Shown piece after piece: positions 1 through 64,000 of a stretch of 64,000 nucleotides of DNA. Both the position numbers and the translations under genes were made by a program. The notes beneath the pieces were generated by a model. That model had not been told where the DNA came from and made no database searches. It saw only the letters and a list, made by a program, of their open reading frames with translations. Position 1 is the stretch's first letter. Each line of letters begins with the position of its first letter. Source of the stretch: Phlyctochytrium arcticum (taxonomy: Eukaryota > Chytridiomycota > Chytridiomycetes > Chytridiales > Chytridiaceae); assembly GCA_025602905.1 (NCBI GenBank), contig JAHLKI010000009.1, positions 124,001 to 188,000 of the forward strand, written 5' to 3'.

Positions 1-1169
1 TGGAACAGGCGGAATTGATGCTTGGCGCAAGAAATGTTATCCCAGTTAATATGCTGAAATGTTGGAATAAAGTTGGAACGGCAATAAAGTAGGTCTGACT
101 GGCGTCGTTCGTTGAAGGATGTTTGGAAAGAGAGAGCAACCGACCAGCGGTTGACAGTCTTCTAATAGCGTAGTCCTTTTTGCCTTCTTGCGCTCGACAA
201 AGAGAAATACCGCAGCGCCGCACACGCTTATACGCTTGCACAGCCCAGAGAGCGCTGTATGTGAGATAGTGCAACAAACTTCCGCGACCGGGAAAGGAAA
301 GGACGTCGGCGGTCCCACGGACGATTGAATGTACCGGGGGGGCGATCCGCTCTTTACGAATGTTCAAGTTGTCTGCGAGATTGTCCGTTTGTTGCTCGCT
401 GATTGTCGTTCGTCGTCGAATGTAAATTGATGAAAGAAAACCTAGAAGGGAAAGAAAGAAAGAAAGGTCCCGTTGCTATACCCCCGGCGCCGTGGGTACA
501 ACGGCTGTTCTCATAGAAAAGACTGATATACTCGAGTATCAGTTGGTTGGTGGTGGGTTTTCCTTTGCGGCCGAGATTTGAGGCCTCGGTTCTTGCTCGG
601 CCGCAAAATGTGTGCCGCTACGCACTGCAGCCGGCTCGGGCGGCTCGCAGCCGGATCCAGGGAATGCGCGCATTTGACCGCATGTTGGGGCCTCATCTGA
701 AACAGCGCAGCACTCTGCTGCACTCTGAGGCCTGCTTTCAGCCTGCCTTGGCTCTCGCATAATGGGCCCCAATAAGATAGCTGGCGATATCCATCAATAC
801 TCTGCGTATTGTCCTTCACCCAACAAACTTCCATTTTGTTTTTGAATGTTCAGAGTTTGTGATATAGCTATACATCTCTCCGGGATTATTCCCACCCCCG
901 TATCCCACTTTTTGTTGATCGGTCGGGCCCGCCAGATCCCGCGGTGTTTCGATTTCGGCAGTTCCTGAGAGATTCGGGCTCTCTGCGCTTACTGTACTCT
1001 CAGACGGCTTATATCTACTCGTTGCTCGAGTAAAGTAACAGAGCAAGTAAGAGGTTCTCAATTAAATTAAATGGCGGCGGGAACGGTTTGTGGTGGTCAC
1101 GAACCTCTGCAGAGCTGGGTCAGCTGCTTACAAAACTTAAGGTGGTAATACCAAGTTCCGCTGCTAGCA

Positions 1170-1238
1170 TGACACAGTGCATAATGACACTGACCACCCA
1201 CCCCGGGTGGGTGGTCAGTGTCAATATGCACTGTGTCA
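1170..1238. repeat. near-perfect 69-nt palindrome
   Basis: Bases 1185-1203 pair perfectly with 1205-1223 around a single central base. The outer arms 1170-1181 and 1227-1238 also pair perfectly, and the three-base spacers pair at two of three positions. The whole 69 nt could extrude as a cruciform or fold as one long RNA hairpin. Both arms carry TGACAC/GTGTCA copies. It could be a tiny MITE, a replication or regulatory site, or a paired binding-site array; nothing in the sequence decides. Confidence 0.85.
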
Positions 1239-1299
1239 CTCCATTGATGTCTGTATAGGGATTGCATAGCTGCATACAGTTTAATGATATAGTTTAAAA

Positions 1300-1323
1300 T
1301 TGACACGTTTTGAACCGTGTCAA
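1300..1323. repeat. 24-nt inverted repeat TTGACACG...CGTGTCAA
   Basis: Eight-base arms at 1300-1307 and 1316-1323 are perfect complements separated by eight bases. The arms repeat the TGACAC core found four times in the palindrome 60-130 bases upstream, giving six copies in inverted pairs within about 150 bp. Confidence 0.8.
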
Positions 1324-1743
1324 AGCGCAGATCAGGCCTGTATTCGGAGATCTATCATTACGATCTCGGGCAAATAAGATTTCAGGGTATTGATGAATGA
1401 CCCGCCGGACCCCACAATAAAGTTTACGGCTTATCTGGCTTATGGAGCTCACAGTTACGCTCACTCACTGCCGCTCAATGTTGAAAATTATGTTTCTATA
1501 TGGGGTTCAATGAAACGACTGTTGGGAAAATAACAGCCAGCCTAAAAACGTTTAGCAAAAAGTAGGACGGGAATAATGATTAGTGCGACGTTGAGAAATG
1601 CAAGCAAGAAACCTTAGACAATTAGAAAAGAAAGAAGAGTAATTACAAGATTGAGAAAAGCAACAAGGAGGATAAAACATTTACAATTATCAGAAATCAT
1701 TCCAGCGACTTGCCTATCAACAAACCGACACAGACACTAAGAA

Positions 1744-3250
1744 CTACGCACGTGGTACGGATTTCCTGCGTTTGCTTGCTGGGACCGGAGTCACCGGTGC
1801 CTTCGAAAGCCTTGACTGCAAGGGTATTGCCTGACCGACTTTTGGCAGACGTTCCACCAGCGCATCATCAGGCAAAGATCCAGGCGTTTGCATAATTTCC
1901 TTCACTTTGAGACAGGCTGGCAAAATGACCTCGTTCAGAAACTCCCCATATCTCAAAACATCCCGCAAGCCGCTAATATCTGGGCCTATCTTGAATGTCG
2001 GCCCCGCCTCTACTACGAACCAAGGACAATTGTCCAAATAGACAAGCTGAATTGAATAGAATTCCACGGACCATTGGGCGATCAAGGCATAGTGGACGCG
2101 GATATCGTCCCAGTGCTCCATTGTCACGGAGGACAAAAGCCCGACAAATTGCTGAACAATTTCACCAGGAGCCTTGATATGGTCCTTATGGATACCGTGG
2201 CGAGGGATCCAGTCCTTTTGTACTTCCGCAACGACCACCCCCAATTTTCTTCTGCTGTTGGTGATGTAGATGGTTATATCAGACTTGGTGGTTTTGTGGT
2301 CGAGGCCCACTTGAAAATCATGCTTGAATTCCAAAGAGAGGGCCACCCCGGGACCACTGGGCAGCACTGCCTGGGTAATTGCTGCCCAGGTTGCGCGAAC
2401 GTCTTGTTCGTCAAGATCGTTGCGGTCCGGCTCCAGTGCGGCGACTGTCTCCAGTAGGAACGGTAGCATTGATGACCTCATATTGGAGTTGTTGTAAGGG
2501 GGCGCCACAATCGCAGGAACCGGTAGGAGCTGTCCGCAATATGGTGTTCCATAACGAGCCTTTCCAGGCAGGCCATGATGTGAGGATTGTGATGTAACAA
2601 GGGACGAAGTGTTTTAAGGTTGTACGCGTGGGGCTCATTGGACACCCATGTTTGTGCTGGTGCCAATGCGTTTTGGCATACCAGCAGGTTTCGGTCCAAG
2701 GTGCCGGCATCCCGACACAAGCGGATAAGATGCCTACCGATCTGCCGTAGGTAACAATCACTTCCTGTAGTATATTTCACTGCAGTTTCAAGGTAACGAC
2801 GGACCGACGACGAGTTTCCCGCCAGGGATAGAACTTCTGATACAGACGGCATGTGATTCTCTCTCAAATCAACCGTCATTCTTTCTTCTTCAGGCCTGAG
2901 CCGCTTTATGCTGCTCGTGGTGGGTATAGGACTGGGGGCGTCGACGGTGATGGACATGGTGGGAGCCGATGGTCTTCGCGTGGACACACTACGTCGGGTC
3001 CGTACCGGACTTTCGCTGTTACCGATGATTGCAGATCTTTCTGCTATCATCGTGCCCTACAACGTGACGCTGAGTTCCTTCGGTTTTTGTGATGCATGTG
3101 AACAACATTACATACCTGCTTTTTTCGTTGTTCGGAACTTACTGTCTCACTGCCGGATCCAGAAAGAATCGACCCTCCAATAATAGTACCATTATTGTTA
3201 CTGTTGTTGATTAATTGAGTGGGAGGCGCAACGAAGTTGGCGTGCCTCAT
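1744..3250 (-). CDS. hypothetical protein, frameshifted (possible PD-(D/E)XK-like fold)
   Basis: I do not recognise this gene. Exon 1 (3250-3116) encodes a low-complexity Asn/Ser start and ends at a strong donor (gtatgt); the 59-nt intron 3115-3057 joins in phase to a 3056-downward exon. Near 2498-2502 (five G on plus, five C in the sense strand) the frame is broken: the upstream frame stops, while the downstream frame reads on for about 250 residues to 1744. One extra C would restore a single frame of roughly 480 residues, so this is either a recent lesion or a homopolymer error. The C-terminal half has a beta-rich patch with an Asp (KSDITIY) followed by an acidic strand (VVVAEVQKDW), loosely like a PD-(D/E)XK nuclease core; that is speculation. 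The tail is basic (SKRRK). Confidence 0.45.
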
Positions 3251-4091
3251 CTAGATTGTAAGATCAGTAGGAATAAACTCTCGGGGAAGATGTATCGATC
3301 AGGAAGTAATTTGAGGCGACGGCAGACCCCAAATCATGCGGAAACGCGGACCAAAGGTGTAGGGAGCAGGCATTTAGCGTGTCTCAACTAGACCCCGAAG
3401 TGCAGTGCATCTCAATCCACTGAGGGCACCTCGTGGATGGTCGCGATGATTTGGACGTTGAGCAGTGTCCTGGAACGGGGGAAGCTCTTTTCGAGGGGTG
3501 AGGTGCGCGCACGCTGCAATAGTGGCCACGGACGACACCCGGAGCACTGTTAAGACAGTCGTTGCAAGAGACTGACAACTAGTCGCGCCGTCGCTCTCAA
3601 TCAGATCGCATACCTTTTCGAACAGCGCCAATGCGCGCTCACGCGTCTCAGGTCGTCTGGTACGCCGGCCAAGGAGGTCTCGGAAAACAGGTAAAGCAGA
3701 TTGGGGAAGTTGGCGGGTGCAGGAAGCAAAGTGCTTGAGGCTCCACCGATCAGGATGTACCCTGTCGAAGTACTCGGCTGCTTTCATAGTGCCTGGGATG
3801 CTAGCCGTACACGCGTCGCCCAAAGCTCTGGAGTGACTCCGAGTGAGCCCTACTCCTGTGGCACAGCTGGTACGCCTCGCGTATACGCGACAGACAGGTC
3901 AACATTGAGGCAGCCCGCCACATGGAGCTGCGCCAGCCCTGAGCCAGTCGCTGTCCCAGCGCTAGGCGCCTAGCCGCTCAAGTTTCAATGCTGGCTATTC
4001 CCTAGAGGCCTGTCAATTAAAACTATAAACGTGTTTATGAAATGTGTGCAAAATGAAGCTTGAATTGTCATGCAAGAACAGTGGCAGAAGC
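3251..4091. other. intergenic, no recognised gene
   Basis: A 149-codon open frame lies at 3374-3823 on the minus strand, but it has no recognisable domain and could be chance in GC-rich sequence. A perfect 14-nt palindrome, TCGCGTATACGCGA, sits at 3877-3890. Otherwise I see nothing until the left inverted repeat of the MULE. Confidence 0.4.
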
Positions 4092-4129
4092 GGGTGCGTA
4101 TCGGATTTGGTTCGATCCACTTCTGCCGC
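4092..4129 (+). repeat. MULE left terminal inverted repeat
   Basis: It starts GGGTGCGTATCGG and runs into ATTTGGTTCGATCCAC and TTCTGCCGC. The reverse complement of 6563-6606 contains the same two blocks in the same order. Confidence 0.8.
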
Positions 4130-4302
4130 GTCTCAGTCGCATCTGAAACTTATAACTTTTGCAGATCTTCTCAGATCGTGTTTCCCTTCAAACTCTTTTC
4201 TCGGAGTCAGAGCATCCAGTACTTCGATAAATCCAGTTCCCCAACTGTGAGACTTCAGCCCCCCTGCCTCTTCTTGCAAAAACCCCGGATCTTCAGTCTG
4301 AA

Positions 4303-6385
4303 ATGTCTCAGCTTCGTGCCGCCAACTATGCTCGTGCAAGAAATTCGTCTTTGTACTATCGCCGCGAACGACTCTTTCATCCCGTCACTGCCGTCCAAAT
4401 CCCCATCGAGGAGTTTGAGGCAGAGTGGAAACTTGGCGACAACTTCTGGACGCAATACAATGTCTACAATTATAAACGCAATGGGAACAAGTTGATAAGT
4501 TACAAGTGCAAATTTGACAAGCATCGCCAATCCAAAGGTAAACGACCCGACAAGGAAGGCGCTCCGCAAAAAAAGAGAAGGATTACAAGCGTTTTCAGTC
4601 AAATTCCATGCACCGCACGCTTGGATGTATTCTTCAACAATTACACCAAGATGGTGACCTTCCAACATCCAACAGGATATGCCGAACACTCTGAAGGACA
4701 CGACATTGGGGATGCTGATGACCGTCATTTATGTGGCCACGCATGCGACCTTATCAAGGCGGAAGCAGAATCGCCCTATGCTCATAAAGACGTTGCAAAA
4801 GCTTTACCCTTGATTATTAAACGTTCAACATCCCCCAACCGTGCCAGCGCCCTCGGTCTAGATCGCATTTCTGCACGTGCTGTGTACAACGCTCGTTGGA
4901 GAGAGCGTCAGGAGCAGGCGGCCCCCCCAGGTTCGCTAGCGGAGGACGCGATGCATGCTATTGACTACTTGTCGGCTGAAGGTTACATCGTCAAGAGGTT
5001 CTTAACGGATAGATCTGACGAACAAGCCGCTGAAGGGTTTGCATTTTCAGTAAAGGAATCATTGAAACTACTTCCCAGCTGTAGTTATTTGGTTTTACTA
5101 GACTCCACCCATAAAACGAACCGATACGACTGGAGACTATTTACATGCATGATCAGAAACCAACAAGGCAGTTGGCTACCAGCGGCGCAGTTCTTTGTCA
5201 GTAACGAAAATGGGGATGCAGTATTCCAGGGCTTGGAGAAAGTTAGAGAAATGGTAGTGGAGGTGTGCGGGGTCGAATGGCAGCCGCGAAACATGCAGGT
5301 TGATCAATCAAACATTGAGAAGAATGGGATTATGCTTGCTTTCCCTGGCATGTCCGCGGGAGAAGAGGAGGTCAAAGTTCGGTATTGTAAGGTAATGTTT
5401 TGATCCGAGTGAAAGAACGCATTTCTATGCTTTGAACTATCATAGGTTCATGTCGCCCGCACTCTCATGCGGCGCATAGGTACGCACAAGCCAACGTATG
5501 CGAAAATGCTTCAGGCAATCAACAAGACCACGATGATTGGAGCCACCGGATTGTTGCGTGAGGCAATCAGGGACGCTCCCGAAAAACTTGCAGATTACCT
5601 CGAGAAGAACTGGACGAACCCCGCCGAGCTCGATTGCTGGACGATGGCCGCACGGCAACATTCGCCAACCCTCCTACAAGTGACCTCGACAAACCCCTTG
5701 GAGTCCTATCACCGATTGGTCAAAGCAGACACTAACTGTGGAAGGTTCTCTAGTATTCAGAAAGCTTGTGTTGGCTTGTGCAAAGTCAATACACAGCGCC
5801 GCCTGGAGGCAGATCGTGCTGAGATCTTGTTTAGGTCAAAGGTTCTGAAGGATACTGAAGACCATCCAAACATAGCTCGATTCCCCTTGCCCATTCAACG
5901 CCTTTTGATCGACCAGTACAGGGCGGTGGAGTACCGACTCGCAAAAGGCAAGCCAGCCCCTGACTACGATACTCTGGATTGTAACTGCCTCTTTGCCAGG
6001 CAATACCTGTTGCCATGTAAACATACCTTTCATGCTGATATGTTTGCAGAGGAGACCATATTGACCGATGAGGTTTGGGATCAGTTTGCACTTTTGTTTG
6101 ATGAGTGTGGTTTTGAGGTATATGAGACGAAGGTTCGCGTAGCAGTGGAACGAGAAGAGGTCAGCCCAGTCGACATACAGAAACTACAGAAAGCGTCAAG
6201 TGAAAGAAGCGGAGGAAAGACTGCTGAATCACTACTTCCGGCTCGAGGACAAAGTTACGGAAGGTGATCCGTTTGCCACCGAGCGACTTACTCAATTCAT
6301 TGAAAATCTGGAAAGTTTTGTTACGGAAGAATCATGCAAAACCTGGACGTTTTCGACACCAACTACTCAAAGCCTAACTAGATAG
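4303..6385 (+). CDS. MULE transposase (FAR1-like N-terminus, DDE core, SWIM zinc finger), C-terminus frameshifted
   Basis: Two exons: 4303-5391 and 5446 onward, with a 54-nt intron in phase 0 (donor gtaatg, acceptor catag). The N-terminus has a FAR1/WRKY-GCM1-like zinc site (YKCKF...CTARL...HSEGH). The DDE core shows LLDSTHKTN (D267) and QVDQSNIEKN (D334), then a C..HV.R stretch across the splice and TNPLESYHR, where the third acidic residue is likely. The SWIM finger is CNCLF then LPCKH, CxC...CxH. The frame runs to a stop at 6267, but near 6190 a second frame opens (QVKEAEERLLNHYFRLEDK and on to 6385) that looks like the natural helical C-terminus of the family. A one-base excess (or two missing bases) near 6190 therefore probably truncated the protein. 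It lies inside the inverted repeats. Confidence 0.8.
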
Positions 6386-6562
6386 ACCGTCAGGGGAACA
6401 CTATCAAGGTATATATTAGTAGAAAAAGCTCGTCCTGCTGTTTTTCATAATCAACATATCTATATAGTATTGTAGTTTGCACACATATAGTCTCGCCATA
6501 GTCTGGCACCTTTTTGCGGACTTAGAAATTTTTAGCTTCGCTCTGAGCCTCTGGCAAAGCGG

Positions 6563-6606
6563 CAGAAGTGGATCGAACCAAATTCCACAGCGCCCGATAC
6601 GCACCC
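6563..6606 (-). repeat. MULE right terminal inverted repeat
   Basis: Inverted copy of 4092-4129 with about nine extra bases between the outer 13-base block and the inner block. It lies about 180 bases downstream of the transposase C-terminal coding sequence. Confidence 0.8.
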
Positions 6607-7200
6607 CCTGAATCCACAAGCAGGTGACCCAAATCATCTCCGCCCATCCTTGCCCAAGCCATTTGTAGCATGTACTGCCGGGCACCCAGGCTATTTATTA
6701 CATTTGAGCTTACATTAATTCTTTCTGTGACAGCACAACCTTGCGGTTGAAACTCAACTTCCAGTCACAGGCCAGGCCTCATACATTTCCTGTACAATTC
6801 CTGTGGTCTGCGCTTAAAATACGACCTGGAGAAACTAATCGAGAAGCAGGGGCCAAGCCTGGGGTCAAGCGCTGAGAAATGAGACTGCCAAGCATATGCA
6901 CCTGGATCTCTCCGGTTCTGCCCTCCGGGTCCTGATGACTGGGGAAAGCACCAGCACATTCCTTTCGCTCGCCGTTTGCATCCGATGCCGACAAGGAATA
7001 GAAATGACTCCCTGGCCTACGCCGGATTCCCCCGGGCCCTTCCGATTACGGTAGCCCAAATCCTATGCATGCAGTGTGTTGCCAGTGCATTGCCAGACTA
7101 TGCCCGTAGTCTGCCAGCCAGTGCCAGTGCGTTGCAGCAGTTACTTATAGCTCCGAGTTACTCCGACTCGTGTTGGGCCGCTGTCGGAGCAATCCGGACC
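6607..7200. other. intergenic with micro-repeats
   Basis: No gene recognised. Around 7070-7140 there are several GCCAGTGC-like repeats and a small hairpin (CAGACTA...TAGTCTG) just upstream of the CRE/TATA promoter of the next gene; these may be part of its control region. Confidence 0.35.
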
Positions 7201-7231
7201 ATGACGTCATGACATCTCAAGTGGTATAAAA
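7201..7231 (+). promoter_or_regulatory. CRE plus TATA core promoter
   Basis: A perfect 10-bp palindrome ATGACGTCAT (CRE/ATF site) at 7201-7210 is followed by TATAAAA at 7225-7231, about 97 bases before the ATG at 7328. The spacing fits a transcription start near 7255-7260. bZIP (CREB/ATF) control is inferred from the site alone. Confidence 0.7.
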
Positions 7232-7327
7232 TGAGCAGAACCCCTGTCCCATGCTCCATCTCCCCAAGTTCATCTTCTTCCCTCCGCACACGACCCGCAT
7301 AACCAAAACCAAAACCAAAACCACATT

Positions 7328-7690
7328 ATGTCCACCGTCAACATCAAACCGCAGCCAGGTGCAGAGCTCAACATTGCCAAAACAGAGGCCGAGATTGCTG
7401 CCAAGCACGCTTCCGAATCCGCTGCCCACGCCGGTGAGGCCGCAAAGATTGCTGCCCAGGACGCGGCCCGCAATGTCCAGGCCACCGTTGCCGAAACCGA
7501 ACGTGCCGTCGAGCAAAAGTGGGAAGAGACCAAGCCTGGTATGTCATTTACCTCGTACTTTTGCTCATTACTTTCCATAAACTGACTCTATCATTCCCAA
7601 TCACCAGCATTGAAGGCCACCTTCAACCAGGGCAAGGACCCCGAGCTCCTCGCTGCCGAAGAGGAACGTCGCAAGCTTGAAAACATGTAG
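7328..7690 (+). CDS. small alanine-rich helical protein (LEA-like), stress protein candidate
   Basis: Exons 7328-7538 and 7608-7690 join across a 69-nt intron (gtatgt...caccag) to give 97 residues. The protein is rich in Ala, Glu and Lys with repeated AAK/AHA/AQDAA blocks, has no Cys and no signal peptide, and should form amphipathic helices like group 3 LEA proteins. The TATA box, CRE and C-rich pyrimidine leader suggest strong regulated expression. The start is the only ATG after the leader, in AAAACC-rich context. LEA-like is a composition-based guess; the coding call itself is firm because the two exons join in phase and end cleanly. Confidence 0.7.
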
Positions 7691-7913
7691 AGATTTTTTG
7701 GCCATCATTCCCTTACTCCCCACTCCCTGGGTTACTCCTACCATCTCCCTCTCTCCCAGAGTATTCCAAAACCTGCTGCTGCTATAATTCTTCTTGTCCA
7801 CCGCGATTTGTATATATAAATGCATGAATTCCATTGTTGTTTTTTTTGAATGAGTATTGGCCAAGACCTGAGGACCCGACGAGCCCGTAGGGCGAGGAGG
7901 GCTTTGGCCCAGA

Positions 7914-8005
7914 CATTTTTCCGGAGGAAAAATGGATGGGCGAGTTTGAGCGACGGGAGGGCGAGGTCCTGGCGTAGCGAGTCATTTTTCCGGAGGAAAA
8001 TGGCG
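7914..8005. repeat. two copies of a TTTTTCCGGAGGAAAA hairpin motif
   Basis: CATTTTTCCGGAGGAAAAATGG at about 7914-7935 recurs almost exactly at 7983-8002. Each copy is itself a near-palindrome (CATTTTTCC / GGAAAAATG), and the two are separated by GC-rich sequence with repeated gggcgag words. They lie in the 3' intergenic space between two convergent genes, so they may act in transcript ends, or be pieces of a dispersed repeat family. Confidence 0.7.
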
Positions 8006-8236
8006 AGTGGAGCAGGGCGGGGAGTGATTTTGCGTGAGTAGAATGTGTAAGTGAGGGGTTTGATGTGAGGGGAGATTCAGTGTGAACACATTGACGGAAT
8101 GTATCAAAGAAAAAGAGACAATATATTGAGTATAAGTGATTAAGCAGGTCAACGAGAAATCCCAGCCGTCGCACTTCGTCGCCCCTACTCGAGGAAAGAC
8201 CCCCCAACACAAATCAACGATGAAAGCTAAATGCAA

Positions 8237-8995
8237 TTACCACGGTGTTGATAATCGGTTTGTCCTTCCCGTCCCCGAACTCCCACCCGCTCCAGCCCGT
8301 GTCTCTGCCGCCCCCGCCGCATGCGGATACTGCATCCAGTTGGGCGTCGTATTCACATTCGGCAAGTCCACCTGCGTCAATGTAATGCTCTCCACATCCG
8401 GCTCCCGTTGTGGGTTCCCCGTTACCGTGTTGATATCTATATGCCCAAACGCCGCCTCCAAATTCTTCATCATCCCCGTCTCGGGGTCAATCGCCATGGA
8501 ACTCAGTGCATTCGCCAAATCATCCACTTCGGCCAACCCCTTTTTCTTGGCTTCACGAAGAACAAGACTGCCACAGACACAGGCGGCTTCCCTCGTGGCC
8601 CGCTCGGGATGCCATGCGGTCGTGCGCTCACGTTTAGGGTCTATCAGCACAAACCCGCCTTGTCCATCAGGCAAATCAAAAATCAAGTACCCAGCGAGAC
8701 CCGCCAGGATATTGAGGTATACAGTTTCTTCCGAGTTGGCCTGCACGTGCATTTTGCGGGCGACAATGTGATCCGGGTTGATAAAGTTGGGCCCGCCGGC
8801 TTGCTGAATAGCATCTGAAGCTAATTCGTACAGTTGGGGATGTGTGGCTGCTGAAGGCAGGGCAGGAGCTGTACCGGCCGCATAACTGATCCCCAGACGC
8901 GACGCTAAACTCCGGGCTTGCTCTTTACGACTTTCGTCCAGTTTCCAAGTCCGAGACTGGTTACTGTCGGGTCCAAAGGGGAGCGTGAGATCCAT
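8237..8995 (-). CDS. hypothetical protein, single exon, 252 aa
   Basis: I do not recognise this protein. The frame continues upstream to 9142, but that extension translates a CT/GA microsatellite (9072-9093), so I place the start at the Met at 8995 (MDLTLPFGPD). The N-terminal 110 residues are helical with a conserved-looking core (NPDHIVARKM, then a hydrophobic YLNILAGLAGYLIFDL). The C-terminal third is polar and low complexity, rich in Gly, Ala, Thr and Pro. There is no signal peptide and no clear transmembrane helix. Codon use resembles its neighbours. It converges on the small alanine-rich gene. Confidence 0.6.
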   Translation of the reverse strand: MDLTLPFGPDSNQSRTWKLDESRKEQARSLASRLGISYAAGTAPALPSAATHPQLYELASDAIQQAGGPNFINPDHIVARKMHVQANSEETVYLNILAGLAGYLIFDLPDGQGGFVLIDPKRERTTAWHPERATREAACVCGSLVLREAKKKGLAEVDDLANALSSMAIDPETGMMKNLEAAFGHIDINTVTGNPQREPDVESITLTQVDLPNVNTTPNWMQYPHAAGAAETRAGAGGSSGTGRTNRLSTPW

Positions 8996-10991
8996 TTTCT
9001 TTTGTTTGGGTAGTAGTGGTATGAACGTTTCTTTGGGAAAACTCAAAAAAGCTCGAATGGTATAATGTTGCAGGGCTCTCTCTCTCTCTCTCTCGTTCTT
9101 TGTTATTTGTTTGCGGTCCCAGGACTGACTAAAACCGGACACGTATTTTGGGCGTTATCAGAGAATCTTCCTTTCACAGTTCAACACGGGGGTCGTATCG
9201 TTCAACTGGTGGAAACGCAGGTAGTATCGCCCCTTGGTGATGATGAGAATAAAACCGTTATACTGCAATCACTTCTAACACAACAAGGCCCAAGACGAGC
9301 CAATAGGGTTAGTCCCACTCAACAAAAAACCGGGCACCGGATCTCAAGCTTACGTTTTGCTGGCGGAGACTTCGTATGCGTATAAGGCAAAAAAGTGGTT
9401 TTAGAAACCCAAAAGGGAGTTGTTCAAAAGTAATGCGGTTCGTTGAATTGGGAAAAAGAAGACTGCAAACCACCAATTCGAAGGAACACACTTTTGACTT
9501 GTGCTTTGTGTGTTGTCACACGGGTTGAAGTTGCGGTCACTCTAACCGCATTTTGGGTTGGAATCAGTTGGATCGAGTGTGTTTTAGCCATTTGGCGCGA
9601 TTTTCCCACGGTAGGTCTTTCTTATGATATTCCCAGGTTCTGCCACAGGTCCATGTCCGGACGCGAGTGGTGGAAGATGAACTCCCGGATAGTAAAAAAC
9701 ACTTAGTGTTTTACAGCGTAGGGGTCACTCAGCTGAACCATTTCTATTAGGCTCGACATGATATACTCAATTGTCCTACTATGTATCTGGAGTCGCCGGG
9801 CTGGGACTATCAGGAAGCAAGGCACAGTACCCCTTTTATTGTCGATTGCTAAAAGGGGCGTAGAGTTTTACAGCACACGTTGGGTTGTTCCTCGGGCCTC
9901 GGCAAAAGGAGGCGCTAGACTATCTGTTCCGGCTGAAGGGAACTGACTGTGGGGTTGCCTTTTTGACCACCAAGTCGACACACTACTACATCCGGGCTGG
10001 TTTTCCCTTATAGCCAAGAAATACTACGACCGCCGGCAAACTGCCTGCCTGCCCCAACCCGTTTTGCGCACACATCCTGCACGGCTTTGCATTCTCCCCG
10101 CGGAGAACTAAATACCATTCCCTCCATATTCAGTACCTGATTCCGTTCACAATTATGACAGGATCTATTCAGGGACAGTTCAGCTATAGAGGCCGGCGCT
10201 GTGACATATATAGGGGCGTTCCCAGGATACCCCCCGCACTTAATGTCCTTTTGGGTCTATGCAATAGGAACAATGTTTTCTTCGAGCTGATAAATTTTAT
10301 AATAAGTGTTTGTTGCCTCGAATGACAGTCTATAGTGTAAGCTTTGACAAAGCCTTGTCTTCATTGCTCATATTACTGAGCTGTCGCCACGATTCTGATT
10401 TCACATTTTACAGCGTGATCCCAAAGATCTCGCAATGCCTTTCCGTCAACCTAACGATGGATACGCGTCCAGCATCGATAGGAGTTCCATGTTAAGGATC
10501 TCTCATCGAAGGTTCTGAATGAAGGTTTTGCAACAACAAGATGCGGGAATCTCCCAAGTTCTGCAAAAACGGAGACGCTCAGACGCGTTGGCCGCCGACG
10601 GATAATTCGGCCAAGCACAAAAAAGTCGTACGATGATGACACACCGTCGACCCCCCTTCTGTTTGCTGGCTGCCTGCTGCGAAATCTTTCCGCACTGCCC
10701 CATACATAAAAAGTTGGCACTTGCCCAAAGTTTTTTTTCCCCAAGTGCCAGAGGAGCAGCAGCAGCCACCACTGTCGCTGGCAGCAGCAGCAGCAGCAGC
10801 AGGAAAGGAAAAGCATTGCCAGTGGACTGGGTCCAGCATCCTGAAAGCGCAGTTTCAAGCTCTCCTCCTCCCCCGTATTGTTGTTGAAGTATCGTAACAC
10901 AATTGCGGACAACCTTTCTGGACCTTATGATCCCTGACTGGACAAAGGACAACGAGGAAGTAGTGAAAGCTTTACTAGTGCTTCTGCGCTC
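8996..10991. other. 2 kb intergenic stretch with microsatellites
   Basis: It starts with the CT/GA microsatellite (about 9072-9093) that is probably 5' leader of the gene at 8237-8995. A (GCA)7 tract lies at 10781-10802 with shorter GCA runs just before it; on the minus strand it would read poly-Ala or poly-Cys, but no supported gene uses it. I found no gene despite looking for splice-joined frames on both strands. Part of the end may be 5' leader of the DUF1752 gene. Confidence 0.4.
10781..10802. repeat. (GCA)7 trinucleotide repeat
   Basis: Twenty-two bases of uninterrupted GCA repeat, preceded at 10755-10766 by a shorter GCAGCAGCAG run. It lies about 190 bp upstream of the ATG at 10992. 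Confidence 0.9.
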
Positions 10992-12231
10992 ATGTTGGGC
11001 ACGCAAGATCCCGTTGCTGCTGCTGTAGGGCCGGCTCCGCTGGACAGAGATTGTGGATCCCCAGACGACGACGTGTCAGAGCAAGAACAACCTCGACCAT
11101 CATCAAATGTGAGCTGGCAGGATCTTATTGCGCAAGTAGCACAGGCTGGACACTCTTGGCTTCGCCTAGAGAATGCCAGGTAAGAACAAAGATTGTGTTC
11201 ATCTATCAAGTTGCATTGTTTATTTACGAGATCCAATGGTGTTTAGTTGGCGTATATGGCTCTCGGATCATCATCCACCCTCAGCAGCGGACAAAGATGG
11301 CTTGAACCTCCATCCAAAAGACCTTAAACTCTCTCCATCGCCCAAGATGGGTTCCCGGAAGAACCTCTTTCGGATGGTGGAAGACCTCCTCCCTTCTCCT
11401 ATTGCCCGCCTGCCATCCGTCGTCGCTGACAAATTGATTAAACCTCCCATGCAAGACAAGCTGTCTTGGGTCTTTGGGGAACCTTTGGTCCAATTCGTAA
11501 AGTCTCGTATACCCCCGATTGATGGATCAGATCTGAGCTACCCCACAACATTCTCGCCATATCGACTGCTGGTCCAAACACTGGGTTGGCCTCGATCGGC
11601 TCCAGAACTTCCGGCCCTGGAGGTGGAAGATCGGATTGCTCAATTACAGATCAGCGGTCAAAACGATGACACGACCTTTATTGGGCCACGGTATCAGACC
11701 ATTAGTGCGGAAGAATTTGCAAAATGCTCCATGACCAATGTGTCGGCGGAGCGCCCCGCATCGTTGCTTTCGCAACTGTTGGACGATACGTCCTCGCCGA
11801 GCCGGCAAGACACGGACAAAGCCGCCGCTTTGCGTCGCAACAAGGTTCGCTACCTCCGGCGCCGGGCGCTCGATATTGAGAGTGAACTCAAACGAGGCTT
11901 GGATGTGGAGACTTATATGCGGATGAGCGACGGCTGCTCTGATAGCCGACACGTAGCTAGTGAATTGCCAGCTAATCCCAGTTGCAATCCGTTCGGTGAT
12001 GTCGAAACCCGTCGTAAGAGGACAGACACGGCGCAAAGTCTCATTGGTATAACATCCCCAGTGTCTTCATTTGCAAATCTTTATACTTACATCCTTTTGG
12101 GTACAGATCCTACGTGGCGGATCCGCAATATCGGCGGCAACGGCGTTACTTGGCAAACCCTGCCGAGGAAATCGCTCAACATTGTGACAGAAACCCACCA
12201 CCAGGAGGAGGAATACTTTGCAGTGTGGTAA
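10992..12231 (+). CDS. DUF1752 (AreA/GATA N-terminal type) domain protein
   Basis: Exon 1 (10992-11179) ends at gtaaga in phase 2 and joins to 11247 (acceptor gtttag). The junction creates LRLENASWRIWLSD, a close match to the fungal PF08550/DUF1752 motif (L.NASWRLW) found at the N-terminus of AreA-type GATA factors and in unrelated stress regulators. The rest (about 270 residues) is polar, with a basic helix (RRNKVRYLRRRAL) and no GATA zinc finger, so this is a stand-alone DUF1752 protein. The 3' end is uncertain: reading straight on stops at 12231. A possible 60-nt intron at 12047-12106 keeps the same frame. A neighbouring frame (YVADPQYRRQRRYLANPAEE) looks more protein-like but needs a phase I cannot justify. 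A nuclear regulatory role is inferred. Confidence 0.65.
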
Positions 12232-12995
12232 AAGGCGAACTGGAGCGCGTCGATCGCGTGCAAAAATGCCAGATGTGAACCCCATATACCCTCGTTTCAT
12301 GAATTCTTGCGACTTTTTGCCAGTCTGCAAAGGACCATAAAGCCCCCCATGTACATAATGCCCTGTAACCCTTACCATCTGGCACGCCTTCATCTTATAT
12401 ACCGTATACGACTATTCGCAGTTTGAACCCAATTTGACCCAGGGTGAGCCAAATCCAGGGCCCGCGCCACGTCTGCGCCATGCGGTATTGGCTCGACTCG
12501 ACAATTCGCGCTGTCGGACGTTTGCAACCCCTTCACTCTCTTTCTTGGCCCCGCGCGTTCATCCGGCTGGTCGCGTTTTTCAGACATTCACTAGCTCCGC
12601 TTCTCACTCAGTGGGAAAAGGTTGTAGTCTGGTTTTCGTGCGTTTGCGAAACTTTGTTCCGTTTCCTGCGCGATTTGCTCTTGGTCGGTTTCGCATTGAC
12701 GAACCGCAGAGAAAAAGTTTTTGCGATTTGTGAAAACATTCGGACTTTTGCGAGGACAGGAGACTACCGCCAGCGTTCTCATCAGTGAGCAAAACACTTT
12801 CTTCTCTGCCAAGAAACGCGCCAGTGCGACTCGCAGTGTGCTTTCGAGCGCTGAATTGCACAAAAAGTCGGCCGAGATTGCCCCAGTAAGTTTTCATATT
12901 CTACATGGAATCGGACGCGTAACAGAGTCTAAAACCTTTTCGTTCTTCTAGATAGACATTCCTGCGTTCAGATCCATTAGATACCCGTCGTCATC
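12232..12995 (+). other. cyclin B upstream region with a candidate leader intron
   Basis: No coding gene supported. Near 12884-12951 a GTAAGT...TCTAG pair could be an intron in the 5' leader of the cyclin gene that starts at 12996. The region is rich in TTTCG/CGAAA words; no sharp TATA box is visible. Confidence 0.35.
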
Positions 12996-14731
12996 ATGAT
13001 GCAGAATCAGGTAATACTGCGGTTTTCGTATGCTTTGTTGGGCAGGTGTTTTGTTATGCTTCACTTGCCCACAAAGTGTTGCTGAGACTAATCATATCAT
13101 GAGAGTCATTGAGCTGACTTTGCATTCCTTGTTCTTTTCCAGCGCGTTACCCGGAACCGGTTGGCTACCGCTAAAGGCGTAGCACAAGATGAAAATGCCG
13201 TTCCAAAGACTAGGGCAGGAACCAAGGCCAAGCAGATTGGCCTTCAAGCGCCCAAGGATGTCGGCAAGCCTGCCTTGTTGAAGAAGGCTTCTACCGCTGC
13301 TGGTCCCAAGCGACAGGCCTTGGGTGAGGTATCGTCAAACCAGATTGTCAACGTAAGTCCTGCCCCTTTTTGTAAATATCCCCGACTGTTTATTCATCTT
13401 GAAATATTACCTTTGTAGGATAAGGATAAGGAAAATGCACAGCCCGTAAAGCGTCAGTTGCGTGCCGCAACGCAAAAGAAGACCGTAGAGGTGCGGGATA
13501 AAGTAAAGGAAAATGCACTCCCACGAAAGATTCAAGAGAAGACGGCTACCGTCACCGCGACAAAGTTTAAATCAGAGACTGTCGTGGTGAAAACATCTCG
13601 TCGGGAAAACAAAGCTCAGCCTGCACCGACTGTCAACGTCAAGCATGTCATGAATGATGCGGTCGATAGCATGCCAGTCGCCAAGAAGGTCAAGACAGCT
13701 GAGCCATCACCACAATGGGCTGACTTGGACGCTGAAGATATTCACGATCCCATGATGGTCGCTGAATACGTTGAAGATGTTTTCGAATACTTAAAGAAGC
13801 TTGAGGTAAGCCTAATATTCATACCAGCCAGTTTTGAGACTATCGTCCACTGACCGACATCTTGCTCAGGTCGAAACAATGGCTAAACCAAATTATATGG
13901 ATGAGCAAAAAGACTTGCAGTGGAAGATGCGCAGCATCTTGGTGGACTGGCTGATTGAAGTTCACGAGAAATTCCGTTTGTTGCCAGAAACCTTGTACCT
14001 GGCCATCAACATTATTGATCGGTTCTTGACGGTCCGCGTAGTTTCACTGGTCAAGCTACAGCTCGTCGGAGTGACTGCAATGTTTATTGCAGCAAAGTAC
14101 GAGGAAGTTTTGGCCCCCTCCATCCACAACTTTCTCTTTATGGCGGATGGAGGTTATACCGATGAAGAAGTACTGAAGGCCGAACGCTACGTCCTTCAAG
14201 TTCTCGACTTTGCCTTACAATACCCCAGCCCCATGAGCTTCCTTCGCCGCTGCTCCAAAGCTGACAACTACGATGTTCAGACCCGCACGGTCGCAAAGTA
14301 TCTGATGGAGATTTCTCTCATTGACCACCGCTTCTTGCCGCATGTACCATCCAAGGTTGCTGCCGCCGGAATGTGCCTCGCCCGCGAAATGCTAGGTCGT
14401 GGTCCATGGGTATGTTGACAAAGCACGTGTTCAATTTTGGGCCCCTACTAATATCCTCGCGTAGGATGCCACTCTTGAGCACTACTCAGGATACAAGTTG
14501 GAGGAGGTTGAACCTGTCATCCAATTGATGACCAACTTTCTTGAAAATGACGCGTTCCAGGCAAAGTACAGCGCATTGTTCAAAAAGTACAGTTCCCGAA
14601 AGTACCTCAAGGCTTCCACGTACGTCAAGGACTGGATTGACCAAAACCGAAACCGCAGCGGAGATGAGTGCTCAGAGGAGGATTATGAAAGCCACGACGA
14701 CGTGACGGCAGTCAACACACCAGTAGTTTGA
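12996..14731 (+). CDS. CCNB: mitotic cyclin, B type
   Basis: Five exons: 12996-13010, 13143-13352, 13419-13805, 13870-14409, 14465-14731, all joins in phase, giving 472 aa. It activates CDK1 at the G2/M transition and is then destroyed by the APC/C. The N-terminus has a D-box-like RQALGEVSSN (about 62-71) and two KEN boxes (79-81 and 105-107). The cyclin box begins near residue 215 with MRSILVDWLIEVHEKF, followed by AAKYEEVLAPS and the second fold (VAAAGMCLA, YVKDWI). The tail is acidic. Exon 1 encodes only five residues, so the start sits just before an intron. The next gene lies downstream on the same strand. Confidence 0.95.
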
Positions 14732-15082
14732 TCCACCTATTGCGCGCCTACCACACACCCAAGACTTTGTCAAGATCTTTCTTCATGGTTGATGATCTCT
14801 CTCACGTTCACTCGCTAACATGCAAAAAAAGACCACTTCTAGCAGTAGAGATTTCAGACAATATCTTATTTTTTGAAAAGTTTTGTATATACAATAATAA
14901 GATCGTACGCTATTTACTAGATTGGTAATTTTCTCTTGGCGTTTGACGCCAATTTCGCCAAAACACCGGGAAAGTTGGAAAAGACTGCAGGCACGTGATG
15001 TCGGAATTTCGCAAAACTCCGCGGTTGAAAGTTGGTGCAAATTTCAATAGTGAACTGGAGACGGCAACGGTCGTTATCCATA
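14732..15082. other. cyclin 3' region and helicase promoter
   Basis: About 350 bases with no gene. It holds the AT-rich cyclin 3' end (TATATACAATAATAAG near 14886) and a small inverted pair at 14936-14958 (TTGGCG...CGCCAA). No TATA box is evident. Confidence 0.4.
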
Positions 15083-16943
15083 ATGCGACCCACACGGAGT
15101 GCAACGAGAACGTTCTTTTCATTTTTGCAGCAGCAGAGACTATTTACCTCAACCACACGCTGCGTACAGCGCCAGGCATCGAAACGTCAAGACGCACCAG
15201 AATTCACAGTATTGGAACTATGGGCCTCTCAGGCTAGCGCGAGTAGCAAACCTCCTTCTTCTGAAGAAGTACCCCGCGAGACTGCAATAGATAAGCAAGT
15301 CAGCTTGCCTAAAAAGAAGGTGTGTATTTGTGTGCAAGTATGGTCCTCACAAAAGTCCGCCAGGTTTGTTTATACTCGAGTTTCATTTTCAGAATGATAC
15401 CCCAACCTTTACCGATCTGGGTGTCTCACCCAAAGTTGCGAGCAGTCTATCCGATCTCTTTGCAGCCAATATACCTTCACCATGTCAAACGGCTCTTATC
15501 CCGTCGTTCCTCGCTCACTCGGATATCATGCTCAAGGATGTGACTGGCGCCGGCAAAACTTTGGGATTAATTGCGGCCGTACTGAGCAAGCGACAGGCCT
15601 CTTGGATGGAACAACCGGGTCAGAAATCAGATTTGGATCCTGAACGGTTGCATTCAAGGCGGTACCTGCAATCACTCATTATGGTTCCAACTCGGGAGTT
15701 GGCTATCCAAATCACAACATGGATCAGAGAAATGAAACCCAATGTTATGCCCGCGGACCAAGGAAAATACGTTCAGTGCGTTATCAATGGCGTTGAGGAG
15801 GATATGCAGCTTGAGCTCTTGAAAGAGCATAACCCGAGAATCATTGTGGGCACCCCACAGCGGTTGTTGAGCTTGCACGAACGGGGAGGGTATGATACTA
15901 GCAGATTGCAAACGTTGATCCTGGATGAGGTGGATCGGCTAGTGGAGGTTGTTCAGCGGTATGATCCGATCAAGACGCGGTTCAATAAATCTGTGCATCC
16001 TCTGGCAGGCCAAATTCTGGTGGAGCGCATCATGAAGGAACGGAGGGCCGCCACTAAAACAGCGAAAGGGGTTACATCTGCAAAAAACCCGGGGAACAAA
16101 CGTCTAGAACAGATAAAGTTGGATCCGGCTTATAGGCGCCTTCAGGTTGTCATTTGCTCTGCTACGCTCAACAACAATTTGCGGCGAGAGTTGACGCTCA
16201 AAAAGAAATGGTTGGAGAACCCAGTTTTGTTGGATATTACCGGGACATCCAAAGCTCCTGACCAGCTGCAGCACCAGTGCCTTGTTTATAACTCTGAGAC
16301 GCAGTTTGTTCCATTGGAGCAGGTACTTGAACAATACAAGAGTGCAGCACAGGAGGGAGAGTATCCTTCGGATTTTGATGGTCCCGCCATCGAAGATGCC
16401 GCTGACCAAGTCCTAGAAGAAATATCGAAAATTTGCTATTCCGAAAAGGTCAGAAGTGGTCTGGTCTTTGCACACTCGTCTACTTCGATCACCCATCTGG
16501 TCGGACGATTGAATAGTTTGGGATTAAAAGCTAACAAGTTATTTAACGAGATGGATTACTCTCAAGACAGTTTGGGCTCGCTCATGCCCCTTGATAAGGA
16601 TTCTACATCATCGGAAGTATCCTCGCCTGAAACAGAGTTACCTGCTGCTGCAACTCCAATCCAATCACCACCCCCAAAACCATTTTCAAGCTTCTTGTCC
16701 GGACGCACCCAGCTTCTTGTCATGACTGAATATGAGGCAAGGGGCCTGGATCTTCCCAATGCCACTCACATCTTTATCCTCGGCCCACCTTCCAGCCCCG
16801 CAAGTTACTTGCATATGGCTGGACGTGCAGGCAGGTATGGCCGGGAAGGAAAAGCTTATACGCTTCTAGGGGGGACTCGCTATGCCAAACGCGTGGGCGG
16901 TATGTTCAAACTATTACGTATCGAGCCCGCTCAACAGGTCTAG
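15083..16943 (+). CDS. mitochondrial DEAD-box RNA helicase (MRH4/DDX28-like)
   Basis: Exons 15083-15319 and 15393-16943 give 595 aa. The start at 15083 (MRPTRSATRTFFSF) opens an Arg/Ser/Phe-rich presequence typical of mitochondrial import. Exon 2 begins with the Q motif (FTDLGVS then Q111), then motif I TGAGKT (130-135), Ia PTRELA, GTPQR, motif II DEVD, III SAT, V ARGLDLP and VI HMAGRAGRYG. Motif II is DEVD rather than DEAD, and motif VI has Met where most family members have Arg (HRxGR). A low-complexity Ser/Pro insert of about 50 residues lies before motif V. A role in mitoribosome assembly is inferred from family resemblance. Confidence 0.85.
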
Positions 16944-17094
16944 TTTGTAAAAAAAGTAGTTTTTTGAACAGCAGCCTGAATACCCAAAAGAGGCTGTATT
17001 CACCGTTTTTTCACGGTAGTAGATTTGCCCTTTTTCCCTGGTGATGAGCTTCGTTGGCCACCTATTGTATAGATCGCTTAGAACTTTTTTTAAT

Positions 17095-18906
17095 TTAAAT
17101 GGTGAGCTGCAGCGTCCATATACCTTTTGGAGTGACTTGTTGTTGCTGTGCATACTGGACCAAACTGGCAATCATCTTGTTGTGCATCTCTGCGTCCATG
17201 ACAAGTTGTTCCTTGGAATCAAGCCAATAATTGGCCTGGTCTTGCATTTTTTGATGATATGATGTCAGAGTCAAAATCAATTCTTGCAGTTCAGCTGTTG
17301 ATTTTCCGCGAATGTCATCTGTAAAATGAAACTATTAGCCGCTGGTCCCCTGCAATTCAGTGAAAAGTTCTTTTACCCTCGGGTATATCACACAATCTTC
17401 GGGCTTCGGCCAGCTCGGCTTCTCGTGAATCCTTGGTGGACTTGCTATCGGGTGTAGATTTGAACATTTTGGGCTCCGCGGAAGAGGGTGGCTGTTTTGA
17501 CGTTCGGGGACTATCCAGACTTTCCCGACCGGTTGAGTTTGGAGCAACGGGACGGGGTCCCTGTGTAGGTATCTAGTTAGTGCCGAGACAAAATTACTAC
17601 ATCCATATCGCACAGCGTACCTCCTCGCTTATTAAAGTAATACCCAACGAGGCGTGGAAGGCCTTTCGGGTCTCTGATCGTCTCCAGCGGAACTTGAGAT
17701 TTACCGCTTCGGTAAAGACAGAGTCGGTTGTCAAACTATGCCATAGTTTATACCTACAGACGTCGTACGTTGATAGATGGACAGCCATACAAGAAATCAA
17801 AGCGCATAGCATACCATGACTGCTCCTGAAACACCGAATTTGGGGCCAGCGCTTGTGGTGATTCTGGGGGTTTGCCATCCGCAGGTATTGGCTGGTCCAT
17901 TTCTTCAAAAAAGGGAATAATGGGTATCACCTCCTGTGAGATCGGCACATCTTCGGCTGGAGTAAGCGGGAATGCGTATTTCAGAATCTCGATCGCCTCT
18001 TCCAGTTCCGGGCTTGATGCGACACATCCTTTCTGTTCCAAGCATGCAGTTCTTTAGCTGCTTGTTTAGCTTTGGCGGCAGTGAGCTTACCAATATGTTT
18101 CTGATACGCGCCAGTTCATTCTTGTCACAGACTGATTTCGGCTGTTCAAAAGATGTGAATGTAGAAAAGGATTGGTCCGCAATCGGATTTGTATCTGGTG
18201 GGATAGCTCCTGCTTCTTGGTGCTGAGTAGCTATTGGCGCCACGGGGGCAGCATACTGCACCGGTTGCACAAAGTCCTCGAAGTCTCCAAAGTCATCGTC
18301 ATCATCTGGAGGATTTATTGACTGGTCAGGCGCATGGACATTAGCGCCTTCTCCCTCAATTGTATCCATTGGGTTTGTTGGGGCCGGTGGATCTGAGTTG
18401 ACCTGATCCGAGATGCCCGTGTCATTAAACGGTAAGACGCTGTCGGACTGTGATATTTCGGCCTGAGAACCAAATCCATCGAAAGCCGGATTACTTGTAG
18501 ACGACGCTGCAAGGGGAGGCTCGGATGTAGCAAAACTGGCAAATTCGGATGGTTCACTTGCAGTGTTCGCATCATCTTGAGTAGCGGGTATGTTGAGGCT
18601 TGCGGTTGAAAACGAAGCAAATGTATCCATTGTCACGTCAGCAGTATTTGCCGGACTGAAGAGCGCATCGCTGGACATATTGGAGTCGGATGAAGGCAGA
18701 AGTGGATCAAAAGTGGCCACAAAATCGTTGGATGCTGTTTCCTTTTGCCCGTTGCTCTCGGAGGGCGAGTTTGGAATGAGACTGTCAACCGGGATGTCCA
18801 GGAGTGGCTCAAGCGGCGTCAAACTCACACCGAGATTCGTCTGGGAAGCTGACGGGCTCGGTACCTTACTTCCCGTATCATCTTGAAGCTCAGTCGGCGA
18901 GTCCAT
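17095..18906 (-). CDS. aftiphilin/LAA2-like clathrin-AP-1 accessory protein
   Basis: Five exons (minus): 18906-18091, 18032-17815, 17753-17621, 17572-17377, 17318-17095; phases all agree, 528 aa. The first half is disordered, rich in Ser, Thr, Asp and Phe motifs, with an acidic DDDDDFGDFEDF stretch like the gamma-ear binding motif of aftiphilin/LAA2. Exons 2-3 build SWYKLWHSL...FRWRRSETRKAFHASLGI, matching the clathrin-binding-box region of aftiphilin (W..L...Y.W..S.....LLRSLGI). The C-terminus is a coiled coil (ELQELILTLTSYHQKMQDQ). Likely role: AP-1/clathrin traffic at the trans-Golgi. The start is uncertain; the frame is open to Met 19050. It is tail-to-tail with the helicase gene. Confidence 0.75.
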
Positions 18907-19223
18907 GTTGAGAGATTTGTGCTTGGCTGTCCCCACAGGCTCGCGGACATCGCGTCGGAGCCCAGACGTGGCTGGGCACAATTTGGCCCCAAGAGGACTG
19001 ATGGACATCACGAAATCAGAATTCCCACGCCTCCAAGGTTGGCCAGGCAAAAGTTCCGCAAATCGCCCGGATCCACCTTGTCAACTCCATCCCTTTAAAT
19101 ACCCGCCCGACCTGGCTGCCCCGTCGCAATCGTCCTACTTTTGGTTTGCGAGGAGTCGCTCACTTTTCTTACCGACTAAGCACTGCCTTGATCAATCGTC
19201 GCCACAGGAGCCGCTCGATTGAA

Positions 19224-22113
19224 ATGGACCACCAGGGCGCGGAGGAGGCCTCTGTCGGGAAGGAGAATATGCCCGACCTGCAACCGCACAGATCGTATCC
19301 CCCGAGTCCCAAACTTCAGCGGCGCACAAAGTCGGCCAATGCACTGGATCAAGCGAATTTCTTTGATGTAAGGTTATCAATATTTGTTTCAGCTGTCAAG
19401 ATTCTGAGATTTTAGCAACAGCTTTCGATGACCCGACCTGCTTCCAGCGATGACTTTTGGGCTCACGATGTGAGTATGGGGGCTTTAGGCCATTATTTCC
19501 TGCCTCCCTTCTTACTTTTTTTTTTTCATAGTCGCAGGCATTCGCCTCAAACAGAGTCGGAATGCTGACTCCGACGCATTCCCCGCCAGCCCCATTGATA
19601 GATTTTAACCATTCTCACAACAGTCCCGCGCGACATTTCCCTGCCGATCGCAAGACTATGTCCTCCCAAGGTAAGCGATTGCAAACCTTTACCTGAATCC
19701 GACGTTGAACTCAATAATTATGTAGTTCATACTCCTCCTGCATCTCCGCGACATCCGCTGCAGCCGTCACGCTCTCATTCAAGCCTGGGCGACAAGGCAC
19801 CCGTAGGCTACCGGCTTAGCGATGTAGAGCGGGGTCATTACCGCTCCATTTCCCTGCAAAATACCAATTATTATTACTCGGATGAATTTTTATCGTCGCT
19901 TCGGCAAGAAATCAATTATCAAGCTCCGGGGCCTGATTATACCCGCAATATCTACATTGAATTGCTGTCGCCCCAAATTTCGTTGGCTCTCGTTGAGCCA
20001 CTGTTTCATGTACGTTGCATGTCTTTTGATCTGTGACCATTATGAATCTAATTGCAGGGTTCATTCAGGATTTTGGCACCATACAATTTTCTTTTTCCCC
20101 GTGGAACAACCCTTCAGACGGACTTGTGGTCATGTTCTTCAACCTCAACGATGCAAAGAATGCATTTGACACTTTCAGCGCCTCTCCGATCCACAACATC
20201 GGCTTTTCGGTTCATCTGCTTTCTCATGAAGCAACTTTCAACTGTATCCATGGCACTTTTGGAAACGAGTTGTCCAGGATTCCTGTCAATACTCTGAATC
20301 AGGGAATCCTCCGTGTTAAAGGGATGACGAACCGAAATGATCAATCTGTCTTGGTACGTTCGAAGTCATTGGCCCAACCTGTTCCACGGCTGAATCTTTT
20401 CTTGTAGAGCATTTTCCAGTACTTCGGCGGAATCAGAAGCTTGTGGTGCACCGCCCATCAAGATAGCTTCTTTTACACTGTGGAATTTTGGGACACTCGC
20501 AGCGCTGAGCGTGCACAACAAGCGCTTCACCTTAAAATGGTTTTGGTACGCTATCATCATTTCAACTTGATCCTGCTTCACCCGAACTGAGTGATTTCGT
20601 AGGGCGATATCCTGTCTGTTCAATATGACCAATCGCGGACCACACATAGTTCTTCGTAAGTACAGCACTTTTGTTCATTGCCCGTTGAAAATCTGACAGG
20701 CGTAGTTTCTTCTCCACGGAAAAGAATTTGATTCGCATGGGTTCTGTCAACACGCCATTCCACAATCTCAAATCCGAGCGAATTCCCCTCAGAGATGCAA
20801 ATTCAAGAGTGTGGGCATCTGTTGAAGGATCGGAGAATCTTGTATTGGATGCGAAACGCAAGGGAATGAGTGGCTTCAGTACCGAATCGAGGGAATATCT
20901 GCGGGAGAGCCCCGATATTCAGTCCTTGACTTCAGGTCAACCAACTCTCAAGGACTATGCGGCAAAATACAACCCGAATATGCCACTTCACAACAAGAGC
21001 TCTAAGGAGTCCAAAGAGAATGAACTGGATCTTTACAACATTGGTAGGAAGTCCGTATTTTCTAGCCTTGGCATTATTCTCACTATTGTTTTAGCAATGG
21101 GTGTTGACACGCGTACTACCTTTATGATCCGCAATGTAAGTTCCAAGATAGCTCTATAGCAAACATCATGCCTCATTCTGATTGATCTTTCTATAGATCC
21201 CAAACAAATATACCCAGGTAATTGGTCCCTGTGTTGATGACCGACTTTCGTATGCTGATAGAGACAACAGCAAATGCTCATTTCTTTCCTGAACAAGACT
21301 CATAAGGTAAGATTGCTTCGCTTGGTCGGGGTCTTGCTCTCCCTAATTCACATACGCAGGGTCAATACGACTTTTTGTACCTCAGGATGGATTTCAAGAA
21401 CCGATGCAATGTCGGGTATGCGTTCATCAATTTCAGTGGTCCCCCTGCGGTTTTGTCATTTGCAGAGCGCGTAGTGGGCAAAAAATGGTCAGTTTTTCAT
21501 GAACTATCAAAAGACATCCCTTCTGAACTTGACAACAGGTCCAAATTCAATAGCGACAAGGTTTGCACTTTGAGTTACGCCAATGTGCAAGGCAAACGAG
21601 CTTTGATTCAAAAGTTTCGCAATTCCAGGTAGGGCCACACTCATACATGACTATCCTGGTGTCGGTCTTAACTAACTTTTTTTTAGTGTCATGCTAGAAG
21701 ATCCGAGTTACCGACCCAAAATATTCTACACGAGTGGTCTTTTGTGCGGAGAAGAAGAACCCTTCCCCGAACCTACAACAGTCATACGACCAAGATCCGA
21801 TGTTCTTTTCAGCCGGGACAATGCCGGCCTACCCCACAAACGATCTAATCCTGATTTTGGAAGCGACACTGGCAGTAGCAACCGCTCATGTACCCGAAAG
21901 GGCGCTATTGAGAACCCCGCAGTTGATGGATGTCAATCACGACCTTCCACCCCGGCACTCAGTGGCGATGCACTCTGTGACGAACTGGACTTCCAAAGAC
22001 TGAGCATCTCATCCCACTACAACGATGTTCGTAGCTCTGCACCTTCAGCTGGACCTTCGGGCCAATTTGGCGGCAGATGGAACGCGCACAGCACCGACGG
22101 AAACACTGCCTAA
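19224..22113 (+). CDS. mei2: Mei2-type RNA-binding protein
   Basis: Fourteen exons, 727 aa: 19224-19367, 19416-19469, 19532-19670, 19726-20009, 20069-20353, 20408-20545, 20603-20655, 20700-21043, 21095-21135, 21197-21217, 21271-21306, 21360-21487, 21539-21628, 21687-22113. Two N-terminal RRM-like folds lie around residues 150-330. The diagnostic Mei2 C-terminal RRM3 is spread over six small exons: TTFMIRN, IPNKYTQ, QMLISFLNKTHK, GQYDFLYLRMDFKNRCNVGY and KVCTLSYANVQGKRALIQKF. In fission yeast Mei2 drives entry into meiosis by binding meiRNA; in plants AML proteins act in meristems. The exon 2 start could instead be 19422 (tandem acceptors six bases apart). The extreme splitting of RRM3 (exons of 41, 21 and 36 nt) is notable. 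Confidence 0.9.
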
Positions 22114-22443
22114 ATTTTTGATTTTTTATACCCCTTTTAAACATTCATGACACCTTCTGATAGCCTTTTTAGTAGTACCCTTTTCAAGTAGTCTGTACAT
22201 ATGGATCGTTTTCCATCACTCCCTTTTTTTTTAAGCTTTCATAGCATGTAATAAATTTCTTGTCATCCACGCAAATACCTCCATCACTCTTCTCGTCCTC
22301 TCGCTCTCTTCGATCCCTTCCATCCTTTCTCTCGCCCTCAGATCATCAGTCATGATTTTACATGGAAGGTGCAATTAATGGGGGTTGTCATGCGATAAAT
22401 ATGTTCTATGAAAATATGAAAAAAGGTTTGCAAACATCAAATT

Positions 22444-23168
22444 CTAACTTTGAAATTCCCACAGTTCTTGCTTTATTGGAGTTGACCAACATCTGGCGCG
22501 GTAAACTTCTGATGTACGCTGGCGTAGTATCCGTTCGACTTCCAATTCTGCTTCCATAGCCCGGACCTGCGTGAAAACATCAACAAACTTTGAGAAGACC
22601 TTGCCTTTGTGCGTTGCCACGAACCTTGCCTTGCTGCTTGAGGTACTCCATCTTTGCTTCAGGGGAATCAGATTCCTCTACTGCTAATTTGGCTTTCGCG
22701 GCTCTGGCTTGATTTTGTTGAACACAGCTACCAATAAACCTGTATTCCATTAGGCAGGATTATCTCTTCCCAGACACGGAAAGCTTTTACCGGTTTCTTG
22801 ATTCGTATGACTGTTCCAACTGTTGGGCAAAGGTTACGCACGCCTGGGTATCTGCAATGAATATTTTGGACGTTCAGAAGGACTTGAGTTGCAACATACT
22901 TCTGTAGGACTTGCAGCTCGGGTCAAGACTGCATTCAGACGAGGTACGACATTGTCGTCTATACTTCGTAGATCCTGTCATACTTGCATCAATATGGATG
23001 GATTATAAACAAATGCCAGGGATTTTGATGGACCCACTTTGAGGATTTCTAGAATGTAGTTGTCAGAGATGTCTCGCCAGGTGGCCGAATTGTAGGAACA
23101 AATGGATACATACTTTTGAAAAGGGAAATATCTTCACATACTGTCGCAGGGGGTTCGAGGAGATTCAT
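22444..23168 (-). CDS. MIX23: MIX23/CCDC58 family mitochondrial intermembrane-space protein
   Basis: Assembled from six exons (minus): 23168-23114, 23048-23038, 22974-22900, 22843-22791, 22739-22625, 22566-22444; all phases agree, 143 aa, the same size as human CCDC58. Exons 1-3 give CEDISLFKKILKDLRSIDDN, matching the family's C-E-F...LLK..R.IDD start. Exons 4-5 give ACVTFAQQL...FIGSCV, the paired cysteines of the family. The last exons give a charged helix ending VYRARC. MIX23 is imported by the Mia40 pathway and modulates mitochondrial import stress. Exon 2 is only 11 nt. Exon 4 uses an acceptor at 22844; a nearer AG would break the frame. It is tail-to-tail with Mei2. Confidence 0.8.
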
Positions 23169-23259
23169 GTTTTAGAACGTTGGAAAAGTCAAAATTAAGA
23201 TCAGCAGAGATCACTTCCGCCAATATTTGATGACACTGCTGGGGATTCAGCGCGCTTGC
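23169..23259. promoter_or_regulatory. short divergent promoter, MIX23 / DUF5522
   Basis: Only about 91 bases (163 if the DUF5522 protein starts at 23332) separate the two start codons, which point away from each other. The spacer contains no TATA box that I can see. Shared control of the two genes is inferred from spacing. Confidence 0.5.
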
Positions 23260-23874
23260 ATGAACATCCTCCAACTCTCGGCCATCAGATCTCGGAGGCC
23301 GCTGCTGATTAGACAGTGGGCAGGAAGAGGAATGTCAGGAAAGATCGCAGATATGGAGGATCCGCCTTGGGCAAAGGCTCATGCCGAAGCATTAGCGGTA
23401 TGGAGGAATTTTTTCGTTGATGGGAACGCCTGAACTTCATTTTGATATAGGCTGGTGCATCCAAATATAAAGATCCTGCTACAGGTTACAGTGTATTCAC
23501 AGAAATCGCCCATCGGAAACGAGGTATGTTATTGTCTCTAAATGATTTGATTTCTGTGCACTGTTACTAATTTACCTTCAGGATATTGGTAAGAGTGAAT
23601 TTTGGGACCCCCACCATATCACATGAAAGACTAATACCAAGATAGCTGTGGAAATGCGTGCAGGTAAAGCTCTGATTCAGTTGAGCAATGTTACTACGGC
23701 TTTTGGCTACGGTACGATTTGACCCTTGATGCATTTAGACACTGTTGTTTCAATCGCTCCAATGTTGGTAAGCCGGAAAAGATAAAAGCAGAAGCACAGG
23801 CTATTCGCGCACAGCGTAAGGCAGATGGTGAATTATCAAGTTCGGATGAAGAGCCCATCTCCTCAGCAAATTGA
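23260..23874 (+). CDS. DUF5522 family cysteine-rich small protein
   Basis: Five exons: 23260-23397, 23451-23523, 23582-23588, 23646-23663, 23739-23874; phases agree, about 123 aa. The splice-joined core reads YKDPATGYSVFTEIAHRKRG then YCCGNACRHC, the signature of the DUF5522 family (DP.TGY.VFT...H..RG.CCG..CRHC), probably a metal-binding or redox site. Two exons are micro-exons of 7 and 18 nt, both inside the Cys motif. The start at 23260 would give an Arg-rich, acid-free leader (MNILQLSAIRSRRPLLIR) that could be a mitochondrial presequence; Met 23332 (MSGKIADMED) is the alternative. Function of the family is unknown. Confidence 0.75.
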
Positions 23875-24001
23875 AAGTTTACAAGCTCAGCCCATGATAT
23901 TGTGCGAGTGGTGACTGAAAAACTCGGAGGAATATGTTACAAAAAGAAGAATGCAAATACAGAACTTCAATAGAATAGATAGTTTGAGACAGAGAACAGT
24001 A

Positions 24002-27000
24002 TTAAGCAAATCCAAATCCTAGATCAACCGATATTAGAATACGTGATGGAACTGGAGAAAAAAATGTAACAATATTACCTGTGGCACCTTCCGATATCGC
24101 TATCAAAAGACTAGCTCGGAGCTGCTCGTAGGTTTCATAGAGTGGTAGATCAAGCTGGTTAAAGCTAAGATAAAAGATCAGTACATTTGTTCTGATAAAT
24201 CTCGCGATTTGTAACATACCATGTGTGCGCACTTGGTAGGCGATCGGTAGAGGCAAAGTCTTTGTGAATTTGAAACTTCTGTACTCCGCTTGATCCTTGG
24301 AGCTCTGCAAATCCTTCCAACGGAACTTTACTCGTCCCGGTGACAAATTGCACAAGCTTTGCGCGCTCCTCTTGGCTAAAACTTCGCACCGCTCTCCAGA
24401 ACCACTGTACTTGGGGACTGGATGCCGAAAAGTTTTGGTATTCGGTGTTGTTTTTCCAATCATCTACATCAATGTCGGGCATTCCAGAGATGAGCAACTC
24501 CAGTTCCTGTTCATTAAAGATCTTGACGAGATCCTGCGGAATGATTTCGTGGAAACCACTCAGGAAAGCATCAATTTGTGCTTTGATAGCTGTGCGCAAG
24601 CGCTGCTCGACTACAAGCTTGACATATTCGTGCTTATTCTCTTCCGTAACCTGCAGATTGCTTCCATCAGGCTTCAGGTCAATGGTTTGCTTCTTTCCAA
24701 ACTCGTCGATCTCTGTACTGAATGTGAAGTCCAAAACCTCTACGTTGTCATTTTGTAGGATCCACTCCAGACTTTTGTGAAATTCCGGGTCAACCGCCTC
24801 CATGTCCTTGTAGTCGACAGGTGCATCAATCATAGCTTTGTAGAATGACCTCGTGAAGTACGCATCCAGGAGTCGGCCATCATAAATTGCTTTTCCGATG
24901 ACTCGACCCACAAACTTAAAATACAAGAGATGGTCTGGATTGATGAACGAGAGTCGGTTGGGCTGGTATGTCACTTTGTCCACAGCAGATGGCCGGAAAA
25001 GAGCGTAGTCGGGGTTGAACATTTGTCGCGCTAGCACGGAAAACCATTCTCTAGTGACGCCACCCGCATCCACTCCCTCTTCCTCGTAGAAACGCACATT
25101 CAGTTTGCTAAACTTGATTTCCTCTCCAGTGCGTCCTTGCAGTTGATGGTATGAATCTTCGAATACATATTGCCGACGCACATTGACTTGCAAACCACCG
25201 TAATGATCTCTACTGGCCCGCTTGTGTAACTGTTGCTGGAAGTACGTTCTTTTATTGTCAAATTCGAGAACTTTCGGGTTTTGCACAAGTAACGAGAATG
25301 AGCCACTCATCAATGACGGACTGTTTCGAACCATAGTGTTCAGTATCTTTCGGTGATCTTCTGTAAAAGCGAAGAACAAATCTTCGTTCGAGGCAATATC
25401 CTGTTCCATCGAGGATCGCGTTGAAGCTCGAACTAAGGAAGGAGGACTGCTCGCAGGTACATGCACTTTCTTTCGAAGCACATAAGGCCTCGACACAACC
25501 ATAAAAGATTCAATTGCTGGAAGAAGGACTGTCGCAACATGCACTAACGCCTCTTTTTCGCCGATGATTCGCAGGCAATGTCCGAGCGCATGCCAAAGCT
25601 TATGGAGCTCCAGCTTGTCGTACAACATGGCCAGGCGCTCAAATTCTTCTGCTTTTTGAGGAGTTGAATCCTTTTCAGCTTTGTCGGTTGCTTTGGACTT
25701 GGAGTCTGCCTCTGAATCGCTTTTCGAGAAAATGAAATCCATGGTCTTCAGAACGCGGAGAAGCTTTGCTTGTTGAGCACTTGGTGAGGAAAAGCTGTCC
25801 AAAGTGATGGCTTGAACTTCAATAGGTGTGTTGGCTTGACGAAGAACTCCAAGGAGGGACGAAAAATCTTCAACGATGCTGTCGCCTAACTTTTGTGCAG
25901 ACTCAACCAATTCGCGAATCAATACTTCTCTGTTCTGGGGCAAATTTGACAATTGCTGAATGGCGGAGAGTGTGTATTGGAAAGTCTTGCTGGACATCAC
26001 CCCCGCCGTGAGTACATTGACAACCGCGGTAATATGATGTTCCGGAAGAGCAAATGATTTGCTCTCCGTTACACTCGCAATGGTGGGTTTCTTTGGTGTA
26101 ACAGGAGGTGCCGGCTGCTGAGATCCTTCGGCTGCACTAGCCTCCGGGTTCCCAGCTTCGGAGTCGGCTTTTGGTGCATCTACAACCTTTTTGGCCTCTT
26201 TGCTTTCCCTGGATTTAAGTACGAAAGGTAGTCGGCGGAGTATGGTGGCGAGAAGATGCATCAGTTGCTCCATCAGTCCTGAACTGTTTAATAGTTCCGG
26301 GCGATGCAATAAGCCGAGCAGAATGGAGACTGGGTATCGGACATCACTGGCTCTTTCCTTTCCTTTTGCTTTCTTAGGGGTCTTCACAAGCGTCAAGCTG
26401 GAAGGCTCGGTTTCCGTCAGGAAAAACTTGGCTGATGATTCATTGACGCTGACAATGTCCAAGAGCGCATCTAGGCAACGCTGTGCGACCAAATTGGGAA
26501 TACCATCCTGTGGACTATGATGATGACCGGATGATGTCCCTTTCTTAGGCGTTCCTTTGTCCGATTTACCTTTTCCTTTTATTGATAGTTGAGAAAAGCT
26601 CCGATCAACGGCAGCTAGATTCGTGCTACCATCCGCCAAGATCGAGAGGAGTAAAGACATAACCTCGACTCGAGTTCTGCTATTCTCACAAAGATTCATC
26701 AATGATTTGTGCAACAGATGCTTGCCAACAATCTCCGGTAAGAACAAAAGTCTCAGTAGGGTGACGAGGGATGGCTTTTCCAGCAAGTGAATAGCATCGC
26801 GTCCAACAGCTCGTTTCACAGGTGCTTTATCCAGATGTGACGAGCCTGGTAAATGAGGATGAGTGGATCCGAAAAAATGGCGCGGCCGTCCGCGCTCCAT
26901 TCGCGACGCATTCGCTTCTGCGACTAAAGAGGGTGGGAGCGTGGCAAGGAATCCATCTTCTTGCTCCAGAAGCATCGTTTGTCGCAAATGGGGATCAAGT

Positions 27001-30000
27001 GTTGCGAAGAAGCTGGCGGGATCCAACTCTGCAGCTGCCGCATTAGCGGTTGCGGATTGCGAGTTTTGACGGTCCTGTTCTCGTCGCTCCTGAGCGAGAA
27101 CCTCTTCTCGGATGTCATCTGGTAGGGCGTCCAAGAATTCGAAACTGATTGTTGCGGGTGCAGCGGTGACTGCTTGCGACCGTTGCTGTTCCCGCATATG
27201 CTGGCTAAGAACTTCCTGACGGAGGTCATCTGGAAGCGCTTCTAAGAACTCCACGTCAATTCCAGAACCAGTTATGTCTACTGGATTTCCGTTGATGTTG
27301 ATAACGACTCGCTCTTCCGTCGCTGTTGGTGCGGATGGCCCAGCCTCTGAACTTGAGCTTGCAGTAACATCCATTGCCTCAGTTGAAGGTGAACCCGCTA
27401 ATTCTTGACTTGCTTCTTGAGCTCTAAGTTCCTCTTTCAGCTTTTCATCCGCGGCCTTTTTTACCCGCTCTTCCTCCTCCTGTTTAAGACGCTCTTCCTC
27501 TTCCTTAATTCGGCGTTCCTCCTCCTTGGCCTTCTTTTCCATTTCTTCCTTCTCTTTTCGCTTTCGCAGCTCCTCTTGAGCGTACGGAAGCATCTCTTTA
27601 AGTAGTTGCGGAATGATACGAGCAGCTTTGTCAGATGCAGTCGTTCCATACATCAGACGTGCCTCTTGCCACCATCGTTCGGATGCGCCAAGGGGCGAGC
27701 ACGCGTGAATGTTTGCCAACTGCTCGTCCAATTTCTCTTCTGCGGTTGAGGGTTTGCTGGTCTGAACAGCAACATCTGGACTACTTGCGGATGTAAATCC
27801 CGGAACTGATATGCTCGCTAAACCCCCTGAGCCCAGTTCGGCGATTGGGAGTTCCGCTCTGTGGGGTACAGCACCACCGCCTCCGGACCTGGTAAAGATC
27901 TGCTCCAGAAGCTGCAAAGCACTACCTCCAATAAGGTCATCAAAAGCTTGCCAGTCCAAAATATCGCCAGCCCGAACTGCCGCAGCTCCGCGGCCACGCG
28001 TACCCGATTCGTTCCCGCGCCGCTGATTGGTAGATTGTTGCAAGAGAGGATGAAGCAGTGAATCGCCAGTGCTGAAAGGTGTTATGTTGCGACCAGGTAG
28101 AGGGCGTCCGAGTACTTGGAAATCCCCCATGCCTTCGAGGCTGCCGCCATCATGGGCAACCCATGTGATATCAAGGGCGCCCGACGGGTTGACATCGACT
28201 TCCATCACCTGACGACGCGCAGGACGTCGGGCCCGGGGTCTCCCTCCACCAAAACGGGAAAGGGACATTCGGGATTGTCCACCCCCAAGATAGTGCTCCA
28301 GGCCATTCTCAAGCATGTCTGACCCATCCATTCCTTGACCATCTTCCAGTTCTGAATCATCCAACTCCTCCAAGAAGCGCCTATCTTCCTCGGAGTCGTA
28401 CTCCTCGTCGTCAGCGGCCTCCTCCTGTTCATCTTGCGCTATATCCGCAATTGCCTGCTCGACACGGTTTATTGGGGCGCTTCCTGCATTGATGTCATGA
28501 TATTGGTTATGTCCGGCTTCTGGATCTTCATCCCATGACATTTCCTCATCGTCCTCAGATGTTCCCACAACCTCCACATCTTCGTTTTCATCATCGTCTG
28601 AATCAGCATCATCTTGATTATCCTCATCATCCTCAGATGAGTCATCGCTATCATTGTCCATGATGCTGCCTTGGTATGAGTGTGGCAGAACAATCTCCAT
28701 TTCGTCTTCCTCGTCAGACCCTTCGTCGTCTTCGTTGTCATCCGCATCGCTCATTTCCTCATCAGTGATATAGTCATACGCACCATCGTCGTCGGAATCA
28801 TCATCGATATCATCATCGTCCTCGTCGCTGCTGGGTGCATTATACATGCCCAATGCAGAGTTCCGCAAAATGTCAGATATTTCTTCCGTATTGCCTTCTT
28901 CCAACAAAGGATGATCTAAACTCATAGCCTCGACGTTGCTGTCAGATTTACTGTCTTTTGACTCAAGGGTACTACCGACGTGCCGGGCGGCCTTAGTCAG
29001 TAACTCAATTGGCATTAAAATGGACGTAATGAGTGACTTGTGTTGCGGATGGTGAATGTCGAGTTCCCCCAACATTTGGGTGAGAGTAACAACAAAACCT
29101 TTTTCAAGCATAATTTTGGCGACTTGTGTCTGAGTTTCGTCAGGACTAAAAGCCATGTTCGATGGCGAAATAGATGGTCCGCGCGCTGTTAGCATCTTAT
29201 AACAGAGGTTGCCGAGAGCCAAGAAACGACTGTATTTTTCTTCCGTGGATTCGCTCTCGTGGTGGGTGAGACATTCTCGCAAATTCCTGTAAACCACGTC
29301 CAAAGTAACCCGTCGAGCATGATTAAGAGATGTCGCCAAATCCTTCTCGGCGACGGGATCTGTCACTGTCGCAGCAGGCAGTCCTAAGCAAAGACCAGAT
29401 AAAATTCTTGTTGCCCAGCCGCTTTCTCGGATACGCCGCTGCTGCAAAGGAGATACATCAGCCTCGGATGCTGCGGGCTCAGAAAGACCGCAAGGAAGCA
29501 GATCGTGCACGAGATGATGCAAAAATATGTTCTTCCCTGTTTTCAGAGCGCCTTTCGATTTTTTGGTAGCTGCTGAAACAACAATTGATTTGCAGGACGT
29601 ATACCCTACGACCAATTCCACTAAGCATTGCATATAAAAGCTGCGCTGGAGGTGAATGGTCTTCAGCTCAAGCTCAGTCTTAGTGTTTGATTCGTCAGTA
29701 GCTGTTGAGTCTGCCTCCTTCTTATCTGCCAATGCAAGAAGCTCAGAAATCAGGAAATGGACAATATGTTCGGCATTCTCGGAATTGTCTTTCTCCGTAG
29801 TTTGCATCGCTGGTTCTTTGGCTTCCAAGAATGGGTTGGTACTGACTGGCGCCTCGCCCGAGACCTCCTCTTTTCCCTTGTCCGTAACCTCGCCCTCCTT
29901 ATCTTTTTCTTGGCTGAGGGCTTTAAGAGCAATTTGTTGTTGACGAAAATTCGGATCATATCGTGCCAAATGACAAATTTCCGATGTGGATTTGATAAAC

Positions 30001-33000
30001 ATATTTGGGTCCCGACTAACCATATGACCACAATTTTTGACATAGGTTGCAATGTCAACCACTTTTGCGCGAGGGAAGCTAAGCCAATGAGAGATCTCCC
30101 GCTCCATCGTGAATTGCAGTACTGCCTGGTTCTCAATTATATGTCGTAGAATCATCATCGTCATCGCAGGCTGAGATTGAAACTGTCCGATTGCGTCCTT
30201 TTTGAACAAGAACTGTACTCCTTTGAGATGCGTGAACAACACCGCAACTTCGTGTGTGCAGGTAAGACGGACAACGAGTCGCAGAACGGCATGTAGCAAC
30301 TCAGCGTCATCAGTGCCGACCTCAAAAAGCTTCGCAAACGATTGCATGAGATCCAGGCGTTGCTGTAGATCTAGAGGAGCAGCTTTCACGGAAGTTGGGG
30401 AGTCACCCTTGCCTTCCGCAACTTTCGAAGTGTCAACAGGTTCGTCCGTTACGGAAATGTAAGCCTCCACTGCCAATAGCGAAGGTGTCAACCACTTGAA
30501 CGCCGCTTCCTCGAATGTAATCATCTTTAGCAATTCAGGTAACACCTTCTCAGTTGCAAAAATGGCTTTCTCCTGCCATGCCGGATCATTCATTATCAAA
30601 GCGAGCAACCGTAACCTCAAGGATAACCGTTTGGCGCTAACTTCGTTCTTGTCCAGACGAAAGTCCTGGAAGCAACTGCTAATCTCGGCAAATAAGTGCT
30701 GCAGGGGTTCAGACATTTCATCCTTTCCAGACAAGCAGAACAGCTCTTTAATGTGAAATACGATATCCTCGCAGTAATCCAGTAATTCCATACTTTTCTC
30801 ATTCACTCCCTCTCGAATGTCCTTTCGCATTGAGTTCAGGCTTTCCAGGCTCTCCTGTACATTCTGCTTCCTTTTGGCAAGTTCAGTTTCACGGACGTTT
30901 GCTGCCGAATCGATATCCATTTTGGTCTCCAACGTGGCATCTTCCACGCTGTGTCCGGCTTGGTCTGCCGTCGGTTCAGCATTATTTGAATGGTCCGTTG
31001 TCTGAGGTTCTGCAAGGTTCGGAGATTGAGCGGAGTTAGACTCATCTACCCCGGGGGTGGACGCCAAATCTGTCTGCATTGGCTCGACCGTGCCTTCGGC
31101 TGACCGTTCTGCCGCGTCCGGTGGGGCTTGCTCAGAAGATTCGACAGCTGGTATGACATTGTCCGCGGATGGCGGATCCTCAGCAGCGGGAGGCTCTAAA
31201 GCTTCTGGGTTCGAAGGTGAAGCGTCTGCGCCGCTGGCGGAAGGTTGAATTCCTATTCCTCCACTCCCACTGGCCGACGCCAATGCAGACGCAACCAGGT
31301 TAGGATGTGTGAGCAGATATTCAGCCGCTGCCCCCAAATTGTTCAGGCTGCGGATCAAGGCTTGTTCTGCAGCGGATTGCGGAAATCCCATGTTTATCAG
31401 TTCCTGCAATGCCTCGGCATCAGCACGGAGAGGTGCACGTCCGAACAGAGAAGCGGTAAGGCCTCCTAATGATGCAAATTTATCGTCAGTTTTACTTTTG
31501 GTTTCACCGTCCGATTTCAAAATGTGCGTAACAGTAGCCAAGATCGCCTTCAAAACGTTTGCTGGTGCGTGCTTCAAAAAGGGACTTTTCCAGAACCGAG
31601 CAACTAAGGGAGCAACCTGACTCCGTACCGTGATAATATGCTCTGTCGCATCGAAATACTCAGCGGACGATCTGTCTTTGTCGCGATTGGCCAAACTCTG
31701 CGTCAGCGGCGACTCTTGCAGGATTCTTCCATTTGTCAGTATCTGCAGGACATTGATACCCAACTCCAGGGCACCATACAAACGTTCTAGGGTATCTTTA
31801 TCGGCGCCCCCGGTATCATGTAGGGACTCAGCTTGCGACCACAAGCGCTCAATCAAAGATAAGAGCTCATGTAAGCCATTACATCTAATGAATGCCACTA
31901 CCAGATTTGTCTGCAGTGAAATATTGTTTCTCTCTACATTTACGTTAATGAATGCGTTCGTTGGGAAGATATCAAACCATACCTTCGACAAACATAACCG
32001 ATATCACTCCAAGAACGAATGCGAGATAATTGTAGTGATTCGATTCAAAGTCCAAGTTGCCTGACGGAGTTGCAGTCGGTGCCGGGCCGGCACATGGATT
32101 GGGCCAACTGGAAAGATGATCACGAAGGCTCTTCGCTACATTATCGACAATATGTTGTCCTTGCTTCTTTTGGGAAGAATCCGAAATGCGTCGGGATGTG
32201 AGCAGTTTTACCACCCCTAAAAACAAGAATGAATTTGGATACTGACAACCGAAATTACTTCGCCAATATGAAATTGTTGACCTACCTTGCATTGTAGGTG
32301 TCAGAATTGTTGGAATTTGTGTGAGCAAAGTTCGCAAAGACTGTGTATTGGCCACGCGGTAGTCGTTCTCTGACAACTTATCTTCCACTGGGCTGCTGGC
32401 ATTGGGAGCCACTTCAACCGCAGCGTCTTGGTTTGTAGGAGTAACCGCAGCCGCGGAACCTGCAGCTTCTGAAGCCTGTTTTGCACCATTGCCCTCGGGT
32501 ACAATCTTCTTATCCGGTTTGTGGTACCATTCCGCAGGAACTGCAGCTTTTAGGAGGATATTCTGCCAAACACATGACCGATAAACGTTCCCGAGGGAAC
32601 AAAGTAGCTCATCTCCCTGATCACCATTGAAGAGCTGGATAACAGCAACGACACTGCGTGCATGCGAAAGGATCGGTGTGCCGTAGACGTCAGACAGCAG
32701 TCTAACATAACCATGCATGCTTGCAAGAGCCCGGAAGAGCTTTTGTGCGTGAATGTACGTCTCACTGTCTTCGTCCTCGATTTCAACACACTGTTTAATA
32801 TCTTTGACGGGCCCTTCGAGGCTCAGAAGCGATTCGGCCAACTTGGATGCCTCAAGAATCCGAGTGAGCATTTGAGTGACAACTTGCCCAGCGTTCCCAT
32901 CGAGCATCACGCGGAAAAGATATGACAGAGAATATGGAGCTCCTGATGATGCAAAATCGAATGGCAATGTTGGAAGCGCATAAAAGTCCAGTAAGTATTT

Positions 33001-35414
33001 GGCACCTTCCAGTTTCATGAACTCTTTAGAGTGAGACGGATTCTGAAACAATCCTTCCAAGAACCGTGCAATGATATCCACAAACTGAGCTACTTTCGAA
33101 TCCCTCTTATCCTCGTCCCTAGGTACATTGCTCTCCAAATCTCTCGATTTGCTTGTGGCCAGGCAACAGAACCTTCTTTCCTCCGCACTTGGAGCAACTT
33201 GCCCTAAATCGATGACTTTCTTGAGAACCTTGATAATGGCGCTCATCACATCATCCTTTAAAGATGGATGATGGCGGATGAGCTCGTCCATAGAATTTCC
33301 AACAAGATTGGGAACATCATTGTCCTGAAGCGATCGAATGTGTTCCTCTGAAATAAGGACATTCAGAAAGTTTTCGATGGGTTTTACTTCGTTAAATTTG
33401 TCCAATCCAGGTTGGTTTAGGCATATTGCTCCGAAAGCCGTAGGTAAAGCCGAAACTACTTCCGCAGACACCGGGATGTTACTGGATATCGCTGTCAGTA
33501 GAGCTTGCGGCAACTGCGCCTCTTGGAGAATTGGCAAACAGGTTGGCTCATTGTGAATGAAGGTCGACATAATGTTGACTGACAAACCAAAGACACTAGC
33601 ACCGTAAAAATTGCAATCCTGGAAGATCGCTAAAAGCGACGCAGGCAAAGTTGTTTCCACTAGATTCCTCAATCGATCCGCAGTACCGGAAGTTTGCATC
33701 ATGTGAAGGACAAACTTCAGCAGAGCCCTTAAAATAGCAGTACGTTCATGCGGGATATCGGGCTTTCCTACGGAGGTACCGTCCTCCAATTCCATACTTG
33801 TAGTAGATGACTTCAGGCTGTCGCAAAATTGAACTTCTTCCTTGATACGGTCGACAAGTGTTTCTAAACCGTTGGCTGCCGCGAAGGGGGCGAATGAGGA
33901 CACAAAACCAAAGATTAAGCTGTCCAATAGCAGAACGTTCTTGGTAACGGTTCTCAGGTGAGTGGACGTTGTGCAACCCATTAGCTGAACCAAGACGGGG
34001 AGAATTCCTGCCGAAATAATCATATTGCCACCAGACTGCGTTGTCGAAATGTACGTCAAAAAAGCAAAGAAGGCATCCAGATATTCTGCGCCAAAGGTTG
34101 AGGCTCCTGACGCAATGTCATTCACAATTTTCCGCAGCACGAACATGAGGGTTCCGTGATTGGCGGAAGCATTCATTCCATTCAGTACTTCGCTCAGGCG
34201 GCTTCGCTGATGCGCTATACTGTCGAGAGCGAAAATTGTTGCTGTTTGCACATCCAGTAAACCGCCATCATCCATGACAGCATTGTCTGCTTGTAATGTA
34301 TCCGCCAGTTTCTGAATTAGGTCCGGCTCGTAAGTCAAAACTTTGCTGTTGAGTTGCTCGTCAGTACCCAAGGTGGCGATAATTGAAATGGCCAATAAAC
34401 GAATAGTGAGAAGCTGTCGCCGTATTTGCACATTTGTGCATCCGGCAGCGATACGCACAGCATGGAAAAGCGCCAAATGTTGGTCCTGTGGAACGGAATA
34501 CTGCTTTGTCAGATCTTCAAAAATTGAGCGTACATTGACTTTTCCATCGGACTCTTCCGTAATTTTAGCAGTTTCACCAGAGTGAATTGTGACTAATCCA
34601 GGAGATATGCCACCGGCCGCTGAAGCTGGGCCTTTTGGTTTCGTCGGAGTTTCCAAGTCGACTGACTTTTGGGACCGAGACGACACTGCAGAAGGATCCG
34701 TGCGATAAAACTTGAAATCTACACTCTGAGCCGCCACCGGAATGACAAAAGTGCTTGATGCAATGTCACGAATGCCGACTCCACTCCATGCGGAGCCCCA
34801 GTGTTGCGCAAAAACGGATGTTCTCTCATGAGCTGCAGCTAGGGTATTCTTTACAGATCGCTGATTGCCAAGACGCTGAGCGGGTCTGAGGAGCAATCGT
34901 AATGTGGCGGAAAGCACATCCAAATCACTGGTCAGGAGCAATGCAGTCAAATGCTGGAGAAATAAAGTCAAGCGTTTAGGCACAGCTACAAGGAAGGACT
35001 AGCAATAACATTGCTCACCTCGTAAGAATTGTAGAGACTACGATTGGTGCAATTTTCCCACAGCACCGTTGTAAATCGGAGAACACTGAGTAAAACTACC
35101 TGATCCTTTTCTTCAAAGGGACGCGACTGAATGCTGTCGGTAATATACTCTTTCACTATCTTTTCAAGCAAGGTATCAAAGCGGTTCAGAACAGCAAGCC
35201 AATGAAATAAATCTGTTCGGGGAAACGGCCAAGCATAACTCGATCCAACGTGCTCTGGTAGTGCGTCGTCACTGCACGTCAACAAGTTGTCCCGGAGTTC
35301 CTTCACCTTCGGGGCCTAAAGCGGAAATGTTGAGTACCTGCTGGACAATACAATATTTTTGGACTTTACCAGTGGTGTAAGGCGCTTTGGGGGGGCTTTT
35401 GTGATTAGCCCCAT
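24002..35414 (-). CDS. TOM1: giant HECT E3 ubiquitin ligase, TOM1/HUWE1 family
   Basis: Seven exons (minus): 35414-35370, 35315-35019, 34953-32286, 32216-31983, 31933-24220, 24164-24079, 24018-24002; all phases agree, about 3686 aa. The N-terminal armadillo-like arrays (DUF908/DUF913) include SYEHLTALLLTSDLDV, formed across a splice. A UBA domain (LINMGFPQSAAEQAL) is near 1260. A very acidic Asp/Glu tract follows near 2130-2260, then a charged coiled coil and two UBM ubiquitin-binding motifs (ALPDDLRQEVL, ALPDDIREEVL) near 2600-2660. The HECT domain fills the last 350 residues, with catalytic Cys in SAHTCFNQLDLP (about 3653) created by a splice that leaves TG in one exon and C in the next. 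The C-terminus GFGFA is canonical. It acts in proteotoxic stress, mRNA export and histone turnover in yeast. Confidence 0.95.
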
Positions 35415-35907
35415 GACGAAATGTAACCACTTCGGTAAGTTTCAAGCAGAAAGGTCCTGTTAGAAGTTACTAGTAAGCGAAAGGGCTCGACATGTAAGGA
35501 AAGTAGCATTCAGATCTTACGTAGTTATACAGTTGTATTGTTATTTGGGAGGTAGATCCGGGATCTCTTTCTGTTGTTCACCTGCTTTCAATTGTTGACT
35601 TGGTGGGGAAGGCGAATCACCGAATGCATCTCAGTCACGTGACTGTCGCGCTTTCAGGCAGTTCAGGCTTTCAGGGTTGCTGGTTGAAGAAAGGGATCAC
35701 ATTTCAACTTTGCAAATGTATTACAATGAGAGGGAGAAAAATCAGATTTTGGTATATACAATGAGAAGGGAATAACTAAAAGACTGAACTGCTTGTCCGC
35801 GTTTTAATAACGGAGTAAAATGTCAAAATCTTGCCCGCCCTTATACCGGCAATACAGTACCAGCTTTGCCGATGGAGAAAATCGTGTCCAAAGAAGAAAC
35901 TATGAAA
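35415..35907. other. intergenic between TOM1 and SKN7
   Basis: About 490 bases without a gene, holding the TOM1 promoter and the SKN7 3' end. A 14-nt palindrome CAGTCACGTGACTG with a central CACGTG E-box lies at 35632-35645, about 220 bases upstream of the TOM1 start codon; a bHLH (CBF1/MYC-like) site is a reasonable guess. Confidence 0.6.
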
Positions 35908-38900
35908 TCAAGTATTGTGACGCGGTCGTTTTCCAGAACCGCTACCCAAGGGATCCTCGTCAGCGCTGCGTTTAGTGCTATAGACCATCGAGTTCGAACT
36001 TAGATCTGGGGCCATGTTGGGATTAAAAGCTGTGGCATCAGCGGTGCTCATTCCGGAAAACATGCCACTGGTAAACTCATCCATAATAGAAGATGTGCTC
36101 GCGTTTACGTTTGGGGTACCAAGAGGAGAGTCGGCTAACGATGATCCGTCGGTGTCGCTCGCCAGACTCTGTTGCGATTGGGAGGCGGCTGACGGATCAA
36201 AAGCAGAAAGATCCAAATCTTGCAGGTAGTTGTTGCTTAACATCCCGAAAGGCTGAATCCCCAAACCGCCCAGTTCTCCGACGGGCATATTGAGCATATC
36301 TGTAAAATTACTGTCCTGCTGAGAAAATGACTGTACTGAATTTAGAAGGGTCTTCCTGAGATTCGAGGAATTTTGGCTTTCGTCGTCATCAAGTTCTTCA
36401 ATTCGCCCAGCATCTCCAGGAGTTAGGAGGCGCGGGCCACGCGGCACGCCCAACGCAGCTGCTCGCTGGACAACTAGATGGTTGCAGTATCTGTATAGAA
36501 CGGGTGTGAGTTGCAGAGTTCGAAAAATGCGGTGAAGGCCCCAACCTTTCAATCATGGATAGCATGCTATGCTTGTTGAATGGTTTTGCCAAGATATCGT
36601 TCATGCCATTCGCCAGATATGTCATACAATCATTGGCAGTCGTATTTGATGTCATGGAAATGATGGGTGTGAGCTGATCAAATTGCCGAATGCGATTGGT
36701 GGCGGTGACCCCATCGAGATTTGGCATGACAATATCCTACATCAAATTTGATAAGTGCTTCCCTGGTAAACTTACAGCGACAGATATTTACCATCAGAAC
36801 AATGTCGTACTTGTTGCCAACTCCCATTCGCTCGACGGCATCTAGTCCATCGACGGCTACATCGAAAGCACAGCCAAATACTTGTAACAATTTGCTGGAC
36901 AATTTCCGACAAGTGATGTCATCTTCCACCAACAACACTTTGGGGGGAACAGACCTACAGGATGGAAGTTAAGATACACATTCGGAAAAGTCTTGCCGAG
37001 CGTCCAAAAACATTGCCTTACCAAGGAGGAACAAAAGTTGCGCGTGTCACCCGCATACTATTTGGTGGTCGATTACTATTACCTGACGAGCTTGATCCAT
37101 CTGACGAGTCAGAATTATCCTCACGTCGGGGGGTGAAGCCCCCGAGAGTGAACACCGTCAAACCACCCTTTTGCGTTTGCTGCAATGTTGGCCCTGGGTG
37201 AGACTTCGAGAAACCATGTGCACCAGCACCGCTGTTAGCCGAGCCTGCGTTGAGTCTCAAGGAACTATCCAGGCTGGAGAGATCCTCGGCTGATAGGGAA
37301 TTAGCAGCCTGACCAAAAGTCGAGGGCGGAGCGCTGGTACCCATCACGCTATATGCCTCTTGCACGTGCCGGCTGATCTCATTCATCTGATGGAAACTGG
37401 CACGTGCTACCTCCTGATATGTATCAAGCAGTTTCTGCGCTTGGTCTTTCGGAAGATCCAAGGCGCTCGGGTTCATAATGGTATTCATGTTCAAGTCGGG
37501 TTGTAGGCTATGCGAGGCCTGTGAGAGCGATGACGACGACGGAATGGACGTCTTGGTAAAGGCGAATGGGGTAATAAATGGGGACTCCTCCATCCGTGAT
37601 GACGGCGATTGACTGTCCACTGGTGCGGATACTGACGGCAATCCCATTCGGGATGTCCCCGCCAGATGAAATTTTTCGGTAGAATCTGAACCGCGCTCTT
37701 TAACATTCAATTCTCAAACAATGTTGACGCTCTTACTCACCTGCGTCTTTGCCCACAATATAATCTACCAAATTTCGAATAACCTGGTCCTGAGCAACCA
37801 TATTTTTCCGGAAATTGAGTATTTCTTCTACAACCATGCGATAGTTCCGACTAAGGCCCTGCAGGTAGGCAGCAATATCCGACTGAAGTCTTGTGAGACT
37901 GTCAACTTGTGTTTGTAAATCGTTTGTATCCTTGCGAAGCTCTGTTGTAAGGGAGTCGGCAATCGCGGGCACATGGCTATTGGGTGCAGTGGTAACTTTT
38001 GGCTTGCTCGCCGGGGTTTTTCGACGAATACTATCAAGCTTTTCCTTTTTATTGTATTGAAAATTCGGATGTTGAAATTCCCATGCCTAAATCCATTGTT
38101 AGCTCCACCCACTGATACCTTGTAGGATCATTGCCCACCTGGTCCCCGTACAACCTTCCATCGTCCTGACTTTTGATTTTGTGAAATCCGTATTTGTTCA
38201 ATTGTCGAACAAAGCTCGCCGGGTTATTGTGCTTAAAGTGCTTGGGAAGAACATTCTTGGCGAATTCATTCGGCTCTTTTACCACGAAGGTGTCGCCATG
38301 AACCCCCCAGGACACAATGTCAGAATAGGAGGTATCTTCCAACATCCTAACATCAAAGAATGTGAATAACCTGATTTGTTCAATTTTTAGGCTGCGTGAA
38401 CTAACCGAAACAATTTCTTCACAAAGTCGGGTATCCCGGTAGATGTGGTACCTGATGAGGTGGTACCGGCTGACGGTTGTAACGCGCCAGATTGGTTCAA
38501 ATCGCCATCATCCAAATCATCCTGATCTGCATCTGGACTTGTTGGTGATACGACTACGGTGTTTAGGGATGTTGGATGTTTAGTGATTGGCGAGGTAGGT
38601 TCCGGGAGCTCATTTCCGGCTTGAGACGAGCCTTGCAGCGATTTCAAATGCGATGTTTCTTTTTGTGAGTGTGATTGCGGCTGCGAGGTCGGTGGATGCG
38701 CAGATGTGGGAGCTTGGCTCGTTTCGTGTTGTTGAAAGCTTGATGGACGGGCCCCGTTACTGTCTTCTGCACGTGGTGTAGTAGGTGTTGTGGGATGCGA
38801 TCCATGTGGATTGCTCATGGGACGGGGTGGAGCAGGTACGTTTGAACCTTGGGGGTAATGCGCATAATGCGGCATTTGACCTGGAGCTTGAGGCTGTTGA

Positions 38901-39283
38901 TGGTGCTGCTGAAGATGCTGCTGGTGCGATTGTTGCTGGCTCTGCGGTGAATGCTGATGCTGATGTTCATGCGGATGAGGATGATGCGAAGAAGGAGGAG
39001 GGGCATACTGAGCATGATGATGCATCACCATCGGTGGTTGTGGTGGTGGATACGTTGCCGCATTTGGATTGGGCATCCTTTGATGAGCGCTAGACGGGGG
39101 TATCGAGGAGTGCGCCGGCGCAAGACCACCACCATGATGTGGAGGAGGGGGCATGTGGGCATGATGGTTGGGAGGTGGTGGAGGAGGAGGATACTGGGCA
39201 TACCCCGCAGGAGGGTAGTGTGGCGGATAAGGCGGCGGCCTCACATGGTGGTGGTGGTATGGTGGATTGAGCTGCTGCGACAT
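35908..39283 (-). CDS. SKN7: SKN7/PRR1-type response regulator with HSF DNA-binding domain
   Basis: Seven exons (minus): 39283-38406, 38346-38139, 38086-37741, 37697-37022, 36954-36792, 36736-36546, 36490-35908; all phases agree, 1014 aa. The first about 280 residues are His/Pro/Gln-rich. The HSF-type domain (PDFVKKLFRMLEDTSYSD..., NNPASFVRQLNKYGFHKI, AWEFQHPNF) follows at about 283-385, then a coiled coil to about 500. The receiver starts near 705: VLLVEDD, phospho-acceptor Asp as the first codon of exon 6 (DIVMPNLDG, D758), T786 in ISMTSN and K808 in LAKPF. It is the output of fungal osmotic and oxidative phosphorelays. A start at 39313 is possible. The C-terminal 190 residues are Ser/Asp-rich. 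Confidence 0.93.
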
Positions 39284-40662
39284 TGCCCAACGGTATTTAT
39301 GAGAGTAAAGCACGCAGTATAACGATAGTTGCAGAGGCCTTGTTTATCCGAGCTCAAGCAGGTCTGCGTATCCCGGCGTTCCTTCGTTTCGTCGCGGGGA
39401 TTCCCGTGAATGTGCACTGACCTTCCCAACGGTAAGCTACCCGCGGACGCTGCTGAGCGAGATTGCAGCAGCTCTTGAGGTCGGTGGTCGGCGGGGACGA
39501 CGGAAACGGCACGGAAACTCAGGGGTATTTGTTGCGCAAGTGTTCTGGAGATTCAACTTTGGCTGTCGCGCCAAAACAAAGGAGCTTCGTGGCTGCTGGT
39601 GCAGTTGGGTTCGGTCCTACCCCGTGCTGCAGTCCTTGGTTGTCGTCGAGACTGGAGGTGCAAAACACAGCGCAGGATCGAAAAGGTATAGGGATCGTTG
39701 GTGGCAAAGGACACTTTCAGCAGAGTGGTTGCTTTTGGTCCTCCGATAAAATTATCCTACCCCGCGGATTGCGGAATTGTATTTTGGGCACCGGAAACAA
39801 CCAACCGACCCCTACTGGAAGCAACCGCGAAGCGTGGATTGGAAATACGATGCGCAAGAAGCGAGGAAACCGTATGCTCTAGTCAATGCTTCCATGGTCA
39901 GACTATAACGGCTGAATGAATTCAATTCTATGATGACTTTCCATCGACATGTTATGCAGTACAATCCCGGCCAAACGCAAAGCGATGCAATCAGTGGCAA
40001 GTCTTCCGTAGTGTGCACAGCGATTGAACACTCGCTACTGTTCTTCAATTCCAGTCCGACTTTATCCTTTGCGGCGGTCGTCCGAGGGCTATTGCATTGC
40101 TCAAGTAGTCAGAAAAGGTACATTTAACATTCAAATGATGTGTTTGCCGGCAGAGTGGATCTTCGTGGCCAGCCCGTCTTATTAGGGAGCGAGAAAGCGC
40201 TTAACGGTGCTCACATTCGAAGTTTGATGATGGGTCCGCCCTGCATTTGGGTGGCCATCCCCCAGACTGTCGACAGCCACAGTGCAAACCCTCTGATATA
40301 TATCAACTGATACCGGATCATCATCGGCGAGCAGTGAAGGACTACGGACTAATAATTAATTTCTAATCAAACAAATCATCATTCTTCTGTTACTTTTCGA
40401 GTTTCTCCATGGGCATGGGACCAGTTCCCTGTATATAAACTCCTCACCGTAGATTGGCGGCTATTACAGGCCCACGCAATACGTAACAGATGTGTCCGAC
40501 CTCGAATTTCAAGCTAATGCACGTTTCGTAATTTTGGGGGGAAACAACCGCTAAGTGGTCAACGGAGACAAGCAGCACCATATTCGCTGCAGATCGCGTG
40601 TGGTGCAAAACCAGCACAACCTTCTTGCGAAATCTAGCAACGTCGGAAATTTGAACAACAGA
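39284..40662. other. 1.4 kb divergent intergenic region, SKN7 / OTU1
   Basis: No recognised gene. The open frames present (longest about 139 codons at 39463, plus) have no domain and no splice partner. It should hold the promoters of SKN7 (minus) and OTU1 (plus). AT-rich patches occur near 40350-40395. Confidence 0.4.
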
Positions 40663-42227
40663 ATGGTAAGTTTGTGCCGTTCTGGTGCACAGTGACGGCT
40701 GCGACTGATAACAGCTCCTTCAGAGAATACGATGCCGAACCTCAAACGGACAATTTGTCATTGGATCCTCCCTCAGTGATTCTTCTTGTCTCGGTGATCT
40801 TCAAGCTGAGATCGAGCAGTCAACAAAAATTTCAATTTCGGCTCAAATCCGTGAGAGAGTGGATCTGTGGATTTCCCGACTTATGAACCGTCTCTAATGT
40901 TCAAAATTAGTCAAAATCGGCTTTCCGCCCAAACCATTGTCTGGGAACTTTACCAAGGCATCATCATTGGCCGACTGTGGCATTCAGGATGGTGGCCAAA
41001 TAATCATTGAGGAGAACAAAACCCAGGATGGACCATATATCCCTCTACCAGTACCGCTCTCACAGGAACCTGCTCCTACAACAAATATAGGCGGCCTTGC
41101 GGCTGTCTCGCCAGATGGTATTGCTTTACCTGAAGGGGTACTTGTAGTGCGCGTACGTTTGGGAAATCCGACCACGAAATTGTCATGAGAGCGCTGTTCC
41201 TCAACTTGTATGCTTAGGAAATGAAAGATGATAATAGTTGCTTGTTCCGATCAATAGGGTGAATATCAGTCAAGCATGTTCGATTGCAACTCGCAGCTGA
41301 TACCACCAACAGCTATACACTGGAGCGCACGCCCGAAGTGAGCGACAAACTTCGAAAAGGTGAGCTTATTTCACTTGCATCTTCCTTTTGATGAAGCTAA
41401 ACCACTTACGACCCCCCTTAGTTGTAGCAAATGCGATCCGGAATGACCCTTCTACCTACAATGAGGCCATTCTCGGCAGACCGCCCAAGGCGTATGTTGA
41501 CTGGATCCTCCAACCAAACAGTTGGGGTGGCGCCATCGAGCTGGCCATCTTCTCGGATCATTACAAAGTAGGTGGGTACCGCACGACTGAGTGTAAATAT
41601 GAAAGGTTACACATCCTAAACCACAAATGTAGAAATTGATTCTATCGATGTAGCCAGTTTGCGAGTTGATCGCTTCGGTAGTGCTAATGTATTTCGCGTT
41701 CGTGTTCATGCTCATTTTATTGACCGCTCCCCGTGCTTTTAGGGGAAGGGGCGTATAATCGGCGGGTCCTCGTTCTCTATAGGTTGGTGATAACCCTCCA
41801 GTTTTCGCGTCCATTGTATTGGCAACTAATAATAGTCCCTACTTTTAGTGGGATTCATTATGACGCGGTGGCCCTAGCACCATCTCATGATGCTCCAATG
41901 GACTTTGATCAAACTGCTTTTGAGCAGAAAGATGGAGACCGGATCCTTACAGCTGGTGTGGAGCTTGCAGATATCTATCGAAAGGTAGCGCCAATTGCAC
42001 ACGTCTCAATGGTACAAAAGTCTCATCTATCTTCTCAGAAGCACAAGTATACGGATCTGGCCAATTTCACATTACGATGTGGTATTTGCAAGAAGGTATG
42101 GCATCTAACCCCACACTTGACTTACTACGGTATTGACCTCGAGTTATTCCAGGGCTTGCGAGGTCAGAAGGAAGCTCAAGCACATGCAATGGAGAGTGGA
42201 CACACTAGCTTCACTGAATATTCCTAA
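40663..42227 (+). CDS. OTU1: OTU1/YOD1 deubiquitinase
   Basis: Eleven exons, 320 aa: 40663-40665, 40724-40850, 40911-41152, 41218-41258, 41313-41359, 41422-41571, 41633-41677, 41743-41782, 41849-41984, 42039-42095, 42153-42227. The first exon is only the ATG; the next codons (RIRCRTSNGQ) match the usual UBX-like N-terminus, and the fold ends with ILKIGFPPKPLSG and ADCGIQDGGQIIIEE. The OTU domain has the catalytic DDNSCLFR (C132) and GIHYDAV (H235), with WGGAIELAIFSDHY and VASLRVDRFG between. The C-terminal C2H2 finger is C291, C294, H307, H313. It works with CDC48/p97 in ER-associated degradation. Every junction restores family motifs, so the model is strong. Confidence 0.93.
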
Positions 42228-42603
42228 AAGCATGTCTGATGATTGGGCATTGATTTGGGCGTTACTACTCGGCGTGCATCGGGATTGTAAATGTAATAGG
42301 TTTCCTCAAGTACTCCATAGTCTGTGCCAAACTCGACACCTTGGGTTGAGTTCAGCTGATTCGACCAAGTCCTTCCCACCCCATTCTGCAACTATCCTGT
42401 GATCGACCGCGAATCGAGCAGGTTGCACTGGTTCAGAGTGCAAAAATCAGTTCTCGAACAGATCAGATCCTGGATCAGATCCATGACAAAATTCTGTGCG
42501 ACATGTTTGTTGCCATGGCAAAGTATGACACTCCTCCCTCCATCTGATCTTTTGGGGAAGAACATTTTTGAACCTGTCAATTGACAACGGGCTCAACAAC
42601 AAC
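42228..42603. other. intergenic, OTU1 to D2HGDH
   Basis: About 375 bases without a gene. It contains an inverted pair around 42458-42484 (AGATCAGATCC...GGATCAGATCC-like repeats), otherwise nothing I can name. Confidence 0.35.
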
Positions 42604-44447
42604 ATGAGTCTATGTAGAGGCCAAGGGTCGGCTCTGCGAGCAGGTCTGTTGCCCTCGATCAGAAGGGGAATACTTCAAAGCTCCTTCACGAAAGGTGCGG
42701 CGAGGTCCAGGAATTGGAGCTCAACTTCGCATGTGCAAGCCGCGTCTATAGTTCCGACAGCAGAGCGATATCCACATTTGACAAGATCATCCAAATTTGC
42801 GACGATATCTAAAGAGGATGTGGAGTTTTTCAAGAGTACGATAGCTTCCCCAAGTGGTGTATTAACTGCGGCGGACCCGCAAGAGCTTGAAGGTTTTAAT
42901 CAGGTATGACAAACACTCCGAGTCCCACAAAGTCCAATCTTTGTTTATTCCACGTCTCCCAGGACTGGATGAGAAGATTTCAGGGAAAGAGCAGTCTGGT
43001 GCTTCGGCCAAAAACCGCGCTAGAGCTGTCCGCAATACTCCGCCACTGTAATGAGCGTCGCTTGGCGGTTGTCCCACAAGGCGGAAACACTGGCCTCGTT
43101 GGTGGAAGTGTTCCAGTTCATGATGAGATTGTAGTCAGTCTGGCACACATGAATCAAATTCGAGATTTTGATGAAGTGTCTGGAATTTTGACTTGCGATG
43201 CCGGATGCGTTCTAGAAGTACTGGACGGTTGGCTGGCGGAGAAAGGATACATGATGCCATTGGGTTGGTGATGATTGCACGCGTCCGGATTCCAAGGTGA
43301 TTTACTTACCTCTTGAAACAGATTTGGGTGCTAAAGGAAGCTGTCAAATCGGCGGAAATGTGGCTACTAATGCGGGTGGATTACGGCTTCTGCGATATGG
43401 GAGCTTGCACGGAACGGTTTTGTCAATGGAAGTCGTTTTACCGGATGGTCGTATTGTGGAACTTGGGAAGCCTTTACGAAAAGACAACACTGGATACGAC
43501 CTCAAGCAGCTATTTATCGGGTCGGAAGGCACACTCGGCGTTATCACGTCGGTCTCTATTCTTGCCCCACGCCGTCCTAAAGCGGTTAATGTTGGTGAGA
43601 ACCTGCATATGCCATTGTTGGAACTAGGGCTGCAACTAATACGCTTTCTTCTTTAGCTATGTTGGGTGTCAGCGATTTTAACAAAGTACAAGAAGTATTC
43701 AAGCATGCCAAGGCAGATCTGAATGAAATTCTCTCGGCTTTCGAATTTTTCGACCAAACATGTCTCGGACTTGTGAAGCAGCATATACCCACTACTCGGG
43801 AACCTTTCGAAGCGCAAACGCCATTTTATGTCTTGGTAGAAACCAACGGCTCCAACAAAGATCATGATGATGAAAAGCTTTCTCTGTTCCTCGAGCAGCT
43901 GATGACAGATGGAATAATAGAGGATGGCGCTTTGGCTCAGGACTCGAACCAAGCTTCTGGAATGTGGAACATCCGCGAGAGCATTACAGAGTGTCTGGCG
44001 AAAGAAGGTGGAAACTATAAGTTCGACCTTAGCGTTCCTGTTCCACAGCTGTACAGCGTGGTGGAGGACATGCAAAAGCACTTGGCCGACAAAGGTCTAT
44101 ACTCTTTGGATGGGTCCGCTTCCGGAGCTGTGAAGCATATCGTAGGATTTGGACACATGGGCGACGGCAATTTGCATCTCAATCTCACCAGTACAGGCTA
44201 CAGCAAAGAAATTGACACTGCAATCGAACCTCGCCTGTATGAAATTGTACAACGGCACGGCGGTTCCGTCTCTGCAGAGCATGGACTCGGACTGATGAAA
44301 GCACCCTATCTTGGCTACTCCAAAAGCGAGAGCTTCATAGACTTAATGCGAAGTGTCAAATCGGTATTCGATCCCAATGGGATCATGAACCCCTACAAAT
44401 ACTTCCCCCAGCACCAGGACATGTCTGGCTCTGAAGATAAAGCGTAA
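42604..44447 (+). CDS. D2HGDH: D-2-hydroxyglutarate dehydrogenase, mitochondrial, FAD-linked
   Basis: Four exons: 42604-42903, 42963-43263, 43322-43594, 43657-44447; phases agree, 554 aa. It oxidises D-2-hydroxyglutarate (or D-lactate) to the 2-oxo acid with FAD in the mitochondrial matrix. The N-terminus is basic and Ser-rich (presequence), and cleavage is likely near RSRNWSS. The FAD-binding type-4 domain shows [34 protein letters not shown] and the [12 protein letters not shown] block. The C-terminal domain has [13 protein letters not shown] (metal/substrate site) and SAEHGLG. I chose Met 42604 over 42568 because the upstream residues are acidic and not presequence-like. It lies on the same strand as OTU1 and NAP1. 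Confidence 0.93.
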
Positions 44448-44901
44448 TATGTGTAGGAATCCTCCACCTGCCCCCACAAAGAAACTCGCCAAGTCCTCAA
44501 TATCACATCTTTCCCCCGCACTTCAAAATCATTTTGCCTCCTTTTCTAAACAATAAACTCCGAGTTGCATTCATTCTTCGAGAAATATCCTTACGGTCGG
44601 CAAGCGCGTTGAGCAGTGATCTTCCCCCTACCTTACCTGCCTCAGCCAAAGGTACCCAAGTATCTGGTTACCTGCGATGTACGTACAGTACCCTGCGACA
44701 CTCTATTTATGCTGGTGGCTCAGACGGCAAAAGCCTTGATTCACGAAATGTCCACTTACGTAATCCAAATTCCGCGATGCGCGCCTAAATTTTGAACGTG
44801 AGTTTATTAGAATAACCTCTCGAAAGGCCCATTTGTATACCACTTGCTGCTCGATCTTAAACAAGTTTGGGAGTCTTGCAACCGGCTGGTAAATCGGCAA
44901 A
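44448..44901. other. intergenic, D2HGDH to NAP1
   Basis: About 450 bases with no gene recognised. It contains the D2HGDH 3' end and the NAP1 leader, with a possible leader intron (GTGAGTTT near 44798), but no TATA box. Confidence 0.35.
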
Positions 44902-47900
44902 ATGGACATCAATCGCTGGGCGGATCACATTTTGTCTCTCCATACCCATGCCCAAGGCCTTCTGACTGCACTATATTGTGCGAAACATTCGCTACAACCC
45001 GACAATGCTGGTACATCAACGACTTCTTCATCCTCTACCTCGGCCACGAGCGCAGCAACCCCGACTATCGACTTATTATCTAAGGGAGGCACGCCCGAAA
45101 CAACATATTCATGTAATGGCAGTTATCTCACACCTGTATCGCCTTCACGGCCGGCCATGGATCGTGTTCGTTGTATAACAGAACCGGCATTGGCCGATGT
45201 CAATAAAAAGCTGATGAAGAAGTTTCCCGAGCTTGCCGACTTTACAAAGGTAGATGCCCGATCCAACGAAATGCGATGACAAGATATGACTTATACGACC
45301 GGAACTATAGGAGTCCAGGGCCACAGCATTCCGCGACATGCATCTTCAAATTTTAGAGGAGCTGCGGTCATACTATACCTTGCTTATTGCGGCTATGGAT
45401 TTCGTGGAAATCAGCTCAGCGCTCCTTCAGGAATCTGTGAATTTGGTGCAACTTAGTGTAAGGGATTGTATTTTGTACCAAGTGTTACCGCTGACTGATT
45501 ACAACATTCCCAATTTTCAATGCCAGTTTGAAGTCAATCCTGACCTCGCCAATGCTTTTCTCGATCTACTTGTGGATCATGTTTCGGTTGTTTATATGAC
45601 GACTGCGTTAGGCGCAGACAGGAAGTTGATTGCTGCCTTATTCTGTAAAGCATGGCAAATTCATTCAGGGGAGCCGGAGAGAAATTTTCAGAGGTACAGA
45701 TTCTCAAGCTATGGGTGGTGTACGCAATGTCTGACGGGTCTACTTCTTAGGCTGGCCAAATTTCTCAATCATTACGACAAACCTCTACCCGTTATGCAGG
45801 AGAACTTGTCAAATCTCAGCTCGCGAATCTTAGGCCTTGTGCTCGAAATGAAGCCAGACCTCGACTCACGGTTGTGCATGACCGCGGATAATCTCCGCAA
45901 AATGGCGGTTTTGAGTTTGACCCCCGAAATGAGTGGTATCAAAGCACCAGAAGCTGATGAAAAAGTGAGACTCGCTCTGCATCTTGTTCTTTTGTGGTAT
46001 CTGTGAAGCCAGTCAGTCTGATGCCATCAACAGCATTTAAGGGGGTTAACGCAGATGAATCGTCAACACAGCGTAATCACCATCGCTTTCCTGATTGCAC
46101 CTAGTGAAATTTCAAAACAACTCTCTTCTGTGGATATACTGAAACAAGCACTCACGTATGGCTACTCTCTTCCCCTCGTGCGCAATGAGGTACGCTTGAG
46201 ATTCTGGAAAGATCGAGCGGCGCGTATAAAATGCTTACAATTTGTAGATGTTGAACTTGATTACTGAATTCGAACATTCGTCAAAAGCGCACAAGAAGAT
46301 ACCAGTGATGAAAAGTCTAGTCAGCGAGAGCTTAACGGCAGCGGCATTGTCAGCACCTAATTTCCACCGAGATCGCCGCGATTATCTACGACATCAACTG
46401 AAGCAAATGGTATGCCTCTCTGGAGACAATCGCATCCTGTGCACCAAGTTTCCGGTATGTTTAAAATTATGGGTCGCGTGCGATATTTCCTTAATAACGG
46501 GCGCCCATTAGATTATTGCTAGCGCATTAGGCTTTGCCCGGAATGAGATTATGTGGTACTTCCATCACTTGGATGTAGATATCAACGGGCGTAGGAAAGG
46601 GAAGAAGGATACCCGGGTCATTGACGTTGGAGTCGTAGAATTGATTGGGCTAGTGAAAGAGCTTGGAAGAAACTTGCGAAGAAATATGGACGGTTAGCAC
46701 CAGTTTTTGAGCCCCCCAGTCATTATCTCAATGCTTATGTTCATCTTTTCGCAGTCATTCGTGACCACTTCGCAAACCAGATTTCGAGCTTCTACTCTCC
46801 TAATCTACTACAGCTGTTGGATAATGCAATTGGCCCGGATATTGAGCAAGAACCCATGGGTATCCTGCTTAATGAACTGCACCGTCTGTTGACAATGTTC
46901 ACCAATGACGAAATGGGCGAACTTTTGGACGGTAATGGACTGGAAGCCATCAGGATGAACTGGTTGCGATTCCAAGTGACGGCTGCCCTACCATCAGCGG
47001 GCGGTGTACCAAACGCGACGGACATTGCTTGGCTTATGGGGGACCTATGTGAGCGTTCAAGGTAACCGTGCAGCAGTCATTAAGATGGAAAATCACGTAC
47101 TCTTCTCATCTCAGATGCACGTTAGGTGGCTAGACCAGTTCAGTGCATCTCTGGACAGCTTATGTAGTTTGAAAGAGCTTTGTTTCTACCAAAGTGCTCT
47201 GCACGAACATCTAGCGGAATGCTTCGATTCAGCTCAAGAACTGATCCGCCATTCCGGAGCGTTCGGCATACTTGCAGAGGAATTTTTAACAAACATCTCG
47301 CCAGCATGGCCCGCTGAAGTATGTCGCACTCAATCGATGTTGATGACTTGTTTCTGAACGCCAGCCATATAGCAAAAACACCTTACCGTCCATTCGATCC
47401 TCTTTGCAACTGAGATCTACTCTGTTTTGGGTCAATATGCAGCAATAGTTGCGCATGATATCGCGATGCATATGGTGACAAACGAGCATCAAACTCTTAC
47501 ACAAGAAGCTGCTGCTGCTCTCTGGCGCTCTCATGGCACCGACAGGAATAAAAAGAAAAAGAAGCAGCCGACAGAGAAGGCGCTAAAACCAGGATGGGAA
47601 AGCTCGCTGGCGGGAATGGAACCATCGACTAGGAGGTACATGTCAATCTGGCTTACGCAAGACGGTTTTCGAAAAAACTAACTGGGAGAAACAAAACACA
47701 GTTTGGAACGACAAAAGCAACTTGTCCGCAATCTTCTTCTGGCCCTTACTAGTCCCATCACCACTGTTGTATATGATTCAGAATTTCATCCGTTCGAGTT
47801 TTTCCTCGAAAGTTTTGCGGAACGGTTCCACGGGTATGAAACCCTTGATTCAAGCAGTGTTAGACAAATCTGAAGTTCTTGCCTCGAGCAGCAATTTAAG

Positions 47901-50041
47901 TCAGGGCATATTTCGACCTTCGGAAAATGCTTCACCTACAGGGTTTCTGGGCAGCTCGGGCCCACATGAAGAAGGTCTGTCTTTTGACATTAAGCGTCCC
48001 AGTACGATGCTTTTGGAGATACGGGCCTACATGTCTGCGGTGAGGTTTCTGGAAAATCTCGGTGAGTTTTTTTCTGTAAGATTCTTTCTTTCCGCCGATT
48101 ATTAATTGTGAGCAAAAGTCCCTGTTAGTTGCATGTCTGCTATCAAGGAGGCTCTTCTCTCACAACTGAACCCCGTCAGGTTGACATGTACTTGCGGGCC
48201 TTTAGTTACAAGCACCCTAATTCTTTGTTCATCAGCGCGCGAGAATATGCCGACTCACAACCTGACCAGATGGTATACGCAGTTGGTGCAAAGAAAACAC
48301 GCGAAAAAAATAAACCTCCCATGATTGGAACAAATCAATCTATCCTTGTGCTATACATGGCTTGGTACGCCTGACATTGATGCTTCCTGTGCTCTATTTT
48401 ACATTCCCTAAACCTGCTTTAGGTATTCTGAGTTGATCGGTTCTCGTGCAGTGTCGGGCACCGTACACTTTTCTCCAAACAGGTCCGTCTTTGTGTCCCG
48501 ATCCACAGGCACTTTCCAGGCGGAAACATACACGGACTTGGGAGGTGTGTGCAAACTGTGGAACATACACCTGCTATCTACTGACAATGTGATAGAGCTT
48601 TGCGCATTGTGCCAAATCGTTGGACCTCATGGCATCAGATTTATTGATGAGCAACTAACTCGGATGATAGCAGCTCTGATGCAACAGACAAAGGTCTATA
48701 CGTAATAGTCTTAATCTCCTTCACAGTGAATGGAAAGCTTATAGCGAACATTCTGCAGGAGCAACTTATCCAACATCAAGAATATCTGGAGAAACTACGT
48801 ACTTATTGGGCGGATGAGAGCAGATGCCTGGAGGTGTTGAAAAAATTCCGAAGTAAGTATATTTCAATTCGACAATATATGTCATTTAACAAGTCATCCG
48901 AAGATATGAAGGAACATACTGCCAAACCTATTCAGATGGGATTCATTTTGGAGTTCCGCCTGCTTCTTGCGCAGGCTGTTCGAAAAGTATTTGGAGATGC
49001 TTGCCCTATAATTTACACTTGTGTCGAAACGGCGCAAGGCCATTATCCTTCTAGTCTCGGCGGGCAGCGACCCTACAAGGTACGCAAAAATGCAACGAAA
49101 TTTGGTTCGCGGAAATTGACAAGTTGCATGATTATGTGCAGGTCATTGACCTTATGGCAAATGATATTGGAATAGTCTCGAGGGTGGACATGCGATTGCG
49201 GGCTGCACTAACCCATGTCATGGGTAAGTGTTCACAGTACTCGATTCATCACTTTTGCCAACAATCCCAATCCCCATAGGACAAACATCGGACGCTGGAT
49301 TGTGGCAACTCCTGCCATACCTGTACGCGACCTACCTCTGGCATACTACATTTGACGAGTCTGCGTCGTACAACCCTGCGCTTGGCGGACTGGACAACAA
49401 CGGACATGTCATGGCAACGACATTCGCAAGCGTTCTATCTGGAATGGCTGTAGCAATGGGTTCTGCAGGTGCTGGGGCGACGGGTGTTCTGACGGGGGGC
49501 ACCGTCCGTGGAGGTCCAGGAGGGGGAGTAGGCTTAGTTGTCCATCATGAAAAAGAATTCCTGGTGGTGGCATCCACAATTCTCATGCGACTCAGCGATC
49601 GGAAAGTGACCGAGAAAGATTTGCAGGAGCGGAATTTACTCTCTGCGTTCTGGATCTTGAAGAAGGTAGGGGTGTGGGTGCACCATTAAACGAGTACGCA
49701 GATCTGACTTTTGATAACCGTAGTACCTCACACAAATTCGCAATTGCCCATCATCACAAGTTTACTCAGAACTCGGGGAGTCTTCCCTTCCTAATGCTCT
49801 TCTCCAGTCCGTGGTAGGTGAGATGCACCGCAACAAACGCGCCGACCTTGGTACGGGCTTGAATACTGCAAACATTCCCTTAGCGGCCGCTGTTGCTAGC
49901 GGATCACACGCTCCCGAAAAGGCAAGCACTGGGAGTGGAGCAGCTGGCCCTGCAACTGTCGGAGCCGCCGCCGCTGGTAGCCCACGGAAAGGAGGACTTG
50001 TAGGACCATCTGGAGGTGGTGAGGAAGAAGTGGCTTTTTAG
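44902..50041 (+). CDS. NCKAP1: NAP1/NCKAP1 (HEM) subunit of the SCAR/WAVE complex
   Basis: Nineteen exons: 44902-45249, 45311-45457, 45527-45693, 45751-45964, 46055-46189, 46248-46454, 46512-46692, 46755-47061, 47126-47318, 47373-47635, 47702-47833, 47901-48061, 48119-48364, 48423-48693, 48727-48852, 48904-49079, 49142-49223, 49280-49665, 49724-50041, about 1350 aa. Family-like blocks include SYYTLLIAAMDFVEI, GFARNEIMWYFHH, MNWLRFQVTAAL, PSTMLLEIRAYMSAVRFLEN, LVLYMAWYSEL, IVGPHGIRF and MGFILEFRLLLAQAV. It is all-helical and holds SCAR/WAVE inactive until Rac binds. Two places do not close: a one-base deficit near 48165-48175 (at CCCC), and exon 14 to 15, where only a 33-nt intron is visible and the phase is off by one. 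The C-terminal 60 residues are Gly/Ala-rich and dispensable-looking. Confidence 0.85.
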
Positions 50042-50149
50042 AATTGTATCATTTTCTTCTGTACTTTGCATTGATTCAATCTGATTCGTATCATTTGTTC
50101 AGAAAGTGGTTTGCCATTTATGGAACTGATAGGTCAGAATACATGAGAT

Positions 50150-51075
50150 CTAACGCTTCTTCCGGCTCTCCGCTACTGCAGCCTTTGCATTTGTCGGCTG
50201 GGGAACACCTGGTCCTAGTAGTCTGCCCAAAAGAGCCATGAACTATAGAGCAGGTTAGGTATACAGATCCCAAGTTAACACCATTCGCGCGTACCAAAAG
50301 CGTTCCAACTGCAATAGTCACCATTCCCATTGGCCTAGAAGAAGAGCCAACATAAATTTTACCCTTCAGGCATGACCATGCAGCATATCTTACGTTAACG
50401 ATTGCTTGAGGTTTCCGATTAGCGTAATCATTCTTTGACCGAAAGCTCCAACCATTCCCAATGAACGCATCCTATATCACACCTCATTATAAACATGGTC
50501 GACATCACAATACGGTGAACGTACCCAAAAGAGAAAGGCGAGAACCACTCAGATATTGGTTTGTCCTGACGCCATTTGCCGTCCCTTACATAGACAACCA
50601 GTTGATCGGCATCCTTAATATCTTGTATGTGGCGAACCTCCTTGTTGCGAATGTGATAAATTGATGGTAGCCTTATAAAAGCGTAAGAGCCATTGTGCTG
50701 TTGGTCAGTGCATCTCAGACGAACCGTTGAACCATAAAGCGCGATGATATAGCAGGGTTGATGTCGATATCCAATTTTCCCACCCTTGCTGAAGAGAATT
50801 CAGAACTCAATGTCTTGGCCATTGCCTCATATGCAGGAGCATAGTTGCGGCAGAAGCCGCACCACTGTGCATAACTAAACTAATATGTCAAGCATTGGCG
50901 GCATAGTTTACAAGATCAATTTAGCTTACAATTCTACGACCCACTCCCCAGTCCCTACAAGCTCGTCAAAGTTTGCATCTGTGAGTTCGATCACTGCCGG
51001 CTTGGCCGCTGCCAAGTATGAGAAGCAGCCCAAAAGTTGCAGACCAAGTAAGAGCAAAACAGCAGTCCTCCTCAT
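50150..51075 (-). CDS. TMX-type thioredoxin-related ER membrane protein
   Basis: Six exons (minus): 51075-50930, 50874-50725, 50671-50525, 50471-50394, 50334-50295, 50242-50150; phases agree, 217 aa. A cleavable signal peptide (MRRTAVLLLLGLQLLG) is followed by a thioredoxin fold: TDANFDEL, WVVEFYAQWCGFCRNYAP with the redox pair C54/C57 (CGFC), VGKLDIDINPAISSRF and the cis-Pro loop LPSIYHI. A transmembrane helix built over two exons (MVTIAVGTLLFMALL) is followed by a short cytosolic tail ending SRKKR, a dibasic ER-retrieval-like end. It should catalyse disulfide exchange in the ER lumen, as TMX1 does. The start at 51075 puts the signal peptide at the N-terminus. Convergent with NAP1. Confidence 0.88.
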
Positions 51076-51217
51076 ATTGTTTCTTTGTGTGCCCGTAGTA
51101 AGTCGGTCAACATCAGGGTCAACCAAGAGTTGAACGATTGGCAAGCATCAGGAAAATGGGAAAGTCTCTGACATCAGTTTACCGTTCTAAAGGTCAACTA
51201 GGTTCACAATTCAACCA

Positions 51218-51290
51218 GGGGAATTAGCTCAAATGGTAGAGCGCTCGCTTTGCATGCGAGAGGCACCGGGATCGATCCCCGGATTCTCCA
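51218..51290 (+). tRNA. tRNA-Ala (TGC)
   Basis: Full cloverleaf of 73 nt without intron. Acceptor GGGGAAT pairs with ATTCTCC (one G-T), D arm GCTC...GAGC, anticodon stem CTCGC/GCGAG with loop TTTGCAT (anticodon TGC), T arm CCGGG...CCCGG with loop ATCGATC, discriminator A. CCA is not encoded. A-box (TAGCTCAAATGG) and B-box (GGGATCGATCC) are present. Confidence 0.97.
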
Positions 51291-51304
51291 ATTATTTTAT
51301 CGTA

Positions 51305-51311
51305 TTTTTTT
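51305..51311 (+). terminator. RNA polymerase III T-run terminator
   Basis: Seven consecutive T on the plus strand, 15 bases after the tRNA 3' end; a T-run of this length is a standard Pol III stop. Confidence 0.85.
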
Positions 51312-51466
51312 CCATCCGCTCCGGTTTTGCCCCCGATTCTCTCGCTGGTACTGAGTCTCTCCCCCTATACTTCTCTCCAGTTCTTGTGAAATTGTGAGAT
51401 CACCCACGTCGAAAAAATCGAAAAACGCGTCAGAACGCGTACTATTCTACGCGAACTGGACCCAGT

Positions 51467-52685
51467 ATGCCTGTGGTCTACACGCAACCATATGCTCGCC
51501 GATACTATGCTAGATCATGTTCAGTCGCATGTTTGTTCACTCTGATCGTTTTGGCGGCTGTATTGATTCTACCATTCGTAATTGCGTATTCTTCTGGATG
51601 TATGTATGACTATATGTTCGTTTATCTGCTGGGCATTAGATTGGACACTCACCATACGTTAGCGTTTTGGCTAAAGATAAACTCATTCCGAGAACAGCCA
51701 TTCGTGGCATATCAGCACCAATTTCTCATAGTTGCGGGAGGATCCGACTCGACATTGGCTGACAATCTGCCTATATCATTCGTGTGGGGTTCAAATGCGG
51801 CATACTCAGATGCAGACCAAATCAATGCTCGGATGATGACGGTCCAGGTACGTTAAATCTCATTAAATGTCAATGCTCATAGGTTAACAAAGCTGTAGAC
51901 AACTCAAGTAGATGTGAACCGTGATGGCAAACACGACTACATGACCTTCGACATAACAATCCCGCTGCGCCCTTCAGAACGTATTCAGTATGTGCGACTT
52001 GCACTTTTTTTCGATTATATTCTCTCAGTACGTTGGCTACTTTCGGAAGTATTCACGTAGCACGAGCTGATGAATGCATGTGCTCCAGTCCCGACTGCGG
52101 TTCAAAATGCAGACCATGGCACTGATAGACTCATACGCACCCACCTCATCCGCAGCATCAGTCCATATCGAGACGGATTTGGAACTAGTACAGCGTGGCG
52201 TTCTCTTGACAGAAAGTAGCGCATATGATGTACCTGTGGTCAACTTCACGGAGGCAGCAGCTGTGGGAAATAGTGGGATCAACTGGAGGAAGACGATAGG
52301 AGATTATGCGGCTCGAGATGGTAAGTTTGGCTATGGCTCATGCTACAGATGATGGTCTGAAACTGTTTGCCCAGTTCGCACGGGAGTGACGCATTCAACA
52401 CCTCCACTTTGGACCCCTGGTCGTCCATCACAAGCGCCGTTCCGCCTGACGGGACGACTGACGTTTCCAGAGACTACCATCGCGTACCTACCTGGACCAT
52501 GGGAAGTGTTGAAGCACGGCTGGGTGCAGTATTTGGCTTACTTTCTTTTGGTGGGTATACCGCTCAGCCAGCTGGCTGGCTGGGTCTTTTCGCACCAAGT
52601 AGTAACTACGCGCGTGAGGCATGATGCATATGGGCCGGGACGCCCACCGGCTGGTGTAAGTGGATACAAGTATCATGTATATTGA
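51467..52685 (+). CDS. TMEM231: TMEM231, ciliary transition-zone membrane protein
   Basis: Five exons: 51467-51599, 51663-51847, 51899-52027, 52089-52320, 52375-52685; phases agree, 329 aa. Topology is one transmembrane helix near 18-41, a large extracytoplasmic beta-rich domain, and a second helix near 275-297 (WVQYLAYFLLVGIP). Family landmarks are FWLKINSFREQP after TM1, VDVNRDGKHDYMTFDI, LPGPWEVLKHGWVQYL before TM2 and HQVVTTRV after it. TMEM231 is part of the MKS/B9 complex that gates the base of cilia and flagella. Its presence says the organism builds a flagellum with a gated transition zone. It is tail-to-tail with the F-box/LRR gene. Confidence 0.9.
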
Positions 52686-52796
52686 CCATAGGTCTAAATT
52701 ACCAAAACAAATGTACATAAGTAAGAGAAATGAGAGCACGAGTATGGACAAAACTTGACAAAGTGGCAGTAGCATCAGGACATCTGAGATCTTGTA

Positions 52797-55166
52797 TCAT
52801 TTGGACGGATAAAACGAGAGGTATATATAACCACCCGCATGAATTATGCTAGAGAGCACTATCAATGCAAGAGTCAGCACGCCAAAGACGAGTTTGATGT
52901 GCTCCAAAATGATGTTTTCCCCTCCAATATCGAGTACTTGTAAAACCTTTGATCTTCCCTCCAGCCTTGCCGAGAAAGCCAAAGGTGGCGGTTGTACAGG
53001 AGACGAAAGCTCTGAGAGAAGAACCGATCGCCCAACTAGTTGATTGTGGATGAGTATAAGTACAAGCAAAACAAATGTATTTAACAAACCATTTGAACAA
53101 TCTGTCACGTCCAGCATAACGAGATCGCTGCATCTGCGAATCAATCGAGATACGGTCCCATGGGTGATCCATCGGTTTTCTCTGAGGCACAAACTCTTGA
53201 GATCAGGGAAGTACAATCCCACTATCAATACGTGGATGTTTTCTAATCGAGTTTGACTCAAGTCAAGCGTTAACAGTGGTGGCAGACCGGTTTCAATTTC
53301 CATCAATGTTGCTGCCGTAAAGTCAGGGTGCAGACCAAGAATATGTGCGTCATAAAGAGATAAAGCAAGAGGTGCTGCCGCACACCCCGCGAGAAAAAGG
53401 TGTTGAACTGGACAATTTCGACGTGACTTTAGGAGATACCCGAGCTCGAGGGCCTCCACATCGGAATATGACAGATCAAGAGTCTTGAGTCGCGGGCAAA
53501 GATCAACGATGGAAACCAAGCCTACAACGTGCTTGCAATGTCGTAGTCGAAGCGAATTTAGTCGCTTCCCACATACTACCGCGATTTCAATCAAGATTGC
53601 CGGCAGATCATTGAAATCATTTCCGGATAGATCCAGTTCACTGAGATGCTGATAACGAGAAAGTGACAGGCCAAAGCATGATGATTTATAGTTTGATGTT
53701 TGTATATCGTACACTAGGCGAGGTCGAGAATGGGTAATACGTCTCATTTCAGCTGCATGGCGCCGACGGCGCATTGGAGAAAAAACGTCCAATGCAAGTC
53801 GAAGAACTTCTTTCCATGAATGTGATGAGGATACAGGTGACCGCTGAATGGTAAGGTGCTGCAGGCGGAGGCAATGTTGTGGAAGACGAAGGCTGAGGAT
53901 ACTTGATGATAGAGTCAGCATATTAGCAAGGTGTAAGACTTTTAAGTTCGGCGTGCACTAATGGGCCTCGGGATTAGATTTGCATTCTATTCGATAATCG
54001 GGACACTGATCGACTTACGGTAAGGACTGCCAGTAACAGCTCCTCATCTACAGGACCGTCTTTGTCTGTCCACAACTTCAAATTGCTCACAAACACTCCG
54101 CGTTTGGTGGCGGGTTCTTCACCTTTTAGAAAGGCTGTAATATCATTTCGCCCTTTCAAGGCCAATGAGCGAAAGACATGAGGACTCAGCACTTGACTCC
54201 ATCGTGTGTTCAATAGTCTCAGTTGTTTTACCCTCGGTAGCGGGCGGATGATCTGAGAAAGCACTTCCGGGGGTAGAAGAAGAGCCGGATCGATGGGGCA
54301 TTTGCTTTGCGCTGCGGCCTCCGGTAAGGGAGCACGGCCGAGAAGTCTCAGGCGACGCTTGACTTTGCGTTCAAGAATCTTGAGCCGGAATGACGACCAT
54401 AATCGTACTATAGGGCCCAGTCCTGCAACCCACAGGGCCTTGCCAACTGCTACATCGATGTCATCGAAAGGATCTGTTTAAGCGCTTTAGTGTGGGTCAA
54501 TTACGTTTTTAAAAGCAAGCTTACATGCTGTCTTTAGTGAAAAGACCGTCGCTAACCAACATGGATTGAATTTCCATTCTTGCCAATGCCTCGACATCGT
54601 TACTATCAGTAGGGGTAGACCAAATAACATGATTGTTGTCCCAGAACGCGGTCTACGACCAGCTAGGATGTGTTTGGTGGACGTACGTCGCACCGCCCGC
54701 GACGCTAACGACTTTGTGATTTCCCAGCCTAAGCGATCCCATATAAGTACCACAGAAGAAAGTAGCCTTTGCGTTCTGTTTTGCGTACCAAAATATATTG
54801 CGCAAGTTACATTTGAGAAAGCAACATAATCCAGGAAGCGTTGCAGAAATAAAGGAAAGTACGTTGCGCTATAATAGCTCGTCAGCTTTGACAAGATTAT
54901 GCATACAAAGCAAACACTCACAGCTGTGAGTAAAATAGTAAAATTGCAACCGTAGGTAAAACTAGTGGAAAAGATACATTCGTTATGAGTGGAAATCCGT
55001 GACATCATCAGTGAAATCAACCCTTACAGTTCATGAGGTATTCGATGGAGGTATCGGCGTAGCACCTGCCCGAGACCCAGCTATCGAGATGCGAGAGCCA
55101 TGAAATATTGAGCGTTGCTGCCAAAGTCAAGTGGGAAACGGCGGTTGTGGTGACAGTTGAGGCCAT
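52797..55166 (-). CDS. F-box/LRR protein with hydrophobic N-terminal region
   Basis: Five exons (minus): 55166-55028, 54961-54922, 54868-54525, 54473-54019, 53957-52797; all joins in phase, about 712 aa. Residues 1-190 contain three or four hydrophobic segments (TVAILLFYSQL, TIMLFGLPLLIVTM). A F-box-like stretch follows (LLLPPEVLSQIIRPLPRVKQLRLLN), then leucine-rich repeats (CTPNLKVLHLA, LSELDLSGNDFNDL, LKTLDLSYSDV, LLTLDLSQTRL, LVMLDVTDC), and a C-terminal hydrophobic helix (LVFGVLTLALIVLSSII). A membrane-linked SCF substrate receptor is one reading. Alternatively two genes, a membrane protein and an F-box/LRR protein, are joined by my model near 54500. A further intron in the last exon near 53040 is possible. 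Confidence 0.6.
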
Positions 55167-56016
55167 GAGGCGAAGGCGAACGTTAATAAAATTGAACTTG
55201 AAAGCGGGACCGAGTTGGCGGAGAGGGGTCCACACCCAAGTCTACCAGGCGCATATGGACTGGCAGTAGCCGAGTACAAGAAGGATAGTTGAAGTAATGC
55301 CTTTCTTTGCTGTCAGAATTTCGCTGGTCAATGGACCAGTGTAAAACGACTTTGTTCATCAAGCGCCTGATCAAGCGCCTGCATGTATGATGTATGGCTG
55401 CGCCGTTTCAAGCTCCGACCTATGCGACGGCTGAGATGCCCGTCATGTTTCCCCAAGCTCATCGGTCCTCGCCGACTTTTTTTTTCAAGTTCCCCAAGTT
55501 CACCGCGGATCTGGGGATTCATCATATTTGTCTTGGATGCCGGGGTTCTCGTATTGTCGAGTGGGATTTTGTCATTGGGGTTTTCTGTTTTCAACCTGCT
55601 GGGAGAGCAGACTCTCAGACTGAGAAAGCCAGCGTGTTTGATGTCGCCGGGATGGATGAATCCCAGTTTGTATGATACTTTCCGTTGCTGCTATAAATTA
55701 TTGGGAGAACGTTGATGCAAGTCTGCTCGGATGAAGGCGATACTCCCCTGTGGGTATATTTCAGACATCCTATATTGATTATTGCTGGCGCAATGCCTGG
55801 TGCGTGCAATTGCAAGCGCAACATGAATGAGCTCTCTGAGCGCTGTCATCGCATTGCAAGCCGACGCCGGTACTAAACCCTCCCAAAAGATTTCATGCAA
55901 TATTCCGAAAAAGAGTGTGGGAAAACCCGACATCTTCTCGGTAGAAGTTTCTCATATTTTTGTAATGAGGCCGGCCGAAAACGGGACCATTGGCCGGATC
56001 AAATCAGTTGCGCGGC
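55167..56016. other. intergenic between F-box/LRR and Fanzor
   Basis: About 850 bases. A minus-strand open frame (55328-55594, 88 codons) and a plus-strand one (55394-55675, 93 codons) overlap, and neither has a recognisable domain. An inverted CCAAT (ATTGG) lies at about 55989-55993, about 25 bases before the Fanzor TATA box. I could not find the left end of a Fanzor mobile element here. Confidence 0.35.
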
Positions 56017-56024
56017 TATAAAAA
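56017..56024 (+). promoter_or_regulatory. TATA box of the Fanzor gene
   Basis: TATAAAAA about 120 bases before the ATG, preceded by a GC-rich stretch and an inverted CCAAT. The spacing suggests a transcription start near 56045-56050. Confidence 0.6.
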
Positions 56025-56060
56025 CCTGCTGCTTCCAAGCACCCCTCCCCTTCCTTCAGA

Positions 56061-56128
56061 ACTCCAATCACAAACATCCGACCTTCAATCACAAACATCC
56101 TTCCGACTCCAAGTACAAACATCCTTCA
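56061..56128 (+). repeat. three imperfect tandem repeats in the Fanzor leader
   Basis: Three copies of a 20-24 base unit containing (A)TCACAAACATCC or GTACAAACATCC follow one another directly upstream of the start codon, inside the presumed 5' leader. Confidence 0.7.
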
Positions 56129-56143
56129 TCGTGTTGAGGCCGT

Positions 56144-58514
56144 ATGGGTAAGTACATCTCAGCTTTGAACCCAAATAGCGATATGAGTTTCTCACACTGG
56201 TCCATATTAGCTTCAACTCAAGTACACGTCCCCCCGTTCTGGGACGATGCCCTCCGCTCAGAATACGACCGTTGGTGGAGACCAGAAGAACTCAGCCGAC
56301 AACAACTGTATCCGCGTCCCATCAACAGATATGCATTCAAAGGTCGCAAGAGTTGGTTTCATCACCAGCAATACCTCTATCCCGCTCCCGCTATCGAGCC
56401 GCGCGTTCGTCCAATTGGTAAGTACTGTTCATGACTTTATTGGCAACAACATGGGCTAACAAGATTCAACACTAGTTTCGGGAGTTCCTCAACCACCACC
56501 ACCAAAGCGCCAAAAGAAGGGGAACCCACCATCATCATCAAGGTCCTCCACCGGCAAGTCAAAGAAAGTCACACCCGCCGACAGCGTCCTCCGCATGCGT
56601 CAGCTGCGTTTCTATCCCATCGCCGCACAACGCACTGTTCTCAAGACCTGGTTCGCGGCTGATCGCCACACATACAACTGGGCACTCGGAGTCCTCAAGC
56701 GACAATTTCTGCGCGGAAGGCGTGTGATCAGCCTTCACAAATTTTCGCTCAAACCGACCTTCGTCACCTGTCATCCGTCCCGTGTCCCGCGGAGTCTCCG
56801 TTGGATGAAGGAGACTCCGACTTCCGTGCGGGAGCAAGCTGTCTTTGAACTCGCGGCCGCCTACGAGGCCGCGTTTTCAACTTTCCACCATACCCCCAGA
56901 AAGCCATTCCCTACAATCAAGTTCCGGTCGAAGAAGGCCGGTGAAGCTGCCATCACTATCCCTACAGCAAACTTCAGTAAAACGACTGGAAGAAGATGGG
57001 ACTTCTATATCAAAACGTTCCCCGGCAAGTTGAAGTTCAAAAGGCGGGACATCACCAGAATCATCGACCACCATCCTGATGGACCCATCCGACAAGTCAA
57101 GTTGACCGTGACGCGAACGGGAAAGTTCTACATGCACGTCCCAATATACGTTCCGAAAACAAGGGTCAAGGCAGAGAATCTCGGTCACCTAGTCACGCAG
57201 GACCCAGGCGCCAAGCCCTTCATGAACTATTACGAGGGTATCCACGCGAGTAAACTCTGCGTTATAGATTGACATCACAGTAGGAACAGAGTAATGTGTT
57301 CTGGCTATTTCATTAGATGGACAAAAGTATCTATGCTTCAATTGCTTCAATGATTTCCGAGACCTTCCACAGTCAGGTGGGGTCCGTGACGATAGCCAAG
57401 CGAGGGATTCAAGCGGATGATGGGAACTTTTGCCAGACCAATCGTCTTTGACCAAGCTCAAAAACCCAACTGGAATTCACGCCTCCCGTAAGATCCCCCC
57501 TGGACCCCCCACGCCTTTGTGGCGCCCATGTTGACAGAATTCCCGAGGTACTGCGCAATGTCCGTGAGGTCCCCAGGCAAAAAGGGAAGCATTTAGTCTA
57601 TTACCTTACTACCGCCCAGTCTCCCATCACTTCTCCCCACGCACTACCCACTTCCCAACATACCCTGGCCATTCTTACAACTAATTCCATCGGGCCCTTC
57701 TCCAAAATCACTGGTGTGTGCAATACTCGCCCCCCACAACCGGGCCATCCCCCACCATGAATATCGCCCGGACCTCCATCACTCACCAACTGCCATGCCA
57801 AGATGCAATGTGTTTTCCCATGCTCATGTGTAGGAAACTTGGCTTTGGGACTCGGCCTACGGCTTCGAGGATTGGCCCAAGATTCCAAGATTTTGAGACT
57901 CGGCCTTCGCGTTAAAAACCTTACTTTAATATATAGAACTCGCCAACACGCCTCATCGAGGTTCGTTTGGGCTGGCACAAGACCTGGACAGAATCCACGA
58001 AAAACAATGCGTGTACGACCGGCTCTCCTCCCGACTGACCGCCGCCAATGTCCCCAACCTACCTACTCCCAAGAGGAAAAGGCTCCTTCACCGCCGCCTG
58101 CTCCTACAAGAAAAGGCCCGCAACCTGACCAAGGAATGCATCAATAAGACCGTTTTGTAGTTCACCTCGAACTACGAATTCATCCACGGGTCCGTCTTCC
58201 CGGTCAAGGATATGGTTGAAAAGAAACCCGGGTCCGTCATCCGCGCAAGGACCCGGCGGGATTTGTTAACCTGGCACCACGGCCAGTTCAAGACGGCCTT
58301 GACCAACAAGACCGAGGAAATTATTGGACTGGTTGTCCAGCTGGACGATGAAGCGTACACCACCAAGACGTGCGGCAAATGTGGAACCAGGAACAAAGTG
58401 GGGGGATCAAAGCTTTACCACTGCCCCGTCTGTTTTTATACGGTGCACAGAGATGTAAACGGAGCAAGAAACCAGGGTCTCAAAAATTGTGTGGGACTAT
58501 ATGAATGGATCTGA
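56144..58514 (+). CDS. Fanzor (eukaryotic TnpB-like RNA-guided nuclease) with one in-frame stop
   Basis: Four exons: 56144-56147 (ATG plus one base), 56211-56417, 56476-57237, 57961-58514, about 508 codons. After a proline/lysine-rich linker the N-terminal fold starts LRFYPIAAQRTVLKTWF with the HTYNWAL helix typical of TnpB/Fanzor. The split RuvC has DPG (D313), DDEAYTTKTCGKCG (E455) and VHRDVNGARN (D489); the zinc ribbon Cys are 462, 465, 479 and 482. All three acidic residues survive. Codon 391 is TAG (58158-58160), inside the conserved helix before FTSNYEFIHGSVF; no intron I can find removes it without deleting conserved sequence. Exon 3 to 4 spans 723 nt yet joins in phase into EGSFGLAQDLDRIH. 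Family members are nucleases guided by an RNA from the element's 3' side; here activity is doubtful unless the stop is bypassed. Confidence 0.85.
57238..57960 (+). other. 723-nt candidate intron or insertion inside Fanzor RuvC
   Basis: It begins gtatcc after GAGG and ends catcgag, with phase-1 exons on both sides that fit the family alignment (YYEG then SFGLAQDL). It is about ten times the usual intron length in this window. I see no inverted repeats, target duplication or coding capacity in it. It could be a short intron enlarged by an insertion; a 43-nt GT-AG pair at 57238-57280 would be a normal-sized intron start. Confidence 0.55.
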
Positions 58515-61381
58515 GTCTGTAGGCGTCATCGCACATTTGTACATATAAAGGGCTTGTTATAGGTCCTGGGGTCAAACTCAAAAAACTTTGTGCTTGCGTA
58601 CTTACCCCGGCTGGTTTAGATTACCTGTAGTTTAGACTAGTTTGGCTAGCTGTTTAATATATCGGCCAATTTGCAAGTTATGAAACTCTTTTCCCACCAA
58701 CTTTACTTGGTTGCCGAAATTAGACGGCCGAGTTGGAAAACTGGATTTTACACTCCTACGATGCCTCAATATGCCGACTTTGGCATCTTGCACTCGAATT
58801 AGTGGGAACTGGCAACATCTTGATGATTTGTTCGTGCAGATTTGGCTGGGCAATACTGGGAAATATTGAACTACTTCATAGTTCAGCTCCATGACTTACC
58901 AAGCCTGGGGTTTCGCTTCTTCAGGCCCGCACGTGCAATTCATGTTGTTCCTTCCTTTTGCTCTGATCGTCAGGAAGCCCAACCCGCACGCAAGCCGTTG
59001 AGTGAACGGATTGTGCAAATTCCCTCTTTTAGACGTGAATGACCTATGATGGCGGGCCAGAGGTTCATTTGAATCATTCCATTCATGGCTAAGCACGAGA
59101 TGCATGAATTTAGATGTACACTAATACACTACCTACTGAACAGTTTCACTTTGTGGTTCTCCAGGCTGGTGGCCGGCAGCTTTTCCCGAGAAAATGGTAT
59201 GCGCAACTAATCTCCTCCACGGAACTAGCCAGGAAGTATGAAGACCCCGATAGCGATCAACGATCATAGCCAATCCATCGAATCGTCCACGATGATCGAG
59301 GTCAACCCTACAACCAAAAAACAACACACAAAGTAGTTTGTCTCATATCCACCTTAATGAGCATAAAATGAAGAGATTCCAGAAGCGGGGCCTAAGCAAT
59401 CATTCAGAGCGAGCGGACGTCCAGCGCAATCAGGCATCTACATAAAAAAAGTACTGTCAGTTTCGATAGCCAGCCAAGATAGAGACTCACAATTTGGGTG
59501 GGTTAGTCTTGCCTGGTAGCTACAGTTGTGACCAAGATCTATTGAATAGATATAGGTTTTGCTCTTGCGTCCAGCATTGCCGGATGAAACAGCGAGAGCA
59601 CTTTCCGTAGCCATATCCGTCGAAACCCTGGTCGGAATACCAGGGGTGGGAGGTGGCTTAGGCTCAGATTTTCCCACAGCTTTCGATGTTGGGTCTCGAG
59701 ATGTCCCGATTCGTCGTTTCCACTTCTGGACAATGCTAAACCGCAACGTATAAAACGTGCCTCTACTTAAGTTACCGAGTAAATGGGCAAAGCAGCATTC
59801 TAACACATCGCGGACCATCAGGAGACTTTGGAAACCGCCATCCATTGGCAAACATCTATTACAGCAGATTCGTAAATTAGATGCTTAACCTTCGTGAGCC
59901 TGTAATGGCCCTTGAAACGATCTCACAGCTGGGCAATATGAAAAGCAAGTCAGTGAAAGTATTAACAGTAAAACCGACCTCAACGCAAAATTTTAATGGA
60001 GAAGCAACGGACCAAATCGTAGAAAGTTCGGAGACGCGAGATGCGAGGGCCCTTTTTTTAACAAAGAACGATCGGATATAAAATCTTAAAGGACATGGGG
60101 CAAAAACAGTATACATACCATCCTGAAATCCGATTTGCGGCTGAGCTTTGATGCTGGCGCAAAAGTTGCTCATTAATCACCCACCAGTACCCTGCCACCC
60201 TGGTCTGTATAAAAGTAATCTATCTTCTGGCTTATGCAGCGTTCGATCTCTCAACTGGGAATAGGGTTATACTATTATTTTGAACCACCACATTTTGGTC
60301 CAAACCCCCAGTCCTCCTTTGAGAATGATGGAATTTGTTGTTAGAAGTTGCAGTAGGTGTCAAATTCACGAGTGTCAGCCGGGAGATGGTAATATATCCT
60401 TTGAAAAGTTAGGACTTAAACGCGAGCTAGGTTATTAACGTCTTTGATTACAGCGCTGGCCGAATGCCATTTCTTGTTGTCCTCATGGCTTTCCTTTCGC
60501 TTTGTAAATACAAAACCAGCTCTGCTCTCGTATGGGAATGCACATTGGCTTTATGAGCAATTCCGGCCTTCCCCAGTGGACTTTATTTACCGACTCATTC
60601 CTGGATCTGCCGACCGTGGGAAAATCCGCGCCCATATATGTATTTTCATTCCCAAAAACACACCTGAAATACCAGAGGCTCGGCAGAAAATATCAATTAT
60701 TGCATGGATTTTCTGTGAAGTAGGTCTACAAGTTCTGCTAATGTGCATGCGAACATTCGCCACCCAGCAAGCTTATATTCAGACGTAATCCCAGCATTTT
60801 TCACGCCTTTAACACTTCGTTCCGAACAACTAAAAGCGTCCTGATCATGAAGGTCTCAGATTGAGTCCTTGCCATATGTTCTGTGGCATATCGCTGCTAT
60901 AGTTTGATCACAACCTGGCTGTTCCTTGCTTTTACGATGACAAGCTTAAGGAACCCCCCAATCAGGAATGTTAGCTTTGATAGCCTTCATCTTACAGCCC
61001 ATATCGATCTTCTCATATTTAATAGCTATTGCTGTTCAAACTTGTCTTTCAGATGGGAATAAATAGGAAAGGCAACGAGCAACGGCATGTATGCCGTGCC
61101 AATTGAATTCTGAGAGTGTAGCATGCCCTACAGGCTTACATCTTGACTTTGCAATTGCTGACATGAACCCAAAACCGCAAACGACGAGGGAGCTGTTGTC
61201 CAAGATCATTAGCAATGATCGACGTGTACCGCGCATGTCAGCGCGCATTTCGAAGCACGCGCCCAACAGCCAGCCATCCAAAGCAAATCCCGTCGATTCC
61301 GCCGCAACCCTGCAACCCGCCCGCCCCAGACAACCACCAGAACCAAAACAGAGTTCGTTGACGGCCTTCCTGGAAAGTACA
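58515..61381. other. 2.9 kb gene-poor region after Fanzor
   Basis: No recognised gene. The first 100 bases after the Fanzor stop are where a guide (omega) RNA would be expected from what is known of TnpB and Fanzor loci, but I cannot fold it or find the element's right end. Minus-strand frames at 59438-59851 and 59877-60173, with plausible splice signals (gtatgt near 60117), may be parts of a small spliced gene, but no consistent chain emerged. A plus-strand pair near 60334-60788 is similarly weak. Confidence 0.35.
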
Positions 61382-61862
61382 ATGTCGTTTGGGTATGTGA
61401 CCATGGTACAAGCAGGACTCATCTGCTACGCGACTTGCGAAATCTTACCAAGTTCGTTCACCTCCGTTCAGGTCTCCGTCGACAAGTCGCACCCGCCAGG
61501 CGGACCAAGAACGTCTGCTTGAGCAATCCAATGACGACCATGTGGGTGCGCTGCATAGTAAAATCAGTGCGCTGAAGCATGTGCGTCTCGTCCTTTCTGT
61601 CTACTTCGCTCATACTGATTTCGTGTTTCAGGTGTCGATGGACATTCACGACGATGTGCTTGAAGATCATCGCCGTATGGACTCACTGTCAGACACTTTT
61701 GAACAAACTCGGGTTTCACTTGCTACGTCAATGAAGCGCCTAACTGTCATGGTCAACACACGATACGGCGCCAATACCTGTCGAACGGTAGGCCTTGTGG
61801 TGGGCGCCGTGATGCTTTTATGGATCCTTGCCCGCCTATTCGGAGGAGGAAAGGATGAATAA
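61382..61862 (+). CDS. BET1: BET1/SFT1-family Qc-SNARE
   Basis: Three exons: 61382-61392, 61472-61580, 61632-61862; phases agree, 116 aa. Layout is a short N-terminus (MSFGSPSTSRTR), one SNARE helix (DHVGALHSKISALKHVSMDI through MKRLTVMV) and a C-terminal anchor (VGLVVGAVMLLWILARLF). It should act in ER-Golgi or intra-Golgi fusion with SED5-type partners. By alignment from memory with animal BET1, the zero-layer Gln is replaced by Asp (VLEDHRRMD), which resembles SFT1 more than BET1. Exon 1 codes only three and two-thirds residues. Converges on VMA12. Confidence 0.8.
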
Positions 61863-62109
61863 TGTCCAGCTACTGAGTCTGGCCTAAACCCTATGTCTAT
61901 CGGATCGGGACAAACGGCGGAAAATTCTGTATTTTCTGCCAAACTTTTGGGTGTGCGAGATGAAGATGAGATGGAGTATTTCAAGGGGCAGTGAGTTTTG
62001 TCGGCAAGGGGGATATTAGCTATATGCAGAAAAGACCTAAGAGACAACCGAAAAACACTGCAATTATTTACACAAGCAAATCGGGTCACAAAATGGATAT
62101 GGGCAAATG

Positions 62110-63018
62110 CTACAGGATGCTGGATTTCGCGACATCGCCAATGGGAATAAGGGGCCTGGCCCGTATTCCAGGTGCTGGTGGAATCTTGCTACTGCTCCTC
62201 GCCTGTGATGCTGCTGGTGTGGGTGGTGGTTCATCAAAGAGCCAATCGCGTGCGAAAAACCAGCCTTCCGCAATTAGCACTATCAGCGTTCCAAGGAGAC
62301 TGATCAAGGTTCGCTGAAGTAATGGAGGTTAATCATCTTGCTCTAGCCAGTATTCACGCGACATGCTTACCACGCCCACATCCCTTGACAATGTTCCGGA
62401 AACCCAGAAGACAGCCACGAAAACCGCCACCGCCGAGAATAAAACATTGAACACTGCGGACATTTGCCGTTTTGCATCACGCAAATCAGATCCAATGGAG
62501 CTCAAGATGCCACCAGAGTCATTTTGTGAGGAGGGGGGCGCGACGGAACGGACCATGTTGGCATACGCTTTGTTGTCAAGCGTATCTTGGATCTCAGATA
62601 AGAGCGCAAGAAGCGCTGCGGACTTTATTATCAAGCAAATGTATTTATATAGTGCGTCAATATATCTACATTGTGGAAGTAGATCGCCCTCGCTGCGTAC
62701 CTTTACGATTGGCTTTGGACGGTCCAACCACACCTGACTCCCACGCGTCAGACTCCACAAATCCTGCCTTTCCGACGAAGGGCATATAGATTCCGTGTAA
62801 TTGGTCTTGCGAGAGGATGCTAAGTATTGCGATATTGATTGAATCAGCGTGTGGGTGATGGTTGGTGGAAGATCTAGGTCACTGGTTGTGGCGGAACGTT
62901 CTTGATTCTGTTGCAGACAGTCTTTACACGCCGCACGCAGATCCTTTGGCGCTGTCTCGTCGTCCTGCACGAGCACGGCCACTGTCCGCAGACTTTCGGT
63001 GAGCACCAAGCGGACCAT
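62110..63018 (-). CDS. VMA12: VMA12/TMEM199-type V-ATPase assembly factor
   Basis: Three exons (minus): 63018-62701, 62622-62371, 62313-62110; phases agree, 257 aa. Without the intron 62700-62623 the frame stays open but inserts an unlikely segment between PKPIVK and SAALLALLSEIQDTL. Family features are DLWSLTRGSQVWLDRPKP, the helix ending YANMV, a first membrane helix (VFNVLFSAVAVFVAVFWV) and, across the last splice, RTLISLLGTLIVLIAEGWFF as second helix. VMA12 stays in the ER with VMA21/VMA22 and helps build the V0 sector. The cytosolic tail is Pro/Ala-rich. It is divergent from the RlmN gene about 310 bases away. Confidence 0.85.
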
Positions 63019-63326
63019 GACAGTTATTGTCGTTGTGGACCGTCACTTTTTGAACGTCAACGGAAATATCGTCGAAAGTGAGTGGACCCAGTTCCTGACC
63101 TGAACCTGATTCCTGAACTTCCTGAAAGTCACTTCTCACGTGATACACTTTGTGGTCATTGTTTTTGAACTTTTTGCCAACGTTTTGGACAATGCAAATT
63201 CTCAGGCAACTCAAATAGAGTACAACATATTCGCCGTTCTCCACCACAGTACCTGAAGGCCTGGATCCATAAATTCTACAGCGCGGCGACATTTGAGACA
63301 ATTCCTTACTCCCAGGAGTCCCAGCT
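63019..63326. promoter_or_regulatory. divergent intergenic region, VMA12 / RlmN
   Basis: About 308 bases between opposed start codons. An ACGTGA word lies near 63138 within CTCACGTGAT, an E-box (CACGTG) at about 63137-63142. No TATA box is seen. Confidence 0.45.
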
Positions 63327-64000
63327 ATGCCGAAATCCCGGGAACTCAACCCGAAGCCCATTTTCGATGAACCTCTGCTTCTCGAAGCATTTGCTGCTCA
63401 CAACATCAATCCAAAGCAAGCCCAAAAGCTTTGGCGTTTCCTGATACAGTCTCCAAATACACCCATTGCCTCTATTCCCGATCTTTCGAAGGCGGCGCTC
63501 AAACTTGTTTCGGGTGACGATGCGGAGTTTGTGCTAGCAACATCAAGGGTGATAACGAGAACAGACGCAAAGGATGGCAGTACGACGAAATTGCTAATTG
63601 AGCTGCAAGATGGGCAGCGAGTGGAGAGTGTTATCATGCGATACGGCCAAGTGGAATTGGACACTTTTCCGGAGGAAGAACGGAAGCGTAAACGTATAGT
63701 TAGACGGCTGGTGGGAGGAGATGGAGCGAGCACGATCGGCAGTTCGATTGGAGACGAAGAGGAGGAGGAGCATGAGGAAGTTGAAATGTTTCGCTCAAAT
63801 AAACGGGCTACGTTATGCGTCAGTTCTCAGGTGGGATGTGCCATGGGATGCACATTTTGTGGTAAGTGCTAAATGGGGTGCATTTGTTTTTATTTCGACG
63901 CTAAAATATTTGGAACTACCCAGCTACGGGAACCATGGGACTATTGTCCAACCTGACTGCTGGAGAGATCCTGGAACAGCTTTATCACGCCAACAAGGTC
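63327..64000 (+). CDS. rlmN: RlmN/Cfr-family radical SAM RNA methyltransferase (5' part, cut by window end)
   Basis: Exon 1 (63327-63861) joins in phase 1 to 63924 onward, which runs off the window. The radical SAM cluster motif CAMGCTFC (CxxxCxxC) sits in VSSQVGCAMGCTFCATGTMG, the typical RlmN block, after the conserved N-terminal domain (QAQKLWRFLIQ, then a beta region ending RATLCVSS). An acidic Glu-rich insert of about 20 residues precedes the motif. RlmN makes C2-methyladenosine in 23S rRNA and some tRNAs in bacteria and organelles; in a fungus an organellar substrate is likely, though no clear presequence is visible at the N-terminus. Confidence 0.88.

Follow-up and report, generated by a model that had tools for sequence, protein, structure and literature searches.

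The window analysed here, a stretch of 64,000 nucleotides of Phlyctochytrium arcticum (G000:C9:124001-188000 in the genome that was searched, which comprises 31.48 Mb in 91 contigs), contains on its plus strand, between positions 56144 and 58514, a coding sequence of the Fanzor/TnpB family (i.e. the eukaryotic TnpB family). Elsewhere in the window we recovered: i) a MULE transposase domain (PF10551, 35.6 bits) at 4231-6267, within the first of a pair of adjacent open frames, likely a Mutator-like element; ii) a tRNA-Ala (TGC) at 51218-51290, the sole tRNA that ARAGORN reported for the window; and iii) a Vma12 V-ATPase assembly factor (44 bits) at 62329-63042 on the minus strand. The deposited gene model of the Fanzor locus was found by a second protein search. 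This model, DFS34DRAFT_502721 (P0126; 335 aa), is reproduced letter for letter by the exons 56144-56147, 56211-56417 and 56476-57272; it ends inside a dispersed repeat and includes only the first catalytic residue. The parts of the locus are the following:

56144..56147, plus strand: mini-exon 1 with the start codon (spliced, it matches P0126 / DFS34DRAFT_502721 exactly)
56148..56210, plus strand: intron 1, GTAAGT...TATTAG, 63 bp (deposited model)
56211..56417, plus strand: exon 2, N-terminal extension (VPPFW...WFHH), in or over which P0001, P0003 and P0004 align (also P0126)
56418..56475, plus strand: intron 2, GTAAGT...ACACTAG, 58 bp (deposited model)
56476..57233, plus strand: exon 3, from HTH_OrfB_IS605 to RuvC-I (PF12323; 74% identical to P0001 over 56568-57236)
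57234..57939, plus strand: inserted copy of a dispersed repeat of ~700 bp (genome DNA search, relatives, empty-site join)
57270..57272, plus strand: TGA at which the 335-aa model ends, within the repeat (frame list, P0126)
57940..57960, plus strand: codons of SPTRLIE, which at the empty site continue the frame of the left flank (frame comparison)
57960..58157, plus strand: RuvC helix region (GSFGLAQDLDRIHEKQ...KTVL; 71% identical to P0001 over 57960-58511)
58158..58160, plus strand: in-frame TAG (sequence)
58161..58514, plus strand: C-terminal part with glutamate 58350, zinc ribbon, aspartate 58452 and TGA stop (PF07282, motifs)

We scanned the frame pieces 56460-57272, 57930-58160 and 58161-58514 against Pfam and recovered HTH_OrfB_IS605 (PF12323) with 26.6 bits, at a cut-off of 21, and the Cas12f1-like TNB domain (PF07282) with 57.8 bits, at a cut-off of 26.3; the middle piece, 57930-58160, matched no Pfam family. 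The signatures described for Fanzors in the excerpt of PMC10711439 (DPG, a repositioned glutamate, and a zinc ribbon followed by an aspartate) were all present: the DPG motif at RuvC-I with its aspartate codon at 57201, the Fanzor-type alternative glutamate at codon 58350, six residues ahead of the ribbon, and an intact CxxC/CxxC ribbon between that glutamate and the last aspartate codon at 58452. In Fanzors it is the repositioned glutamate that has to be tested, rather than the canonical TnpB position. The stretch from the glutamate through the ribbon to the last aspartate (codons 58350-58454) reads EAYTTKTCGKCG...CPVCFYTVHRD. The earlier note had, from the letters alone, placed the protein in the TnpB/Fanzor family, with an N-terminal helix, the acidic residues and a zinc ribbon, and had put the start at 56144 and an in-frame TAG at 58158-58160; the placement holds in the profile search, the start agrees with the deposited model, the residues and the ribbon are present, and the TAG is where it was said to be. 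A continuous coding sequence for the whole nuclease was not found, as it is interrupted by a repeat insertion, a frame slip and the TAG.

The N-terminal half was used as a query and retrieved five relatives (P0001-P0005) that are 40-74% identical to it, two of which (P0001 and P0002) contain MNYYSPTR in full. P0001 and P0002, on public contigs, and P0004, of Borealophlyctis nickersoniae, belong to the same subfamily, with 58-74% identity across the N-terminal half, and, unlike the P. arcticum copy, read through YYSPT with no insertion. All tested motifs are kept in P0001 and P0002; P0004 is a partial model that does not contain the zinc ribbon. A profile of the five relatives, compared with the PDB sequences, best matched 'TnpB-like protein L79' (9b0l; E 2e-25), which we take to be a mimivirus protein, and none of the 28 PDB entries listed for this profile is named Fanzor. 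The structure predicted for P0001 was a poor model (mean pLDDT 37). The locus resembles Fz1 and Fz2 (e.g. SpuFz1 of Spizellomyces punctatus) in the DPG motif, the repositioned glutamate, the last aspartate and the HTH_OrfB_IS605 and TNB domains. For S. punctatus the excerpt of PMC10432273 gives 42 Fanzor loci, 19 of them full-length, so that partial copies occur beside full-length ones. The P. arcticum copy differs from Fz1/Fz2 in that it is broken three times and in that neither a second copy at the DNA level nor element ends were found: a genome search with 55600-59400 found neither the gene nor its flanks a second time among the best 40 of 55 candidates, and nothing convincing in the way of element ends (TIR/TSD) was seen around the locus, where five weak inverted pairs (75-87%) occur. 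A search of 55500-59500 for an adjacent omega RNA or any other Rfam family yielded no match.

On the evidence of the sequence, the Fanzor gene is broken three times, by a repeat insertion, a frame slip and the TAG, and the description of it as being interrupted only by the TAG falls short by two lesions (the repeat at 57234-57939 and the slip at ~57960-57963). The repeat sits exactly where all five relatives run YYSPT unbroken, and the empty-site join that is obtained by removing 57234-57939 reads GAKPFMNYYSPTRLIE, like the relatives. After this join, GSFGLAQDLDRIH continues in another frame. Since the frame of SPTRLIE (from 57940) differs from that of GSFGL (from 57960), a frame slip must lie downstream of the repeat; it amounts to one base lost or two gained at ~57960-57963, between position 57960, where SPTRLIE ends, and the codon for serine at 57963. 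In the alignment, the five relatives have Y, F, Y, H and K at the column of the TAG, and the site is therefore not conserved; the earlier placing of the TAG within conserved sequence holds for its neighbours but not for the column itself. Errors of assembly could account for features as small as the frame slip and the TAG; the suggested sequencing error could likewise explain either of them, but it cannot explain the insertion.

The repeat was found dispersed over the genome. Its ends are uncertain by ~2 bases, as AC occurs at both junctions and 57232-57937 is an equivalent delimitation, and no target-site duplication beyond 2 bases was clear. Besides the query itself, all 86 matches of the DNA search with 55600-59400 (best 40 of 55 candidates scored) lie within ~57210-57937. 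The right part of the repeat (57611-57937) accounts for 79 of these 86 matches, often as neighbouring units. A search with 57225-57720 recovered 21 places, namely the copy in the window, six further long copies on contigs C5, C2, C3, C8, C15 and C25 (66-89% identical) and 14 short partial ones. Six aligned copies, including that of the window, share an abrupt left end and have unrelated flanks, the end being diverged in one copy (L053). The 5' terminus ACGAGGGTATCCACGCGAG occurs at 10 places in the genome with at most 2 mismatches, six of which are exact (window included), as compared to 0 for the reversed control. The repeat matched no Rfam family. It differs from its nearest copy, L051 on C5, at 46 of 672 sites. 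When the remaining copies served as outgroup, changes private to the window copy numbered ~7 among 640 compared sites and those private to L051 ~26, with 2 left unassigned. The time since insertion thus has an upper bound of about 1% neutral change, and because the private change is as low as ~1% the insertion is fairly recent. At 1-2% neutral change 0.6-1.2 nonsense codons are expected over 525 codons (everything from 56144 on was counted as coding, the short intron 1 included), so that one TAG is unremarkable. The 'very recent death' put forward from the single stop is supported only loosely: the ~7 of 640 private sites are an upper bound, and one nonsense codon fits 1-2% change.

A first alternative takes the repeat as a young introner-like intron that is spliced out in phase, in which case only the TAG would stand against a functional protein. 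Introners are intron-forming transposable elements, as described in the excerpt of PMC9860276, and the repeat is like them in that it is dispersed, lies within a gene and has a GT and an AG close to its ends. Splicing from the GT at 57238 to the AG at 57936 would remove most of the repeat and leave a join that is open and in phase with the gene, and by this 57238-57936 splice the insertion and the frame slip might be bypassed in the RNA; furthermore, the 5' end ACGAGGGTATCC is exact at 6 sites, and the nearest copy, L051, has one open join as well. The donor GTATCC is a poor one, however, without the GTAAGT of both introns in the deposited model, which itself leaves the repeat unspliced, and the splice would put EELANTPHR in the place of the conserved SPTR, whose codons are still there in another frame. 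Open joins were found in 3 of 15 cases over four copies (window 2/3, L051 1/6, L052 0/3, L054 0/3), so that two of the three other copies tested, unlike introners, have none; splicing of the repeat at this locus is putative. The flank of L051 encodes no known protein and adjoins a frame that by eye resembles a retrotransposon gag; genome matches of the L051 flanks are the flanks themselves plus one 109-bp match, and they are not copies of a gene elsewhere. We therefore consider it very unlikely that the repeat is a young intron of this gene, and equally improbable that P. arcticum has in the 706-bp repeat an element that makes introns and is spliced in phase from the Fanzor gene. If that were true, Fanzor genes would record introner activity in chytrids.

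Even less probable, in our view, is that the N-terminal fragment of 335 aa has been retained and reused as a gene, i.e. as an RNA- or DNA-binding half of a Fanzor that has no nuclease activity. Its frame of 335 codons is open, contains two ordinary introns and was annotated by the depositors; its end, however, is repeat sequence, and ~1% private change in the repeat leaves little time for a kept new role. Moreover, the C-terminal part (71% identical to P0001) is about as preserved as the N-terminal part (74%), which would be unexpected if only the latter had been kept, and because both halves are similarly preserved the keeping of the N-terminal half alone is disfavoured. Stop readthrough was raised in the earlier note; that the gene is functional because its UAG is read through or recoded in translation we reject as close to impossible on account of stop usage and the upstream lesions: the catalytic residues 3' of the TAG are intact, but readthrough is neither needed nor sufficient since it would not cross the repeat, which like the frame slip lies upstream of the TAG. 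UAG is moreover an ordinary stop: the window's DEAD-box helicase, which over 94% of the query is 100% identical to a P. arcticum protein, ends in its deposited form at a TAG of the window frame, and another TAG terminates a frame of 2612 codons that by eye is HECT-like.

We are thus confident that the locus carries a Fanzor pseudogene, of a subfamily that is seen in chytrids, which has been disabled by the repeat insertion together with the frame slip and the TAG. In the ancestor the reading frame ran unbroken all the way from the N-terminal extension through the zinc ribbon; the ancestral enzyme, going by the function of the family, would have cut DNA guided by RNA from its own element. What disabled the gene is the insertion of the dispersed repeat of ~706 bp, which parts the MNYY codons from those of SPTR, together with the frame slip just 3' of the repeat, as brought out by the relatives, and the nonsense TAG at 58158. 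The annotated frame is predicted to give no more than an N-terminal fragment of 335 residues, which has one of the three catalytic residues. As far as can be read from its letters, the locus is a pseudogene derived from a Fanzor and not a working member of the family, and the relic is an ordinary and fairly young one of a known kind.

We then inspected the genome for other Fanzor loci. The TNB family search listed 15 places, and the protein searches gave 6 (N-terminal half), 12 (P0001) and 15 (P0003) matches, for which only the best candidates were scored. Three further loci of the same subfamily were found, none of which is intact:

C7:142.2-143.2 kb: same-subfamily locus with 2-3 stops; the HTH part is unmatched
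C9:661.4-662.5 kb: same-subfamily locus with 4 TGA and frame changes
C7:392.9-393.8 kb: same-subfamily locus spread over three frames

The expectation that a live copy would likely be present elsewhere in this genome was not borne out, as all three paralogs are broken, and no live same-subfamily copy was found in the searches with the N-terminal half, the TNB family, P0001 and P0003 (best candidates scored only). The search for paralogs that had been proposed thus recovered none that is intact within the subfamily, yet a different Fanzor subfamily, on contig C8, does keep an open frame, of 731 codons (L014:4495-6690). The TNB domain of this frame scores above the cut-off and HTH_OrfB is unmatched; the DPG motif and the alternative glutamate are present by reading, and the ribbon has four residues between its second pair of cysteines and therefore misses the published spacing. 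L014 and L013 (G000:C8, about 349 and 379 kb) are Fanzor loci ~30 kb apart with an identical ribbon sequence. More distant C-terminal pieces were found on C2, C13 and C4 in the P0001 and P0003 searches. Also on C2 (~1.6785-1.6803 Mb; L009:2955-4826), a 623-codon open frame fuses a Copia-type reverse transcriptase (RVT_2, 8e-35) to a Fanzor C-terminal TNB domain (2e-17); by reading, a tyrosine replaces the first cysteine of its zinc ribbon and it has no DPG part.

The practical lesson of the locus is that what appears to be an intron is a repeat insertion, so that more than a single stop separates the gene from an intact one. In this one chytrid genome the Fanzor subfamily is broken at every locus found, and relatives on other public contigs read through. 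This pattern agrees with the birth and death that selfish nuclease genes are expected to undergo, and the general picture is unchanged.
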